A DNA stretch of 64,000 nt from Comamonas badia DSM 17552 (GTDB taxonomy: Bacteria > Pseudomonadota > Gammaproteobacteria > Burkholderiales > Burkholderiaceae_C): assembly GCF_000484635.1 (NCBI RefSeq), contig NZ_AXVM01000007.1, positions 1 through 64,000 of the forward strand, read 5' to 3'. The notes under the pieces are model-generated. The model worked only from the letters and a program-made list of their open reading frames with translations, made no database searches and was not told the origin of the DNA. Of this stretch, positions 1 through 64,000 are shown piece after piece (position 1 is the stretch's first letter; every line of letters starts with the position of its first letter). Both the position numbers and the translations under genes were made by a program.

Positions 1-734
1 GGGCCCTTGAGGCCCCGCACCTCGGGGAAGGCGTTTTCTTCGGGGCAGAAGACTTCGTCCAGCACGATTTCGCCGGTGATCGATGCGCGCAGACCCACCT
101 TGCCGTGGATGGCGGGGGCCGTGAGGCCCTTCCAGCCCTTTTCGAGCACGAAGCCGCGAATGGCGCCTTCATCGTCCTTGGCCCAGACGACGAAGACGTC
201 GGCAATCGGGCTGTTGGAGATCCACATCTTGCTGCCCGAGAGCGAATAGCCGCCGGGCACCTTCTTGGCGCGGGTGATCATGCTGCCGGGGTCCGAGCCG
301 TGGTTGGGCTCGGTCAGGCCAAAGCAGCCGATCCATTCGCCGCTGGCCAGCTTGGGCAGGTATTTCTGCTTGGTGGCCTCGTTGCCGAAGGCGTTGATGG
401 GCACCATCACCAGCGAGGACTGCACGCTCATCATGGAGCGGTAGCCCGAATCAACCCGCTCGACTTCGCGCGCGATCAGGCCGTAGCTGACGTAGTTCAG
501 GCCCGCGCCGCCGTATTGCTCGGGGATGGTGGGGCCGAGCAGGCCCAGCTCGCCCATTTCGCGGAAGATGGCCGGGTCGGTCTTCTCGTGGCGAAAGGCT
601 TCCTGCACGCGCGGCAGCAGTTTGTCCTGGCAGTAGGCGCGGGCGGCGTCCTGCACGGCGCGCTCGTCGGCTGTGAGCTGGTCGTGCAGGGCAAACGGGT
701 CTTGCCAGCTGAAGGGGGTCTTGGGCTTGGACAT
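1..734 (-). CDS. gcdH: Glutaryl-CoA dehydrogenase, C-terminus beyond the window
   Basis: An acyl-CoA dehydrogenase family flavoprotein that oxidatively decarboxylates glutaryl-CoA to crotonyl-CoA. About 244 N-terminal residues are present and the gene runs off the left edge. Visible features are the family N-terminus ([20 protein letters not shown]), the helical N-domain with [21 protein letters not shown], and the FAD-binding stretch [16 protein letters not shown]. These are more typical of GcdH than of short-chain acyl-CoA dehydrogenases. The ATG at 734 is preceded by GGAG with a 5-nt spacer. It is transcribed away from the sigma-54 regulator at 1051. Its presence beside a lactone/semialdehyde oxidation operon fits a pathway ending in glutaryl-CoA, but no shared promoter is visible. 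The family call is firm; the exact substrate is inferred from sequence resemblance. Confidence 0.88.
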
Positions 735-764
735 GGGTACTCCGGTGGGGTGGAAAAGGGAAGA

Positions 765-780
765 CTCGCTCGTGAGCGAG
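765..780. promoter_or_regulatory. Perfect 7-bp dyad upstream of gcdH
   Basis: CTCGCTC-GT-GAGCGAG is a perfect inverted repeat 31 nt upstream of the gcdH start codon. Its place in the leader fits an operator, or a small hairpin in the mRNA. The cognate protein is unknown. Confidence 0.35.
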
Positions 781-941
781 CCGCCTTGAACCTGCAGGAT
801 CAAGCACTTTGCATGCCATGCAGATTCAGGAGAAACGGCCGATGGCTGTCCGCCAGTTGCAAGCGCTTCTTCGTGGGCATTGACTGTCGTGGGGGGTGAC
901 CGTTTTCCGGTACGAACGTCCGCTTTCGTGCCCGATTCTCG

Positions 942-964
942 GGACACGCCCAAGGGTTTTGTCC
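942..964. promoter_or_regulatory. GGACA / TGTCC half-sites upstream of the regulator gene
   Basis: GGACA (942-946) and TTTTGTCC (957-964) lie just upstream of the FNR box and promoter of the sigma-54 regulator gene. The octamer TTTTGTCC is also present, inverted (GGACAAAA), at 5669-5676 between the two sigma-54 promoters. The simplest reading is an autoregulatory binding site for the regulator encoded at 1051. Confidence 0.45.
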
Positions 965-967
965 GGT

Positions 968-996
968 TTGATCCAGATCAAGGAACTGTGTCTAAT
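968..996 (+). promoter_or_regulatory. FNR/Anr box overlapping a sigma-70-like -35
   Basis: TTGATCCAGATCAA (968-981) is a perfect match to the FNR/Anr consensus TTGAT-N4-ATCAA. Its left half, TTGATC (968-973), is also a fair -35, with TCTAAT (991-996) 17 bp further on as -10. This places the box over the -35, a geometry expected for FNR repression rather than class II activation. The promoter would drive the regulator gene at 1051. The box is directly visible; the direction of control is inferred. Confidence 0.6.
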
Positions 997-1050
997 AGGT
1001 GACTCGATCCACCATGCACCGATCACGCCAGCCTGTATCAAACGAGGAAG

Positions 1051-3012
1051 ATGATGCCGTCGCCCAAGACTCCTTACCTCGGGTTCGAAAAGAACCCGCG
1101 GGGAGTGAAGACGCTGTGGGAGCGCTTCAATTCCGGCCTCATCGATCCGGAGACGCCCCGCAATGCCTACGAAACCCTGCTGCTGCAGGAGTGGCAGCGC
1201 TGCTCGGCCATCGGCGTGGACGTGGCGATGACGGTGGCGCGCAAGCTCAATGAAGAAGAGCTGCGCCAGCGTGCGGCGTCCAACCGCCTGCTGGTCGAAT
1301 CCGCCGTGCCCGTCATCCAGGACGTGGGCCGCTTCATCGATTTCGTCCCTGGCATCATCACCCTGACCGAACACACGGGCTGCATCCTGCATGTGGCGGG
1401 ACAGGCGCACCTCAAGGACGTGGCCGCGCAGCGCTCGGGCATCGTCTCGGGCTCGCTCTGGGGCGAGAAGAGCGCCGGCAACAACGGCATGGGTACGGTG
1501 CTGACGACGCTGCAGCCCGCGCATGTGCTGGCTTCGGAGCATTTTTGCGAAGGCTGGCAGGCCTGGTCGTGCGCGGCGGCGCCGATTTTTGATTTCGACG
1601 GCCGCTCTGTCATCGGCGTGGTCAACTTCACCACCACCGAGTCGCTGCAGCGTGAGCAGGGCCTGGCGCTGTGCGTGTCCATGGCCAAATCGATCTCGGC
1701 GCACATGGCGCTGCACCGCGCCTTCGAGCGCAATTACCTGACCGTGGCCTTCGGCGAGGCCACGCGCCGCTACCCGAATGATGACCTTCTGGCCCTTGAT
1801 CGCGCCGGAAATGTCGCTCTGCACACCCTCTCCGAGCGGATGCGCCGCACCGTCGAAGACTGGCAAGACGAAAGGGCGCGCCCCGCCGTCAAGGAATCGG
1901 TCAACGTCGTCACGCCCGAGACCGGCGAGGTGATCGGCAAAATTCTGCTGCTGACCCGGCCGGCCGGGTACGAGAAGGTGTTTCAGGCTGCCGTCCCTGT
2001 CCAGCCCTTGAGGGATGCGGTTCAGACCGCCTGCGAGTTCGGCAAATTCACCACCTGCGATCCGGATACCTGCCGCATGCTGGGTGAGCTTGAGCGTGTC
2101 GCGGCCAAGGATGTCAACATTCTGCTGCATGGCGAGACCGGCACCGGCAAGGATTTGATTGCCCGGCATATCCATGCCCGCAGCACGCGCCGGGGCGAGC
2201 CCTACCTGGCCGTCAACTGCGGCGCGATCAGCGCGGAACTCGTGGAGAGCACCCTGTTCGGCTACGTGCGCGGTGCGTTCTCCGGGGCCGATCCGCGCGG
2301 CCGGGCCGGGTACTTCGAATCCGCCGCTGGCGGCACCCTGTTTCTCGATGAAATCGGCGAGTTGCCGCTGGCCATGCAGGCTGCGCTGCTGCGCGTGCTG
2401 GAGGATGGCAGCTTCAGCCGCGTGGGCTCGACCCAGACCCTGCAGGCGCGCTGCCGCATCGTCGCGGCGACGCACCGCAATCTGGAGGCGCTGATCAGCC
2501 GCGGGCAATTCCGCCAGGATCTGTATTACCGCCTGAACATTTTCCAGAAGACCATCAAGCCCCTGCGCGAGCGCCCGGACGACATCCCCTTGCTGATCGA
2601 AAAATTCATCGGCGCAACCTGCCAGAAGCACGACCTGCAGCCCAACAGGTTCACGCTGGAGGCGCTCAAGACGCTGCAGTCCTACGCCTGGCCCGGCAAC
2701 GCGCGCGAACTGCGCAACGTGGTGGAGGCGGCGATGCTGCACACCGACGACGGACCCATGGGAACGGAGTCACTCCCGCCCGAATTGCGCACCCGGCCCG
2801 ATGCGGCGGCGCCCGCACCGTCTCCCGCAAGCGCCGGCCTGGGCGAGGCCACGCGCGAGTACGAGCGGCAATTGATCATCGGCATGCTGCAGAAGTACCG
2901 CAAGATCAACCATGTGGCCAAGGCGCTGGGCATTGCGCGCTCCACGCTTTACCGGAAATTTGCCGAACTCGATATTGACCAAAGCCTGTTCACGGGAGCC
3001 GACGCGCAATAG
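1051..3012 (+). CDS. AcoR-like sigma-54-dependent transcriptional activator
   Basis: A 653-residue enhancer-binding protein of the AcoR/MimR type. The N-terminal 300 or so residues form a GAF-like sensory region. The AAA+ domain has Walker A GETGTGKD near residue 361, a sigma-54-contact loop reading GAFSGA (canonical GAFTGA) near 408, and Walker B GGTLFLDEIGEL near 428. A Fis-type helix-turn-helix ends the protein (KINHVAKALGIARSTLYRKF). It probably activates the two divergent operons whose sigma-54 promoters lie at 5550-5566 and 5778-5794; the inducer is unknown but may be a ketone or alcohol. It converges on the hydrolase gene at 3061. The ATG at 1051 was chosen over the adjacent ATG at 1054; the two are not separable by eye. 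Confidence 0.88.
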   Translation: MMPSPKTPYLGFEKNPRGVKTLWERFNSGLIDPETPRNAYETLLLQEWQRCSAIGVDVAMTVARKLNEEELRQRAASNRLLVESAVPVIQDVGRFIDFVPGIITLTEHTGCILHVAGQAHLKDVAAQRSGIVSGSLWGEKSAGNNGMGTVLTTLQPAHVLASEHFCEGWQAWSCAAAPIFDFDGRSVIGVVNFTTTESLQREQGLALCVSMAKSISAHMALHRAFERNYLTVAFGEATRRYPNDDLLALDRAGNVALHTLSERMRRTVEDWQDERARPAVKESVNVVTPETGEVIGKILLLTRPAGYEKVFQAAVPVQPLRDAVQTACEFGKFTTCDPDTCRMLGELERVAAKDVNILLHGETGTGKDLIARHIHARSTRRGEPYLAVNCGAISAELVESTLFGYVRGAFSGADPRGRAGYFESAAGGTLFLDEIGELPLAMQAALLRVLEDGSFSRVGSTQTLQARCRIVAATHRNLEALISRGQFRQDLYYRLNIFQKTIKPLRERPDDIPLLIEKFIGATCQKHDLQPNRFTLEALKTLQSYAWPGNARELRNVVEAAMLHTDDGPMGTESLPPELRTRPDAAAPAPSPASAGLGEATREYERQLIIGMLQKYRKINHVAKALGIARSTLYRKFAELDIDQSLFTGADAQ

Positions 3013-3060
3013 CGCGCGCCCAAAAGCGCTCTCTTGCCCGCGGGCGATGGCGACCCTGGT

Positions 3061-3876
3061 TCAAGGCGACGCTGAACCAAAGTGCTCGTCGAGCAGCGAC
3101 AGGATGGCGGTGGTCTGGTCCGTCATCACCCAATGGCTTGCGCTCTTCAATTCGACGTACCGGGCGCCCCGGATGCGTTCGGCCAGCATGCGGCCGTTCT
3201 CCGGTGGAATCAGTGCGTCCTCGTCGCCATGCACGACCAAGGTGGGCGCGGCAATGGCGCCGAGATGGTGCCAGCCTGACCAGCCCATCAGACCGTACAG
3301 CTGCGCCGCATGATCGCGCGGATCACACGGTGTCGCCAGGCGCACGGCATGATCGGCCGCAATCACGTCCGCAGGCGTCGCCGCGGCATAGACATGCGGG
3401 CGCATCAACGCCAGCGCTTCTGCCGGCGTGTTGCGATGCTTTGAAAACAATAGCTGCAGAACCTGCGACTGCGCCTTTACCGAGCCCATCGCACCGCCGT
3501 GCGTGGCCAGCAAGGCCAGCCGGCGCGTTTGGCCCGGATGGCTCAGCACGAATTGCTGCGCGATCATGCCACCCAGTGAAAACCCGACGACATCCACCGG
3601 CTCCGTCTCGCCCGCCGCGTCCAGGACGGCGGCCACGTCGTCGGCCATCGTCGGGATGCGGTGAACCAGCGCCCTGCGCACCTGCGTTCGGCCCACGCCG
3701 CGGTTGTCCAGCAGGATGACGCGCCGACGCGCGGCCAGCGCCGGGGCGATGCGAAACCACATCGCCGAACCGCACCCGAGGCCCATCACCAGCACCAGCG
3801 CGGGCCGTCCGTGACCCAGCGCTTGCCACCAGATGCGTTCGCCCGTGCCGCGCTCGACCCAGCCGGTGTCCGTCAT
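3061..3876 (-). CDS. Alpha/beta hydrolase
   Basis: A 271-residue alpha/beta-fold hydrolase. Visible elements are the oxyanion region VMGLGCGSAMW, the nucleophile elbow GFSLGG, an acid in VHGDEDALIPP and a late His in SASHWVM. There is no signal peptide, so it should be cytosolic. Its ATG overlaps the stop of the PHA-synthase-like gene (ATGA at 3873-3876), making it the last gene of the leftward operon phaE-like, phaC-like, hydrolase. In this setting it could hydrolyse an ester, a lactone or a polyester oligomer; the substrate is not readable from sequence. Its last codons contain a 13-nt match to the end of the palindromic element at 12868-13030. A 14-nt stretch at 3444-3457 equals part of the intergenic repeat at 23409-23422. 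Confidence 0.85.
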   Translation of the reverse strand: MTDTGWVERGTGERIWWQALGHGRPALVLVMGLGCGSAMWFRIAPALAARRRVILLDNRGVGRTQVRRALVHRIPTMADDVAAVLDAAGETEPVDVVGFSLGGMIAQQFVLSHPGQTRRLALLATHGGAMGSVKAQSQVLQLLFSKHRNTPAEALALMRPHVYAAATPADVIAADHAVRLATPCDPRDHAAQLYGLMGWSGWHHLGAIAAPTLVVHGDEDALIPPENGRMLAERIRGARYVELKSASHWVMTDQTTAILSLLDEHFGSASP

Positions 3877-4943
3877 ACCGAGCGCGGCGCCAGCCAGTGC
3901 ACCAGGGCCGGCCACATCCGCGTCAAGGCGCCGCGGCCCGTGACGAGACCGACATGCCCGCCTTTGATGATGATTTCCTCCTTGTCGCGGCTGCCCACGA
4001 GGAGATCCAGCAAGGGGCGCGAAGCGGCGTACGGCACGATGTGGTCCTCGCGCGCGACCAGATGAAGCGCCGATGCGTTGATGCGGCTCGGCTTGGCGTG
4101 CAGCCCGCCTATCGTCCACGTGCCCTGCACCAGCCGATTGGTGCGCAGGAAATCACGCACCAGCTCGCGGAATACGCCGCCCGCCATCGGTATGTTGTCC
4201 ATCTCCCACTTTCCCATGTGCAGGTTCGAGCGCACGGCCTCGGCCTGCCCGACCTGGTTGAGCAGCTGCAGCGCACCAGCGGTCTTGCCGAATGGGCGCA
4301 GGGCCCGCATGGCGGTCTGCATCCATTCGGCCGGGACGTTGCCGTATTGCTGCAGCAGCCCCTCTTCATCAAAATGCGGACCCATCCACGCCTTGAATGA
4401 AGCCAATCCGTCGCTGTCGACGGGTGTGGCGATGCAAACCAGGTTCTTCAGCGCGGTGTGCTCGTGCAGCGAGGCGTACAGCACCGACAGCAGTCCGCCG
4501 AGGCAGTAACCCACCACCGAGAGATCGCGCTCTCCCGAGTGTTCGAGCACGCGCGCGATGCACGCCGGCAGCTTGTCGAGCACATGGTCGGCCAGCGTGA
4601 GCGACGCGTGCTCGCGCCGCGGACGCCCCCACTCCACCATGTAGACGTCGAAGCCGGCATCGAGCAGGAACTCGACCATGCTCTGGCCCGGCATCAGGTC
4701 GAGAACGGTGGGCTGGTTGATGATCGACGACACCATCAGCAATGGCACGCGGTACACGGAGTCGGTGCGGGCGCGGAAGTGGACCAGCTGGAGCGTGCCG
4801 TGCGTCATGAGCACGGACTTCGGACTGCGGCCCAGGGGGGCTGCCAGCGCATCGATCTCGGTGCCGACGTTGCCGAAGGATTCGAGCGCGCGCGCGGTGG
4901 CCCCGGCGTTGAGGCGCAGGGTGCGGATGCTGGTGCGTGCCAT
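3873..4943 (-). CDS. phaC: Class III poly(3-hydroxyalkanoate) synthase-like protein
   Basis: A 356-residue PhaC family protein whose length matches class III catalytic subunits. The lipase-like box is GYCLGG with Cys147. Asp300 (in AREDHIVP) and His330 (in GGHVGLV) complete the triad, almost at the class III reference positions (Cys149, Asp302, His331 in Allochromatium). Class III enzymes polymerise hydroxyacyl-CoA together with PhaE. Here a short PhaE-like gene lies 7 nt upstream and an alpha/beta hydrolase overlaps downstream. The operon has its own sigma-54 promoter facing the Baeyer-Villiger operon. No phaA or phaB is nearby, so this need not be the main storage synthase. It might polymerise or transfer hydroxyacyl groups derived from lactones. 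The family is firm; the role is inferred. Confidence 0.82.
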   Translation of the reverse strand: MARTSIRTLRLNAGATARALESFGNVGTEIDALAAPLGRSPKSVLMTHGTLQLVHFRARTDSVYRVPLLMVSSIINQPTVLDLMPGQSMVEFLLDAGFDVYMVEWGRPRREHASLTLADHVLDKLPACIARVLEHSGERDLSVVGYCLGGLLSVLYASLHEHTALKNLVCIATPVDSDGLASFKAWMGPHFDEEGLLQQYGNVPAEWMQTAMRALRPFGKTAGALQLLNQVGQAEAVRSNLHMGKWEMDNIPMAGGVFRELVRDFLRTNRLVQGTWTIGGLHAKPSRINASALHLVAREDHIVPYAASRPLLDLLVGSRDKEEIIIKGGHVGLVTGRGALTRMWPALVHWLAPRSV

Positions 4944-4950
4944 GGGGCGC

Positions 4951-5463
4951 TTACCGATCGGTGCGCCGTGCGCTGGAACGCGCAGGACGCACTGGCTGGG
5001 GTGCGGGTGCGTTTGCCTTTCTGACGGGCTTTGGTGGAGACTCCGCGTGCGGCGCCGGCGCTTGCGGCGGCTTTCGGTCGCGCTTGGCACGGGGCAGCGC
5101 CGCGCCGGGCACGCCCTGCGCGGCGAGTGCGTCACGCAGCCGGTAGAGCGCGGCGGCGACCGAGGCGAGCCCATCCTCGACCCGGCCCAGGCGCTCGTCG
5201 AGCATCTCCAGGTCGGTGCGCGACGGCAGGTTGGCCAGGCCCAATCCGGCCTGCGCCGCCTCGACGTACAGCCGGTGCAGGATGCGCCCCTCGTCCACCT
5301 GGCGCGCCAGCGTCGGACCCACGCGTTCGTCCCGCATCCACTGGGTGACGACCTCGCTCCATGCGCCTTCGCCCTTGGCCACCCATTCACGCCAGACGGC
5401 GATCAAACTGGGCGGCAAGGGCGCGGACTGCGGATCGGAGGGACCAGGTTTGGAATCACTCAT
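4951..5463 (-). CDS. Short PhaE-like PHA synthase subunit
   Basis: A 170-residue protein. Residues 10-110 are mostly helical (WREWVAKGEGAWSEVVTQWM, RQVDEGRILHRLYVEAAQA) and resemble PhaE or phasin-like subunits. The C-terminal 60 residues are rich in Pro, Ala, Lys and Arg and are probably disordered. Typical PhaE proteins are about twice as long, so this is a reduced form. The identification rests largely on its position directly before the class III synthase-like gene (7-nt gap). The ATG at 5463 was chosen over an in-frame start 21 nt upstream because only the later one fits the usual length. It is the first gene after the leftward sigma-54 promoter. Confidence 0.62.
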   Translation of the reverse strand: MSDSKPGPSDPQSAPLPPSLIAVWREWVAKGEGAWSEVVTQWMRDERVGPTLARQVDEGRILHRLYVEAAQAGLGLANLPSRTDLEMLDERLGRVEDGLASVAAALYRLRDALAAQGVPGAALPRAKRDRKPPQAPAPHAESPPKPVRKANAPAPQPVRPARSSARRTDR

Positions 5464-5549
5464 GGTGGCTCGATGGCTGTTCAAGGCGCATCGCGTACTG
5501 AGATCGGCTCAGTGCCGGGTTTGCATCGTAGTGCATTCGACGGAACGGG

Positions 5550-5566
5550 TGCAAGCACCGTGCCGA
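5550..5566 (-). promoter_or_regulatory. Sigma-54 promoter of the leftward operon
   Basis: On the minus strand the sequence reads CGGCACG-GTGC-TTGCA, one mismatch from the sigma-54 consensus TGGCACG-N4-TTGCA, with GG-N10-GC spacing. It lies 87 nt upstream of the phaE-like ATG. The AcoR-like regulator at 1051 is the obvious partner. Confidence 0.72.
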
Positions 5567-5650
5567 CGGTGAGCGCACGCGCCACGCGTGCCCGAATCAC
5601 CCAGTTTCCGCCCCGTGCCGCTGCGGCGGTCGGGCTGATTGCCCCAGCCC

Positions 5651-5705
5651 TTTTGTCGCGGCCCGGGAGGACAAAACTGTCCGACCCCCTGGCTTGATTC
5701 GGACA
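5651..5705. promoter_or_regulatory. Candidate activator-binding region between sigma-54 promoters
   Basis: Several linked dyads are visible: TTTTGTC (5651-5657) with GACAAAA (5670-5676), GGACA-AAAC-TGTCC (5669-5682), and TGTCCGA (5678-5684) with TCGGACA (5699-5705). The cluster lies about 75-135 nt from each -24/-12 element, the usual distance for enhancer sites of sigma-54 activators. Shared half-sites upstream of the regulator gene support its assignment. Confidence 0.6.
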
Positions 5706-5777
5706 TTTCACGCGCGACGACTCGGTTCAGGCGGCGAAAACCCATGGGTAAACCCGAGGGTTGATCGTCGCTTGGGA

Positions 5778-5794
5778 TTGGCACGGTTTCTGCC
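5778..5794 (+). promoter_or_regulatory. Sigma-54 promoter of the BVMO operon
   Basis: TTGGCACG-GTTT-CTGC has the invariant GG (-24) and GC (-12) separated by 10 nt and one mismatch in the -12 block. It lies about 97 nt upstream of the SMP-30 gene, the first gene of the rightward operon. Confidence 0.7.
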
Positions 5795-5890
5795 CTTCTC
5801 TTGGCAGCGCCGGGCAGTCCTGAGTTCCCCGACCCGCTTGGCGCGTTGCGGGCTTTGCCCGCCCACCCCGACTACATGGAGACCGAGGAA

Positions 5891-6790
5891 ATGACGAAAC
5901 GAGACATCAAGGTTGTGACGGATGGCCTGACCTATCTGGAAGGCCCGCGCTGGCATCAGGGCGCGCTATGGTTTGTGGATTTCTACACCTACGGGGTGTA
6001 CCGCGTGAACCCGGATGGTTCGGCGGAGAAGGTGGCGCATGTGGAGCAGCAGCCATCCGGCCTGGGCTGGCTGCCGGACGGCCGCATGCTGGTGGTCTCG
6101 ATGAAGGACCGCAAGGTGCTGCGCCAGGAGAAGGACGGCAGTCTGGTGGTGCACGCGGACATCTGGGACCAGTGCGCCGGCCATGCGAACGACATGGTGG
6201 TCGCTCCCAGCGGCAACGCCTACGTGGGCAACTTCGGCTACGACCTGATGGGCGGCGCGCCGCACAAGAACACCACGCTGGTGCTGGTGCGCCCGGACGG
6301 CAGCTCGCAGGTGGTCGCCGACGGGCTGGCGTTTCCCAACGGCATGGTCGTCACGCCGGACCAGAAGCGGCTCATCGTCAACGAGCTGTTCGGCAACCGC
6401 ATCTCGCAGTTCGACATCAAGGCCGACGGCACGCTGGGGCCGCGGCGCGACTTCGCCAACTATGGCGAGCTCGGCGACGAGGGCGACGTCGGCAAGCGCA
6501 TCGAGCGCGCGACGATTCTGCCGGACGGCCTGGCGCTGGATGCCGAAGGCGCGGTCTGGTTTGCCGACACCATCCACCAGCGCGCGGTGCGCATGGCCGA
6601 GGGCGGAAAGATCCTCGACGAAGTCCACACCGCACCCGACGGCATCTTCGCCGTCGGCCTGGGCGGCGCCGACGGCAAGACGCTCTTCATGTGCGCGGCG
6701 CCCGACTGGGACGAAGCCAAGCGCACCGTAGCGCGCGAGGGCCGCATGCTGGCCACCACGGTCGCCGTGGGCCATGCCGGAACCCCTTGA
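5891..6790 (+). CDS. SMP-30/gluconolactonase family lactonase
   Basis: A 299-residue six-bladed beta-propeller protein of the SMP-30/LRE family. These enzymes use a single divalent metal to hydrolyse lactones. Metal-ligand type residues are visible in TYLEGPRWH (Glu near 16), GHANDMVV (Asn), FPNGMVV and LPDGLALD (Asp). The ATG at 5891 was chosen because GAGG lies 4-6 nt before it; the ATG at 5876 has no ribosome-binding site. It is the first gene after the sigma-54 promoter and lies directly upstream of the Baeyer-Villiger monooxygenase gene. This makes it the likely enzyme that opens the lactone or ester made by the BVMO. The exact substrate is unproven. Confidence 0.83.
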   Translation: MTKRDIKVVTDGLTYLEGPRWHQGALWFVDFYTYGVYRVNPDGSAEKVAHVEQQPSGLGWLPDGRMLVVSMKDRKVLRQEKDGSLVVHADIWDQCAGHANDMVVAPSGNAYVGNFGYDLMGGAPHKNTTLVLVRPDGSSQVVADGLAFPNGMVVTPDQKRLIVNELFGNRISQFDIKADGTLGPRRDFANYGELGDEGDVGKRIERATILPDGLALDAEGAVWFADTIHQRAVRMAEGGKILDEVHTAPDGIFAVGLGGADGKTLFMCAAPDWDEAKRTVAREGRMLATTVAVGHAGTP

Positions 6791-6834
6791 TCAAGCCCGG
6801 CCGGATTTTCAACCCTCTTTTTCAGGATTCCATC

Positions 6835-8460
6835 ATGGACAACATCACCACCAACAATTCGGTCAACGACACCCTCGATGTCTTGATCATCGGCGCCGGC
6901 TTCACCGGGCTGTACCAGCTGCACGCGCTGCGCGAGCGGGGCTTCAAGGTGCACTTGGTCGATGCCGCCAAGGACGTCGGCGGCATCTGGCACTGGAACT
7001 GCTACCCCGGCGCCCGCGTGGACACGCATTGCCAGATCTACCAGTACTCCATGCCCGAGCTGTGGCAGGAATTCGAATGGCGCGAGCGCTTTCCCAACTG
7101 GGAGCAGATGCGCGAATACTTCAAGTTCGTCGACCGCAAGCTGGACTTGAGCCGCAGCATCAGCTTCGGCGCGCGCGTGCGCACGGCCACCTTCGACGAG
7201 GACAAGCGCGAATGGACGGTGTACATGCTGGGCCACCAGCCGATACGCGCGCGCTACGTCGTCGCCAACCTGGGCTTCGCGGCCAAGCCCTACATCCCGA
7301 AGATCGAGGGCATGGACCGCTTCAAGGGCGAGATCCACCACACCGCCCTCTGGCCCCAGGGCGGGCTGGACATGACCGGCAAGCGCGTGGCCGTCATCGG
7401 TACCGGTGCCAGCGGCGTGCAGGTGTCGCAGGAAGCGGCGCTGGTGGCCAAGCAGCTCACCACCTTCCAGCGCACGCCCAACCTGGCGATTCCCATGCAC
7501 AACCAGCAGTACAGCGCCGAGGACAACCGCGCCATGCGCCCCGAACTGCCGGCCGCGTTCGAGCGCTGCCGCAACGCGTACGCGGGCTTCGACTTCGACT
7601 TCATCCCCAAGAACGCCACCGAGGTGTCCGCCGAGGAGCGCCAGGCCACGCTGCAGGCGCTGTGGGACAAGGGCGGCTTCTATTACTGGTTGGGCAACTT
7701 CCAGGACTACCTGTTCGACGACAAGGCCAACGACTATGTCTACGACTTCTGGCGCGACAAGGTGCGCGCGCGCATCAAGGATCCGCAGGTGGCAGACAAG
7801 CTCGCGCCCATGAAGAAGCCCCACCCCTGGGGCGCCAAGCGGCCGTGCCTGGAGCAGTGGTACTACGAAATCTTCAACCAGGACAACGTCACACTGGTGG
7901 ATCTGGGCGAGAAACCCATCCTCGGCATCACCGAAAAAGGCATCGTCACGGCCGACGGCGAGACCGAGTTCGACATCATTGCCCTGGCCACCGGTTTCGA
8001 CGGGGTCTCGGGCGGGCTGACCAACATCGACTTCCGCGACGGCCAGGGCCGCACCTTCAAGGAAAAATGGTCGTCCGGCGTGCGCACGCATCTGGGCGTG
8101 TCGGCGGCGGGCTTTCCCAATCTGCTGTTCGGCTACGGGCCGCAATCGCCGGCCGGCTTCTGCAACGGGCCGACCAGCGCCGAAGTGCAGGGCGAGTTGC
8201 TCGTCGACCTGCTCGGCCACCTGCGCGACAAGGGCATCACGCGCATCGAGGCCACTGAAGCGGCGCAGGAAGACTGGTTCAAGCTGGTCGAGGACTTCTG
8301 GGCGATGTCGCTGTTCCCCAAGGCCAAGTCCTGGTACCAGGGCGCCAACATTCCGGGCAAGACCCAGCAGTCGCTGAACTTCCCCAACGGCCTGCCGACC
8401 TACACCGCGAAGTTCAAGGAAGCCGCGGCCAACGGCTACGCCGGATTCGTCCTGAACTGA
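6835..8460 (+). CDS. Baeyer-Villiger (FAD/NADPH) ketone monooxygenase
   Basis: A 541-residue class B flavoprotein monooxygenase. The first Rossmann motif is GAGFTG (residues 20-25). The BVMO fingerprint FKGEIHHTALWP is at 163-174 and the second dinucleotide motif GTGASG is at 189-194. ATGFD near the C-terminal third matches the family's conserved ATG motif. The length and the DVGGIWHWNCYPGARVDTHC stretch resemble cyclopentanone/cyclohexanone-type enzymes. It inserts one oxygen atom next to a carbonyl, giving a lactone from a cyclic ketone or an ester from a linear one. It lies between a lactonase and an alcohol dehydrogenase gene, which supports a ketone catabolic role. The substrate ring size cannot be read from the sequence. 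Confidence 0.9.
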   Translation: MDNITTNNSVNDTLDVLIIGAGFTGLYQLHALRERGFKVHLVDAAKDVGGIWHWNCYPGARVDTHCQIYQYSMPELWQEFEWRERFPNWEQMREYFKFVDRKLDLSRSISFGARVRTATFDEDKREWTVYMLGHQPIRARYVVANLGFAAKPYIPKIEGMDRFKGEIHHTALWPQGGLDMTGKRVAVIGTGASGVQVSQEAALVAKQLTTFQRTPNLAIPMHNQQYSAEDNRAMRPELPAAFERCRNAYAGFDFDFIPKNATEVSAEERQATLQALWDKGGFYYWLGNFQDYLFDDKANDYVYDFWRDKVRARIKDPQVADKLAPMKKPHPWGAKRPCLEQWYYEIFNQDNVTLVDLGEKPILGITEKGIVTADGETEFDIIALATGFDGVSGGLTNIDFRDGQGRTFKEKWSSGVRTHLGVSAAGFPNLLFGYGPQSPAGFCNGPTSAEVQGELLVDLLGHLRDKGITRIEATEAAQEDWFKLVEDFWAMSLFPKAKSWYQGANIPGKTQQSLNFPNGLPTYTAKFKEAAANGYAGFVLN

Positions 8461-8538
8461 CCGCCACCTGGTCTGCCGCCACCACCGTGCTTTTCGGCCG
8501 TGGCGGCCGCCCCATGTCCTGCTCCTCTGGAGATTACC

Positions 8539-9672
8539 TTGGCTTTACTGAATTACGGCAACCCCATCCGCTTTGACTTTGGCGCCATCACCCATCTGCC
8601 CGATGGCCTGGTCCGGCTGGGCGTGCGCCGCCCCCTGCTCGTGACCGACCGCGGCGTGAGCGCCAGCGGCCTGGTCGATCGCCTGCTGGCCACCCTGCCG
8701 GCCGATCGGCGGGCCACGGTTGCGATCTACGACGACACCCCGGGCAACCCGACGGAGAACGCGGTGCACGACGCACTGGCGATCTACCAGGCGCACGATT
8801 GCGACGGCGTCATCGGCCTGGGCGGCGGCTCTTCGATCGACCTGGGCAAGGCGGTGGCGCTGCTGGCCAAATGTCCGTCGCCACTGGCGCAGTACGACCC
8901 GCTGCAAGGCGGCAACAAGCTCGTCAAGGACGTGGCGCCCATGGTGGCCATACCGACCACGGCGGGCACCGGCAGCGAGGCCTCGATCGGCTTTCTGATC
9001 AGCATGAACGACGGGCGCAAGATGACCTTCGCCAACCCGCGCTTCCTGCCCGCGCTGTCCATCTGCGATCCGGAGCTGACGCTGAGCCTGCCGGCCCGCT
9101 TGACCGCCGCCACCGGCATGGACGCGATCACGCATTGCATCGAGGGCGTGCTGGCCCCTGGCGGCAACGCGCCGGCCGACGGCATCGGGCTGGATGGCCT
9201 GTGGCGCGGCTGGCGCAACCTGCCGCGCGCCGTGGCCGACGGCTCGGATCGCGATGCGCGCTGGCAGATGATGATGGCCGCCACCGAAGGGGCGCTCGCC
9301 TTCACCAAGGGGCTGGGCGCGGTGCATTCGATGAGCCACGCCGCCGGTCACGTCGAATCGCTGCACCTGCACCACGGCACGCTCAACGCCGTGATCCTGC
9401 CCACCGTGCTGCGCTTCAACGAAGCGGGCAGCGAGGAGGCTTACGCCCGGTTGCGCCAGGCCATGGGTCTCGCCGAAGGCGCCGACATCGCGCGCGCGGT
9501 CGAGGCCATGAACGAGCGCCTGGGCATCCCCAAGGGTCTGGCATCCCTGGGCGTGACCGAAAGCATGATCGACGAGCTGGTGCCGCACGCCGTCGTTGAT
9601 CTCTCGACGCGCACCAACCCGCGGCCCGTGGACGCCGGCGACTTCGGACGCCTGTTTCGCGAGGCCATGTAG
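8539..9672 (+). CDS. Iron-containing (type III) alcohol dehydrogenase
   Basis: A 377-residue Fe-ADH family enzyme. It has the NAD-binding GGGSSIDLGKAVA, the IPTTAGTGSEAS motif, and the metal ligands in MDAITHCIE and SHAAGHVESLHLHHG. I place the start at TTG 8539 because GGAG precedes it at 8529-8532 and the protein then begins at the family's usual position (ALLNYGNPIRFDFG). A GTG at 8500 would add 13 Ala/Pro-rich residues without a ribosome-binding site. In this operon it probably oxidises the omega-hydroxyacid released from the lactone to the semialdehyde. A more general aliphatic alcohol role is possible. Confidence 0.86.
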   Translation: MALLNYGNPIRFDFGAITHLPDGLVRLGVRRPLLVTDRGVSASGLVDRLLATLPADRRATVAIYDDTPGNPTENAVHDALAIYQAHDCDGVIGLGGGSSIDLGKAVALLAKCPSPLAQYDPLQGGNKLVKDVAPMVAIPTTAGTGSEASIGFLISMNDGRKMTFANPRFLPALSICDPELTLSLPARLTAATGMDAITHCIEGVLAPGGNAPADGIGLDGLWRGWRNLPRAVADGSDRDARWQMMMAATEGALAFTKGLGAVHSMSHAAGHVESLHLHHGTLNAVILPTVLRFNEAGSEEAYARLRQAMGLAEGADIARAVEAMNERLGIPKGLASLGVTESMIDELVPHAVVDLSTRTNPRPVDAGDFGRLFREAM

Positions 9673-9720
9673 CCATCGCGCCGGCGCCGCGCCGGCGGCC
9701 GCGCACAAGGAGACATCCAA

Positions 9721-11367
9721 ATGAATGCACTGATGGGGCGGATGATGCAGATGCCGCTGCTGATCTCGGCGCTGATCACGCACGCGGCGCGCCACCACGC
9801 CGAAACCGAAATCGTCTCTCGGCTTGAAGACGGGCGGACGCACCGCTACACCTACCGCGATGCGGAGCTGCGCTCGCGCCAGTTGGCGCAGGCGCTGGGA
9901 CGCCTGGGCACCGAGCCCGGCGACCGCATAGCCACGCTGGCCTGGAATGGCCATCGCCACTTCGAGATCTACTTTGGCGCCTCGGGCTCGGGGCGCGTGT
10001 GCCACACGATCAACCCGCGCCTGTTTCCCGAGCAGATCACCTGGATCGTCAACCACGCCCAGGACCGGGTGCTGTGCTTTGACCTGTCCTTCCTGCCGCT
10101 GATCGAGAAGATCGCGCCGCAACTGGCTTCGGTACGCCACTTCGTCGCGCTGTGCGAGCGCGCGCAGATGCCCGGGCAAACCACGCTGGCGAACCTGCAG
10201 TGCTACGAAGACCTGGTTGGCGCGGAAGACGGCCACTACGCCTGGCCGAGCTTCGATGAAAACACCGCATCCGGCATCTGCTACACCTCGGGCACCACGG
10301 GCAACCCCAAGGGCGCCGTCTACAGCCACCGCTCGACGCTGCTGCATGCGCTGGCGGCGTCGCTGCCCGACACGCTGAACTTGTCGGCGCAGGACACGAT
10401 CCTGCCGGTCGTTCCCATGTACCACGTCAACGCCTGGGGCATTCCCTATTCGGCCGCGCTGGTGGGCTGCAAGCTGGTGCTGCCGGGCCCGCATCTGGAT
10501 GGCCAGTCGCTGTACGAGCTGTTCGAGGCCGAGGGCGTGACCATGGCCGCGGGCGTGCCGACCGTGTGGCTGGCCGTGCTCGGCCACATCCAGGACAAGA
10601 AACTCAAGTTCTCGACCCTGCAGCGCCTGGTTTTTGGCGGCTCGGCCGCGCCGCCGTCGATGATGAAAACCTTCCAGCGGGACTACGGCGTCGATGTCAT
10701 CCACTGCTGGGGCATGACCGAGATGTCGCCGCTGGGCACCTTCGCGCGGCTGAAGAACGGCCAGTCGGCGCTGGGCGAAGAAAGTCAGCGGCGCATCCTG
10801 CAAAAGCAGGGGCGCGCGATCTTCGGCGTGGACATGGCGATTCTGGGCGACGACGGCCAGCCCCTGCCCTGGGACGGCGAGCAGTCGGGCAACCTGATCG
10901 TGCGCGGTCCCTGGGTCATCGCGCAGTACTTCGGCCATGACGATTCGCCGCTGATCGACGTTGGCGGCCAGCGCTGGTTCCCCACCGGCGACGTCGCCAC
11001 CATCGATGTGTACGGCGGCATGCAGATCACCGATCGCAGCAAGGACGTCATCAAGTCCGGTGGCGAGTGGATCAGCTCGATCGAGCTGGAAAACATCGCC
11101 ATGGCGCATCCGGCGGTGCACGAGGCCGCGGTCATCGGCTGCAAGCACCCCAAATGGGACGAGCGTCCGCTGCTGGTGGTGGTCAAAAAGCCCGGCACTG
11201 AGGTCACGCGCGAGGCGCTGCTGGATTTTTTCAACGGCCAGATCGCCAAATGGCAGATCCCCGACGACGTGGCCTTCGTCGATGAAATCCCGCACACCGC
11301 GACCGGAAAGATCCAAAAACTCACCCTGCGCAAGCAGTTCGCGGATTACCGCCTGCCCACGGCCTGA
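9721..11367 (+). CDS. AMP-forming acyl-CoA ligase
   Basis: A 548-residue ANL-superfamily ligase that activates a carboxylic acid to its CoA thioester. The phosphate-binding loop is [18 protein letters not shown] (from about residue 188), followed by GMTEMSPLG, the hinge SGGEWISS and the C-terminal lysine motif [11 protein letters not shown]. It resembles medium-chain and 3-(methylthio)propionyl-CoA ligases. AAGGAG lies upstream of ATG 9721. It could make glutaryl-CoA or adipyl-CoA from the oxidised product, or hydroxyacyl-CoA for the synthase-like protein of the divergent operon. The substrate is unknown. Confidence 0.87.
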
Positions 11368-11383
11368 GCCCGAAAGCATAGCC

Positions 11384-12829
11384 ATGAACACCACCACTTA
11401 CCCAGACACCCGGCTGCTGATTGACAACGAATGGATCGATGCGCGCGGCGGCAGGACGCAGGACGTGCGCAATCCGGCGACCGGTGCCGTCATCGGCACG
11501 ATGGCACGCGCTTCGATCGAAGACCTGGACGCGGCGCTGGCGGCGGCGCGGCGCGGCTTTGCCGCCTGGCGCGGCATGCCTGCACACGAACGCGCGGCCA
11601 CCATGCGCCGCGCCGCCGCGCTGGTGCGCGAGCGCGCGGACGACATCGCCCGCACGATGACGCTGGAGCAAGGCAAGCCGCTGGCCGAGGCGCGTTATGA
11701 GGTCACTTCCAGCGCCGACATCATCGACTGGTTTGCCGATGAAGGACTGCGCGTCTATGGGCGCATCGTGCCCTCGCGCAACCTGGCGGCGCAGCAGCTG
11801 GTGATGAAGGAACCCGTGGGCCCGGTGGCAGCCTTCACGCCCTGGAACTTTCCGATCAACCAGGTGGTGCGCAAGCTCGCCGCGGCGCTGGCCAGCGGCT
11901 GCTCCTTTTTGCTCAAGGTACCGCAGGAAACTCCGGCCTCGCCGGCGGCGCTGCTGGCCGCTTTCGTCGATGCCGGCACGCCGGCGGGTGTCGTCGGGCT
12001 CGTGGCTGGCCCATCGGCGGAAATTTCCGAACACCTGATTGCCAGCCCCATCATCCGCAAGGTCACCTTCACCGGCTCCACGCCGGTGGGCAAGGAACTG
12101 GCGGCGCTGGCCGGCCGGCACATGAAGCGCGTGACAATGGAGCTCGGCGGCCATGCACCGGTCATCGTCGCCGAGGACGCCGACATCGCGCTTGCCGTCA
12201 AGGCCAGCGGCGGCGGCAAGTTCATCAACGCCGGGCAGGTCTGCGTCTCGCCCACGCGCTTTCTGGTGCATCGCAGCATCGCGCGGGAGTTCGAAGAGGT
12301 GTTTGCCAAGTATGCCGAACGCATCAAGGTCGGCGACGGCCTGGCGCAGGGCACGCGCATGGGGCCGCTGGTCAACACGCGCCGGGTCGATGCCATGCTG
12401 GCGCTGGTGGCGGACGCCCGAACCAAGGGCGCGCGCGTGGTCACGGGCGGCGAGCGCATCGGCGGCGAAGGCAGCTTCTTCACGCCCACGCTGCTGGCCG
12501 ATGTGCCACTGGATGCGGCCGTATTCAACGATGAGCCCTTCGGCCCGATCGCGGCGATGCGCCCCTTCGACACGCTGGACGAAGCGATCGCCGAGGCCAA
12601 CCGCCTGCCGTTCGGGCTTGCAAGCTATGCGTTCACGCGCTCGATCAGGACCGCGCACGAACTGGCACAGCGCCTGGAGGTGGGCATGCTCTGGATCAAC
12701 CAGCCGGCGCTGCCATCGGCCGAGATGCCGTTTGGCGGCGTCAAGGATTCCGGCTACGGCACCGAGGGCGGGCCGGAGGCGATGGAACCCTATCTGGTCA
12801 CCAAGGCGGTGTCCATTCTCGGGGTCTGA
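11384..12829 (+). CDS. NAD(P) aldehyde dehydrogenase, GabD/DavD type
   Basis: A 481-residue aldehyde dehydrogenase of the succinate/glutarate-semialdehyde group. It has the cofactor stretch [20 protein letters not shown], the catalytic Glu in MELGGHAPV and the catalytic Cys in [11 protein letters not shown]. The C-terminal [15 protein letters not shown] is typical of GabD-like enzymes. It begins 16 nt after the acyl-CoA ligase and ends the operon. In context it would oxidise an omega-oxoacid to a dicarboxylate. A C5 semialdehyde giving glutarate would connect directly to the glutaryl-CoA dehydrogenase at the left edge. The family is firm; the chain length is inferred. Confidence 0.87.
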
Positions 12830-12867
12830 CCGCTGGCGCTCGGTGGTATCGCCTCGGGATTGAATAA

Positions 12868-13030
12868 AGGCAACGCTGAACAAGTCCCTCGCACGCGGCG
12901 CATCCCTGGCTTGGGCGGTCTGCGTCGTTGCAAATGCTCGCCATGGCTGCGGCCATGTCTGTGCTTTGCGCCTCGCAGCCCATCCCAAGCCAGGGCGCGC
13001 CGCATCGCGGGGACTTATTCAGCGTCGCCT
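12868..13030. repeat. 163-bp imperfect palindromic element (MITE-like)
   Basis: Two arms of about 48 nt, 12868-12915 and 12984-13030, are near-perfect inverted repeats. The left arm starts AGGCAACGCTGAACAAGTCC and the right arm, read inverted, starts AGGCGACGCTGAATAAGTCC. The centre is also partly self-complementary, so the whole block could fold into one long hairpin. It has no transposase and no gene. It lies directly after the aldehyde dehydrogenase operon and before dcd, so it could end transcription of the operon. It looks like a mobile non-autonomous repeat; no clear target duplication is visible. Confidence 0.65.
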
Positions 13031-13046
13031 AAAGGCAAAAACCACT

Positions 13047-13084
13047 GGTAGCGCTTGTGTGGCAAGCGCTGTCAGCTATTGTTT
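13047..13084 (+). repeat. Short intergenic dyad repeat, copy A
   Basis: AGCGCTTG-TGTGG-CAAGCGCT followed by GTCAGCTATTGTTT. The 8-bp arms are perfect. Related copies lie at 23372, 24911, 39844 and 62154, all outside genes. This copy is directly upstream of dcd. Confidence 0.6.
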
Positions 13085-13119
13085 CAGGAGGATACAATCG
13101 GACGACAGGAGCATCGACC

Positions 13120-13686
13120 ATGAGCATCAAGAGCGACAGATGGATACGCCGCATGGCCGAGCAGCACGGCATGATCGAGCCGTTCGAGCCCGGCCAGGTG
13201 CGCGAGGTCGAGGGCCGCAAGGTCATCAGCTACGGCACCAGCAGCTACGGCTACGACATCCGCTGCGCGCGCGAATTCAAGGTGTTCACCAACATCCACA
13301 GCACGGTGGTCGATCCGAAGAACTTCGACGAGAAGAGCTTTGTCGATTTTTCGGGCGATTTCTGCATCATCCCGCCCAACAGCTTTGCGCTGGCGCGCAC
13401 CGTCGAATATTTCCGCATTCCGCGGGACGTGCTCACCGTCTGCCTGGGCAAGAGCACCTACGCGCGCTGCGGCATCATCGTCAACGTTACGCCGTTCGAG
13501 CCCGAATGGGAAGGCTATGTGACGCTGGAATTTTCCAACACCACGCCGCTGCCCGCCAAGATCTACGCCGGCGAAGGCTGCGCGCAGGTGCTGTTCTTCC
13601 AGAGCGACGAAGTCTGCGAAGTGAGCTATGGCGACCGCAAGGGCAAGTACCAGGGCCAGCAGGGCGTGACGCTGCCGCGCGCCTGA
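13120..13686 (+). CDS. dcd: dCTP deaminase
   Basis: The 188-residue protein has the usual length of bacterial Dcd, which deaminates dCTP to dUTP for dTMP synthesis. Visible are the family N-terminus [25 protein letters not shown], the catalytic [12 protein letters not shown]-type block ([12 protein letters not shown], with its Arg and the following [15 protein letters not shown] containing the active Glu), and the C-terminal [18 protein letters not shown] precedes ATG 13120 with an 8-nt gap. A TACAAT (13093-13098) just after repeat copy A could be its -10. It converges with and abuts the next gene on the minus strand. Confidence 0.95.
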
Positions 13687-14595
13687 TCAGGCGCGTGCAA
13701 GCGCCAGCCGCGCCGCCGCCAGATCCCATCCGGCCCAGCCGCAGCTCTTGAACAGCACGGGGCCGCTTTTCGCAGCGAGTTCTGCCCGCACCACATCCTG
13801 CAGGGTTGCCAGAGGCGCAACGGCAATGCCCGCCTGCAGCAGATCGCCCGCCTCATGGTCGGCATCGCGCGAATCGACCACGATGCGGCCCTGGGTGGCG
13901 AAGTGACGGCACAGCGGCGCATCCAGTTCCACCATCCGCGGCGTGAAGGCGCCCACCGCGGCAACGAAGGCATCCGGCCGGGGCCGGGCACGCAGCACCA
14001 CGCCGCTGGCCGGCGTGCAGGTGACGGCGAGCGGGCAGTCGGCAAGCGCCGCGTCGGCATCCAGCATGGTGCCGGCGTGCAGGCCAAGCGCACGCGCATG
14101 CTGCACGAGCCTGTCCGCGCCGGCCTGGCTGCGCGATGCAATCCGGAACTCGCGCACGCCGAGCACGCCGGCAAAGGCCTCCAGGTGCGCCCGGCCCTGC
14201 ACACCCGCGCCGACGATCAGCATGGGCCCGGCGGCGTTGGGCGCCAGCCAGCGCGCCGCCAGCGCCGAGATGGCCGCGGTGCGCCGGGCGGTGACCGTCG
14301 GGCCGTCCAGGATCAGCTGGCGCGTGCCGGTGGCAACGTCGAAGACCACCGCATCGCCTTGTATCGTCGCCCGGTCGCTGCCCGCATTGCCGGGCGTGAA
14401 GGAGATGAGCTTGGTCATCGCCACCTGGCCGTCGGTGGCGGGCATGACGAAGAGCACCGCGCCGTCGGCCGTGGGCAGTACGGTGCGCGCGGGGATGCGG
14501 ACATCGCCCGCCTTCAGCAGGGCAGCGATCGCCTCGACCAGCGCTTGCCAGGGCAGGGCGGCGGCGGTCTGTTCAGCGTTGAGCGCGGCAGGCAT
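13687..14595 (-). CDS. Ornithine cyclodeaminase/mu-crystallin family reductase
   Basis: A 302-residue NAD(P)-binding protein of the ornithine cyclodeaminase/mu-crystallin family. It most resembles delta-1-pyrroline-2-carboxylate reductases: VFDVATGTRQLILDGPTVTARRTAAIS, the Rossmann motif VGAGVQGRAHLEAF, and GRIVVDSRDADHEAGDL. Such enzymes convert pyrroline-2-carboxylate to proline in hydroxyproline or D-amino-acid breakdown. The start at 14595 overlaps the end of pcp by 23 nt. Pyroglutamyl peptidase and this reductase therefore form an operon, which fits a shared role in recovering cyclic amino acids. A true ornithine cyclodeaminase activity is the alternative. Confidence 0.78.
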   Translation of the reverse strand: MPAALNAEQTAAALPWQALVEAIAALLKAGDVRIPARTVLPTADGAVLFVMPATDGQVAMTKLISFTPGNAGSDRATIQGDAVVFDVATGTRQLILDGPTVTARRTAAISALAARWLAPNAAGPMLIVGAGVQGRAHLEAFAGVLGVREFRIASRSQAGADRLVQHARALGLHAGTMLDADAALADCPLAVTCTPASGVVLRARPRPDAFVAAVGAFTPRMVELDAPLCRHFATQGRIVVDSRDADHEAGDLLQAGIAVAPLATLQDVVRAELAAKSGPVLFKSCGWAGWDLAAARLALARA

Positions 14596-15265
14596 GGGTC
14601 CTGGTCTGCACGGAAGTGGCTGCAAGGGCGCAGCGTATGCCGGTGCGCACGCCGTGCACCATTTGCGCCAGCGGCATGTGGGGCGAGCCCTGTTCCGGCA
14701 GCTGCGGCAGATGGATGAAACCGCCGCGTGCGCCCTGCAGCGCGGGAACGCTCGCCAGGCGATGCATCAGGCCGAAGAACAGGTGGTTGCAGACGAAGCT
14801 GCCGGCGTTCCGCGACGTTTGCACCGGCACGCCCGCCGCGGCCATGCTGCGCAACATGGCATCAATGGGCAGGCTGCTCAGGTAGGCGGCGGGGGCGCCC
14901 GGGATGACGGGCCTGTCCTGCGGCTGTGCGCCGTGGTTGTCCGGGATGCATGCGTCTTCGCGGTTGAGTGCCACGCGTTCGAGCCGCAGCGCCTCGCACC
15001 CCGCGGCGAGCCCCAGGCAAACGACCAGCATGGGCTGGTGGCGCGCCAGCAAGGCGTCAAGCCGTTCAAGGCACAGGCCGAATACCGTGGGCAGCGCTGC
15101 GGCAATCACCCTGCAACCGGCGATCTGGCGCTGGTGCAAGGCCTGGGCCACGAGCGCACTGGGGTTCACCGCATGCGAGCCAAACGCATCAAACCCCGTC
15201 ACCAGCACGGTGTCGCGGGCGCTGGCCTTCACCGGCTGGAGCGAGGTCGGGAGCGGCGTTACCAT
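14573..15265 (-). CDS. pcp: Pyroglutamyl-peptidase I
   Basis: A cysteine peptidase (family C15) of 230 residues that removes N-terminal pyroglutamate. It has the N-terminal VLVTGFDAFG, the Glu-bearing CLGLAAGCEALRLERVALN, the catalytic Cys in NAGSFVCNHLFFGLMH, and the His in GFIHLPQLPEQG. The ATG at 15265 was chosen over a GTG at 15271. It is a cytosolic enzyme of normal length and the first gene of a two-gene operon with the pyrroline-carboxylate reductase family gene. Confidence 0.92.
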   Translation of the reverse strand: MVTPLPTSLQPVKASARDTVLVTGFDAFGSHAVNPSALVAQALHQRQIAGCRVIAAALPTVFGLCLERLDALLARHQPMLVVCLGLAAGCEALRLERVALNREDACIPDNHGAQPQDRPVIPGAPAAYLSSLPIDAMLRSMAAAGVPVQTSRNAGSFVCNHLFFGLMHRLASVPALQGARGGFIHLPQLPEQGSPHMPLAQMVHGVRTGIRCALAATSVQTRTHACRAQR

Positions 15266-15296
15266 TGCCACAATTTACTGCACCGGGAATACCAAC

Positions 15297-16172
15297 ATGC
15301 GCTGGGAAGGTGAACGCCAGTCGGACAACGTCGAGGACCGCCGCAGCGGTGGCGGTGGCGGTGGAGGCTTTGGCATCGGCGGGCGCAGCATAGGCGTCGG
15401 CACCATCGTGCTGGCGCTGATCGGCTGGGGGGTGTTCGGCATCAATCCGCTGACCACCATAGGCATGCTCTCGGGCGGTGGCGGGGCGCCGCAGGTGCAG
15501 CAGGCCCCGGCCAGCCACCCGCCGCAGGACGACAAGCAGGCGGCCTTCGTCTCCACGGTGCTGGCCTCGACCGAGGATGTCTGGAGCGACATTTTCCGCA
15601 AGGGCGGTGCGCAATACCCGGCGCCGCGCCTGGTGTTGTTCCGCGGCGTGACGCCCACGGCCTGCGGCACCGGGCAATCGGCGATGGGACCTTTCTACTG
15701 CCCGGGCGACCACAAGGTGTACCTGGACATGGATTTTTTCGACACCATGAGCCGCCAGCTCGGCGCGCCCGGCGTGTTCGCGCGCGCCTACGTCATCGCG
15801 CATGAAGTGGGCCACCATGTGCAATCGGTGCTGGGCACCACGGCCAAGGTGGACGGCATGCGCGGGCGCGTCAGCGAGCGTGAGCAGAACGCGCTTTCGG
15901 TGCGCCTTGAACTGCAGGCCGATTGCTACGCCGGCATCTGGGCCAAGTATTCCCAGCAGGCCAAGAACTGGCTGGATCAGGGCGACATCGAGTCGGCGGT
16001 GAACGCCGCCCAGCAGATCGGCGACGACACGCTGCAGAGGAAGAGCACCGGCACCGTGCGCCCCGATGCCTTCACCCACGGCACCAGCGCGCAGCGCGTG
16101 CACTGGTTCACGCAGGGCCTCCAAAGCGGCAGTCTGCAGTCCTGCGATACCTTCAGCGCGCGCACTCTGTAG
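15297..16172 (+). CDS. ypfJ: Neutral zinc metallopeptidase, YpfJ family
   Basis: A 291-residue protein with a Gly-rich N-terminus followed by one transmembrane helix (about residues 36-58) and a periplasmic zincin domain. The zinc motif HEVGH is at residues 169-173. Downstream are LRLELQADCYAGIW-type residues that supply the third ligand, and a conserved C-terminal TFSARTL. The family is common in proteobacteria, but its substrate is not known. It is divergent from pcp with a 31-nt gap. Confidence 0.88.
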   Translation: MRWEGERQSDNVEDRRSGGGGGGGFGIGGRSIGVGTIVLALIGWGVFGINPLTTIGMLSGGGGAPQVQQAPASHPPQDDKQAAFVSTVLASTEDVWSDIFRKGGAQYPAPRLVLFRGVTPTACGTGQSAMGPFYCPGDHKVYLDMDFFDTMSRQLGAPGVFARAYVIAHEVGHHVQSVLGTTAKVDGMRGRVSEREQNALSVRLELQADCYAGIWAKYSQQAKNWLDQGDIESAVNAAQQIGDDTLQRKSTGTVRPDAFTHGTSAQRVHWFTQGLQSGSLQSCDTFSARTL

Positions 16173-16217
16173 CCGATATTTGCCCGTTTTTTGTTGCAAT
16201 GCGACAATTGCGGGCTC

Positions 16218-17654
16218 ATGACGACTCCATATACCTCAGTAGCGCTGGCTGAACCCCTGCAGCGCGCCGTAGCCGAGATGGGCTACGAAACCATGACGCC
16301 GATCCAGGCGCAGGCCATTCCGGTGGTGCTCACCGGCAAGGACGTGATGGGTGCGGCGCAGACCGGCACCGGCAAGACGGCGGCGTTTGCGCTGCCGCTG
16401 CTGCAGCGCATGCTGGCGCATGAAAACACCTCGGCATCGCCGGCGCGCCACCCGGTGCGCGCGCTGGTGCTGCTGCCCACGCGAGAGTTGGCCGACCAGG
16501 TGGCGGAGCAGGTGGCGCTGTATGCCAAATACACCCAGCTGCGCAGCACCGTGGTGTTCGGCGGCATGGACATGAAGCCGCAGACGCTTGAACTGAAAAA
16601 AGGCGTGGAGGTGCTGGTGGCCACCCCTGGGCGGCTGCTGGACCATATCGAAGCCAAGAACGTGGTGCTGAACCATGTCGAGTACGTGGTGCTGGACGAG
16701 GCCGACCGCATGCTGGATATCGGCTTTCTGCCGGACCTGCAGCGCATTCTCTCCTACCTGCCCAAGGCGCGCACCACGCTGTTATTTTCGGCCACCTTCT
16801 CGCCCGAGATCAAGCGCCTGGCGGCCAGTTACCTGCAGGATCCGGTGACCATCGAAGTGGCGCGGCCCAATGCCACGGCGTCCACCGTCGAGCAGCATTT
16901 CTATGCGGTGAGCGACGACGACAAGCGCCGCGCGATCCGCCAGGTGCTCAAGGATCGGTCGCTCGCGCAGGCCTTCATCTTCGTCAACAGCAAGCTCGGC
17001 TGCGCGCGCCTGGCGCGGGCGCTGGAGCGCGACGGCCTCAAGACCGCCGCGCTGCATGGCGACAAGAGCCAGGACGAGCGCCTGAAGGCGCTCGAAGCCT
17101 TCAAGAGCGGCGAGGTCGATCTGCTGGTCTGCACCGACGTGGCCGCGCGCGGGCTGGACATCAAGGACGTGCCGGCGGTGTTCAACCATGACGTGCCGTT
17201 CAACGCCGAAGACTACGTGCACCGCATCGGCCGCACCGGCCGCGCCGGCGCCTCCGGTCTGGCGGTGACGCTGGTGACGGGCCACGATGCGCGCCTGATG
17301 GGCGAGCTGGAGAAGCTGCTCAAGAAGAAGCTCGAAGTCGAACCCGTCGAGCTGGGCAGCGAGCCGCCGCGCGGGCGTTACGGGGACGGGCACGGACACC
17401 GGACGGTGCGCGGCGACCCGGATGCCCCGCGCACGCGCGCCCCGCGGCATGCCGGGTCGGGTTTCGTGCCTTCGCGCGACCCCTTCTTCGATCGTCCGTA
17501 TGAGGCGCATCCCGCAGGCGAGAATCCGGCCGCATGGGAGCAGTCCGCCAAGGCGGCGCCGGCGCGCGGCAGGATCTCTGCCAACATCAAGCAGCGCCGC
17601 GTGGTGGCAGCGCTCTTCAAGGCACCGCAGCCCGTCGAAGACGCTGCTGCGTGA
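16218..17654 (+). CDS. rhlE: DEAD-box ATP-dependent RNA helicase, RhlE-like
   Basis: A 478-residue DEAD-box helicase. The Q motif (MTPIQAQAIPVVL), motif I AQTGTGKT, Ia PTRELADQ, TPGRLLDH, DEAD near residue 160, SAT in FSATFSPE, and the C-terminal ARGLDIKDVPAVFNHD and HRIGRTGRAG are all present. A basic, Arg/Gly/His-rich tail after residue 380 fits RhlE-type RNA-binding extensions. It acts in rRNA maturation or mRNA turnover. The ATG at 16218 is the first fitting the family N-terminus. It converges on apaH 4 nt away. Confidence 0.93.
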   Translation: MTTPYTSVALAEPLQRAVAEMGYETMTPIQAQAIPVVLTGKDVMGAAQTGTGKTAAFALPLLQRMLAHENTSASPARHPVRALVLLPTRELADQVAEQVALYAKYTQLRSTVVFGGMDMKPQTLELKKGVEVLVATPGRLLDHIEAKNVVLNHVEYVVLDEADRMLDIGFLPDLQRILSYLPKARTTLLFSATFSPEIKRLAASYLQDPVTIEVARPNATASTVEQHFYAVSDDDKRRAIRQVLKDRSLAQAFIFVNSKLGCARLARALERDGLKTAALHGDKSQDERLKALEAFKSGEVDLLVCTDVAARGLDIKDVPAVFNHDVPFNAEDYVHRIGRTGRAGASGLAVTLVTGHDARLMGELEKLLKKKLEVEPVELGSEPPRGRYGDGHGHRTVRGDPDAPRTRAPRHAGSGFVPSRDPFFDRPYEAHPAGENPAAWEQSAKAAPARGRISANIKQRRVVAALFKAPQPVEDAAA

Positions 17655-17658
17655 TCGG

Positions 17659-18501
17659 CTAGCCGGGCTGCTGTGCCTTGGGGCAGGGCACCTGGCAGTG
17701 CTCGCGTTCGGCCAGCGTCGTTCCAAAGCGCACGGCACTCAAGCTTCCGCCCCAGACGCAGCCGGTATCCAGCGCCAGCAGGTGAGGGCGGTTCATCCAG
17801 CCCATTGTGGACCAGTGGCCAAAGGCGATCAGGCTGGCTTGCGTCGCCCGCCCGGGCACGTCAAACCAGGGCAGCAAGCCCGGCGGAGGGGTTGCGGCCG
17901 CCTCGCTGCTGGAAAAATCCATCACGCCCTCGCTGGAGCAGAAGCGCAGGCGCGTGAGCGCATTGACGATCACGCGCAGCCGGTCCGCGCCTTTCAGCGC
18001 ATCGGTCCAGCGGTCCGGCTGGTTGCCATACATCCGCTGCAGGAATTGCGGCCAGGCGCTGCTGCGCAAGACGGTGTGCACCTCACCGGCCAGGGCGAGC
18101 GCCTGCTCTGCCGACCACTGCGGCAGGACGCCGGCATGCACCATCAGCAGGCTGTCGCCGCCGTGCGTGATGGATCGTGCGAGTGGTTGCCGGCGCAGCC
18201 AGTCGAGCAGGGTCTCGCTGTCGCTTGCCTGCAGCAGTGCGTCCAGCGTATCGCGCCGTGAGGGCGCGCGCACGCCGTGCGCCAATGCCAGCAAATGCAG
18301 GTCGTGGTTGCCCAGCAAGGCAAGGATGCTGCCTTCCAGCGCGATGCAGCGGCGCAATACCGCGGCGGAGTCCGGACCGCGATTGACGAGATCGCCCAGC
18401 AGGTAAAGCGTGTCGCGGCTGGGGGAGAACCCAATATGCGCGAGCAAGCGCTCCAGCGCGTCCGCGCACCCCTGAATATCGCCCGCACAATAAAGCGCCA
18501 T
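17659..18501 (-). CDS. apaH: Diadenosine tetraphosphatase, symmetrical
   Basis: A 280-residue metallophosphoesterase that splits Ap4A into two ADP. It has GDIQGC (residues 7-12), LGDLVNRGPDS, LLGNHDLHLLAL, the His in MVHAGVLPQW, FGHWSTMGW and LDTGCVWGG. The length matches ApaH. In enterobacteria it follows ksgA; here it is monocistronic and divergent from an H-NS-family gene. Confidence 0.95.
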   Translation of the reverse strand: MALYCAGDIQGCADALERLLAHIGFSPSRDTLYLLGDLVNRGPDSAAVLRRCIALEGSILALLGNHDLHLLALAHGVRAPSRRDTLDALLQASDSETLLDWLRRQPLARSITHGGDSLLMVHAGVLPQWSAEQALALAGEVHTVLRSSAWPQFLQRMYGNQPDRWTDALKGADRLRVIVNALTRLRFCSSEGVMDFSSSEAAATPPPGLLPWFDVPGRATQASLIAFGHWSTMGWMNRPHLLALDTGCVWGGSLSAVRFGTTLAEREHCQVPCPKAQQPG

Positions 18502-18619
18502 TGCCGTCCATCCTTGTTTCCGTGGAATGCCATTGTGCTACGCAGCGTGTCCGCCGTGGTTGAATGGTCTATATCCGGATATCGGATTCGCATTGAAGTT
18601 GGCCTGCCGCATTTTCATA

Positions 18620-18649
18620 TTGAAAATTCATCAAAAGCCTCTCTATAAT
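18620..18649 (+). promoter_or_regulatory. Sigma-70 promoter of the H-NS-family gene
   Basis: TTGAAA (18620-18625) and a perfect TATAAT (18644-18649) are separated by 18 bp in an unusually AT-rich stretch (about 18560-18690). The AT-rich, curved-looking context would suit H-NS autoregulation. Confidence 0.65.
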
Positions 18650-18696
18650 CACATTGTCATCAATCAATAAATGCCACCAACCTCCAAAGGATGAAC

Positions 18697-18990
18697 ATGA
18701 CAGCCAGTTACCAGGAATTGCTCAAGCAACGCGAGGCGCTCGATGCGCAGATCCAGCAGGCACGCGAAAAGGAAGTGGCCACGGCGGTCGCCAAGGTGCG
18801 TCAACTGGTTGCGGATTTCGGCTTGACGCAGTCCGATGTATTCCCCTCGGGCCGTCGCACCAAGGCAAGTTCCTCTGCGGGCAAGGTGGCGCCCAAATAC
18901 CGTGATCCGGCCACCGGCCAGACCTGGACCGGGCGTGGCAAGCCGCCGAGGTGGATCCAGGGCCAGGATCGTGCGAAGTTTGCGATCTGA
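18697..18990 (+). CDS. H-NS family nucleoid-associated protein
   Basis: A 97-residue DNA-binding protein. The N-terminal half is a predicted oligomerising coiled coil (SYQELLKQREALDAQIQQAR). The C-terminus carries the H-NS core motif in KYRDPATGQTWTGRGKPPRW. The ATG at 18697 was chosen because AAAGG ends 6 nt before it; the ATG at 18691 directly follows that element. It would silence AT-rich or foreign DNA. It has its own promoter and is followed by a strong terminator, so it is monocistronic. Confidence 0.9.
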   Translation: MTASYQELLKQREALDAQIQQAREKEVATAVAKVRQLVADFGLTQSDVFPSGRRTKASSSAGKVAPKYRDPATGQTWTGRGKPPRWIQGQDRAKFAI

Positions 18991-19032
18991 TCGTTTCCCG
19001 CCCGGGACACGGAAGAAGCCCCTCGTAGCCGC

Positions 19033-19057
19033 AAAGCCCGCCGTGCGCGGGCTTTTT
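19033..19057 (+). terminator. Rho-independent terminator after the H-NS-family gene
   Basis: AAAGCCCGC, a CGTGC loop, then GCGGGCTTT running into TTTTT. It has a perfect 9-bp stem and a T-tract. Confidence 0.88.
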
Positions 19058-19218
19058 GTCGGGCGTTCGGCGCATTCCGGGCGCGGCCTGTGGTCATGCC
19101 GCGGTGGGCCGATGCAGGGTATTCGTGGGCGTACACTCGCGGCGTGAGCCTTGGATGCCGTGCGGATTTCCCGCGCCGCGCCACTCGATGCACTTGCCAA
19201 TTCGAAGGAGAATTTCAC

Positions 19219-22008
19219 ATGGTTGCCGCCAAGCAAAAAAGGCATGCGTTTGCCGCCACGGTCAAGACGTTCAAGACGGCGTCCGGCAAAGAGCATTCAT
19301 TCTTTTCGCTGCCTGCATTGGCGCGCAAATATCCCAATGTCAAACGCCTGCCGCGCTCGATCCGAATTGTTCTGGAATCAGTATTGCGCCATTGCGATGG
19401 CACCAAGGTGACGGCCGAGCATGTCGAGCAATTGGCCAACTGGAGGCCCAATGCGCCGCGCGTCGATGAAATACCATTTACCGTGGCGCGCGTGCTGTTG
19501 CAGGACTTTACCGGCGTTCCATTGCTCGTTGACCTTGCTGCCATGCGGGCGGCAGCGCAAAAGGAGGGCACCAATCCAAAACGGGTGGAGCCGCTCGTTC
19601 CGGTGGATCTGGTGGTGGACCATTCCGTCATGGTGGATAACTATGGCACCAAGTCGGCGCTCTCCCAGAACATGAAACTCGAGTTCGAACGCAATCATGA
19701 GCGCTACCAGTTCATGAAATGGGGCATGCAGGCCTTTGATACCTTCCGTGTCGTGCCGCCGGGCTTTGGCATTTGCCACCAGGTGAATCTGGAATTCCTC
19801 ACCAAGGGCGTGCACAAGCGCAAGGATGGCGTGATTTACCCGGATTCGCTGGTCGGCACCGACAGCCACACGCCGATGATCAACGGCGCGGGCGTCGTGG
19901 CCTGGGGCGTGGGCGGCATCGAGGCCGAGGCGGCGATGCTGGGCCAGCCGGTGTATTTCCTGACGCCCGATGTGGTGGGCTTCGAGCTCAAGGGCCAGCT
20001 GCGCGAAGGCGTGACAGCCACCGACCTGGTGCTCACCGTGACCGAGCTGCTGCGCCAGAACAAGGTGGTGGGCACCTTTGTCGAATATTTCGGCGAGGGC
20101 ACCGCGTCACTCAGCGTGCCCGACCGCGCAACGCTGGGCAACATGTCGCCGGAGAACGGCTCGACGCTGGGCCTGTTCCCGATCGACCAGCGCACGCTGG
20201 AATATTTTGAAGGCACGGGCCGCACCAAGACCGAGATCGAGCTGGTGGAGGCCTACTACAAGGCGCAGGGCCTGTTTGGCGCGCCGCGCGCGGGCGAGGT
20301 GGACTATTCGCGCGTCATCACGCTCGATCTGGGCGATGTCACGCCCAGCATCGCCGGGCCGCGCCGTCCGCAGGACCGCATTGACCTGGGCAAGGCCAAA
20401 ACGCGCTTTGCCGAGTTGTTCACCACGCCGATGGAGCAGGGCGGCTTTGCCCGCCCGGCGGACGCGTTTGGCGAGCGCGTGCACATCACACCGAGCGCGG
20501 CGATCGATGCGAAGGCCGAGCCCAAGGGCTTCGAGGTGACCAATGGCGACGTGCTGATCGCCGCCATCACGAGCTGCACCAACACCAGCAACCCGGGCGT
20601 GATGCTGGCCGCCGGCCTGCTGGCCAGGAAGGCGGTGGAAGCGGGACTCAAGGTCAGGCGCCACGTCAAGACCTCGCTGGCGCCCGGATCGCGCATCGTC
20701 ACCGAATACCTGCAGGAAACCGGCCTGCTGCCCTACCTGGAAAAGGTGGGCTTCAGCCTGGCCGGCTATGGCTGCACGACCTGCATCGGCAATGCGGGCG
20801 ATCTCTCTCCCGAGCTCAACGAGGCGATCAACCGGCACGATCTGGTCTGCGCTTCGGTGCTCTCGGGCAACCGCAACTTTGAGGCGCGCATTCACCCCAA
20901 CCTCAAGGCCAACTTCCTCATGAGCCCGCCGCTCGTCGTCGCCTATGCGATTGCGGGCAGCGTCAATGTCGATCTGATGACCGAGCCGGTGGGCAAGGGC
21001 AAGGGCGGCAAGGATGTCTATCTGGGTGACATCTGGCCGACGAGCGACGAGGTGCAGAAGTTGCTCAAGTTCGCGATGAAGGGCAAGGCCTTCCGTGCCA
21101 ATTACGCCAAGATCGAGACTGAGCCGGGCAAGCTCTGGGAAAAGATCAAGGGCGTCAAGGGGCAGCTCTACGACTGGCCTGAGAGCACCTACATCGCCGA
21201 GCCGCCGTTCTTCGACGGCTTTGCGCTCAAGACGGCACGGTCGGAGGCGGAAAGTGCGCAGCGCGACCATTCCGTGCGCGGCGCCCGCGTCATGGCGCTG
21301 TTTGGCGATTCGGTGACGACCGACCACATCTCGCCGGCCGGCCGCATCAAGGAAAGTTCGCCCGCCGGGCTCTGGCTCAAGGCGCATGGCGTGCAGAAGC
21401 AGGACTTCAATAGCTACGGCTCGCGCCGCGGCCAGCATGAGGTGATGATGCGCGGCACTTTTGCCAACGTGCGCATCAAGAACCTGATGATCCCGCCGCT
21501 GGCCGATGGCTCGCGCGAGGAGGGCGGCGTCACGCTCTACCAGGGCGAGGGGCCGCGGCAGGGCGCCAAGATGCCCATCTTCGATGCCGCCGAGCTCTAC
21601 ATGGCCGGCAAGACGCCGACAGTCATCTTTGCGGGCGAGGAATACGGCACGGGTTCCAGCCGCGACTGGGCGGCCAAGGGCACGCAGCTGCTGGGCATCC
21701 AGGCGGTGGTGGCGCGCAGCTTCGAGCGCATCCACCGCTCCAACCTGATCGGCATGGGCGTGCTGCCGCTGCAGTTCCAGGGCAAGGACAGCTGGGAGAC
21801 CCTGGGCCTCAAGGGCGATGAGCAGGTGGATGTCGTGGTGGACAAGCAGCTCAAGCCGCAGAGCAAGGCCAGGCTGGTCATCCGCTTTGCCAATGGCAGC
21901 ACGAAAGAGGTGCAGCTCACGCTGCGCCTGGATACGCCGATCGAGGTGGATTACTACCGCGCCGGCGGCATCCTGCCCTATGTGCTGCTGCAGCTGATTG
22001 CCGGCTGA
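19219..22008 (+). CDS. acnA: Aconitate hydratase A
   Basis: A 929-residue [4Fe-4S] enzyme of the AcnA/IRP type that interconverts citrate and isocitrate. It has [31 protein letters not shown], cluster cysteines at SCTNTSNP (Cys453) and [10 protein letters not shown] (Cys519, Cys522), and the C-terminal swivel domain with [16 protein letters not shown]. It is about 40 residues longer than E. coli AcnA at the extreme N-terminus and in loops. AAGGAG precedes ATG 19219 by 8 nt. AcnD (2-methylisocitrate dehydratase) is a related alternative, but there are no prp genes nearby. Confidence 0.92.
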
Positions 22009-22029
22009 CCGGCAACCGCCCCCGTCCGC

Positions 22030-23250
22030 ATGCCACGCCGGCAGATTCTGATTGCGGGCGGCGGCATCGGCGGGCTTGCCGCCGCCATAGCCAGCCGGCA
22101 GGCGGGCTGGGAGGTGCGGCTTGCCGAGCGCGCCAGCGCCTTCAGCGAAGTGGGCGCCGGCGTGCAGCTCGGGCCCAATGCCGTGCGCTGCCTCGATGCC
22201 TGGGGCCTGCGGGCGCCCCTGCAGGCGGTGGCGTGCTTCCCCGAACGGCTGGAAATCCGCAGCGCCATCGATGCCGGCGAGCTGGGGCGGATGCGCTTGG
22301 GACGCACCATGGCCGAGCGTTACGGCGCTCCTTACCTCACCATCCACCGGGCCGATCTGCACGCGCTGCTGCTGGCCGCGGTCAGCGACAGGGCCGATGC
22401 GCCGTTGCTGCTGGACCACCGATTGACAGATTTCGTGCAGGGTGACGACGCGGTTGCCGCGCGCCTGCTGCGCGGCGATGGCAGTGAGCTGGCGCTGGAA
22501 GCCGATCTGCTGCTGGGCGCCGATGGCCTGCATAGCCGCGTGCGCGAAGGGCTGCTGGGCGAGGGCGTGGCACAGCCTGCGGGTCATCTGGCCTACCGCG
22601 CCGTGGTGCCGCAGCGCGCACTGGCGCAGCACCTGCGCAGCCAGGTCGTCACCGTCTGGCTCGGGCCGCAGCTGCATGTGGTGCACTACCCGCTGCGCGG
22701 CGGTGAACTGCTCAACCTGGTGGCGATTCGCCACGGCCAGCCGCCGGCCGATCTGGTGCATTGGGATCATGGCGCGAATGCCGGCGAGCTGCAGGATGCG
22801 CTGGCGCGCACCTGCGCGCCGCTGCAGGACATGGTGCAGGCCGTATCGGACGCCGGTGGGCAGTGGCGGCTGTGGCCGCTGGTGGAACGCGCCCCGGTGG
22901 CGGCGGCCACGCAGATGGCGCAGGGCCTGGTGGCGCTGCTGGGCGATGCGGCCCACCCCATGCGCCCGTATCTGGCGCAGGGCGCGGGCATGGCGATCGA
23001 GGATGCGGCCGAGCTGGGGCGCGACCTGGGCATGCAGGCGCTGGAGCCCGCGCTGCGGCTGCGCCGCTATGCGCTCAACCGCTGGCAGCGCGTCGCCGCG
23101 GTGCAGCGGCGTTCGCGGCGCAATGCCGGCATCTTCCATGCCACCGGGGCGGTGCGGGTGGCACGCGATGCGGCGATGCGCCTGCTGGGCGAGCGGCTGC
23201 TGGACATGCCCTGGCTGTATGGCGGCGGGCCGGTGCCAGTCAGGCACTGA
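22030..23250 (+). CDS. FAD-dependent aromatic-hydroxylase-type monooxygenase
   Basis: A 406-residue group A flavoprotein monooxygenase. It has the N-terminal GGGIGGLAAAIA, the DG motif GADGLHSRVR, and LLGDAAHPMRPYLAQGAGMA, the conserved GD motif. It is close to salicylate/3-hydroxybenzoate hydroxylase-like proteins and also to UbiH-like enzymes. The 21-nt gap to acnA suggests cotranscription, but there is no obvious functional link. The substrate is unknown. Confidence 0.8.
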   Translation: MPRRQILIAGGGIGGLAAAIASRQAGWEVRLAERASAFSEVGAGVQLGPNAVRCLDAWGLRAPLQAVACFPERLEIRSAIDAGELGRMRLGRTMAERYGAPYLTIHRADLHALLLAAVSDRADAPLLLDHRLTDFVQGDDAVAARLLRGDGSELALEADLLLGADGLHSRVREGLLGEGVAQPAGHLAYRAVVPQRALAQHLRSQVVTVWLGPQLHVVHYPLRGGELLNLVAIRHGQPPADLVHWDHGANAGELQDALARTCAPLQDMVQAVSDAGGQWRLWPLVERAPVAAATQMAQGLVALLGDAAHPMRPYLAQGAGMAIEDAAELGRDLGMQALEPALRLRRYALNRWQRVAAVQRRSRRNAGIFHATGAVRVARDAAMRLLGERLLDMPWLYGGGPVPVRH

Positions 23251-23371
23251 CGGAGGCCGCGAGTCAACCGCTTGGTTATGCGATGTGTCCGCGCTCTCCA
23301 TGCTTTTATTGCATAATTTGTTGCAGTGCACTTGCTGCTGGATAGGCATCCGGCAGCAGGCACCGCATAGA

Positions 23372-23424
23372 TGAAAAATCGGCTCCGGCGCTTGATTGGA
23401 AAGCGCTGGCAGCTATTGTTTTGA
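23372..23424 (+). repeat. Short intergenic dyad repeat, copy B
   Basis: GCGCTTG-ATTGGA-AAGCGC followed by TGGCAGCTATTGTTTTGA, directly upstream of ddh. Its tail GCAGCTATTGTTTT (23409-23422) is repeated exactly inside the hydrolase gene (3444-3457, opposite strand). Confidence 0.6.
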
Positions 23425-23439
23425 TTGAAAGGTAGATCC

Positions 23440-24447
23440 ATGAGCCATCCGCAGAACAGCCACGGTCAAACCCCGCTTCGCATTGCCATCCTTGGCTATG
23501 GCAACCTGGGGCGCGGCGTTGAAAAGGCGGTCGCCAAGAACCCCGATACCCGGCTGGTCGGGGTCTACACGCGCCGTGCCCCGGCGGATGTGAAGCCGGC
23601 CAGCGGCGTTGCCGTGCATGGTGCGGGCGAACTGCTGGCGCACAAGGGCGAGATCGACGTGCTCATCCTCTGCGGCGGCTCCAAGGACGATCTGCCGGTG
23701 CAGACGCCCGAGTACGCGCGCCACTTCAACGTGGTCGACAGTTTTGATACGCATGCCCGCATCCCCGAGCATTTCGCCCACGTGGATGCCGCGGCGCAGG
23801 CGGGCAAGACCACGGCGCTGATTTCCGCCGGCTGGGACCCGGGCATGTTCTCGGTGAACCGCGTGATGAGCGATGCCCTGCTGCCCGATGGCGCCACCTA
23901 CACCTTCTGGGGCAAGGGCCTGAGCCAGGGCCACTCGGACGCCATCCGCCATGTGGCTGGCGTGGCGGGCGGCGTGCAGTACACGATTCCGGTGGAAGCG
24001 GCGATGGACAAGGTGCGCAGCGGCGTGCGCCCGCAGCTTTCCACACGCGAGAAGCATCTGCGCGAATGCTTTGTCGTGCTCAAGCCCGGCGCGGACGCCG
24101 AGGCGGTGCGCCAGGCCATCGTCACCATGCCCAACTACTTCAGCGACTACGACACCACGGTGCATTTCATCAGCGCCGAGGAACTGGCGCGCACGCATTC
24201 GGGCATGGCGCATGGCGGCTTCGTGATCCACAGCGGCGCCACATCGGATACCGCCAGGCACGTGATCGAATACCGCCTGCAGCTGGACAGCAATCCGGAA
24301 TTCACCTCCAGCGTGCTGGTGGCCGGCGCGCGCGCCGTGCACCGGCTGCACCAGGCGGGCCAATACGGCTGCAAGACCATGCTTGACCTCTCGCCCGCGC
24401 TGCTCTCGCCCCGCAGCGCGGCGCAATTGCGCGCTGAGTTCCTCTGA
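23440..24447 (+). CDS. ddh: meso-Diaminopimelate D-dehydrogenase
   Basis: A 335-residue NADPH-dependent enzyme that makes meso-diaminopimelate in one step from tetrahydrodipicolinate and ammonia. Diagnostic stretches are RIAILGYGNLGRGVEKAV, VYTRRAP, LCGGSKDDLP, NVVDSFDTHARIP, and ISAGWDPGMFSVNR followed by FWGKGLSQGHSDAIR. It serves lysine and peptidoglycan synthesis and bypasses the DapC/D/E/F steps. The distribution of ddh is patchy, so its presence is notable. GAAAGG lies upstream of ATG 23440. The stop abuts the stop of the convergent nuclease-like gene. Confidence 0.93.
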   Translation: MSHPQNSHGQTPLRIAILGYGNLGRGVEKAVAKNPDTRLVGVYTRRAPADVKPASGVAVHGAGELLAHKGEIDVLILCGGSKDDLPVQTPEYARHFNVVDSFDTHARIPEHFAHVDAAAQAGKTTALISAGWDPGMFSVNRVMSDALLPDGATYTFWGKGLSQGHSDAIRHVAGVAGGVQYTIPVEAAMDKVRSGVRPQLSTREKHLRECFVVLKPGADAEAVRQAIVTMPNYFSDYDTTVHFISAEELARTHSGMAHGGFVIHSGATSDTARHVIEYRLQLDSNPEFTSSVLVAGARAVHRLHQAGQYGCKTMLDLSPALLSPRSAAQLRAEFL

Positions 24448-24888
24448 TCAAGTTCCGCCGGTGCGCGGGTGGCGCTGGCGGTATTTCCAGGGCGCGAGCG
24501 GGCGCTTTTGCGACCACAGCCCGCGCCGCTCGCGCCGCGCCCGCGCTGCCGCCGCGGCCACCTGCGGCCAGGCGCGCATTTGGCTGGGATGCACCCAGGC
24601 CAGGCCTGCGTTGGCCTGTTCCAGTGCGGCATCGCGCCCGCGGCAGCGCACCTGCGCCAGGGTGCGCTGGTATTTGTCGCGGCCCAGTGCCCGCACTTCG
24701 GCGCGCTGGCGCAGGCACAGGGCGGCCAGCTGCTCGCGCGCCTCTCTGCCCCAGGCCTGGCGCAGTTCGGGCGCGTCTATGCTGGCGAGGCGCACGCGCT
24801 GCACCGGCTGGCCACCGCAGCGCATGGAGAGCGAATCGCCATCCCCGATCGCCACGATCAGGCACAGGGCGAGGGCTGCAGCCAGCAT
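24448..24888 (-). CDS. Thermonuclease (SNase)-like secreted protein
   Basis: A 146-residue protein with a short hydrophobic N-terminus (MLAAALALCLIVAIGDGDS), probably a signal peptide. One SNase-like OB domain follows: GDGDSL, RLASIDAPELRQ, WGREAREQLAAL, GRDKYQRTLAQV, NAGLAWV. The arginine and acidic residues expected of staphylococcal-type nucleases are present (RLASIDAPE, GRDKYQR). It is likely a periplasmic or secreted nuclease, though some members only bind RNA. It lies downstream of suhB on the same strand, separated by repeat copy C. Confidence 0.8.
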   Translation of the reverse strand: MLAAALALCLIVAIGDGDSLSMRCGGQPVQRVRLASIDAPELRQAWGREAREQLAALCLRQRAEVRALGRDKYQRTLAQVRCRGRDAALEQANAGLAWVHPSQMRAWPQVAAAAARARRERRGLWSQKRPLAPWKYRQRHPRTGGT

Positions 24889-24910
24889 GGATTTACAAGG
24901 AAAATATGGC

Positions 24911-24950
24911 GTCGACGCTTATGCACCAAGCGCTGGCAGCTACGAAAAAA
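24911..24950 (+). repeat. Short intergenic dyad repeat, copy C
   Basis: GACGCTTATGCACCAAGCGC then TGGCAGCTACGAAAAAAA, a degenerate copy of the family. It lies between the suhB stop and the downstream nuclease-like gene. Confidence 0.5.
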
Positions 24951-24952
24951 AC

Positions 24953-25825
24953 TTATTCTTGCCCTGCCTCGCCACCTTTGGAGAGGCTGGCATGGACGGC
25001 CATCTTGTCCTCGACGCCGGCAAACTTGCTGTATTTGCCGAGCAGCTTGACCAATTGGCCATAGATGCGTGCGGGTGCGGCCAGGCATTCGCGCTGTTCC
25101 AGAAAATCGGCTTCCCCGGTGAAATTGCCCACCAGACCGCCGGCTTCGGTCACCAGCAGGCTGCCGGCGGCCACGTCCCAGATCGACAGGCCGGTTTCAA
25201 AGAAGCCATCGGTGAAGCCCGCAGCCACATAGGCCAGATCGAGCGCCGCAGCGCCCGGGCGGCGCAGGCCGTGGGTGTACTGCATCACTTCGGCCATCAT
25301 CTGCATGTAACCGGCGAAGTCGTCCCCCGGGCGGTACGGAAAGCCCGTGCCCAGCAGGCATTCCGACAGACGGGTGCGCTTGGAGACGCGCATGCGCCGG
25401 TCGTTCATGAAGGCGCCGCGCCCGCGCGTGGCGGTGAACAGGTCGTTGCGTGTCGGGTCGTACACCACGCCATGCTCGATGCGCCCGCGCACCGACAGCG
25501 CAATGCTGATGCAGTAGACCGGAAAGCCGTGGATGAAATTCGTCGTTCCGTCCAGCGGGTCGATGATCCAGACATGCTCGGAATCCCGGGCGCCGTGCTG
25601 GCGGCCCGATTCTTCGGCCAGGATGCCGTGGCCAGGGTAGGCGGTCAGCAGCGTCTCGATGATGGTGGCTTCGCTCGCCTGATCGACTTCCGTCACGTAG
25701 TCGTTGATCTGCTTTTGCGATATGCGTACCGCCTCCACGTCGAGCGCGGCGCGGTTGATGATGGCGCCGGCGGCGCGTGCGGCCTTGATGGCCGTGTTCA
25801 GCATGGGATGCAGGTTTGACGACAT
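24953..25825 (-). CDS. suhB: Inositol-1-monophosphatase family protein SuhB
   Basis: A 290-residue Mg-dependent, Li-sensitive phosphatase family protein. It has [11 protein letters not shown], the metal-binding ILAEESG, the signature [15 protein letters not shown], and [15 protein letters not shown]. In E. coli SuhB also binds NusA and aids rRNA antitermination. The ATG at 25825 gives the N-terminus [10 protein letters not shown], which aligns with E. coli MHPMLN. It is divergent from trmJ across 98 nt. Confidence 0.92.
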
Positions 25826-25923
25826 GAAAAGGAACGTCCAAACAAAAAAAGCGCGGCGATGCGCGCGCAGGGTCGTGATTTTAGTGGCCCGGAGCATTCT
25901 CGGCGGCAAGCGACAATTCAACC

Positions 25924-26697
25924 ATGCGAACGCGCTTCATCCTGATCCAGACCAGCCACCCCGGCAACGTGGGCGCCGTGGCGCGCGCCATCAAGACCAT
26001 GGGGTTTGATGATCTGGTGCTGGTGGCGCCGCGCTGGCCCAATGTGCTGCGCCGCGAGATCGCGATCCAGCGCGCCAGCGGCGCCACCGATGTGCTGGAG
26101 AAGGCGCGCATCGTCGCCACGCTGGACGAGGCGCTCGATGGCATGCACCACCTGTGCGCCACGGCGATGACGCCGCGCGACTTCGGACCGCCCACGCGCT
26201 CGCCGCGGGAGCACTTCGATTTACTCCTTGAAACGGAGCAAGAGGCGCAGGCCAGCAAAGCGCGAATCGCTGATATGAATGAAAATTCCGGTATCGCCTT
26301 TCTCTTTGGCAGCGAGCGTTTCGGCATGGCCAACAGCGACGTCTACCGCTGCCATGTGGCGCTGTCGATTCCGACGGCGCCGCAGTTCGGCTCGCTCAAC
26401 CTGGCGGCCGCGGTGCAGTTGGTGGCCTATGAATGGCGCCAGGCCCTGGGCGGCTTTGCGGTGCACGACGCCGCCAGCCACGGAACGCCGGCCGATGCAC
26501 GGCAGATGGCGGGCATGCTGGCACACTGGCAGCAGGCACTTGTCGAGATCGGCTTCCTGGATCCGGCGGCACCCAAGAAACTCATGCCCAGGCTCAACCA
26601 GCTGTTCAACCGCGCCAGCCCGAGCGAGGAGGACATCCATGTCCTGCGCGGCATCGCCAAGACCATGATGGCGCTTGCCGCCAGGCAGCCCCGTTGA
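25924..26697 (+). CDS. trmJ: tRNA (cytidine/uridine-2'-O-)-methyltransferase TrmJ
   Basis: A 257-residue SPOUT methyltransferase that modifies tRNA position 32. It has the N-terminal [20 protein letters not shown], the SAM-binding knot residues in [12 protein letters not shown], and [23 protein letters not shown] lower-GC insert at about residues 100-120 ([20 protein letters not shown]) is not usual in the family. It is followed by cysE, in the same order as many betaproteobacteria. Confidence 0.92.
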
Positions 26698-26760
26698 CGG
26701 GCGCGCGCCTGCACGCTGGCGCATTGCTCACTACACTGCACGCCTTCACAGCGCCTGCCC

Positions 26761-27549
26761 ATGCTTTCCAGAATCCGCTCCGACATCCAGTGCATCCTCT
26801 CGCGCGACCCGGCTGCGCGCAGCACCTGGGAGGTCATCACCTGCTACCCCGGCCTGCATGCCATCTGGCTGCACCGGCCGGCGCACTGGTGCTGGACCCA
26901 CGGGCTGCGCTGGCTGGGGCGCTTCATTTCCCACATCGCGCGCTGGGCGACGGGCATTGAAATCCACCCCGGGGCGGTGATCGGAGGGTGCGTTTTCATC
27001 GACCATGGCATGGGCGTGGTGATCGGCGAGACGGCCGAGGTGGGCGACGGCTGCACCATCTACCACGGTGTGACGCTGGGTGGCACCTCGCTGTACAAAG
27101 GCGCCAAGCGCCACCCCACGCTCGGGCGCAACGTGGTCGTGAGCGCCGGCGCCAAGGTGCTGGGCGGCTTCACCGTGGGTGACGACGCCAAGATCGGCAG
27201 CAACGCCGTCGTCATCAAGCCGGTGCCGGCGGGCGCCACCGCGGTGGGCATTCCGGCGCGCATCATCGCCTCGCACAAGGACCACGGCCCGGATGTGACC
27301 GAATCGCAGGCCGATGGGGCCAAAGGCTTCAGCGCCTATGGCGTGACGCCGCAGCAGGACGATCCGCTGGCGCAGGCGCTGCGCAGCCTGGCCGATTCGG
27401 CCGCCGGGCAGGAGCAGCAGATCGCGCTGCTGTGGCAGGCCATAGAAAAACTCTCCGGCCTGCAGCACGGGCCGGACTGCGTGCCGCCCAATGCGCATGT
27501 CACCGCCCGCTTCGAGGCGGAAAAGGTCAGCGACATCCTGGGCAAGTAG
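26761..27549 (+). CDS. cysE: Serine O-acetyltransferase
   Basis: A 262-residue left-handed beta-helix acyltransferase of the short CysE type. It makes O-acetylserine for cysteine synthesis. Hexapeptide repeats run from [17 protein letters not shown] through [20 protein letters not shown] to [14 protein letters not shown]. The catalytic His/Asp are in [11 protein letters not shown]. The C-terminal extension of about 80 residues ([13 protein letters not shown] onward) is not part of the helix and has no assigned role. A TACACT (26732-26737) upstream could be a -10. Confidence 0.93.
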
Positions 27550-27756
27550 GCCCGGCGCACCGGTGTCTGCAGGAGCAGGCGCTTCGCTACAATAGAAGGC
27601 TTTTCGCGACGAGCTGGCCTCGCGCCTGGCATTTGCCGGGCACTGCAGGCCGTCAATGCTCCGCGAGGACCGAGAGACACCCTGGAGCGCCAGCTGGCAC
27701 GCCGCAATGCGATGCAGCGGGCGCGTGCGCACACTGACCGACACAAAGGAACCGCG

Positions 27757-29067
27757 ATGGCCGTCACCGTTGAAACATTGGAAAAACTCGAACGCAAGAT
27801 CACGCTCAGCCTGCCTACGGCAAGCATCCAGGGCGAGGTCGAAGGGCGCCTCAAGCGCCTGGCCCGCACCGTGAAGATGGACGGTTTTCGTCCCGGCAAG
27901 GTGCCGCTGAGCGTGGTGGCGCAGCGCTACGGCTATTCGGTGCAGTACGAAGTCATCAACGACAAGGTCGGCGAGGCGTTCTCGCAGGCGGCCAACGAGG
28001 CCAAGCTGCGCGTGGCGGGTCAGCCGCGCATTTCCGAGAAAGATGGCGCCGCCGAAGGCGAGATGGCATTCGACGCGGTGTTCGAGGTTTACCCGGAGGT
28101 CAAGATCGGCGACCTGGCCGAGGCCGAGATCGACAAGCTGACGGCGGCCGTGGACGACGGCGCCATCGACCGCACGCTGGACATCCTGCGCAAGCAGCGG
28201 CGCACCTTCGCCCAGCGCGCCCAGGGCACGCCCGCCGAGGACGGCGACCGCGTGACCGTGGACTTCGAAGGCAAGATCGACGGCGAGCCGTTTGCTGGCG
28301 GCAAGGCCGAGGCCTTCCAGTTCCTCGTCGGCGAAGGCCAGATGCTCAAGGAGTTCGAGGATGCCGTGCGCGGCATGAAGGTGGGCGAGAGCAAGACCTT
28401 CCCGCTGGCCTTCCCCGAGGACTACCACGGCAAGGACGTGGCGGGCAAGACGGCGGATTTCCTGGTGACGGTCAAGAACATCGAGGGCGCGCACCTGCCC
28501 GAGGTGACCGAGCAATTCGTCAAATCCCTCGGCATTGACGGCGGCACGGTGGAGAGCCTGCGCGCCGACGTGCGCAAGAACCTCGAGCGCGAAGTGAAGT
28601 TCCGCGTGCAGTCGCGCAACAAGGCCGCGGTGATGGATGCCCTGATGGCCAAGGCGGAACTGGAACTGCCCCAGGGCATCGTGCAGGCCGAGGTGCAGCG
28701 CCTGCTGGAAGCGGCGCGCGCCGACCTCAAATCCCGCGGCATCAAGGATGCCGAGGCGGCCCAGATCCCCGAGGACGTGGTGCGCCCGCAGGCCGAGCGC
28801 CGCGTGCGTCTGGGCCTGGTCGTGGCCGAGCTGGTGCGCGCCAACGAGCTGCAGGCCCAGCCCGAGCAGCTCAAGGCGCATGTGCAGGAGCTTGCCTCCA
28901 GCTACGAAAAGCCCGAGGACGTGGTCAAGTGGTACTACGGCGACCGCGACCGCCTGGCCGAGGCCGAGGCCGTGGTGGTGGAGAACAATGTCACCGATTT
29001 CGTGCTGGGCAAGGCCAAGGTCAGTGAAAAGTCGGTTTCATTTGACGAACTGATGGCGCAGAACTGA
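27757..29067 (+). CDS. tig: Trigger factor
   Basis: A 436-residue ribosome-bound chaperone and peptidyl-prolyl isomerase. The ribosome-binding signature is [19 protein letters not shown] near residue 44. The FKBP domain starts at [20 protein letters not shown] near 163 and the helical chaperone domain follows. AAAGGA lies 8 nt before ATG 27757. The 207-nt leader has a TACAAT (27588-27593) that may be the -10. It heads the proteostasis run tig, clpP, clpX, lon. Confidence 0.96.
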
Positions 29068-29096
29068 TCGCCGCAGCTTGCGCCGGTCATTGCGAT

Positions 29097-29124
29097 GGGG
29101 CTTGCACCAGCCGGTGCAGGCCCC
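29097..29124 (+). terminator. Hairpin between tig and clpP
   Basis: GGGGCTTGCACC-AGCC-GGTGCAGGCCCC has a 12-bp stem with one mismatch but no T-tract. It may act as an attenuator, a weak terminator or an mRNA-processing site. Confidence 0.5.
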
Positions 29125-29165
29125 ACCTGTTTGCGGCTACAGTCAGCGATTCATTGGAGAACTGC

Positions 29166-29774
29166 ATGAGTGCACAGGATACGAAGGCATTGGGGCTGAT
29201 CCCCATGGTGGTGGAGCAATCGGGGCGTGGTGAGCGTTCCTACGACATCTATTCGCGATTGCTCAAGGAGCGCGTGGTGTTCCTGGTCGGCGAAGTGAAC
29301 GACCAGACGGCCAACCTGGTGGTGGCGCAGCTGCTGTTTCTGGAGAGCGAAAACCCGGACAAGGATATTTCTCTCTACATCAATTCCCCCGGTGGCAGCG
29401 TGACGGCCGGCATGTCGATCTACGACACCATGCAGTTCATCAAGCCGGACGTGTCCACCATGTGCCTGGGCTTTGCCGCCAGCATGGGAGCCTTCCTGCT
29501 CGCCGCCGGCGCCAAGGACAAGCGCTATTGCCTGCCCAACAGCAAGGTCATGATCCACCAGGTGCTGGGCGGCGCGCGCGGCCAGGCGACCGACATCGAA
29601 ATCCAGGCGCGCGACATTCTGCGCACCAAGGAGCAGTTGAACCGGATTCTGGCCGAGCGTACCGGCCAGCCCTACGAGAAGGTGGTGCACGACACCGAAC
29701 GCGACTATTACATGACCGCGGACGAGGCAAAAACCTATGGAATCGTAGACCAGGTCATCGCCAAGCGCTCCTGA
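29166..29774 (+). CDS. clpP: ATP-dependent Clp protease proteolytic subunit
   Basis: A 202-residue serine protease subunit. The catalytic triad is Ser106 (GFAASMGAF), His131 (MIHQVLGG) and an Asp near 180, matching E. coli numbering plus eight. The propeptide region [20 protein letters not shown] is intact. GGAGA lies before ATG 29166. A strong terminator follows, so clpP and clpX can be transcribed separately. Confidence 0.97.
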
Positions 29775-29793
29775 TTCCTTAGCGCTCGAAGGG

Positions 29794-29824
29794 CGGCGCT
29801 TCCCCTGCGGGAAGCGCCGTTTTC
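29794..29824 (+). terminator. Rho-independent terminator after clpP
   Basis: CGGCGCTTCCC, loop CCTG/CTGC, GGGAAGCGCCG, then TTTTC. It has a perfect 11-bp stem with a T-run. Confidence 0.88.
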
Positions 29825-29870
29825 AATTGAGTATCATCACTTCACGTTCTGCGTTCCAAGGCATTGCCCC

Positions 29871-31136
29871 ATGGCCGAAAAAAAAGGCTCTTCCAGCGAA
29901 AAAACCCTGTACTGCTCGTTTTGCGGCAAGAGCCAGCATGAGGTCAAGAAGCTGATCGCCGGTCCGTCGGTGTTCATCTGTGACGAATGCATTGACCTGT
30001 GCAACGAAATCATCCGCGACGAGCAGCCCGCGCTCGATGCCAATCAGGCGGGCCGCGCGGACCTGCCTACCCCCGCCGACATCAAAACCAACCTGGACAG
30101 CTACGTGATCGGCCAGGAGCAGGCCAAGCGCACGCTGGCGGTGGCGGTCTACAACCACTACAAGCGCCTGCGCCACAAGGAACACGCGGGCAAGGACGAT
30201 GTCGAGCTCTCCAAGAGCAACATCCTCCTGATCGGCCCCACCGGCTCGGGCAAGACGCTGCTGGCGCAGACCCTGGCGCGCCAGCTCGACGTGCCGTTCG
30301 TGATGGCCGATGCCACCACGCTGACCGAAGCGGGCTATGTGGGCGAGGATGTCGAGAACATCATCAGCAAGCTGCTGCAGAACTGCAACTATGACGTCGA
30401 GCGGGCGCAGCGCGGCATTGTCTACATCGACGAAATCGACAAGATCACGCGCAAGAGCGACAACCCGAGCATCACGCGCGATGTCTCGGGCGAGGGCGTG
30501 CAGCAGGCGCTGCTCAAGCTCATTGAAGGCACCATGGCCAGCGTGCCGCCGCAGGGCGGCCGAAAGCACCCCAACCAGGACTTTCTGCAGGTGGATACCA
30601 CCAATATCCTGTTCATCTGCGGCGGCGCCTTCGCGGGCCTGGAGAAGGTGATCGAGAACCGCACCGAGGCCTCGGGCATAGGCTTTGGCGCCACGGTGCG
30701 CAGCAAGAAGCAGCGCTCGCTGACCGAGGTGTTCCAGGACATCGAGCCCGAGGATCTGATCAAGTTCGGCCTGATTCCGGAACTCGTCGGCCGCATGCCG
30801 GTGGTGGCGGCGCTGGCCGAACTGGCCGAGGATGCACTGGTGCAGATCCTCACCGAACCCAAGAACGCGCTGGTCAAGCAGTACGCGGCGCTGCTGGGGA
30901 TGGAGGGGGTGGAACTGGAAATCCGCCCGGCGGCGCTCAAGGCGATCGCGCGCAAGGCGATTGCGCGCAAGACCGGCGCGCGCGGCCTGCGCTCGATTCT
31001 TGAACAATCGCTGATCGGCACCATGTTCGATCTGCCCAATGCCGTCAATGTGGAGAAGGTGGTGGTCGACGAGTCCTCCATCGAGGAAGACAAGGCACCG
31101 CTGCTGGTCTATCGCGAAGCGGCCAAGAAGGCTTGA
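29871..31136 (+). CDS. clpX: ATP-dependent Clp protease ATPase subunit ClpX
   Basis: A 421-residue AAA+ unfoldase. The N-terminal C4 zinc-binding domain is CSFCGK with CDECIDLC. Walker A GPTGSGKT, Walker [11 protein letters not shown], the pore loop in GYVGEDVE, sensor II in GARGLRSI, and the ClpP-docking IGF-type loop ([10 protein letters not shown]) are all present. It partners ClpP upstream and is separated from lon by a terminator. Confidence 0.97.
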
Positions 31137-31142
31137 TTTTGA

Positions 31143-31184
31143 GCGGTGCGGGCAGCGTTGCCGCTGCCGCACGCTTTTCTTTTT
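31143..31184 (+). terminator. Rho-independent terminator after clpX
   Basis: GCGGTGCGGGCAGCG and CGCTGCCGCACGC pair with one bulged G, followed by TTTTCTTTTT. Confidence 0.85.
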
Positions 31185-31223
31185 CTGGCCTTGCGCTGGC
31201 AAGGCCGTCTGTGAGGATTGCCC

Positions 31224-33653
<2,430 letters not shown>

Positions 33654-33684
33654 GAAGTTGGTGCGAAGCGGGCTGAAAACCCCC

Positions 33685-33690
33685 TATAAT
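33685..33690 (+). promoter_or_regulatory. -10 element of the tRNA cluster
   Basis: A perfect TATAAT 35 nt upstream of the first tRNA. The -35 is poor (TGCGAA at 33662-33667 with correct spacing). Confidence 0.5.
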
Positions 33691-33725
33691 CGCACTCTTC
33701 CTGCAGGGCACCATCCTTGCAGTAC

Positions 33726-33801
33726 GCGGGAATAGCTCAGTTGGTAGAGCGCAACCTTGCCAAGGTTGAGGTCGCGAGTTCGAGCCTCGTTTCCCGCTCC
33801 A
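33726..33801 (+). tRNA. tRNA-Gly (GCC), first copy
   Basis: A 76-nt cloverleaf. Acceptor GCGGGAA pairs with TTCCCGC, the T-loop is GTTCGAG, the anticodon GCC lies in CTTGCCAA and the 3' CCA is encoded. It is identical to the copy at 33965. Confidence 0.97.
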
Positions 33802-33813
33802 GAAACCTGAAAC

Positions 33814-33842
33814 AAAGGGGAGGCAAAAGCTTCCCCTTTTTT
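33814..33842 (+). terminator. Terminator inside the tRNA cluster
   Basis: AAAGGGGAGGC-AAAA-GCTTCCCCTTT continuing into TTT. It has an 11-bp stem with one G.T pair and a long T-tract, between tRNA-Gly and tRNA-Cys. Confidence 0.8.
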
Positions 33843-33855
33843 CTGAAGGCTTGCT

Positions 33856-33929
33856 GGCGCGGTAGCAAAGCGGTTATGCACCGGATTGCAAATCCGTAGA
33901 GCCCGGTTCGACTCCGGGCCGCGCCTCCA
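33856..33929 (+). tRNA. tRNA-Cys (GCA)
   Basis: A 74-nt cloverleaf. Acceptor GGCGCGG pairs with CCGCGCC, the anticodon GCA lies in GATTGCAAATC, the T-loop is GTTCGAC, and the 3' end is TCCA. Confidence 0.97.
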
Positions 33930-33964
33930 GACAGGGTGCACCGGCCCATTGCGGGTGCACCAAC

Positions 33965-34040
33965 GCGGGAATAGCTCAGTTGGTAGAGCGCAACCTTGCC
34001 AAGGTTGAGGTCGCGAGTTCGAGCCTCGTTTCCCGCTCCA
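33965..34040 (+). tRNA. tRNA-Gly (GCC), second copy
   Basis: Identical over all 76 nt to the copy at 33726. It lies between tRNA-Cys and tRNA-Leu. Confidence 0.97.
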
Positions 34041-34139
34041 GTTCATGCCGTGACGACCCGATGCGGCAGTGAAGCACGGTTTGCCTCGGACCGCATCGTG
34101 CGTTAGCCTTGACGCCAGGGCCGCGGACGCCGCAGTCCT

Positions 34140-34232
34140 GCCTCGGTGGTGAAATTGGTAGACACTGCGGACTTAAAATCCGCCGCTTTCCTGAAAAGGG
34201 GCATGCCGGTTCGACCCCGGCCCGAGGCACCA
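34140..34232 (+). tRNA. tRNA-Leu (TAA)
   Basis: A 93-nt class II tRNA with a long variable arm. Acceptor GCCTCGG pairs with CCGAGGC, the anticodon TAA lies in GGACTTAAAATCC, and the 3' CCA is encoded. It ends one nucleotide from the stop codon of the convergent copA. Confidence 0.97.
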
Positions 34233-34233
34233 T

Positions 34234-36729
34234 TCATATCGCCGCCTGCTGCTGGCTCAAGGGCGGCTGAAACCGCCTGAGGCGCAGCGCATTGCCCAGC
34301 ACGAAGACGCTGGACATCGCCATCGCGCCCGCGGCAAAGACGGGCGAAAGCAGCAGTCCGTAAGCCGGGTACAGCACACCCGCCGCCAGCGGAATCAAGG
34401 CCGTGTTGTAGCCAAAGGCCCAGAACAGGTTCTGGCGGATATTGCCTATCGTGGCCCTGGAGAGCGCGATCGCATTGGGCACACCCTGCAGGTCGCCGGA
34501 CATCAGCACGACATCGGCCGATTCCATCGCCACGTCGGTGCCGGTGCCAATCGCCAGCCCTATGTCGGCTTGCGCCAGTGCCGGCGCATCGTTGATGCCG
34601 TCGCCGACGAAGGCAATCGGGCCGTGGCTGGCACGCAGGCGCTCGATGGCCTGCACCTTGCCCTCGGGAAGGACTTCGGCCACCACTTCGTCAATGCCCA
34701 GCTGCCTGGCAATCGCCTGCGCGGTGCGTGCGTTGTCGCCGGTGACCATGGCGACTTTCAGGCCGAGCTGGTGCAGTGCGGCAATCGCGGTGGGTGTGCC
34801 GGGCTTGATCGGATCGGACACCGCGATGATGGCGGCGAGCCGGCCGTCGATGGCCGCGTACAGCGGCGACTTTCCCTCATTGCCAAGGCGTTCGGCCACG
34901 GCGGCAAAAACCTCCACGGCCAGACCCAGGCTGCGCATGAACCGGTCGGCGCCCACCTCCACGCGCACACCGTCCACGCTGGCACGTACGCCCATGCCGG
35001 TGATGGATTCGAATGCACCTAGCGCAGGCAGTGCATGGCCTTGCACGGTGGCGGCGCCCACGATGGCGCGTGCGATCGGGTGCTCCGAGCGCGTCTCTAC
35101 CGCGGCCACCAGCGTCAGTACCCGATCGCGTTCAAAGCCCGCGGCGATCTCCAGATCGGTCAGTACGGGGCGGCCTTCGGTCAGCGTGCCGGTCTTGTCC
35201 ACCGCGACCACTTTCGCGTCCTTGAGCAGCTGCAGCGCCTCGCCCTTGCGAAACAGCACGCCGATTTCCGCACCACGGCCGGTGCCCACCATGATGGAGG
35301 TCGGCGTGGCCAGTCCCATGGCGCAGGGGCAGGCGATGATGAGCACGGCCACGGCGTTGACCAGCGCGAAGCTCAGCGCGGGCGAGGGCCCGAAGACCAG
35401 CCAGGCGAGGAAGGTGAGCAGCGCGGCCAGCATGACGGCAGGCACGAACCACAGCGTCACCTTGTCCACCACCGCCTGGATCGGCAGTTTGGAGCCTTGC
35501 GCCTGCTCGACCATGCGGATGATCTGCGCCAGCAGGGTCTGCCCACCCACCGCGGTGGCGCGCAGCGTGAGCGCGCCCTTCTGGTTGACGGTGCCGCCCA
35601 CGACGGCGCCGCCAAGCGATTTCTGCACGGGAATGGGCTCGCCGGTGACCATGGATTCATCGACGAAACTCTCGCCCTCGGTCACCTCGCCATCCACCGG
35701 CACGCGCTCGCCGGGGCGTACCTGCAGCACATCGCCCAGTACCACGTCGCCGAGGGGAATATCCACGCTGCGGCCATCGCGCACCACGTGGGCGATCTTG
35801 GGCTGCAGGCCGACCAGCCGCTGTATGGCCTGCGATGTTCGCCCCTTGGCGCGTGCCTCCAGGTAACGGCCCAGCAGAATCAGCGCCACGATGACGGCCG
35901 CCGCCTCGTAATAGACGTTCACCGTGCCCTGCGGCAGCAGGCCGGGCGCGAAGGTGGCGACCACCGAGTAGCCAAACGCCGCCGCCGTGCCCACGGCCAC
36001 CAGCGAATTCATGTCCGGTGCCAGACGCAGCAGCGCCGGGAAGCCCTGGGCGTAGAAGCGCCGGCCCGGAATGGCCAGCACCAGCGCGGTCAGCACGAAC
36101 TGCAGGTACCAGCTTTCGCGGTGGCCGATCGTCGCCATCACCCACTCGTGCATGCCGGGAATCAGGTGCGAGCCCATTTCGAGCACGAACACCGGCAGCG
36201 AGAGCGCGGTGGCCAGCAGCAGGTCGCGCCGGAGTCTGGCACGTTCGGCATCCTTGTTCTGCGCGGTCTCTTCTGCCGCGTCTGCGCTGGAATCGATGGG
36301 GTGCGCCGCGTAGCCGGCCCCGGCGATGGCCGCCAGCAGATCGGCCACCGCCGCCACGCCGCGCACGCTGGCGCGCTCGGTCGCAAGGTTCACGGCCGCC
36401 TGCTCCACGCCAGGCACGGCCTTGAGCGCCTTCTCCACGCGGCCGACGCAAGAGGCGCAGGTCATGCCCTCCACGGCCAGCTCGATGCTGCTCGCCGGCA
36501 CGGCGTAGCCGGCCTTCTCGACGGCCTGGACCAGTGCCATGCGGTCGATGGGGCCGGCTGAGCGGATATCCGCCCGTTCGGTGGCGAGGTTCACGGCCAC
36601 GCTGCCGACGCCGCCCACCTTGGCAAGCGCCTTTTCGACCCGGCCGACGCAGCTGGCGCAGGTCATGCCTTCAATCGGCAGGCTGATGAAGGGAGCGGCG
36701 ATCGCGCCGCTGGGATTCGGGCTGTTCAT
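34234..36729 (-). CDS. copA: Copper-exporting P1B-type ATPase
   Basis: An 831-residue heavy-metal ATPase. Two N-terminal metal-binding domains each carry [15 protein letters not shown]. The transmembrane CPC motif ([14 protein letters not shown]), TGEP-type actuator loop (VTGEPIPVQ), phosphorylation site DKTGTLT, HP motif (SEHPIARA) and [10 protein letters not shown] follow. It pumps Cu(I) from the cytosol. The ATG at 36729 was chosen over one 27 nt upstream. A CueR-like operator lies at 36776-36796, but no cueR gene is in the window. Confidence 0.93.
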
Positions 36730-36775
36730 GGTCGGTTTTCCTGCAGTCAAGTTCACAATGCCGCCAGCGTAATGT

Positions 36776-36796
36776 TTGCCATGATGTCAATGTCAA
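36776..36796 (-). promoter_or_regulatory. CueR-like (MerR family) operator of copA
   Basis: On the minus strand TTGACAT-N7-ATGGCAA is a dyad with one mismatch, and TTGACA doubles as a -35. A -10-like TACGCT follows at a long, 19-bp spacing, the hallmark of MerR-type promoters. It lies 47 nt upstream of the copA ATG. Confidence 0.6.
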
Positions 36797-36985
36797 GGGG
36801 CGTGCGAAAATACGGCCTACTTGCGAGCGTTCAGTGTGTTTTTCAGGATCGCCCCCTCAGGCTCCAGGGATGCCCTGCATCGCCCTCGCGCGTCGGTGGT
36901 GGTGCAGGCCGTCCGAGGCTGCGCCATCGCCGACCGCAGGGGGTTGGGCAGGACATTCCTAGGCTCAGAGACCAAAGAAGGTTTT

Positions 36986-37615
36986 ATGTCAGATTACAAC
37001 GCTCCCTTTGAAATTCACGTCCACGGCCAGGTGCAGTTGCGCGCCGACGTGGATTTCGCGCAACTGCAGGATGCGCTCAAGCCGCTGTGGCAGTACGCCG
37101 GCGCGCGTTCCCTGGCGGACGGCGCCACCAGCGCCTACGAGGAAGAGCCGGGCATCCAGTTCGATCCCAAGGAACACCTGCTGCAGATGTGCTGGACGGT
37201 GCGCGGCGACGATGACTTCCGCCAGTCGCTTGACGAGATGTGCATGAGCCTCAATGAGCTCGCCGACCAGGGCGCCGCGATCGAGGTGACTTTCTACGAC
37301 ACCGAGTTCGACGAGGAAGAGATCGATGATGAGGAAGACGATGACGCCGAATCGCGCGACGACTTCGTGATGCTCTTCGTCGGCCCGACGCCGGCGGCCA
37401 TCATGCAGGTGCAGCGCGACATGCTGGTGCAGGATGTGGTGAACGTGATGGAGCGCCACTTCGATGCGGCCGAGCTCGGCGGCGTGGTGGCCGAGATCGA
37501 CAAGCTGTTCACCCAGCGCTTTGATGCGCTGGTGAGCTCGCTTGATCTGGGGCGCCGGCCGCGCGGCGCCGGCGGGCGCGGCGGCGGCAACCGCAGGCCG
37601 CGCCATCTGCACTGA
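36986..37615 (+). CDS. Conserved acidic hypothetical protein
   Basis: I do not recognise a characterised family. The 209-residue protein has an N-terminal alpha/beta part (FEIHVHGQVQLRADVDFAQL). A very acidic run lies near residues 108-128 (Asp and Glu only, save for a few Ile). A hydrophobic core (FVMLFVGPTPAAIMQVQRDM) and a basic Arg/Gly tail follow. No signal peptide or membrane segment is visible. It starts at ATG 36986 after an AAGAAGG ribosome-binding site. It converges with murI 3 nt away. The acidic middle and basic tail suggest RNA or protein interaction, but nothing proves it. Confidence 0.75.
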   Translation: MSDYNAPFEIHVHGQVQLRADVDFAQLQDALKPLWQYAGARSLADGATSAYEEEPGIQFDPKEHLLQMCWTVRGDDDFRQSLDEMCMSLNELADQGAAIEVTFYDTEFDEEEIDDEEDDDAESRDDFVMLFVGPTPAAIMQVQRDMLVQDVVNVMERHFDAAELGGVVAEIDKLFTQRFDALVSSLDLGRRPRGAGGRGGGNRRPRHLH

Positions 37616-37618
37616 AAC

Positions 37619-38485
37619 TCAGGGGGCCTGGGGCAGCGAGACGGCGGCGCACTGCCCAGGCGGCAGCGCCAGCCAGCGCTGCGCCGCCGCCTGCAGCGCG
37701 GGGAGTGCGCCGGTGGTGCACAGCAGAATGTTTCGTGCGTGGACCTCCGGTGCCGCTTCCTCATGCAGCAGGCCGGCCGGCTCCAGAATGCGCCGGGTTT
37801 GCCGTGCCACGGCCGCTCCGGTTTCGATGATGCGTACCTCGGGCCCTACCAGCGAGCGCAGAACGTCCTGCGCAAACACGTAGTGGGTGCAGCCCAGCAC
37901 CAGGGTGTCCATCATTCCGGATTCAGTGCCAAATACGCCCAAGGCACTCGTGTAGCGGGCGCAAAGCGCTCTTGTTTTTGATGCTGCTTCCGCGGCCTCG
38001 GCGCCGGTGCTTTTTTCGATGGCCTGGGCCAGGCCGTCGCAGGCCTGCACTGAAAAGCGGGTGTGCTCGCCGTGCAGGGCCAGCAGGTGTGCAAAGCGCG
38101 CGCTTTGGGTCGTGCCGCGCGTGGCCAGCACGCCGACATGGTGCGTGCGGCTGGCGATGGCGGCGGGCTTGAGCGCCGGTTCCACGCCCACCATGGGCAG
38201 ATCGGGCAGTTCGCCCCGCAGCAGCGGAATGGCCGCGGCGGTGGCGGTGTTGCAGGCGACGACCAGCGCCTTGATGGCGTGCTCCTGGCGCAGATGCCGG
38301 GCGATGGCCAGGCTGCGCTGGTGCACGAAGCCATCGCCCTTTTCGCCATAGGGCGCGTTGCCGCTGTCGGCGAGGTAGATGAAGCGCTCGTGCGGCAGTT
38401 CGGCGCGCAGCGCCTGGAGCACGCTCAGGCCGCCGATGCCGCTGTCGAAAACGCCTATCGGTGCGCTGCTGGAAGGGGATGGCAT
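37619..38485 (-). CDS. murI: Glutamate racemase
   Basis: A 288-residue enzyme that supplies D-glutamate for peptidoglycan. It has IGVFDSGIGGLSVLQAL, YLADSGNAPYGEK, the first catalytic Cys in VVACNTATAAA and the second in LVLGCTHYVF. A stretch around residues 168-188 (AASKTRALCARYTSALGVFG) is extra compared with many MurI. It is encoded by a segment that resembles the short dyad repeat (37951-37981). The ATG at 38485 lacks a clear ribosome-binding site; an in-frame start 18 nt upstream is possible. Confidence 0.93.
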   Translation of the reverse strand: MPSPSSSAPIGVFDSGIGGLSVLQALRAELPHERFIYLADSGNAPYGEKGDGFVHQRSLAIARHLRQEHAIKALVVACNTATAAAIPLLRGELPDLPMVGVEPALKPAAIASRTHHVGVLATRGTTQSARFAHLLALHGEHTRFSVQACDGLAQAIEKSTGAEAAEAASKTRALCARYTSALGVFGTESGMMDTLVLGCTHYVFAQDVLRSLVGPEVRIIETGAAVARQTRRILEPAGLLHEEAAPEVHARNILLCTTGALPALQAAAQRWLALPPGQCAAVSLPQAP

Positions 38486-38614
38486 GGAGACGCGGGGTGG
38501 AAGGCGGGCAAGCATACCGCGTTCGCACAGGCGACAACGGCCATGCGGTGACCGCGCCACAATGGCTGTTTCGGGCACGGGGCCCGGTGACACCACCTCA
38601 GGAGACTTCCCGCA

Positions 38615-39406
38615 ATGGCACGCACGATTCAGCAATTGTTTGATCTTTCCGGCAAGACGGCGCTCGTCACGGGCGGCTCGCGCGGGCTGGGCCTGCAGAT
38701 GGCGCATGCGCTGGGCGAGGCGGGCGCGCGCATCATGCTGGCCAGCCGCAAGGCCGGGGAACTGGAGCAGGCCGCCGCCGAGCTGCAGGCGGCTGGCATC
38801 GATGCGCGCTGGATCGCCGCCGATTGCGCGCAGGAGGCGGATATTCACCGGCTGGCATCTGAAGCGCTGCAGCGCCTGGGCGATGTGGACATTCTGGTGA
38901 ACAACGCGGGCGCGAGTTGGGGCGCCCCGGCCGAGGACCACCCCACGGCCGCCTGGGACAAGGTGATGAACCTCAACGTGCGCGGCTACTTCCTGCTCTC
39001 GCAGGCGGTTGCCAAGGCCAGCATGATCCCGCGCGGCAGGGGCGCCATCGTCAACGTGGCGTCCATCGCGGCGCTGGGCGGCAATCCGGTGGGCATGAAG
39101 ACCATCGCCTACAACACCTCCAAGGGCGCGGTGCTCAACTTCACGCGCGCGCTGGCGGGGGAATGGGGGCATTACGGCATCCGCGTCAATGCCGTCTGCC
39201 CGGGTTTCTTCAAGACCAAGATGGCCGAGGTGCTGATAGAGCGCCTGGGCGAGGAGCAGATGAAGGCGCACGCGCCGCTGCTGCGCCTGGGCGACGATGA
39301 AGACTTGAAGGGCCTGGTGCTGCTGTACGCCAGCGATGCGGGCAAGCACATCACCGGCCAGTGGATGGCGGTCGATGGCGGGGTGAGCGCCATCGTCGCG
39401 GGATGA
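38615..39406 (+). CDS. Short-chain dehydrogenase/reductase
   Basis: A 263-residue classical SDR. It has the cofactor motif TGGSRGLG, NNAG, the catalytic Ser in VNVASIAALGG and YxxxK as YNTSK, and the C-terminal VDGGVSAIVAG. It resembles 3-oxoacyl-ACP reductase/RhlG-like enzymes. AGGAG lies before ATG 38615. The stop overlaps the thioesterase gene (ATGA), so the two are translationally coupled. The substrate is unknown. Confidence 0.88.
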   Translation: MARTIQQLFDLSGKTALVTGGSRGLGLQMAHALGEAGARIMLASRKAGELEQAAAELQAAGIDARWIAADCAQEADIHRLASEALQRLGDVDILVNNAGASWGAPAEDHPTAAWDKVMNLNVRGYFLLSQAVAKASMIPRGRGAIVNVASIAALGGNPVGMKTIAYNTSKGAVLNFTRALAGEWGHYGIRVNAVCPGFFKTKMAEVLIERLGEEQMKAHAPLLRLGDDEDLKGLVLLYASDAGKHITGQWMAVDGGVSAIVAG

Positions 39407-39843
39407 GGGCGATGGATCGTCCGGGCTTCGACATCGACATCCCCTTCGTTCAGGCGCTGGGCATCACGCTGGCGGGGATGGGCGAAGGCCGTTCCGAGCT
39501 GCATTACGAGGCCCGGCCCGAGCACCTGAACTCCTGGCGCATCACGCATGGCGGCGCGCTGATGACGCTGCTCGATGTAACGCTGGCGATGGCCGCGCGC
39601 AGCAACGCGCTGGCCAGCGGCATGGGCATGGTGACGGTGGAGATGAAGACCAGCTTTCTGCGCCCGGCCAAGGGCAGGCTGGTGGCGCGCGGCACCTTGA
39701 TCCACCGCACGCGCAGCCTGGCGTTTGCCGAGGGCACGGTGTTCGATGCCGAGGGCCAGGCCTGCTGCCATGCCACCGACACCTTCAAATACGTCTCGCG
39801 CGTGGGCGATTTCACCGGCGGTGCACGATCAAAAACTGAATGA
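39403..39843 (+). CDS. PaaI-like hotdog thioesterase
   Basis: A 146-residue hotdog-fold acyl-CoA thioesterase. The core motif is ITHGGALMTLLDVTLAMAA, followed by VTVEMKTSFLRPAKG. The ATGA overlap with the SDR gene favours the start at 39403; an ATG at 39412 would trim three residues. It probably hydrolyses acyl-CoA thioesters for the neighbouring oxidoreductases. Confidence 0.85.
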   Translation: MRAMDRPGFDIDIPFVQALGITLAGMGEGRSELHYEARPEHLNSWRITHGGALMTLLDVTLAMAARSNALASGMGMVTVEMKTSFLRPAKGRLVARGTLIHRTRSLAFAEGTVFDAEGQACCHATDTFKYVSRVGDFTGGARSKTE

Positions 39844-39893
39844 AATATGGCTGTAGCGCTTGATGGGTAAGCGGTAACAGCTATGTTATTTGA
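39844..39893 (+). repeat. Short intergenic dyad repeat, copy D
   Basis: GTAGCGCTTGATGGGTAAGC then GGTAACAGCTATGTTATTTG, between the thioesterase and MDR genes. Confidence 0.55.
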
Positions 39894-39913
39894 ATAAACA
39901 GGAGAGATGGACC

Positions 39914-40930
39914 ATGCCACGCAACACACAGATCGTGCTCGACAACCGCCCGCAGGGCGCTGCCACCGAGGGCAATTTCCGCCTCATCGCCACGGATACG
40001 CCGCCGCTGACGGATGGCCAGGTGCTGGTGCGCCACCATTACCTGAGCCTGGACCCCTACATGCGCGGGCGCATGAACGAGGGCAAGAGCTACGCCGCCT
40101 GCCAGCCCTTGGGCGAGGTGATGATTGGCGGCACCGTGGGCGAGGTGGTCGAGAGCCGCCACCCGCGCTTCGCTGCGGGCGACAAGGTGGTCGGCATGGG
40201 CGGCTGGCAGGAATACAGCGTGGTCGATGGCAACGCGCCAGGCCTGCTGCGCAAGGTGGAGGGCGGCCCGGTGCCGCTCTCGTACTACCTGGGCGCCGTC
40301 GGCATGCCGGGCGTGACCGCCTGGTATGGCCTGACGCAGATCATCGCGCCCAAGGCGGGCGAGACCGTCACCGTGAGCGCCGCCACCGGCGCGGTGGGCA
40401 GCGCGTTCGCGGCGCTGGCCAAGGCGCGCGGCTGCCGCGTGGTGGGCGTGGCCGGCGGGCCGCAGAAATGCCGCTATGCCACCGAGGAACTGGGCTTTGA
40501 TGCCTGCATCGATCACCGCCTGCACACCGATGTGAAATCCATGTCGCGTGCGCTCAAGGACGCCTGCCCCGATGGCATAGACGGCCATTTCGAGAACGTC
40601 GGCGGCACCATTCTGGATGCCGTGCTGCTGCGCGCCAACGCGTTTGCGCGCGTGGCGCTGTGCGGGATGATCGCGGGCTACGACGGCGCGCCGCTGCCCT
40701 TGCAGAACCCGGCACTGATGCTGATCAACCGCATGCGGGTGGAGGGCTTCATCGTGAGCGAACATATGCAGCTCTGGCCGCAGGCCTTGCAGGAACTGGC
40801 CGCTCTGGTGGTGGCCGGAACGCTGCATCCGCGCGAAAGCATTGCGCAGGGCCTGGCGAGTGCGCCGGCCGCCTTCATCGGGCTGCTGCACGGCAAAAAC
40901 ATGGGCAAACAGCTCGTCAAACTCATCTGA
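39914..40930 (+). CDS. NADP-dependent MDR oxidoreductase (CurA-like)
   Basis: A 338-residue zinc-independent medium-chain reductase of the leukotriene B4 dehydrogenase/CurA group. It has LSLDPYMRGRMNEGKSYA, GMPGVTAWYGL, the nucleotide-binding VSAATGAVGSAFAALAK, and HFENVGGTILDAVL. Such enzymes reduce enone double bonds. GGAGAG lies 7 nt before ATG 39914. It is followed 9 nt later by an SDR gene. Confidence 0.88.
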   Translation: MPRNTQIVLDNRPQGAATEGNFRLIATDTPPLTDGQVLVRHHYLSLDPYMRGRMNEGKSYAACQPLGEVMIGGTVGEVVESRHPRFAAGDKVVGMGGWQEYSVVDGNAPGLLRKVEGGPVPLSYYLGAVGMPGVTAWYGLTQIIAPKAGETVTVSAATGAVGSAFAALAKARGCRVVGVAGGPQKCRYATEELGFDACIDHRLHTDVKSMSRALKDACPDGIDGHFENVGGTILDAVLLRANAFARVALCGMIAGYDGAPLPLQNPALMLINRMRVEGFIVSEHMQLWPQALQELAALVVAGTLHPRESIAQGLASAPAAFIGLLHGKNMGKQLVKLI

Positions 40931-40939
40931 GGGGGCAGG

Positions 40940-41842
40940 ATGATCACGGAATTTGCAGGCAGGACGGCGGTGCTCACGGGCGCCGGCTCGGGTTTCGGGC
41001 TGGAATGCGCGCGCATCGCCGCGCGGCGCGGCATGCGTGTGGTGCTGGTGGATGTGCAGCAGGACGCGCTGGACAAGGCTGCGGCGGAATTGCAGCAAGC
41101 AGGTGCCGAGGTGCTGGCGCGGCGCGTGGATGTGTCGGATGCCGATCAGATGCAGGCGCTGGCCGATGCGGTGGCCGAGCGCTTTGGCGCGCCGCACCTG
41201 GTCTTCAACAACGCAGGCGTGGGCTCAGGCGGCCTCGTCTGGGAGAACACGCTGGCCGACTGGCAATGGGTGCTGGGTGTGAACCTCTGGGGCGTGGTGC
41301 ACGGCGTGCGCCTGTTCACACCGATGATGCTGGCGGCAGCCAAGGCAGATCCGGCCTGGTGCGGTCATATTGTGAACACCGCCAGCATGGCGGGACTGCT
41401 GACGCCGCCCAACATGGGCATCTACAACGTCAGCAAGCATGCGGTGGTGGCACTGACGGAGACGCTCTACCAGGACTTGAGCTTGGTGACCGAGCAGGTC
41501 GGCGCCAGCGTGCTTTGCCCCTACTTCGTGCCCACCGGCATCACGCAGAGCGAGCGCAACCGGCCAGAAAGCCTGCGCGATGCTTCCCTCACGCCCAGCC
41601 AGCGCATCAGCCAGGCCATGATCGACAAGGCAGTGACCAGCGGCAAGGTCTCCGCCGCTGAGGTGGCGGCCAAGGTGTTTGATGCGGTGGTGAGCGGCGC
41701 TTTTTATATCTATAGCCACCCGCGGGCGCTGGGCAATGTAGAAAGCCGCATGCAAGCCATCGTGGAGGGTCGCAATCCGCCCGACCCGTTCGCCGAGCGG
41801 CCCGAGGTGGGAGAGCAGCTCAAGGCGGCGCTGCGGCGCTGA
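40940..41842 (+). CDS. Short-chain dehydrogenase/reductase
   Basis: A 300-residue SDR with TGAGSGFG, NNAGVGSGG, the catalytic Ser in VNTASMAGLL and YNVSK. The C-terminal 70 residues (ISQAMIDKAVTSGKVSAAEV onward) extend past the usual fold. It forms a probable operon with the MDR gene. A hairpin lies after the stop. Confidence 0.86.
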   Translation: MITEFAGRTAVLTGAGSGFGLECARIAARRGMRVVLVDVQQDALDKAAAELQQAGAEVLARRVDVSDADQMQALADAVAERFGAPHLVFNNAGVGSGGLVWENTLADWQWVLGVNLWGVVHGVRLFTPMMLAAAKADPAWCGHIVNTASMAGLLTPPNMGIYNVSKHAVVALTETLYQDLSLVTEQVGASVLCPYFVPTGITQSERNRPESLRDASLTPSQRISQAMIDKAVTSGKVSAAEVAAKVFDAVVSGAFYIYSHPRALGNVESRMQAIVEGRNPPDPFAERPEVGEQLKAALRR

Positions 41843-41854
41843 GCGCCTGCAGGA

Positions 41855-41875
41855 GGCGCTATGCCGAATAGCGCC
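41855..41875 (+). terminator. Perfect hairpin after the SDR gene
   Basis: GGCGCTAT-GCCGA-ATAGCGCC, an 8-bp perfect stem without a clear T-run. It separates the SDR gene from the EI24-type gene. Confidence 0.45.
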
Positions 41876-41896
41876 CAACACTACACTAGCGCGACC

Positions 41897-42775
41897 ATGG
41901 GTCCAATGATCGATTCCTTCTGGCGCGCGGTGGGCTATTGCCTGATGCCGCGCATCATCGCGCTGTCGCTGCTGCCGCTGGTGCTGATTGGCGCGGTAGC
42001 GGGGCTGGGCTGGTACCTGTTCTGGACCCCCGCCGTCGCATGGACGCAGTCACTGCTGGATGGCATGGCCTGGCTGGGCACGGTCTGGGGCTGGCTCGCA
42101 CACCTGGGGGTCAGCGATGTGCCGTCCATGCTGGCGCCGCTGTTGCTGGTGATGGCCACTACGCCCATCGTCGTCTTCGCCTGCGTGTTGGCGGTTGCCG
42201 CGCTGATGGTGCCGGCCGTCGTCGATCTGGTGGCCAAGCGGCGCTTTCCCGAACTGCGGCGCCTCAAGGGCGCGGGGCTGGTGGGCAGCCTCTGGTGGTC
42301 GCTCTCGTCCACCGTGCTGGCGCTGCTGGCGCTGGTGCTGTCCATGCCGCTGTGGCTTGTTCCGCCGCTGGTGCTGATTCTGCCGCCGCTGATCTGGGGC
42401 TGGCTCACCTACCGCGTGATGGCGTTTGATGCGCTCTCCGAGCACGCCAGCCGGCAGGAGCGCAGGGCGCTCTTTGAGCAGCACCGCGGCAGTCTGCTGG
42501 TGATCGGCGTGTTCTGCGGCTTTCTGGGCGCCGCGCCGGGCATCGTCTTTGCCTCGGGCGTGGTGTTCGCCGCCGCCTTCTTCATCCTGATCCCGGTGGC
42601 GATCTGGATTTACACGCTGGTGTTTGCGTTCTCGTCGCTGTGGTTTGCGCATTTCTGCCTGGCGGCACTGCAGCAGATGCGCGGGCAGCAGGCGCCCGCC
42701 ATGCCGCCTGTCAAGGCGCCTGATGTGATCGACGTACAGGCCAAACCGCTGCTGCCCGGAGGCGATGCATCGTGA
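41897..42775 (+). CDS. EI24/CysZ-like integral membrane protein
   Basis: A protein of about 292 residues with four to six hydrophobic segments (IIALSLLPLVLIGAVAGLGW, LLVMATTPIVVFACVLAVAA, LALLALVLSMPLWLVPPLVL, LVIGVFCGFLGAAPGIVFAS). It matches the EI24 domain group, which includes CysZ sulfate permeases. The start is uncertain. ATG 41861 has a strong AGGAGG but sits in a hairpin. ATG 41897 or 41906 follows a -10-like TACACT (41882-41887). Its stop overlaps the next ATG, so the two are coupled. The transport substrate is unknown. Confidence 0.78.
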   Translation: MGPMIDSFWRAVGYCLMPRIIALSLLPLVLIGAVAGLGWYLFWTPAVAWTQSLLDGMAWLGTVWGWLAHLGVSDVPSMLAPLLLVMATTPIVVFACVLAVAALMVPAVVDLVAKRRFPELRRLKGAGLVGSLWWSLSSTVLALLALVLSMPLWLVPPLVLILPPLIWGWLTYRVMAFDALSEHASRQERRALFEQHRGSLLVIGVFCGFLGAAPGIVFASGVVFAAAFFILIPVAIWIYTLVFAFSSLWFAHFCLAALQQMRGQQAPAMPPVKAPDVIDVQAKPLLPGGDAS

Positions 42776-43593
42776 TGCCCGCCTTCGGCCTCATCCTCGT
42801 CGGCGACGAAATCCTCTCGGGCAAGCGCGTGGACAAGCACCTGCCCACCGTGATCCGCCTGCTCGCCGAGCGCGGCCTGTCACTTTCGTGGATGGAGCTG
42901 GTCGGCGACGACCGCGCGCGCATCACCGCCGCATTGCAGCGCGCCTTTGGGGGCAGCGACGTGGTCTTCAGCTGCGGCGGCATAGGCGCCACGCCGGACG
43001 ACCACACGCGCCAGTGCGCGGCAGCCGCGCTGGGCGTGCCTTTGCTGCCGCACCCGGAGGCGCAGGCCCTGATCACCGAGCGCATGCAGGACGTGGCGCG
43101 CGAGAAGGGCGAGGTGTTCGCGCCCGACCGCCCCGACAACCTGCACCGCCTGCAGATGGGCGTGCTGCCGCGGGGCGCGCGCACCATCCCTAACCCCTAC
43201 AACAAGATTCCCGGTTTTTCCTGCACGGGCGCGGGCGGCGCGCAGGTGCATTTCGCGCCGGGCTTTCCGGTGATGGCCTGGCCGATGATCGAATGGGTGC
43301 TGGACACCAGTTGCGCGCAGTGGTTTCACCGCGCGCCGCAGGCGGAGCATTCCATCGTGCTGCACGACGCGCCCGAATCGCTGCTGACGCCGCTGATGGA
43401 GAGAATCGAGGCCGAGCACCCCGGCATCAAGGTCTTCAGCCTGCCCAGTGTCGATCACCCGGTGCACGGCGCGCATCTGGAACTGGGCGTGAAGGGCGCG
43501 GCCGATCGCGTGCCCGCGGCCTGGCAGGCGCTGGTGGCGGGGCTGCAGAGGCTTTCGGTGCGCCTGGGCCCTGAAATCGAGCGTGGGCATTGA
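42775..43593 (+). CDS. Molybdopterin-binding (MoCF/CinA N-terminal-like) protein
   Basis: A 272-residue protein. The N-terminal MoaB/Mog-like domain has [31 protein letters not shown] and [19 protein letters not shown], like the first half of CinA. It lacks the CinA deamidase domain. TGATG couples it to the upstream membrane protein gene. It may bind a pterin or nucleotide; the function is undefined. glnA follows. Confidence 0.82.
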
Positions 43594-43669
43594 GAGTGCG
43601 CCCGTAGAATTCAATCCTTTCGCCCGCGCCGTACCGGTGCGCGGCTCTGAAATGTCCAGGAGTTCCCAG

Positions 43670-45085
43670 ATGGCCAAGACCGTCGCCGACGTGATGCGCA
43701 TGGTGCAGGAGAGCGAGGTGCGCTATGTCGATCTGCGCTTTACCGACACGCGCGGCAAGGAGCACCATGTGACGGTGCCCGTCTCGCATTTCGACGAGGA
43801 AAAATTTGCCAACGGCCACGCGTTCGATGGCTCGTCAATGCCCGGCTGGAAGGGCATCGAGGCCTCGGACATGCAGCTCATGCCCGACCCGGCAACGGCC
43901 AACATCGACCCGTTTTTTGAAGAAACCACGCTGATCCTGCAGTGCGACGTGGTCGAGCCTGGCGACGGCAAGGCCTACGACCGCGATCCGCGCTCGATCG
44001 CCAAGCGCGCCGAGGCCTACCTCAAGGCCTCGGGCCTGGGCGATACCGCCTACTTCGGACCCGAGCCCGAGTTCTTCATCTTCGACGGCGTGCGCTGGGG
44101 CACCGAGCCGGGCCGCGTGTTCTTCGAGATCGAGGAATACGAGGCGCCGTGGAATACCGGCACCAAGTTCGACGGCGGCAACCGCGGCCACCGCCCCGCC
44201 ACCAAGGGCGGCTACATGCCGGTGCCGCCGGTGGACAGCGGCCAGGACTTGCGCGCCGAGATGGCGGGCGTGCTGGAATCGCTGGGCATTCCGGTCGAGG
44301 TGTTCCACCACGAGGTGGGCGGCGCCGGGCAGAACGAGATCGGCACCCGGTTTTCCACGCTGGTGCAGCGCGCGGACTGGACGCAGCTGATGAAGTACGT
44401 GATCTGGAACGTCGCCAATTCCTACGGCAAGACCGTCACCTTCATGCCCAAGCCCTATGCGGGCGACAACGGCAGCGGCATGCACGTGCACCAGTCGATC
44501 TGGAAGGATGGCAAGAACCTGTTCGCGGGCGACGGCTACGCTGGCCTGTCGGACTTTGCGCTGTACTACATCGGCGGGCTCATCAAACACGCCAAGGCGC
44601 TCAACGCCATCACCAACCCGGGCACCAACAGCTACAAGCGGCTGGTGCCGGGCTTCGAGGCGCCGGTCAAGCTCGCCTACAGCGCGCGCAACCGCTCGGC
44701 CTCGATCCGTATTCCATATGTCGCCAATCCCAAGGGGCGGCGGGTGGAGGCGCGCTTTCCCGATCCGCTGATGAACCCCTACCTGGGGTTTGCCGCGCTG
44801 ATGATGGCGGGGCTCGATGGCGTGGAGAACAAGATCCACCCCGGCGAGGCCGCCACCAAGGACCTCTACCACCTGCCGCCCGAGGAAGACCGGCTGGTGC
44901 CCACGGTCTGCGCCAGCCTGGAAGAGGCAGTGGCGGCGCTGGATGCCGACCGCGGCTTTCTCACGCGCGGCGGGGTGTTTTCCGACGGCATGCTCGATGC
45001 CTACATCGATCTCAAGCAGGCCGAGATCCAGCGTGTGCGCATGACCCCGCATCCGGTCGAGTACGACCTGTATTACGCTTTGTGA
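43670..45085 (+). CDS. glnA: Glutamine synthetase, type I
   Basis: A 471-residue GSI-beta. It has the N-terminal [39 protein letters not shown], the metal/glutamate site [11 protein letters not shown], the ATP-binding [17 protein letters not shown], and the adenylylation Tyr400 in [10 protein letters not shown]. It assimilates ammonia. AGGAG lies before ATG 43670. No clear sigma-54/NtrC site is visible in the 76-nt leader, and no glnL/glnG is present in the window. Confidence 0.97.
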
Positions 45086-45165
45086 CGTCAGCCGTAGGCA
45101 TGCGCTTGCGTTTGGGTGATACTTGCCCGCACGATTGCGCCCGTAGCTGCTCTCCAAGGTATTGC

Positions 45166-45639
45166 ATGAAGACTTTTTTGTTCGCCCTGACCGCTCTTGC
45201 CGGCACGCTGGTGCTGCAACCCGCCAGTGCCCAGGACAAAATCTACCGCTGCGGCAACGAATACACCAACAACGTGAGTGATGCCAAGGCGCGCGGCTGC
45301 AAGCTGGTGGAGGGCGGCAACGTCACCGTGCTGCAGGCAAGCAAGCCTGCGGCAGCGCCAGCAGCAGCGTCCCCGGCGAATGCGCCCAAGGTGAGCGACG
45401 CCGACCAGAAGGCGCGCGATTCGGATCGGCGCGCCATCCTGCAGGATGAGCTGCGCAAGGCCGAGGGAAAACTGGCGGAGCTGCGCAAGGAATACAACGA
45501 CGGCGCGCCGCAGAAAAGCGCGCTGGAGCTGCGCAACACGCAGGCCTACCAGGACCGCGTGACAGAGCTCAAGGCCAATCTGGACCGCGCGCAGGCCGAC
45601 GTGGACGGCATCCGCCGCGAGCTCGACCGCACTAAATAA
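45166..45639 (+). CDS. Periplasmic coiled-coil protein, DUF4124-like
   Basis: A 157-residue protein with a clear Sec signal peptide (MKTFLFALTALAGTLVLQPA, cleavage near SAQ-DK). A short Cys-containing segment follows (IYRCGNEYTNN, ARGCKLVEGG, resembling DUF4124). Then come an Ala/Pro linker and a charged coiled coil (LQDELRKAEGKLAELRKEYN). It is likely a periplasmic structural or envelope protein; the role is unknown. Its end overlaps the convergent phosphatase gene by 8 nt. Confidence 0.82.
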   Translation: MKTFLFALTALAGTLVLQPASAQDKIYRCGNEYTNNVSDAKARGCKLVEGGNVTVLQASKPAAAPAAASPANAPKVSDADQKARDSDRRAILQDELRKAEGKLAELRKEYNDGAPQKSALELRNTQAYQDRVTELKANLDRAQADVDGIRRELDRTK

Positions 45640-46153
45640 GACGTAGCGCGGTAAGCAGGCCCTCGCAGGCGTCTTCCACCAGGTCCAGCACCTCTTCAAA
45701 CCCGCGCTCGCCGCCGTAGTACGGGTCTGGCACTTCGGTGGCTTGGTGCCGGGTGCAGAAATCGGTCAGCCGCATCAATCTGGCGCGGGGCTGCGCTGGC
45801 GCAAGGCGCCGCGCCAGCGTTTCGTTGGCCGTATCCATCACCAGAATCAGGTCGAAGCGCTCGAAGTCCTTGCGCGTGAGCTGGCGCGCGCGCTGCGTTG
45901 AGAGGTCATAGCCCCGGCGCAGTGCATGCTGCTGCGTGCGGGCATCGGGCGGGTCGCCGATGTGGTAATCATGCGTACCAGCCGAATCGACCTCCAGCGC
46001 ATGCTGGATATGCGCTTTCAGCACCTTTTTTTGTAGTACGCCGTGGGCGGTGGGGCTGCGGCAGATATTGCCCATGCAGACCATCAGCACCCGGATGGGT
46101 TGGCCGCTCTGGCGTTTGGCCAGTTCCGACAGATCGGGCAGGGCGGGCATCAT
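45632..46153 (-). CDS. Low-molecular-weight protein-tyrosine phosphatase
   Basis: A 173-residue phosphatase. The P-loop VCMGNICRSPTAHGVL holds the catalytic Cys and Arg. The general acid Asp is in VPDPYYGG. The N-terminal 20 residues are extra relative to the family. The ATG at 46153 overlaps the stop of the upstream exonuclease gene (ATGA). Substrates could be tyrosine kinases of capsule synthesis or free phosphotyrosine. Confidence 0.9.
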   Translation of the reverse strand: MMPALPDLSELAKRQSGQPIRVLMVCMGNICRSPTAHGVLQKKVLKAHIQHALEVDSAGTHDYHIGDPPDARTQQHALRRGYDLSTQRARQLTRKDFERFDLILVMDTANETLARRLAPAQPRARLMRLTDFCTRHQATEVPDPYYGGERGFEEVLDLVEDACEGLLTALRLI

Positions 46154-46929
46154 GGCGCGAGTGTTGCGACCACCGGAGTGTGGTCGCTCGGCTGCTTGTT
46201 CTTGCGCGGCGCGCGATCGACGGTGCAGGCGGTGACAGAGCCGCGCAGCGCATCGCTCACCAGAATGTGGTCGATGCGCATGCCGCGGTTTTTTTGGAAG
46301 CCCAGCATGCGGTAATCCCACCAGGAGAAGGTCTTTTCAGGTTGCTCGAACAGGCGGAAGCTGTCGCAGAGGCCGAGCGAGAGCAGCTCCTGGAAGTGCG
46401 CGCGCTCCTCGGGCGTGTGGTGGATGGTGCCGCGCAGGCCTTCAGGGTCCCAGGTGTCGCGGTCGTCAGGCGTGACGTTGAAATCCCCCAGCAGCACCAG
46501 ACGCGGATGCACCGCCAGCTCTGCGCGCACGAATGCCGTCAATGCCGCGAGCCAGCGCAGCTTGTAGGCGAATTTTTCGCTGCCCGGCTCCTGGCCGTTG
46601 ACGAAATAGCCGTCGATGACGCGCAGCGGCCCGGTCGGCGTCTGCACGGTGGCGGCGATGATGCGCGCCTGCTCGTCCTCGAAGCCCGGCATGTTGCGCA
46701 CCACGCCTTCCAATGGGTGGCGGCTGATCAGCGCCACGCCGTTGTAGGTCTTCTGCCCGAAACACGCGCTTTGATAGCCCGCCATCTCGAAGGCATCGTG
46801 CGGGAACTTGTCGTCGGTGAGCTTGAGCTCCTGCAGACCGAGCACATCGACGGGGTTGGCTGTCAGCCAGGCGAGCACCTGCGGCAGACGCACGGCGAGG
46901 GAATTGACGTTCCAGGTGGCGATTTTCAT
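46150..46929 (-). CDS. xthA: Exodeoxyribonuclease III
   Basis: A 259-residue AP endonuclease/3'-5' exonuclease of the EEP family. It has MKIATWNVNSLAVRLPQVL, the metal Glu in LGLQELKLTD, the catalytic LLGDFNVTPDDRDTWDP, and the C-terminal SDHTPVVATL. It acts in base excision repair. The ATG at 46929 follows GAG by about 8 nt. It forms a two-gene operon with the phosphatase. Confidence 0.94.
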   Translation of the reverse strand: MKIATWNVNSLAVRLPQVLAWLTANPVDVLGLQELKLTDDKFPHDAFEMAGYQSACFGQKTYNGVALISRHPLEGVVRNMPGFEDEQARIIAATVQTPTGPLRVIDGYFVNGQEPGSEKFAYKLRWLAALTAFVRAELAVHPRLVLLGDFNVTPDDRDTWDPEGLRGTIHHTPEERAHFQELLSLGLCDSFRLFEQPEKTFSWWDYRMLGFQKNRGMRIDHILVSDALRGSVTACTVDRAPRKNKQPSDHTPVVATLAP

Positions 46930-47286
46930 GTATTTTTCTCTTGTGAAGTCGATAGGTTGCAGCATCGTTTGCGGTGAACTTGTGATCTGGCTGCCAGTGC
47001 AGCCACCAGCAATTCAGACGCTTCACGATGGCGGTTTGCCTTCATTCTGGACTACGCCAGCGCTCAGATGCCGATCCAGAGATTCAGCGGTGATCCCGCT
47101 GGCACGCGGATTGGGACGTGTAGCCAACCCTTGGGACGACACGACAACAAGGCGTGGTGGTTTGGGCGATGTTCTGTTTCAAACTATCGGTGCCGGGTTG
47201 CCGGTATGCGGCGGCCGTGGTCGTTGCAGTTTCTGGAAACCACGCTTTTTGTGCGATTTCCACAGATCAAGAGCAGGAGAGTTTGC
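46930..47286. other. Intergenic region upstream of the serine hydrolase gene
   Basis: A 357-nt gap, less GC-rich than its surroundings. No known gene, tRNA or repeat is evident. It may hold the remains of a deleted gene or the promoter of the hydrolase gene. The last part has AGGAGA before ATG 47287. Confidence 0.5.
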
Positions 47287-48453
47287 ATGAAAGAGTTGGA
47301 CACCCCGGTTTACCAGACGCTGACGCGCAGGAGTGTGCTCGGGCTGGCCACTGCCGGTGGGTTGGTGCTGGCCGGATGTGGCGGTGGCTCGGGCGACGCT
47401 GAGCTGCCGGTGCAACTGCAGGCGCGCCTGCAGCAAATCCTGGACCAGAACCGAGCACTGTTCAGCTTTCCCGGCGCGCAGGCAGGGATATGGACGCCGC
47501 AAGGCTCATGGGTGGGCGTGACAGGCGTGGCGGAACAGGGCGGCAGCAGGCCGCCCGCGCGCGCTGACCATACGCGCATCGGCAGCATCACCAAGACGTT
47601 TACCGTGATCCTGATCCTGCAACTGGTGGACCAAGGCTTGATCGGGCTGGACGACCCGATCGGCAAATACGTGCCTGGGTTGCCCAATGGCGACACCGCC
47701 ACGATCCGCATGTTGGCGAGCATGACGAGCGGTATCCCGTCGTACACCTTTGAGCCGGCGTTTTTGGATGCGTTGTTCAGCAATCCGCAGACCGTTTTCA
47801 CGCCGCACCAACTGCTGGATTACGTTCGAGGCAAGCCGGCCGATTTCCCGGCGGACTCGCAGGTGGCGTACTCGAATACCAACACGGTCGCGCTGGGCAT
47901 CGTGGTCGAACAGAAAACCGAGTTGCCGTTTGCTCAAGCACTGCAACAGAACATCCTGAAACCGCTGGAGCTGACGCAGACCCTCGCCCCCACATCGAGC
48001 GACATCCCGAACCCGTACTGGCGCGGCATCACAACCCAGGGCTACCCCGATGGCGTGGTGAAAGACGCGACCGACTGGAATCCGTCCTGGGGTTTCTCGG
48101 CGGGCAACATGGTTTCGACGCTGGATGATTTGCGCCGTTGGGCCGTTGTGCTGGGTACGGGAGGTGGGATCGTCTCGCCCGCGATGCAGGCCATCCGCAT
48201 GGCGTCGATGAACAGCGCCGTGCCGCCCAATTCATTCGCACGCCGCTATGCGCTGGGATTTGGTGGGTTCGACGGCTGGATCGGCCATACGGGCGAACTG
48301 CCCGGCTTCAATACGTCGATTTTGTATGACCCGAAGACGGCGACATCCATGGTAGCCATGGTCAACAGCGATATCGCGGCCCAAGTTAACGGCAGTTCGG
48401 CCGAACCGGCGCCGACGATCACCTCGGAGTTCGTTGCTGCACTGGGTGATTGA
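47287..48453 (+). CDS. Beta-lactamase-family serine hydrolase, lipoprotein
   Basis: A 388-residue class C beta-lactamase/D,D-peptidase fold protein. The N-terminus has a twin-arginine-like TRRSVLGLATAGG and a lipobox LVLAGC. It is therefore probably a membrane-anchored periplasmic lipoprotein. The catalytic SxxK is SITK, the second motif is YSNTN and the third is HTG in WIGHTGELPG. Closest functional types are D-alanyl-D-alanine carboxypeptidases or esterases; true beta-lactamase activity is uncertain. Codon use is less GC-rich than that of its neighbours and both flanks are long gaps, which suggests recent acquisition. Confidence 0.86.
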   Translation: MKELDTPVYQTLTRRSVLGLATAGGLVLAGCGGGSGDAELPVQLQARLQQILDQNRALFSFPGAQAGIWTPQGSWVGVTGVAEQGGSRPPARADHTRIGSITKTFTVILILQLVDQGLIGLDDPIGKYVPGLPNGDTATIRMLASMTSGIPSYTFEPAFLDALFSNPQTVFTPHQLLDYVRGKPADFPADSQVAYSNTNTVALGIVVEQKTELPFAQALQQNILKPLELTQTLAPTSSDIPNPYWRGITTQGYPDGVVKDATDWNPSWGFSAGNMVSTLDDLRRWAVVLGTGGGIVSPAMQAIRMASMNSAVPPNSFARRYALGFGGFDGWIGHTGELPGFNTSILYDPKTATSMVAMVNSDIAAQVNGSSAEPAPTITSEFVAALGD

Positions 48454-48572
48454 TGATGCTTCGCAGGGGCGACGTCGTTGCTCGATAGGCGGCCGAACCA
48501 TGAATTTTGCGTCGGCCTGTGGTCCTGGGGCAAGGTGCAGGCGTGGACGATGCGCTGGCGCGGTGGACAAAG

Positions 48573-49250
48573 CTAGGGCGCAAGACACCACGGCGCCTGG
48601 TCGTGCGCCAATCCCATCCACAGCGCCCAGACGGCGGACAACAGCAGCGCCAGCCCGGCAAGGCGCATGCCCCAGCCGCCCGATCCCTGTCTGCCCAGGC
48701 GCAGCAGCAGCCAGGGCCCGGCCCAGAGCGCGGCCCCCGAGCCGACGGCAAACAGCGCCATCACCAGCGCGCCGCCGGCTACGCCATCGGCCAGCGCCGC
48801 CACCATCACCGCCGAATACAGCAGGCCGCAGGGCAGCAGCGCCCAGGCGGTGCCTATGGTGAGGGGCGCGGCCAGCCCCATGGATTGCGTGGCATTCCTC
48901 ACCCGCAGCCAGACGCGGCGCGCGCCCAGTTCCAGCCAGAGCGGCTGGCGCCCCTGGATGAGCAGCACCAGCCCGACGACGGCCGCGGCCACATGCAGCA
49001 GGCTCCAGGCCGGCCTGAGCGCCGCCGAATGCACGGTCAGCCAGCCCAGGCCCTGCATCGAGGCGGCCGCGAGTGCGCCCAGCAGCGCATAGCCCACGAG
49101 GCGCCCGAGCTGGAACAGCGCGATGGCCCGCGTGCCGCGCGGCGCGGCGCTCTGGCCTATGCCGGCGCAGGCTGCGCCGCACATCGCGAGGCAATGCGGG
49201 CTGCCGACCAGGCCCATGAGCAGGCCGGTGGCTGCAAGGGAAAGCTGCAT
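48573..49250 (-). CDS. SafE/UreH-type membrane protein of the cbb3 locus
   Basis: A 225-residue protein with about six hydrophobic segments. It has the family N-terminus LMGLVGSPHCLAMCGAACAGI, the cysteines of which could bind metal, and ALLPCGLLYSAVMVAAL. It belongs to the sulfite-exporter TauE/SafE-like group often found beside ccoI and ccoNOQP in proteobacteria. It is divergent from ccoI across 146 nt. A copper-handling role in oxidase assembly is likely from context, not proven. Confidence 0.8.
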   Translation of the reverse strand: MQLSLAATGLLMGLVGSPHCLAMCGAACAGIGQSAAPRGTRAIALFQLGRLVGYALLGALAAASMQGLGWLTVHSAALRPAWSLLHVAAAVVGLVLLIQGRQPLWLELGARRVWLRVRNATQSMGLAAPLTIGTAWALLPCGLLYSAVMVAALADGVAGGALVMALFAVGSGAALWAGPWLLLRLGRQGSGGWGMRLAGLALLLSAVWALWMGLAHDQAPWCLAP

Positions 49251-49294
49251 GGGTGGATTCTATGAAGGCCATGCCGGTCGCCTTGCGCGCCGGA

Positions 49295-49330
49295 TTGACC
49301 TGCCTCAACAAGCTGCCGAATTGATTCGGC
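49295..49330. promoter_or_regulatory. FNR-like site and dyad between safE-like and ccoI
   Basis: TTGACCTGCCTCAA (49295-49308) matches the FNR/Anr consensus at 8 of 10 specified positions. GCCGAAT-TG-ATTCGGC (49315-49330) is a perfect 7-bp dyad of unknown use. Both lie in the divergent promoter region. Confidence 0.42.
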
Positions 49331-49396
49331 AATTCAGGCGGTGTCCGTTAGACTGCCCGCTTTCCTCTACCGCCAGCCCCTGGCCTGAACACCGCC

Positions 49397-51727
49397 ATGC
49401 AGGGAGCCGACGCGCTGCTGCCCGCACCTTGGCCGATCCCGGCACAGGATGAGGCGCAGCCCCCGCTGTCCGACACCACGCTGCTCGACGAACGCGACGA
49501 GTGGCTCGCGTTCAGCTGCGCGCTGCCGGCGCGCGAGGAGGGACAGACGCTGTGGGAGTCCATGGTGGCCTTCGAAGGCATGCACTGCGCCGCCTGCGCG
49601 GTGACGCTGGAGCAATTGATGGCGCGTGTGCCGGGCGTCGTGCGCGTGGAGGTCAGCGCGGCGGCGCAGCGCGGCCGCGTGGTCTGGGACGAGGCGCGCA
49701 CCCGCCCCTCGCGCTGGATGCAGGCGCTTTCGGGCAGCGGCTACCGCGCGCTGCCGGTGCATGACGTGGGCGCCGGTGCGCGCCGCCAGGAGGACAGCCG
49801 CCGCATGCTCTGGCGCCTGGGCGTGGCGGCGGTCTGCATGATGCAGGTGATGATGTACGCGGTGCCCGGCTACATCGCCGGGCCCGAGGTGATAGGCGCC
49901 AACACCGAGCAGCTGCTGCGCTGGGCGCAATGGGTGCTGTCGCTGCCGGTGATGCTGTTCTCGTGCCGCCCGTTCTTCGCCTCGGCCTGGCGCGATCTGC
50001 GCGGGCGGCGCATCGGCATGGACATGCCGGTGGCGCTGGGCATGCTGATCACCTTCGTGGTCAGCAGCCTGGGCACTTTCGAGCCCGAGGGGCCGTTCGG
50101 CCATCAGGTGTACTTCGATTCGCTCACGATGTTTGTTTTCTTCCTGCTGGCCGGGCGCTGGCTGGAGCTGCGCCTGCGCGATCGCTCGGCCGGTGCCCTG
50201 GAAGCCTTGATGCACCGCCTGCCCGAGGGGGTGGAGCGGCGCGATGCGAATGGGCGCTGGCAGCATGTCGCGGTACGGCGCCTGCGTGTGGACGATGTGG
50301 TGCGGGTGCTGCCCGGCGCGGCGTTCCCGGCGGATGGCACCTTGCTTTCGGGTGGCACCACGGTCGACGAGGCGCTGCTGACCGGCGAATCGCGCCCGCT
50401 GGCGCGTGGCGCGGGCGAGGCAGTGATCGCCGGCAGCCACAACCTGAGCGCGCTGGTGGAGATGCGTGTGCAGGCGGTGGGCGGCGAGACGCGCTATGCG
50501 CGCATCGTCGGCCTGATGGAGCAGGCGGCCAGCAGCAAGCCCGATCTGGCGCGTCTGGCCGATCGCCTGGCCAAGCCCTTCCTCATCGCCGTGCTGCTGG
50601 TGGCCGCTCTGGCGGCGGCCTGGTGGTGGCCCACCGACCCGGCGCGCGCGCTGATGGTGGCGGTGGCGGTGCTGGTGGTCACCTGCCCCTGCGCGCTCTC
50701 GCTGGCGACGCCGGCGGCCATGCTGGCGAGCGCCGGGGCGCTCGCCAGGCGCGGTGTACTGGTGCGCCAACTGCAGGCCATCGAGGCGCTGGCGGGCGTG
50801 GATACCGTGGTGTTCGACAAGACCGGGACACTGACCAGCGATGCTTTCGTGCTCACCGGCGTGCGGCTGCGCGACGGCGTTACCCGGCAAGAGGCGTTCG
50901 CGCTGGCGGCCAGCCTGGCGCGCCACAGCCTGCACCCCGTCTCGCGCGCGATCGTGGCGGCTGCTGCGGGGCAGGGCGCCGCCGCGCAGGCGCTGGACGT
51001 CAGGGAGGTGGCGGGGCAGGGTGTGGCGGCATCGGTCTCGCTGAACGGTACGCAGAGGCACTGCCGGCTGGGCTCTTCGGCGTTTTGCGACGCGCCACGG
51101 GACGCGCAGGCCGATGCGACGCAGGGCCCGGTCAGCCATCTGGCCGACGATGCGGGGTGGCTTGCGGGCTTTCAATTTGAAGAAGATCTGCGTCCGGACG
51201 CCTCGAGCACCGTGTCAGCATTGCGGGCGCAGGGCCTGGGCGTGCAACTGCTCTCGGGCGACCGGGCGGCGTCGGCCTTGCGCATCGGCGCCCTCGCCGG
51301 GGTGGACCAGGCGGTCGGCGATTGCTCGCCCGACGGCAAGCTGGCGCGGGTGCGCGCCCTGGAGCGCCAGGGGCGGCGCGTTGCGATGGTGGGTGACGGC
51401 CTCAACGACGGCCCGGTGCTGGCGGCGGCGCAGGTCTCGTTCGCCTTTGGCCGGGCGGTGCCGCTGGCGCAGGCGCGTTCGGATTTCGTCGTGCTGGGCG
51501 CGCGCCTGATGGCGATCGCCGGCGCGCGTGCGCAGGCGCTGCGCACCATGAGCGTCGTGCGCCAGAACCTGGCCTGGGCGCTCGCCTACAACGTCGCCGC
51601 CTTGCCGCTGGCGGTAGCGGGCTACATGCCTGCCTGGGCGGCAGGGCTGGGCATGGCGGCCAGTTCGCTGCTGGTGGTGGCCAACGCGCTCAGGCTCAAC
51701 CGCGGCGAAGCACCGGAGAACACCTGA
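49397..51727 (+). CDS. ccoI: Copper P1B ATPase for cbb3 oxidase assembly
   Basis: A 776-residue FixI/CcoI-type ATPase. The single N-terminal metal site is GMHCAAC and the transmembrane motif is VTCPCALSLATPAAM. LLTGES, VVFDKTGTLTSD, SLHPVSRA and VGDGLNDGPVLAAA complete the P-type set. It delivers Cu to the periplasm for the CcoN haem-Cu centre. The Pro of the usual GDGxNDAPAL is kept but Ala is replaced (GPVL), as in other FixI proteins. TGATG couples it to ccoS. Confidence 0.93.
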   Translation: MQGADALLPAPWPIPAQDEAQPPLSDTTLLDERDEWLAFSCALPAREEGQTLWESMVAFEGMHCAACAVTLEQLMARVPGVVRVEVSAAAQRGRVVWDEARTRPSRWMQALSGSGYRALPVHDVGAGARRQEDSRRMLWRLGVAAVCMMQVMMYAVPGYIAGPEVIGANTEQLLRWAQWVLSLPVMLFSCRPFFASAWRDLRGRRIGMDMPVALGMLITFVVSSLGTFEPEGPFGHQVYFDSLTMFVFFLLAGRWLELRLRDRSAGALEALMHRLPEGVERRDANGRWQHVAVRRLRVDDVVRVLPGAAFPADGTLLSGGTTVDEALLTGESRPLARGAGEAVIAGSHNLSALVEMRVQAVGGETRYARIVGLMEQAASSKPDLARLADRLAKPFLIAVLLVAALAAAWWWPTDPARALMVAVAVLVVTCPCALSLATPAAMLASAGALARRGVLVRQLQAIEALAGVDTVVFDKTGTLTSDAFVLTGVRLRDGVTRQEAFALAASLARHSLHPVSRAIVAAAAGQGAAAQALDVREVAGQGVAASVSLNGTQRHCRLGSSAFCDAPRDAQADATQGPVSHLADDAGWLAGFQFEEDLRPDASSTVSALRAQGLGVQLLSGDRAASALRIGALAGVDQAVGDCSPDGKLARVRALERQGRRVAMVGDGLNDGPVLAAAQVSFAFGRAVPLAQARSDFVVLGARLMAIAGARAQALRTMSVVRQNLAWALAYNVAALPLAVAGYMPAWAAGLGMAASSLLVVANALRLNRGEAPENT

Positions 51728-51864
51728 TGGACATTCTGTATCTGCTGATTCCGCTGTCGGTGGTGCTGGCGCTTCTGATCATGGGGGCGCTGGGCTGGGC
51801 GATCTTCCGCGGCCAGTTCGAAGACCTGGAACGGGAAGGCGAACGCATTTTTGAACAAGATTGA
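51727..51864 (+). CDS. ccoS: cbb3 oxidase assembly protein CcoS
   Basis: A 45-residue single-span membrane protein. It starts MDILYLLIPLSVVLALLIMG, followed by GWAIFRGQFEDLE and an acidic tail. CcoS is needed for cofactor insertion into the oxidase. Its ATG overlaps the ccoI stop, and its own stop lies within the FNR box of the ccoN promoter. Confidence 0.92.
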   Translation: MDILYLLIPLSVVLALLIMGALGWAIFRGQFEDLEREGERIFEQD

Positions 51865-51901
51865 TCCAGATCAAATTAGCCACGCTTGCGCCATGGATAA
51901 T
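51861..51901 (+). promoter_or_regulatory. Class II FNR/Anr promoter of ccoNOQP
   Basis: TTGATCCAGATCAA (51861-51874) is a perfect FNR box. GATAAT (51896-51901) is a good -10. The box centre is about 40.5-41.5 nt upstream of the predicted start site, the exact class II activation geometry. It drives ccoN at 51930 under low oxygen. Confidence 0.85.
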
Positions 51902-51929
51902 CCGCGCCTGTATTAGAGGAAACCCTTAG

Positions 51930-53369
51930 ATGACTACAGCGAGCCAATCGATGCCGACCTACAACGACAAGGTTGTCCGCCAATTCGCGGTCATGACCGT
52001 GGTCTGGGGGGTGATCGGCATGCTGGTCGGCGTGATCGCCGCCGCGCAACTCACCTGGCCCGAGCTCAATCTGGGCATTTCCTGGCTCAGCTACGGCCGC
52101 CTGCGGCCGCTGCACACCAACGGCGTGATCTTCGCCTTTGCGTGCTCGGGCCTGATCGGCACCTCGCTCTACGTGGTGCAGCGCACCTCGCAGGCACGGC
52201 TGTTCGGGGGCGATGGCCTCGCGGGCTTCGTGTTCTGGGGCTGGCAGCTGGCGCTGGTGGGTGCGGTCATCACGCTGCCCATGGGCCTCACCTCTTCCAA
52301 GGAATACGCCGAGCTGGAATGGCCCATCGATCTGCTCATCACCGTCGTCTGGGTGGCCTACGCCATCGTGTTCTTCGGCACGGTCTCCAAGCGCAAGATG
52401 AGCCACATCTACGTGGCCAACTGGTTCTACGGCGCGTTCATCATCGCCATCGCGCTGCTGCACATCGGCAACAACATCGAACTGCCCGTGGGCGCGTTCA
52501 AGTCCTACTCGGCCTACGCCGGGGTGCAGGATGCGATGGTGCAGTGGTGGTACGGCCACAACGCGGTGGGCTTTCTGCTCACCACCGGCTTCCTGGGGAT
52601 GATGTATTACTTCATTCCCAAGGCGGCCGAGCGCCCGATCTACAGCTACCGCCTGTCCATCGTGCATTTCTGGGCGCTGATCTTCACCTATATGTGGGCG
52701 GGCCCGCACCACCTGCACTACACCGCTCTGCCGGACTGGACGCAGTCGGTCGGCATGGTGTTCTCCATCATCCTGCTGGCGCCGAGCTGGGGCGGCATGA
52801 TCAACGGCATCATGACGCTCTCGGGCGCCTGGCACAAGCTGCGCACCGATCCGGTGATCCGTTTCCTGATCGTCTCGCTGTCGTTCTACGGCATGTCCAC
52901 CTTCGAGGGCTCGCTGCTCTCGATCAAGACCATGAACGCGCTGTCCCACTACACCGACTGGACCGTGGGCCACGTGCATTCCGGCGCGCTGGGCTGGGTC
53001 GGCTTCATCACCATGGGTTCGCTCTACTGGCTGATTCCGCGCCTGTACGGCCGCACCAGCATGTATTCCACGCGTGCCATCGACCTGCACTTCTGGATTT
53101 CCACGCTGGGCATCGTGCTCTACGTGGCCTCGATGTGGATCGCGGGCGTGATGCAGGGTCTGATGTGGCGTGCGGTCAACGAGGATGGCACGCTCACCTA
53201 CGCCTTCGTCGAGAGCGTGAAGGCCACCTATCCGTTCTATGCGGTGCGCTTCCTGGGCGGTCTGCTGTACCTGAGCGGCATGGTGGTGATGCTCTGGAAC
53301 ACGTTCAAGACCATGAACGCCGGGCGTGCGCCGGTGGTGACCGTGCCGCCCCTGGTGGCTGCCGCCTGA
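51930..53369 (+). CDS. ccoN: Cytochrome cbb3 oxidase subunit I
   Basis: A 479-residue haem-copper oxidase catalytic subunit with about 12 transmembrane helices. Haem/Cu ligands are visible in [43 protein letters not shown] and [14 protein letters not shown]. It is the first gene of the FNR-controlled operon. It reduces O2 with high affinity at low oxygen. Confidence 0.97.
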
Positions 53370-53411
53370 ACCTTGCCTGAAAAGCCTGCCTGACGAAAGA
53401 GAACCCAAGAC

Positions 53412-54029
53412 ATGGCGCAAGAAGAAATTCGCGGCCACGGCCGCATCGAAACCAACAATTTCCTGATGATCGTGCTGGTGCTGCTGGTCATCGCGATCGG
53501 TGGTCTGGTGGAAATCGTTCCGCTGTTCTTCCAGAAATCGACCACGCAGCCCATCGAGGGCCTCAAGCCCTATGCGGCGCTGCAGGTGGTGGGGCGCGAT
53601 ATCTACATCCGCGAAGGCTGCAACAACTGCCACTCGCAGATGATCCGCTCGCTGCAGCATGAGTCGCTGCGTTACGGGCCGGTCTCGGTGGCGGGTGAAT
53701 TCGTCTACGACTACCCGCACCTGTGGGGCAGCAAGCGCACCGGTCCTGATCTGGCGCGCGTGGGCGGCCGCTACAGCGACGACTGGCACGCGGTGCACCT
53801 GAACAACCCGCGCGCGGTGGTGCCCGAATCCAACATGCCGGCCTATCCCTGGCTGACCAGGACGGCGGCCGACAGCCAGACCATCCAGGCGCACATGCGC
53901 GGCCTGCGCACCTTGGGCGTGCCGTACACCGATGACGAAATCGCCAAGGCACCCGCCGAGGTCGAAGGCAAGACCGAGCTGGAGGCGTTGATCGCCTACC
54001 TGCAGGTGCTGGGCATCCATCGCAAATAA
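53412..54029 (+). CDS. ccoO: Cytochrome cbb3 oxidase subunit II (mono-haem)
   Basis: A 205-residue membrane-anchored c-type cytochrome. One N-terminal helix ([20 protein letters not shown]) precedes the haem motif CNNCH (Cys70-His74). The axial Met lies in [13 protein letters not shown]. It is the typical length for CcoO. Confidence 0.97.
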
Positions 54030-54048
54030 CCGAACGCAGGAGAACACC

Positions 54049-54231
54049 ATGGATGTGGAATGGATGCACGGCCTGTATACGGTGCTCGCGTTCGTGACTT
54101 TTGTCGTGATCGCGTTCTGGGCCTGGTCGGCGCGCAATCGCCCGGGGTTTGACGAAGCGGCGCGGCTGCCGCTGCTGGACGATGAAGGCGCTGCCCGCAG
54201 CGCGGTGGCTGCGGGGGAAGGCAAGATATGA
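54049..54231 (+). CDS. ccoQ: Cytochrome cbb3 oxidase subunit CcoQ
   Basis: A 60-residue protein with one transmembrane helix (LYTVLAFVTFVVIAFWAWSA) and an acidic tail. It stabilises the oxidase. AGGAG precedes ATG 54049. The stop overlaps ccoP. Confidence 0.92.
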   Translation: MDVEWMHGLYTVLAFVTFVVIAFWAWSARNRPGFDEAARLPLLDDEGAARSAVAAGEGKI

Positions 54232-55148
54232 GCGATTTCACGAGCAGTTTCTGGTCTCTGTACGTGGCCGGCATCACGCTGCTGGGCGTGTTGGCCTGCG
54301 CCGCGCTGCTGTGGTGGACCTTCCGGATGAATGCCGAGGTCAAGCAGGGCGAATCCACCGGCCATGTCTGGGATGGCGACCTGACCGAGAGGAACAACCC
54401 GTTGCCGCGCTGGTGGGTGATGATGTTCGGCATCAGCTGCATCTTCTCGCTGCTCTATCTGGCGCTGTATCCGGGGCTGGGTGCCTTCAAGGGTGTGCTG
54501 GGCTGGACGCAGGATGGCCAGCATGCGCGGGAGCAGCAGCAATATGAGGCGCGGATCGCACCGATCTACGCGGCTTTCGCCAACCAGAGCATCGAGCAGC
54601 TGGCCAAGGACGCCAATGCCCGCGCGATCGGCGATCGGCTGTTCATGAACAACTGCGCGCAGTGCCACGGCAGCGATGCGCGCGGCAGCATGGGCTTTCC
54701 CAATCTGGTGGATGCCCATTGGAACTGGGGCGGCAGTCCGGACGCTGTGCTGCAGACCATCTCTGACGGCCGCACCGGCGTGATGCCGCCCATGGCCGCG
54801 GCCGTGGGCACGCCCGACGAGGTGCGCGCGCTGGCCAACTACGTCATCAGCCTCTCGGGCGGCAAGCACGATGCGGCGCTGGCGGACAAGGGCAAGGAGA
54901 AATTCATCGTCTGTGCCGCCTGCCATGGCGAGGCGGGCAAGGGCAATCCCGCGCTGGGTGCGCCCGACCTGACCGACGGCGTCTTTGCCCATGGCCCGGA
55001 CAACGTGGACCATGTGGTGGCGATGATCGACCACGGCAAGATGGCGCAGATGCCGGCCTGGAAGGAGAAATTCTCTCCCGAGCAGCTGCGCGTGCTCACG
55101 GCCTATGTCTGGGGGCTGGGCGGCGGCCAGCCTGCGGCTGCGCAGTGA
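54228..55148 (+). CDS. ccoP: Cytochrome cbb3 oxidase subunit III (di-haem)
   Basis: A 306-residue protein with two N-terminal membrane helices and two c-type haem domains: CAQCH (from Cys143) and CAACH (from Cys229). The motif WDGDLTERNNPLPRWW between the helices is typical of CcoP. It carries electrons to CcoN through CcoO. Confidence 0.97.
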   Translation: MSDFTSSFWSLYVAGITLLGVLACAALLWWTFRMNAEVKQGESTGHVWDGDLTERNNPLPRWWVMMFGISCIFSLLYLALYPGLGAFKGVLGWTQDGQHAREQQQYEARIAPIYAAFANQSIEQLAKDANARAIGDRLFMNNCAQCHGSDARGSMGFPNLVDAHWNWGGSPDAVLQTISDGRTGVMPPMAAAVGTPDEVRALANYVISLSGGKHDAALADKGKEKFIVCAACHGEAGKGNPALGAPDLTDGVFAHGPDNVDHVVAMIDHGKMAQMPAWKEKFSPEQLRVLTAYVWGLGGGQPAAAQ

Positions 55149-55175
55149 CGCACCTGCCGATCCCTCTCACTGAAC

Positions 55176-55196
55176 GCCGGTGCGTGCTGCACCGGC
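55176..55196 (+). other. Hairpin between ccoP and ccoG
   Basis: GCCGGTGC-GTGCT-GCACCGGC is a perfect 8-bp stem 27 nt after the ccoP stop, without a T-tract. It could be a processing or stability element in the operon transcript. Confidence 0.5.
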
Positions 55197-55212
55197 GCTC
55201 TGCCTGATTCGT

Positions 55213-56601
55213 ATGGCTGGCGCCGGCAACGCGGTACCGGTTCCCGGGCACTCCAAGATCTACCCGCGCAGCGCCAAGGGGTTCTACACCCGCTGGCGCT
55301 GGTTCTTCGTGTTTGCCACGCAGCTTTTCTTCTATGGCATGCCGTGGCTGCAGTGGGGCGGACGCCAGGCGATGCTGTTCGACATCGACGCGCGGCGCTT
55401 TTACATCTTCGGCCTGGTGCTCTACCCGCAGGATGTGTTCTACCTCGCGGCGCTGCTCATCATCTCGGCGCTGCTGCTGTTCCTGTTCACGGCGGTGGCG
55501 GGGCGCCAGTGGTGCGGCTACGCCTGTCCGCAGACGGTCTATACCGAGATCTTCCTGTGGGTGGAAGAAAAATTCGAGGGCAACCGCGCGCAGCGCATGC
55601 GTCTGGATGGCGCGCCGCTTTCCTGGAACAAGTTCTGGCGCAAGGGCGGCAAGCACCTGGTCTGGCTCGTGATCGGCCTGTGGACGGGCTTTACCTTCGT
55701 GGGCTACTTCACGCCGATCCGCGAGCTGGCGCTTCAGGTGCTGGCGTTCTCCGTTGGACCGTGGGCGCTGTTCTGGATTCTGTTCTACGGCTTTGCCACC
55801 TGGGGCAATGCCGGTTTCATGCGCGAGCAGGTCTGCAAGTACATGTGCCCGTACGCGCGCTTTCAGGGCGCGATGTTCGACCGCGACACGCTCATCGTCA
55901 CCTACGTCGCCAAGCGCGGCGAGCCGCGCGGCAAGCGCTCCAAGAAGGCCGACTACAAGGCCGACGGCCTGGGCGACTGCATCGATTGCACCATGTGCGT
56001 GCAGGTCTGCCCCACCGGCATCGACATTCGCGATGGCCTGCAGTACGAGTGCATCAGCTGCGCCGCCTGCATAGACGCCTGCGACGACGTGATGGACATG
56101 ATGGGCTACCCGCGCGGGCTGATCCGCTATTCCACCGAAGCCGCCATCGAGAAGGATTGGGGCAAGAAGGAAATCGTGCAGCGCGTGAAGCGCCCGCGCG
56201 TGCTGATCTACGCCACCGTGCTGCTGCTGGCCAGCGTGGCGCTGGCGACCAGCCTGTGGCTGCGCACGCCGTTCAAGGTGGATATCCTGCGCGACCGCGC
56301 GACGATGGCGCGCCTGGTCAAGGGCGGCGAAATCGAGAACGTCTACCGCATCCACGTGATGAACGCGACCGAGCGGGAGCAGACCTTTGTGCTGGCGGTC
56401 GAGGGCCTGCCGCACCTGGCACTGGCCGAAGGCACGCGCACGGCGGTGACCATAGGGCCAGAGCAGTCCGCCTCCGTGCCGGTGCAGTTGCGCCTGCCCC
56501 ATGGCGAGGCGTCGCCCGGATCGCACCGGATTGCGTTCGTGGTGAGTGCGGAGGGCGTGGGCAGCGTGCGGGAAAAATCCGCGTTCATCGTGCCGCGGTG
56601 A
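55213..56601 (+). CDS. ccoG: cbb3 oxidase accessory ferredoxin CcoG
   Basis: A 462-residue polytopic membrane protein with cytoplasmic iron-sulfur sites: CGYACPQTVYTE, CKYMCPYARFQ, and the two ferredoxin motifs CIDCTMCVQVCPTGI and CISCAACIDAC. A periplasmic Ig-like domain forms the C-terminus (from about residue 350). CcoG reduces Cu(II) to Cu(I) for oxidase assembly. The ATG at 55213 is chosen; a GTG at 55180 is possible but lies in the hairpin loop region. Confidence 0.93.
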   Translation: MAGAGNAVPVPGHSKIYPRSAKGFYTRWRWFFVFATQLFFYGMPWLQWGGRQAMLFDIDARRFYIFGLVLYPQDVFYLAALLIISALLLFLFTAVAGRQWCGYACPQTVYTEIFLWVEEKFEGNRAQRMRLDGAPLSWNKFWRKGGKHLVWLVIGLWTGFTFVGYFTPIRELALQVLAFSVGPWALFWILFYGFATWGNAGFMREQVCKYMCPYARFQGAMFDRDTLIVTYVAKRGEPRGKRSKKADYKADGLGDCIDCTMCVQVCPTGIDIRDGLQYECISCAACIDACDDVMDMMGYPRGLIRYSTEAAIEKDWGKKEIVQRVKRPRVLIYATVLLLASVALATSLWLRTPFKVDILRDRATMARLVKGGEIENVYRIHVMNATEREQTFVLAVEGLPHLALAEGTRTAVTIGPEQSASVPVQLRLPHGEASPGSHRIAFVVSAEGVGSVREKSAFIVPR

Positions 56602-56605
56602 GGCC

Positions 56606-56869
56606 ATGAGCACCCACCCGGAGCCGTCGCCCGCGCCGCGCCCCATGCCGTGGTGGCGCTCGGGCTATCTGTGGCTCATCATCGGACTGACGCTGGCGAT
56701 GGTTGCAGGTGGCGTGGTGACGGTCTGGCTGGCGCTGCAGCAGCCCCATGCGCCCGTGGCGGCACCGGCACCGCAGGCGGATCAGGGCGGGGCGCTGGAG
56801 CCCGCCATGCAGGCGCGCAACCGGACGTCCAGCCGCAATGCGAAAACGCTGGGCGCAGGAGGGGACTGA
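56606..56869 (+). CDS. ccoH: FixH/CcoH-like assembly protein
   Basis: An 87-residue protein with one membrane helix (SGYLWLIIGLTLAMVAGGVV) after a Pro-rich start and a short periplasmic tail. The position right after ccoG and the PWWRSGYLWLIIG motif identify a short FixH. It is about half the length of rhizobial FixH. Confidence 0.78.
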   Translation: MSTHPEPSPAPRPMPWWRSGYLWLIIGLTLAMVAGGVVTVWLALQQPHAPVAAPAPQADQGGALEPAMQARNRTSSRNAKTLGAGGD

Positions 56870-56906
56870 AGTCCCGCTCCGTCATCGACAAAGAACAGGA
56901 GGCAGG

Positions 56907-57167
56907 ATGGCAGGCAAGAAATGGATGGTGATCGTGTGGCCCGCCTTCATGGTGGCCGCGGCGCTGGAGATGATGGTTTTTGCCGTGCTCGACCCTGAGT
57001 CGCTGGCGCTGCTGGGCGAGCAGGTGGACTGGTCGCGCAATACGGTGTATTCCATCACCTTTCTGATCTTCTGGTGCATGTTCATGGTCTGCAGCGCCAT
57101 CACCTTGCAGCTGGCCAACCCGGGGAGGGATGTCAACCGAGGCCTGCACCACGAAGAGCGCGCATGA
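56907..57167 (+). CDS. Small two-helix membrane protein of the cco cluster
   Basis: An 86-residue protein of unknown family. Two hydrophobic segments (WMVIVWPAFMVAAALEMMVF and ITFLIFWCMFMVCSAITLQL) flank a short acidic loop (DPESLALLGEQVDWSRN). AGGAGG lies just before ATG 56907. It sits 37 nt after ccoH on the same strand, so it is probably part of the cbb3 locus. Confidence 0.72.
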   Translation: MAGKKWMVIVWPAFMVAAALEMMVFAVLDPESLALLGEQVDWSRNTVYSITFLIFWCMFMVCSAITLQLANPGRDVNRGLHHEERA

Positions 57168-57240
57168 GGCGCCGGCCGCTTCGGCACTGCCAGGCATGTG
57201 GTTGAGGGTGCGCCGATAAAATCAGCGGTTCTTTCACGCT

Positions 57241-57255
57241 GCAGGCAAGGCCTGC
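57241..57255 (+). other. Small hairpin in the lipA leader
   Basis: GCAGGC-AAG-GCCTGC, a perfect 6-bp stem 16 nt before the lipA ATG. It would affect ribosome access if it forms. Confidence 0.4.
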
Positions 57256-57271
57256 CCATCAGGTTTTCCCC

Positions 57272-58306
57272 ATGCAAGCACCCGCAGCCCGCCCGGCTTC
57301 CGGCACCAAGTTCACCAGCCGCCAGGGCACGCGCGCCGTCAAGGATGGCGTCAAGCCCAGCGGCCTGACGGCCGTTCCCAACGCCGAGCGCAAGCCCGAC
57401 TGGCTGCGCATCAAGCTGCCCAACGGGGCCAAATACCAGCAGATCAAGGAGATTGTCGATTCGCACAAGCTCTCCACGGTCTGCGCGGAATCCAAGTGCC
57501 CCAACATCGCCGAATGCTGGGGGCGCGGCACGGCAACGCTGATGCTCATGGGCTCGGTGTGCACGCGGGCCTGCAAGTTCTGTTCGGTCAGCACCGGCAA
57601 CCCCAACGGCTGGCTCGATCCGCTGGAGCCGGTGAACGTGGCCGACGCGGTGGCGCTGATGGACCTGAAGTACGTCGTGCTGACCTCGGTCGATCGGGAC
57701 GACTTGAAAGACCTGGGCGCCGGGCATTACGCTGCCTGCATCCGCGAGATCCACAAGCGCATGCCCGATACCGCGGTGGAGGCGCTGACGCCCGACTTCC
57801 AGGGCCGGCACGATCTGGTGGCCCAGGTGCTCGATGCCGGCCTGGCCACCTATGCGCAGAATCTGGAGACCGTGCGGCGCCTGACGCACCCGGTGCGCGA
57901 TCCGCGTGCGGGCTACGAGCAGACGCTGGACGTGCTGAAGTTCGCCAAGGGCTACGCGCCGCAGACCATCTCCAAGACCAGCCTGATGCTGGGCCTGGGC
58001 GAGACGGACGCGGAGATTGATGAAGCGCTGGACGATATCCGTGCCGCCAACGTCGATGTGGTCACCATGGGGCAGTACATGCGGCCGACGCAGCACCACC
58101 TGCCGGTGCAGCGCTATGTGTCGCCGGAGCAGTTCGCGCAGTACCGCGAGATGGCGCTGGCCAAGGGCTTCGTCGAGGTGGTGGCGGGGCCGTTCGTGCG
58201 CTCCAGCTACCGCGCCGAGCGTGTGCTGGAGCACAACAACGTGGGGCTGGACGAAAGCGTGCTGGAGAGCCTGCGCAATTCCGCCGCCAACGCGATGCGC
58301 TGCTGA
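57272..58306 (+). CDS. lipA: Lipoyl synthase
   Basis: A 344-residue radical-SAM enzyme that inserts sulfur into octanoyl groups. The auxiliary cluster motif is [12 protein letters not shown] and the radical-SAM motif is CTRACKFC. The C-terminal [13 protein letters not shown] is conserved. lipB, usually adjacent, is not in the window. Confidence 0.96.
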
Positions 58307-58758
58307 TGCCAGACGCGCCTTCCAGGGTAGCACCTTTTTCCGTACTGGGCTTGGCTGCCGTTGTGGGCGGCGGCGGCCTGGCGGCTGCCATTGCGCACCG
58401 GCCCACGCAGGGCCTCGTTTGGCTGGTGGCCTATCTGGTGCTGGTGGTGGGCGTTGCCCAATACCTGCTGGGTGCGGGTCAGGCGGTGCTGGCGCCCACT
58501 GCACCGTCAGCCGGTGTGCTCTGGGGCCAGTGGGTGCTGCTCAACCTGGGGCATCTGGGCGTGATTGGCGGCCGGCTGGGCGAGCGCTCTGGATGGGTGT
58601 TGGTGGGTACCTTGGCCTACGCGGCGGCGCTGCTGTGGCTGGTGCGATCCACCCGCCGCGCGCCCAGTGGCAAGCGTCTGTGGGCCTACCGGCTGTTTGC
58701 GCTCTTTCTGCTGCTCAGTTCGCTGACAGGCGTGGCGCTTGCCGTGCTTCGCCGCTAG
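58306..58758 (+). CDS. Four-helix hypothetical membrane protein
   Basis: A 150-residue protein with about four hydrophobic helices (FSVLGLAAVVGGGGLAAAIA, LVWLVAYLVLVVGVAQYLLG, WVLVGTLAYAAALLWLV, FALFLLLSSLTGVALAV). The family is not recognised. TGATG overlap with lipA couples the two. No cofactor motif is visible. Confidence 0.75.
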   Translation: MPDAPSRVAPFSVLGLAAVVGGGGLAAAIAHRPTQGLVWLVAYLVLVVGVAQYLLGAGQAVLAPTAPSAGVLWGQWVLLNLGHLGVIGGRLGERSGWVLVGTLAYAAALLWLVRSTRRAPSGKRLWAYRLFALFLLLSSLTGVALAVLRR

Positions 58759-58991
58759 AGCTTCTTGGCGCCATAGTCCCAGGGCTGGGCCTGCTGCAGC
58801 AAGGCGCGCAGCGCACCATCGTCCAGTTGGGCGAGCTCTTCCTCCGCCTGCGCCAGCGTGTCGGCGGCCATCTGCTGGTGCAGGATGGCGTCGCCCTCCA
58901 GCGCGCTGAAGACCAGCAGCATCTGCCCGTAGGAGGCGGACAGCGGCGCGGCTTGCCAGTGCCGCCCTTCGGTGTCGAGAAAATCGCGCAT
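58755..58991 (-). CDS. Small hypothetical protein
   Basis: A 78-residue soluble, mostly helical, acidic protein (ADTLAQAEEELAQLDDGALR). AAGGA lies upstream of the ATG at 58991. It overlaps the convergent membrane-protein gene by 4 nt. The family is not recognised. Confidence 0.6.
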   Translation of the reverse strand: MRDFLDTEGRHWQAAPLSASYGQMLLVFSALEGDAILHQQMAADTLAQAEEELAQLDDGALRALLQQAQPWDYGAKKL

Positions 58992-59021
58992 GCAATGAAA
59001 TCCTTGAAACGGGCAGACCTT

Positions 59022-59124
59022 ATTCCATTTCCAGATCCATCGATTACTTCGTCGGCTTCGCTCGCCGTGCTACAGCACTGTCTTCGCTTCGCCTTCGCGT
59101 ACTCGAATGATATGGAGTTGGAAT
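59022..59124. repeat. 103-bp imperfect inverted repeat
   Basis: ATTCCATTTCCAGATCCATC at the left end and GATATGGAGTTGGAAT at the right end pair with a few mismatches. The centre is rich in TTCG-type steps and is locally complementary. It begins at the folA stop codon and ends before the small gene at 58755. It resembles a mobile palindromic repeat and could also end folA transcription. Confidence 0.55.
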
Positions 59125-59618
59125 TACGCCAATCGCTCGTAGCGCGCAAAACGCAGGCTCGGGCCCTGGCTGCTGACGTGGTCGCTGTGCGCGGTGAGCC
59201 GCCATTCGCCGCCGAGCGCGGGCGCCCAGGTGTCGCCCTCGAAATCCTGCGCGATTTCCGTCACCTCGGCGCGCGCGGCCAGGGGTAGTGCCTCGGCAAA
59301 GACCTGCGCGCCGCCGATGACCCAGGCGGTTGCGGTGCCTGATTGCTCCGCCGTTGATAGCGCTTCACGCAAGCCAGAAGCGCGCTGAGCGCCGTTTTGA
59401 TTCCAATCGGGCTGGCGCGTGATGACGATGTTCAGGCGCCCCGGCAGCGGGCGGAAGCGCGGCGGGAGCGAATCCCAGGTCTTGCGGCCCATGATCACCG
59501 GCTGGCCCTGTGTCAGTGCCTTGAAATGCGCCAGATCCTCGGGTAGATGCCAGGGCATGCGGCCGCCTCGGCCGATGACGCCATTGGCGGCGCGTGCGTA
59601 GATCAGGGCGATTTCCAT
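59124..59618 (-). CDS. folA: Dihydrofolate reductase
   Basis: A 164-residue DHFR. It has IYARAANGVIGRGGRMPWHLPEDLAHFK, MGRKTWDSLP, and WVIGGAQVFAEAL. The active acid (Asp/Glu after PWHLPED) is present. It makes tetrahydrofolate. It is divergent from nudB across 59 nt. Confidence 0.96.
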   Translation of the reverse strand: MEIALIYARAANGVIGRGGRMPWHLPEDLAHFKALTQGQPVIMGRKTWDSLPPRFRPLPGRLNIVITRQPDWNQNGAQRASGLREALSTAEQSGTATAWVIGGAQVFAEALPLAARAEVTEIAQDFEGDTWAPALGGEWRLTAHSDHVSSQGPSLRFARYERLA

Positions 59619-59677
59619 GGGGTTTGTGCGGCGGGTGGTGGCAGGAATATAGCGGCAGCCTACGATAGCGCCTGTCC

Positions 59678-60133
59678 ATGTTCAAGATTCCGCTTTCCGT
59701 CCTCGTCGTCATCCATGCGGCGGATCTGCAGGTGCTGCTGATCCGCCGTGCCGATGCGCGCGAGGACTTCTGGCAATCCGTCACCGGCAGCAAGGACAGC
59801 GAGCAGGAGAGCTGGCGCGAGACGGCGCTGCGCGAGGTGAGGGAGGAAACCGGTATCGACGCCGCGGCGCCGGGCTGCAGCCTCATCGATTGGGGCATGG
59901 AGAACGTCTACAGCATCTACCCCCAATGGCGCCACCGCTACGCGCCGGGCGTGGTGATGAACACCGAGCATGTGCTGGGTCTGCGCGTTCCGGCGGCGAC
60001 GCCGGTGACCTTGAATCCGCGCGAACACACGGCATATGCATGGCTGCCGTGGCGCGAGGCGGCGGACCGCTGTTTCTCTCCCTCCAATGCCGAGGCCATC
60101 CTCTGGCTGCCGCGTTTTGAATCGCTTGCATGA
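59678..60133 (+). CDS. nudB: Dihydroneopterin triphosphate diphosphatase
   Basis: A 151-residue Nudix hydrolase. The Nudix box is GSKDSEQESWRETALREVRE followed by ETGI. The C-terminal EHTAYAWLPWREAADRCFSP fits NudB. It acts after GTP cyclohydrolase in folate synthesis; folE is 2.1 kb downstream and folA adjacent. Its stop overlaps the next gene (ATGA). Confidence 0.92.
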   Translation: MFKIPLSVLVVIHAADLQVLLIRRADAREDFWQSVTGSKDSEQESWRETALREVREETGIDAAAPGCSLIDWGMENVYSIYPQWRHRYAPGVVMNTEHVLGLRVPAATPVTLNPREHTAYAWLPWREAADRCFSPSNAEAILWLPRFESLA

Positions 60134-60921
60134 CTGCAGAACTCTTGTCCGAAACCGATTTTGCGCCGTCGGAGCTGCCCGCTCTGCCCGGCGGCATCCT
60201 GCGCGTGGCCACCTACAACATCCACAAGGGCGTGCAGGGCCTGGGTCCGGCGCGGCGGCTGGAGATCCACAACCTGGGGCTGGCGATAGAGCAGCTCGAT
60301 GCCGACATCGTCTGCCTGCAGGAGGTGCGCGCCAGCAACCGGCGCGAGGCCGCCTACTTCGATCGCTGGCCGCAGGTGCCGCAGGCGCAATACCTGGCGC
60401 CCGAAGGCTACGAAGCCGTCTACCGCACCAACGCCTACACGCGCGACGGCGAACATGGCAATGCGCTGCTCACGCGCTGGCCGGTGCTGGCCAGCAGCCA
60501 TGAAGACATGTCCGACCACCGCTTCGAGCAGCGCGGCCTGCTGCATGTGCAGCTCAAGGTGGCGGGCCGCCTGGTGCATGCCATCGTGGTCCACCTGGGG
60601 CTGGTGCCGGGCAGCCGCATCCGCCAGGTGGCGCAATTGCAGGGCTACATCCGGCGCAAGGTGCCCGATGATGCGCCGCTGGTGGTGGCGGGTGATTTCA
60701 ACGACTGGGGCAACCAGCTGGCGCAGATGCTCGCGGGCTTCGGGCTGCTGGAGTTTGACCATGCCAGCAGCCTGCACACCTACCCTTCGCGCCTGCCGAT
60801 CGCGCGGCTGGACCATGTCTATGCGCGCGGGCTGCTGCCGGTCTCGCTGACGGTGCCGCGCGGGCGCATCTGGTGGCGCATGTCCGACCACCTGCCGCTG
60901 ATCGCGGAATTCCGGCTCTGA
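60130..60921 (+). CDS. Endonuclease/exonuclease/phosphatase family protein
   Basis: A 263-residue EEP-fold hydrolase. It has LRVATYNIHKGVQG, DIVCLQEVR (metal Glu), VVAGDFNDWGNQ and WRMSDHLPLIAEF. It is cytosolic, with no signal peptide. In many proteobacteria it lies beside the cardiolipin synthase gene, as here. The substrate may be a lipid or nucleic acid phosphodiester; it is not known. Confidence 0.88.
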   Translation: MTAELLSETDFAPSELPALPGGILRVATYNIHKGVQGLGPARRLEIHNLGLAIEQLDADIVCLQEVRASNRREAAYFDRWPQVPQAQYLAPEGYEAVYRTNAYTRDGEHGNALLTRWPVLASSHEDMSDHRFEQRGLLHVQLKVAGRLVHAIVVHLGLVPGSRIRQVAQLQGYIRRKVPDDAPLVVAGDFNDWGNQLAQMLAGFGLLEFDHASSLHTYPSRLPIARLDHVYARGLLPVSLTVPRGRIWWRMSDHLPLIAEFRL

Positions 60922-60935
60922 ACGATTGAATCCGC

Positions 60936-62153
60936 ATGCCGCTGCCGCCCTACGCCGGTTCGGATCACCAGATACGGCTGCTGCAGGGCGCGCAAGAGCT
61001 GTTTCCGGCACTGATTGCCGAGATCGACGGCGCGCGCTCGGACGTGCAGTTCGAAACCTACATCTTTGATGTGGCGGGCGATGGCGCCGAGGTGGCGCGG
61101 GCGCTGGAGCGCGCGGCGCGGCGCGGCGTGCGGGTGCATCTGGTGGTCGATGGCGCCGGCACCGGGCAGGTGGCCGAGCCTTGGGGTTCGCGCCTCGTCC
61201 AGGCGGGCGCGCAGCTGCAGGTGTATTCGCCGCTGGGGCGCCTGGGGCTGCTCTTGCCGCGGCGCTGGCGGCGGCTGCACCGCAAGCTCTGCGTGGTGGA
61301 TGGCAGCGTGCTGTTCTGCGGCGGCATCAACGTGCTGGGCGATTACGAAGACCCCAACTGGGGGCGCCTTGCCGCGCCGCGCCTGGATTTTGCGGTGCGC
61401 GTGCGGGGCACGCTGGTGGCTTTTGCCAGCACGGTGATGGAACGGTTCTGGCTGCGCCTGCTGGCCATGCACGACATGCGCCAGCGGCGCCTTGCGCAGG
61501 CGCTTGCGGACTGGCGCGCGGTGCGCCTGCTGCAGCGCGCGCCCCGGCGCACGGTTGGCGGGCGCGGCATGGTGGCGGCGCTGCTGCTGCGCGACAACCT
61601 GCGCTTTCGCACCCGCATCGAACGCTCCTACCGCCGCGCGATTGCGCAGGCGCGCAAGGAAATCATCATCGCCAACGCCTACTTCATTCCCGGCGGCAAG
61701 CTGCGCCGCGCGCTCGTCCTGGCCGCGCGGCGCGGCGTGCGCGTGCGGCTGCTGGTGCAGGGGCGCTATGAATATTTCATGCAGTACCACGCCGCGCGTC
61801 CCGTCTATGGCGCGCTGCTGGCGGCAGGGGTGGAAATCCATGAATACGCATCGAGCTTTCTGCATGCCAAGGTGGCCGTCATCGATGCCGACGGCGCACG
61901 CCCCTGGGCGACGGTGGGTTCGAGCAATCTCGATCCGCTGAGCCTGCTGCTGGCGCGCGAGGCCAACGTGATGGTGCGCGATGCCGGTTTTGCGCAGCAG
62001 CTGCGCTCGCGCCTGATGGCGGCCATCGCGCAGGGCAGCGGAGCGCTGGACCCGCGCACCTACGCCAGCCGTCCCTGGCGTGAACGGCTGCTCGATCGCG
62101 TGGCCTGGACCGTGATGCGGACGGCACTCTGGCTGACAGGGAAAAACTACTGA
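60936..62153 (+). CDS. clsB: Cardiolipin synthase B-type phospholipase D protein
   Basis: A 405-residue phospholipase-D family protein. Two HKD motifs are present: HRKLCVVDGSVLFCGGIN near residue 115 and HAKVAVIDADGARPW near 310, the latter with GSSNLDPLS. It lacks transmembrane helices, like ClsB. It forms cardiolipin from phosphatidylglycerol. Confidence 0.92.
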   Translation: MPLPPYAGSDHQIRLLQGAQELFPALIAEIDGARSDVQFETYIFDVAGDGAEVARALERAARRGVRVHLVVDGAGTGQVAEPWGSRLVQAGAQLQVYSPLGRLGLLLPRRWRRLHRKLCVVDGSVLFCGGINVLGDYEDPNWGRLAAPRLDFAVRVRGTLVAFASTVMERFWLRLLAMHDMRQRRLAQALADWRAVRLLQRAPRRTVGGRGMVAALLLRDNLRFRTRIERSYRRAIAQARKEIIIANAYFIPGGKLRRALVLAARRGVRVRLLVQGRYEYFMQYHAARPVYGALLAAGVEIHEYASSFLHAKVAVIDADGARPWATVGSSNLDPLSLLLAREANVMVRDAGFAQQLRSRLMAAIAQGSGALDPRTYASRPWRERLLDRVAWTVMRTALWLTGKNY

Positions 62154-62200
62154 ATCCATAGCTGATGGCGCTTGTCAGATAAGCGAAAAACGCCGAAATC
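62154..62200 (+). repeat. Short intergenic dyad repeat, copy E
   Basis: ATAGCTGATGGCGCTTGTCA then GATAAGCGAAAAACGCC, a degenerate copy between clsB and folE. Confidence 0.5.
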
Positions 62201-62242
62201 ATTCAAATTCCCGCATTCGAAATTCACTGGTAGGATCGACGC

Positions 62243-62953
62243 ATGAGCGAACCATCCAGCCCCGTGCCCTTCGAAGGCGTGCCTCTCTCGATCAAGATCC
62301 GCGAGCGCCTCAAGGCCGCCGGCCAGCCGTTTCTGGCCAACGACAACATCGCCGGCTTTCTCGAACCCGGAGAGCTGGAAGGGCTGCTCGACGAGGTCGA
62401 GACGAAGATGCAAACGGTGCTCGACAGCCTGGTCATCGACACCGCCAACGACCACAACACCCGCAACACCGCGCGGCGCATCGCCAAGATGTATGTGAAC
62501 GAGGTGTTCCGCGGCCGTTACGTGGCGCAGCCGCCGGTGACCGAATTCCCCAACGCCGCGCGCCTGAACGAGCTGATGATCGTCGGCCCGATCACCGTGC
62601 GCAGCGCCTGCAGCCACCATTTCTGCCCGGTGATCGGCAAGATCTGGGTCGGTGTGATGCCCAATGAGCACACCAACGTGATCGGCCTCTCGAAGTACGC
62701 GCGCCTGGTGGACTGGGTGATGGGGCGGCCCCAGATCCAGGAAGAGGCCATCGTGCAGCTGGCCGACCTCATCATGGAAAAGACCCGGCCCGACGGCCTG
62801 GCGGTGGTGATGGAAGCCAGCCACTTCTGCATGTCCTGGCGCGGCGTGCGCGAGATGGACAGCAAGATGGTCAACTCCATCATGCGCGGCGCCTTCCTCA
62901 CGGATGCGTCGCTGCGCCGCGAATTCCTCGCGCTGATTCCCGGCAGGCCATAA
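62243..62953 (+). CDS. folE: GTP cyclohydrolase I
   Basis: A 236-residue enzyme that starts folate synthesis by making dihydroneopterin triphosphate. Zinc ligands are Cys123 and His126 (CSHHFCPVIG) and Cys196 (HFCMSWRGV), so it is the zinc-dependent FolE1 type. The first 30 residues are variable. Confidence 0.96.
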   Translation: MSEPSSPVPFEGVPLSIKIRERLKAAGQPFLANDNIAGFLEPGELEGLLDEVETKMQTVLDSLVIDTANDHNTRNTARRIAKMYVNEVFRGRYVAQPPVTEFPNAARLNELMIVGPITVRSACSHHFCPVIGKIWVGVMPNEHTNVIGLSKYARLVDWVMGRPQIQEEAIVQLADLIMEKTRPDGLAVVMEASHFCMSWRGVREMDSKMVNSIMRGAFLTDASLRREFLALIPGRP

Positions 62954-62976
62954 ATCCGCAGCAGACGGCGCTGTCC

Positions 62977-63810
62977 ATGCTGGTTGGCGTGGATTTCACC
63001 AGCCGCCCCACGCGGCGCAAGTCCATCGTGATGGCCTGCGGTGCGCGCGACGGCGATCTTGTGCAATTGCAGAGCCTGCGCTGCTTTGAAAGCCTGGATG
63101 CGTTTGCCGCGTGGTTGGCCGAACCGGGCGACTGGATCGCCGCTCTGGATTTGCCCTTCGGCCTGCCGCGCGAGCTGGTGCAGCACCTGGGCTGGCCCAC
63201 CGACTGGCTGGCCTGCATGCGGCATTACGCCAGCCGCTCCCGCGTGGAGATACGCGAGTGCTTCGCCGCGTTCTGCGCCGCGCGCCCCGCGGGCGGCAAG
63301 TTCGCGCACCGCGCCACCGATGGCCCTGCGGGCTCCAGCCCCTCGATGAAATGGGTCAACCCGCCCGTGGCGTTCATGCTGCATGCCGGGGTACCGCCCC
63401 TGATCGCAGCGGGCGTGCACCTGCCGGGCCTGCACGATGGTGACCGGCGCCGCGTGGCGCTGGAGGGCTATCCGGGCCTGCTGGCGCGCGCATGCATTGG
63501 CCGCGCGAGCTACAAGAGCGATGAGCCGAAGCGCCAGACCCCTGAGCGGCTTGCCGCGCGGCGGCAGATGCTGGAAGTGTTGCAGCGGGGCGCGCCCCGG
63601 CTGGGGCTGCGTCTGGTGGTGGCTGCCGATCAGCGTGCGTTGCTGGCGCGGGACGCCAGCGGCGACCGGCTCGACGCCGTCCTCTGCCTGATGCAGGCTG
63701 CCTGGGCCGAGCGCGCGCATGCCGCGGGCGATATGCGCTATGGCCTGCCGAAGCGGTTGGATCCGCTGGAGGGCTGGATCGTCACCGCCCCGGAGAGCGC
63801 TGCCCGTTGA
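62977..63810 (+). CDS. DUF429 family protein
   Basis: A 277-residue protein of the DUF429 family, which has an RNase H-like fold. It has the N-terminal GVDFTSRPTRRKSIVMACG, ALDLPFGLP, and VALEGYPGLLARACIGRASYK, with DRLDAVLCLMQAAWAER near the C-terminus. Acidic residues at these places match a possible nuclease site. No function is known. It follows folE by 23 nt. Confidence 0.85.
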   Translation: MLVGVDFTSRPTRRKSIVMACGARDGDLVQLQSLRCFESLDAFAAWLAEPGDWIAALDLPFGLPRELVQHLGWPTDWLACMRHYASRSRVEIRECFAAFCAARPAGGKFAHRATDGPAGSSPSMKWVNPPVAFMLHAGVPPLIAAGVHLPGLHDGDRRRVALEGYPGLLARACIGRASYKSDEPKRQTPERLAARRQMLEVLQRGAPRLGLRLVVAADQRALLARDASGDRLDAVLCLMQAAWAERAHAAGDMRYGLPKRLDPLEGWIVTAPESAAR

Positions 63811-64000
63811 TCAGCGCGAGGTAGGCGCTGCGCGTTTGCGGCGTGACGGAGGCGATGACCTGCGTCCACGGCGTGTGCTGGCGCGCCATCAGCCGCGCGG
63901 AAGCGACGGTGCGCGACTTGCAGAACCAGTGGCAGCTGTGCTGAAACAGCAGCAGCTCGGCGGTCACGGCAAAGGCGCGGTCGCGCGGGCTGGCCGCGGC
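63782..64000 (-). CDS. Partial helical hypothetical protein at the right edge
   Basis: The frame stays open to the window edge on the minus strand, ending in QTRSAYLALINGQRSPGR. About 72 residues are visible (SPRDRAFAV, HSCHWFCKSRTVASARLM), mostly helical. The start lies outside the window, and the family is not recognised. Its end overlaps the convergent DUF429 gene by 29 nt. Confidence 0.45.
   Translation of the reverse strand, partial: AAASPRDRAFAVTAELLLFQHSCHWFCKSRTVASARLMARQHTPWTQVIASVTPQTRSAYLALINGQRSPGR

Follow-up and report, generated by a model that had tools for sequence, protein, structure and literature searches.

The window, by which we mean the whole 64-kb stretch of DNA that was analysed, contains a nine-gene cluster in which an operon that looks suited to ketone degradation and an operon encoding a PhaE-like protein, a PhaC-like protein and an alpha/beta hydrolase diverge from one gap with two sigma-54-like promoter sites. 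The ketone-breakdown part is of a known kind; the PhaE/PhaC part is an unusual addition. As a joint explanation we propose a cpn-type cluster with one activator for both operons, in which PhaE and PhaC polymerise an acyl-CoA of the pathway, and we give this combined reading about an even chance of being correct. The catabolic cluster as a whole was probably acquired laterally.

Gene content and closest known systems

A preliminary description of this DNA had listed nine genes. The list of open reading frames, together with Pfam and NCBIfam profile searches, confirmed every one of them as an open frame (9/9, positions 1051-12829). The genes, their order and the promoter-like sites are as follows.

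3..734, minus strand: gcdH (glutaryl-CoA dehydrogenase), residues 1-244, gene cut by the contig start; match to a PDB glutaryl-CoA dehydrogenase, E 4e-128
1051..3012, plus strand: AcoR-like sigma-54 activator with GAF, AAA+ and Fis HTH domains; PF00158 212.6 bits
3061..3876, minus strand: alpha/beta hydrolase, PcaD/esterase type; 4-nt overlap with phaC
3873..4943, minus strand: PhaC-like protein, class III-like; TIGR01836 255.3 bits, PF07167 30.7 bits (cut-off 23.7)
4951..5463 (or 5484), minus strand: short PhaE-like subunit, 170 aa, by resemblance to relatives
5550..5565, minus strand: sigma-54-like promoter of the phaE-phaC-hydrolase operon, CGGCACGGTGCTTGCA; score 14.5, rank 2 in the window
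5678..5705, no strand: candidate activator site TGTCCGA-N14-TCGGACA, the sole such pair in 64 kb
5779..5794, plus strand: sigma-54-like promoter of the SMP-30/BVMO operon, TGGCACGGTTTCTGCC; score 14.6, rank 1 in the window
5891..6790, plus strand: SMP-30/gluconolactonase-type lactonase; PF08450 146.5 bits; relatives in BVMO loci L060-L062
6835..8460, plus strand: type I Baeyer-Villiger monooxygenase (BVMO); 6jdk E 4e-210, fingerprint at 163-174
8500..9672, plus strand: iron-containing alcohol dehydrogenase (Fe-ADH), 4-hydroxybutyrate dehydrogenase-like; NF058672 491.2 bits, cut-off 500
9721..11367, plus strand: acyl-CoA ligase, 3-(methylthio)propionyl-CoA ligase family; NF005426 961.6 bits, cut-off 822
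11384..12829, plus strand: aldehyde dehydrogenase (ALDH); PF00171, best model succinate-semialdehyde dehydrogenase

An inverted repeat near 12.9 kb was found when mismatches were allowed and was missed by a plain repeat search.

Iwaki et al. reportedly described in 2002 the cpn genes of Comamonas sp. NCIMB 9872 for a BVMO, a lactone hydrolase and hydroxyvalerate and oxovalerate dehydrogenases; an NtrC-type regulator, CpnR, and sigma-54 elements are said to lie ahead of divergent operons there. Compared by description, the window shares with cpn the BVMO, a lactonase, the two dehydrogenase types and sigma-54 control, but it adds an SMP-30 lactonase, an acyl-CoA ligase, gcdH and the PhaE/PhaC-like operon, and profile searches showed no cyclopentanol dehydrogenase among the ten genes of 1-12829. 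According to passages of the review PMC10649493, the CPMO of strain NCIMB 9872 performs the lactonising step in cyclopentanol breakdown.

Two further groups of loci resemble the window. Cupriavidus plasmid pRK1-1 (L057) and C. necator SHC 2-3 (L113) carry nearly the same segment as each other, with the regulator (59%), the BVMO (54%), Fe-ADH and ALDH, and with the glutarate hydroxylase gene glaH two genes past ALDH on the opposite strand; unlike the window, they have an alpha/beta hydrolase in place of SMP-30, lack PhaE/PhaC and gave no ligase match. The second group, namely the SMP-30/BVMO loci L060 (from Bradyrhizobium mercantei), L061 (from an Alcaligenaceae MAG) and L062 (from Cupriavidus sp. 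IDO), shares SMP-30 (78-81%), BVMO (67-72%), Fe-ADH, ALDH and a sigma-54-type regulator (56% in L061, 32% in L060 and L062), but PhaE/PhaC are again absent, and the Fe-ADHs of L060 and L062 are far from 4-hydroxybutyrate dehydrogenase. For that enzyme the Fe-ADHs of L060, L062 and L057 score merely 226-257 bits, so the hydroxyacid dehydrogenase step is not conserved in kind. A literature search whose coverage left out most subscription journals found no paper joining a BVMO with a (class III) PHA synthase or its operon, nor one on a gene cluster of BVMO and SMP-30; judged by titles and abstract openings, no description of the gene cluster in the window was found.

Regulator and promoter-like sites

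The proposal of one sigma-54 regulator is supported. In the Pfam search the protein showed the domains PF01590 (GAF), PF00158 (AAA+, sigma-54 interaction) and PF18024 (Fis-type HTH), and it has the contact loop GAFSGA, which is the same in the relatives from BVMO loci L057 (59% identity) and L061 (56%). The genome also has rpoN.

The two sigma-54-like sites lie back to back in the single inter-operon gap, at 5565-5550 (minus) and 5779-5794 (plus). The sites were thus found where the preliminary description had put them, but they are divergent rather than facing. Scored with one hand-made weight table, they outrank every other 16-mer on either strand of the 64 kb (14.6 and 14.5), with the third, at 14.4, a small margin behind. 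Sites scoring 12.7-15.4 are also present in the control regions of L057, L060, L061, L062 and L091; none was found in those of L083 and L108. The window contains no match to the strict sigma-54 consensus and shows no excess of the looser core GGCAC-N6-TGC (4 observed vs 8.65 expected), so the case for promoters rests on the position of the sites and on a heptamer motif.

This heptamer forms the inverted pair TGTCCGA/TCGGACA, which occurs once in the window, between the two promoter-like sites. It was present in all five control regions chosen from related operons with SMP-30 and/or BVMO genes, no other heptamer being common to them; shuffling gave a chance expectation of 0.018 such shared heptamers per set. 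It was missing from five other control regions (the second region of L061, and L091, L100, L083 and L108), and L090 and L113 were left out of the comparison. On sequence grounds, co-regulation of both operons by one activator at this locus is supported: the AcoR-like protein would act on one site between the divergent promoters and switch on both operons.

The PhaE/PhaC-like operon and its relatives

The PhaC-like protein (356 aa) has an intact Cys-Asp-His triad in the alignment, with a GYCLGG box at 145 containing C147, D300 in DHIVP and the histidine in GGHVG. It resembles class III PHA synthases in this triad and in having a PhaE-like partner, but it scores below the curated class III cut-off (TIGR01836, 255.3 vs 365.3 bits), its PhaE is just 170-177 aa long, and it falls in a clade separate from them with support of 100/99, in trees whose row for the window drew a long-branch warning each time. 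The window PhaE had no Pfam or NCBIfam match at E 0.001, and relaxing the limit to E 10 brought no match to PF09712 either, so its identity as PhaE rests on relatives: in tblastn it matched the PhaE of L007, L037 and L038 (E 1e-7 to 1e-8). Of three clade PhaEs compared with PF09712 (cut-off 25.7 bits), that of L037 passes (27.2, the match spanning only the last 79 of 311 positions) and those of L007 (24.9) and L039 (22.4) fail. Comparison with relatives suggests ATG 5463 as the start of PhaE in preference to TTG 5484. The alpha/beta hydrolase scored below the cut-off of every NCBIfam model listed (25 of 36 matches). A PhaE query of plasmids gave no match, and a PhaC-only scan of genome contigs no relative.

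In all 31 clade loci read, the order PhaE-PhaC-GNAT was found, with the PhaE-like gene adjoining PhaC in each; acyltransferases and hydrolases are among the neighbours, and a wax-ester synthase lies within about 10 kb in 16. Bradyrhizobium-like clade loci have, together with the wax-ester synthase, a CYP102-type P450 neighbour; the 1100-aa neighbour in these loci was considered as an RND pump and rejected, being a P450-reductase fusion. Titles and abstract openings yielded no description of a PhaE-PhaC-GNAT operon.

Conservation of the BVMO/PhaC pairing was tested from both sides and rejected. Neither PhaC nor PhaE was present in any of 80 BVMO loci (80 of 268 kept, 188 left out; 41/80 with 9.9 kb on both sides), and none of the 31 clade loci had a BVMO of the window type; no second locus with the pair was found among those examined. 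The preliminary description had itself named a lack of conservation beside BVMO genes as refuting its proposal. Its claim of a polyester synthase in the same regulon holds as far as a PhaE/PhaC-like pair stands behind the divergent sigma-54-like site, but such a pair is absent from the 80 BVMO loci. SMP-30 at at least 50% was found in 9/80 BVMO loci and the ligase at at least 38% in 6/80.

The absence of PhaC and PhaE from the 80 BVMO loci, the constant GNAT partner, the frequent wax-ester synthase and the long branch of the window PhaC would all suit an operon unrelated to the ketone pathway, which might for example perform the task of its clade, conceivably in the metabolism of lipids or wax esters, and is a chance neighbour or shares a control region. 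We regard this as possible but doubtful, since a high-scoring sigma-54-like site is directed at phaE, the candidate activator site lies between both promoters, and the window operon is without the GNAT of the clade.

Likely product of the ketone-degradation operon

Type I BVMOs are marked by the fingerprint FxGxxxHxxxW[PD] and a GxGxxG motif. F163, G165, H169, W173 and P174 of the window protein fit the former and the nucleotide-binding motif G20-x-G22-x-x-G25 is kept; by motif and by its match to 6jdk, the protein is predicted to be a type I enzyme. The Fe-ADH falls just short of its 4-hydroxybutyrate dehydrogenase model, and the ALDH (TIGR01780, 466.5 bits) lies below a cut-off of 646.35. 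A BVMO, a lactonase, hydroxyacid and oxoacid dehydrogenase types and a sigma-54 regulator make up a gene set of the cpn type, and the sequence of ketone, lactone, hydroxyacid, oxoacid and diacid put forward earlier agrees with the family membership of the enzymes. The families here do not reveal substrate specificity.

For the rightward operon the most fitting reading is a C5 pathway like that of cpn, leading from cyclopentanone through valerolactone and 5-hydroxyvalerate to glutarate. The BVMO would convert the ketone into delta-valerolactone, which SMP-30 and/or the alpha/beta hydrolase would open to 5-hydroxyvalerate; Fe-ADH would then give 5-oxovalerate and ALDH glutarate, and the ligase and GcdH would lead on to glutaryl-CoA and crotonyl-CoA. 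Glutarate or glutaryl-CoA, from a C5 ring, appears the most likely end product because of the gcdH and glaH neighbours in the window and related loci. The window begins inside gcdH, whose 5' part lies to the left of the regulator gene and divergent from it; this part is an extra copy in the genome, since contig C12 carries a copy that matches it without difference over 731 nt but has another upstream region. Among the 80 BVMO loci, glaH was found in L061 and L113 and GcdH in L083 and L108 (2/80 each, 4/80 overall), and glaH also in L057, all with relatives of the window BVMO; acyl-CoA dehydrogenase matches of 27-41% in seven other loci were not scored as gcdH. These neighbours, which indicate glutarate, make it unlikely that the substrate is instead a C4 lactone, degraded via 4-hydroxybutyrate to succinate, a C6 ketone leading to adipate, or a ketone with a linear or branched chain, in spite of the Fe-ADH score of 491.2 of 500 bits, the succinate-semialdehyde dehydrogenase model of the ALDH and the fit of the ligase to the 3-(methylthio)propionyl-CoA ligase model.

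Possible role of PhaE and PhaC

In the cpn-type reading, PhaE and PhaC would turn an acyl-CoA of the pathway into a polyester or oligoester and the hydrolase would cut the product back. The simplest substrate would be 5-hydroxyvaleryl-CoA from the co-induced ligase; taken on its own, its polymerisation by PhaE/PhaC is a tentative proposal. Its storage or buffering as polymer may be a function of the operon, a reading weakened because the BVMO/PhaC pairing is unconserved in both directions.

An ordinary short-chain synthase might instead drain 3-hydroxybutyryl-CoA derived from the crotonyl-CoA that GcdH releases. Class III enzymes accept 3-hydroxybutyryl-CoA and gcdH lies within the cluster, but a class I PHA synthase above cut-off (704.7 vs 622.65) and a second below it (531.6) are already encoded in the genome, and phaA, phaB and phaJ are absent among the ten genes of 1-12829, so we consider this improbable. 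It is equally improbable that the PhaC-like protein is a thioesterase-like hydrolase or an acyltransferase that makes no polymer, as its sub-cut-off score, the short PhaE and the acyltransferases and hydrolases near its relatives might suggest, since the Cys nucleophile box, Asp and His are all retained and a PhaE-like gene adjoins PhaC in all 31 clade loci read.

For 5-hydroxyvalerate (5HV) itself, passages of PMC11478691 report that some PHA synthases incorporate it into polymer from valerolactone and that PhaC-Ra, one synthase tried, gave no 5HV polymer; those passages make no mention of a class III enzyme. Methylocystis parvus makes 5HV-containing polymer from omega-hydroxyacids, according to excerpts of PMC5459778.

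More speculatively, and with a fairly small chance of being right, the clade may be a new branch of polyester synthases specialised for hydroxyacyl-CoAs in which hydroxyl and carboxyl lie far apart. In Bradyrhizobium-like genomes these would come from subterminal hydroxy fatty acids that CYP102-type P450s produce, and at the present locus from the 5-hydroxyvalerate that BVMO and lactonase yield; here a ring-ketone sigma-54 regulon would have recruited the synthase as an overflow store. The PhaE-PhaC-GNAT operon, which frequently has wax-ester synthase and CYP102-type genes nearby, is a concrete target for the function of 'PHA synthase' paralogues. In the passages of PMC11478691 and PMC5459778, non-3-hydroxy polymers were obtained from strains supplied with lactones or hydroxyacids. 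Should the synthase be induced together with the ketone operon and act on omega-hydroxyacyl-CoA, the locus would represent a dedicated pathway of natural origin that turns a ring ketone into a non-3-hydroxy polyester.

Genes and setting

The genome of C. badia is assembled in 24 contigs (3.68 Mb), and the window opens contig C7. The preliminary description had named nine genes, a sigma-54 activator and the members of two operons, and all nine were found by ORF analysis and profile searches:

1051-3012: regulator, a GAF/AAA+/Fis sigma-54 activator
3061-5463 (or 5484), leftward (-): PhaE-like, PhaC-like and alpha/beta hydrolase genes
5891-12829, rightward (+): SMP-30, type I BVMO, Fe-ADH, acyl-CoA ligase and aldehyde dehydrogenase (ALDH) genes, in that order

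The PhaC-like and alpha/beta hydrolase genes overlap by four bases. Between the ALDH gene and dcd lies a MITE-like stretch of 161 bp (12869-13029) with 19-nt inverted ends (17/19 alike), and the 19-mer has three further exact copies in the genome. A second BVMO, 39% identical, was seen at C2:298146-299738.

Control region

Sigma-54-like sites were ranked over both strands of the whole window by means of a single consensus weight table built by hand. The top two sites, 5779 (+) with a score of 14.6 and 5565 (-) with 14.5, point away from each other within the 406-base gap that separates phaE from the SMP-30 gene; the third reached 14.4, and given this small margin the weight of the two sites is in their location. 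Plain sigma-54 patterns were not enriched in the window. A weaker site at 1030-1015 (-), scoring 13.5, is directed at the gcdH copy left of the activator.

The gap was compared with the control regions of four related loci, with SMP-30 and/or BVMO operons adjoining a sigma-54-type regulator: L057 (Cupriavidus plasmid pRK1-1), L060 (Bradyrhizobium mercantei), L061 (an Alcaligenaceae MAG) and L062 (Cupriavidus sp. IDO). When all heptamers were counted, TGTCCGA/TCGGACA was the only one common to all five regions; 500 first-order shuffles gave a mean of 0.018 such heptamers, a value that overstates the case because the five regions were picked from ten after the motif had been spotted by eye. It was absent from the other five (the second region of L061 and those of loci L091, L100, L083 and L108). 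The window holds nine copies, and the sole inverted pair within 20 bases lies at 5678-5705, between the two putative promoters. L057, L060, L061 (two), L062 and L091 have sigma-54-like sites scoring 12.7 to 15.4 in their control regions, and the same scoring found none in those of L083 and L108. The sigma-54 DNA-binding domain had one match in the C. badia genome. The sigma-54 contact loop reads GAFSGA, not GAFTGA, in the window regulator and its relatives of L057 and L061. On sequence evidence, the synthase and ketone genes would be under common control.

Catabolic operon and the end of the pathway

Among the 80 BVMO loci kept out of 268, the closest BVMO relatives were 72, 67, 67 and 62% identical. 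SMP-30 at 50% or more was found in nine loci (directly 5' of the BVMO in seven) and an activator match over at least 500 residues in ten. Six loci had a ligase match of at least 38%, and Fe-ADH, ALDH and activator occurred together in four (L060, L061, L062 and L113, the last from C. necator SHC 2-3). In the family sample, the BVMO was present at E 1e-180 in 2 of 399 genomes, C. badia included. None of the close relatives sampled was found to carry the cluster, which makes its lateral gain likely.

The end point of the pathway is suggested by neighbouring genes. Left of the activator, the window encodes the N-terminal part (residues 1-244) of a protein that finds its best PDB match in a glutaryl-CoA dehydrogenase (E 4e-128). 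The assembly breaks in this gene, gcdH, with its 5' part at two contig starts that overlap a third contig end (window 3-734; C12:3-731; C13:37119-37616). Contig C12 starts with the identical 731 bases, its upstream region is different, and its genes there resemble those by gcdH of two genomes of the same genus (G301 and G304); contig C13, whose end shares 501 of these bases, has a 3' half that may come from either copy. L057 and L113 carry glaH (glutarate hydroxylase) on the opposite strand, two genes past the ALDH gene, and in L061 a CsiD/GlaH gene (PF08943, 415 bits) stands immediately 5' of the BVMO. In the actinobacterial L083 and L108, the ligase gene is divergent from SMP-30/BVMO, together with genes for a regulator and for a glutaryl-CoA dehydrogenase (in L108, PDB match 3sf6, E 3e-165). 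These loci are few (glaH in 2/80 and gcdH, at 47%, in 2/80), yet each of the three loci whose regulator is 56-59% identical to that of the window (L057 and L113, which are nearly the same segment, and L061) has a glaH-type gene.

C4 or C6 routes might be considered from model matches, as the Fe-ADH scored 491 bits against a cut-off of 500 for 4-hydroxybutyrate dehydrogenase and the ligase falls in the 3-(methylthio)propionyl-CoA ligase model. Despite these matches, we prefer a predicted route from cyclopentanone to glutaryl-CoA because of the gcdH and glaH neighbours in the window and related loci.

The PhaC-like protein and its clade

The PhaC-like protein scored 255 bits against the class III cut-off of 365 and has the motifs GYCLGG, DHIVP and GGHVG. 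Trees placed it in a clade (support 100/99) separate from the class III-like, class IV and archaeal sequences included, its position within the clade being unsure because of its long branch. At E 1e-40 it was matched in none of 8 other genomes of the genus and in 4 of 300 of the order sample (C. badia itself and three of another branch). Matches numbered 4/369 in the class sample (E 1e-58, C. badia included), 32/398 in the phylum sample (E 1e-50; 11 at 42% or more, C. badia not counted) and 18/366 in one alphaproteobacterial order (E 1e-65).

We read 31 clade loci (9 from family f88, 18 from f85, 3 from f212 and Novosphingobium pNL2). PhaC was flanked by PhaE-like and GNAT genes in all of them, with one type of alpha/beta hydrolase nearby in 26; a mini-PhaE/PhaC/GNAT operon is conserved in L037-L044, L051-L053, L189-L207 and L007. 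A WS/DGAT wax-ester synthase lay within about 10 kb in 16 loci (9/9 f88, 7/18 f85, 0/3 f212, 0/1 pNL2), and 12 loci held a P450 fusion of the CYP102 type (at least 40%). Whole-genome searches of 11 genomes (nine f88, two f85) put WS/DGAT near PhaC in every one, as the sole copy in ten; C. badia has one WS/DGAT, on a contig other than that of the window. On a Rhizobium leguminosarum plasmid (L162:2019-5032), an Fe-ADH 33% identical to that of the window stands immediately 5' of PhaE and PhaC.

The window PhaE is distantly related to the clade's short PhaEs (three loci matched at E 1e-7 to 1e-8, others more weakly or not at all; 36-38% over 101-119 residues to those of f212), of which one of three tested passed PF09712. 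The GNAT gene of the clade was absent from the window operon. The operon's own hydrolase bears a distant resemblance (26-28%) to one adjoining PhaE in all nine f88 loci, a likeness that is weak evidence because alpha/beta hydrolases are so numerous.

Meaning of the pairing

Conservation of the BVMO/PhaC pairing, which the preliminary description had set as a check, was not found: this BVMO was in none of the 31 clade loci, and PhaC or PhaE in none of the 80 BVMO loci, 41 of which had 9.9 kb on both sides. The observation itself was right and its interpretation half borne out. The overall picture is of a cpn-like (cyclopentanol/cyclopentanone) cluster that also carries an unusual PhaE/PhaC pair, probably co-regulated with it. 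According to two reports, some PHA synthases incorporate 5HV, from valerolactone (PMC11478691) or from added hydroxyacid (PMC5459778). With such synthases on record and an operon ligase that could form the CoA ester, storage of 5-hydroxyvaleryl-CoA would be chemically plausible. The boldest reading extends to the clade, whose neighbours, a fatty-acid hydroxylase-type P450 and a wax-ester synthase, hint that its substrates may be hydroxyacids with distant hydroxyls.
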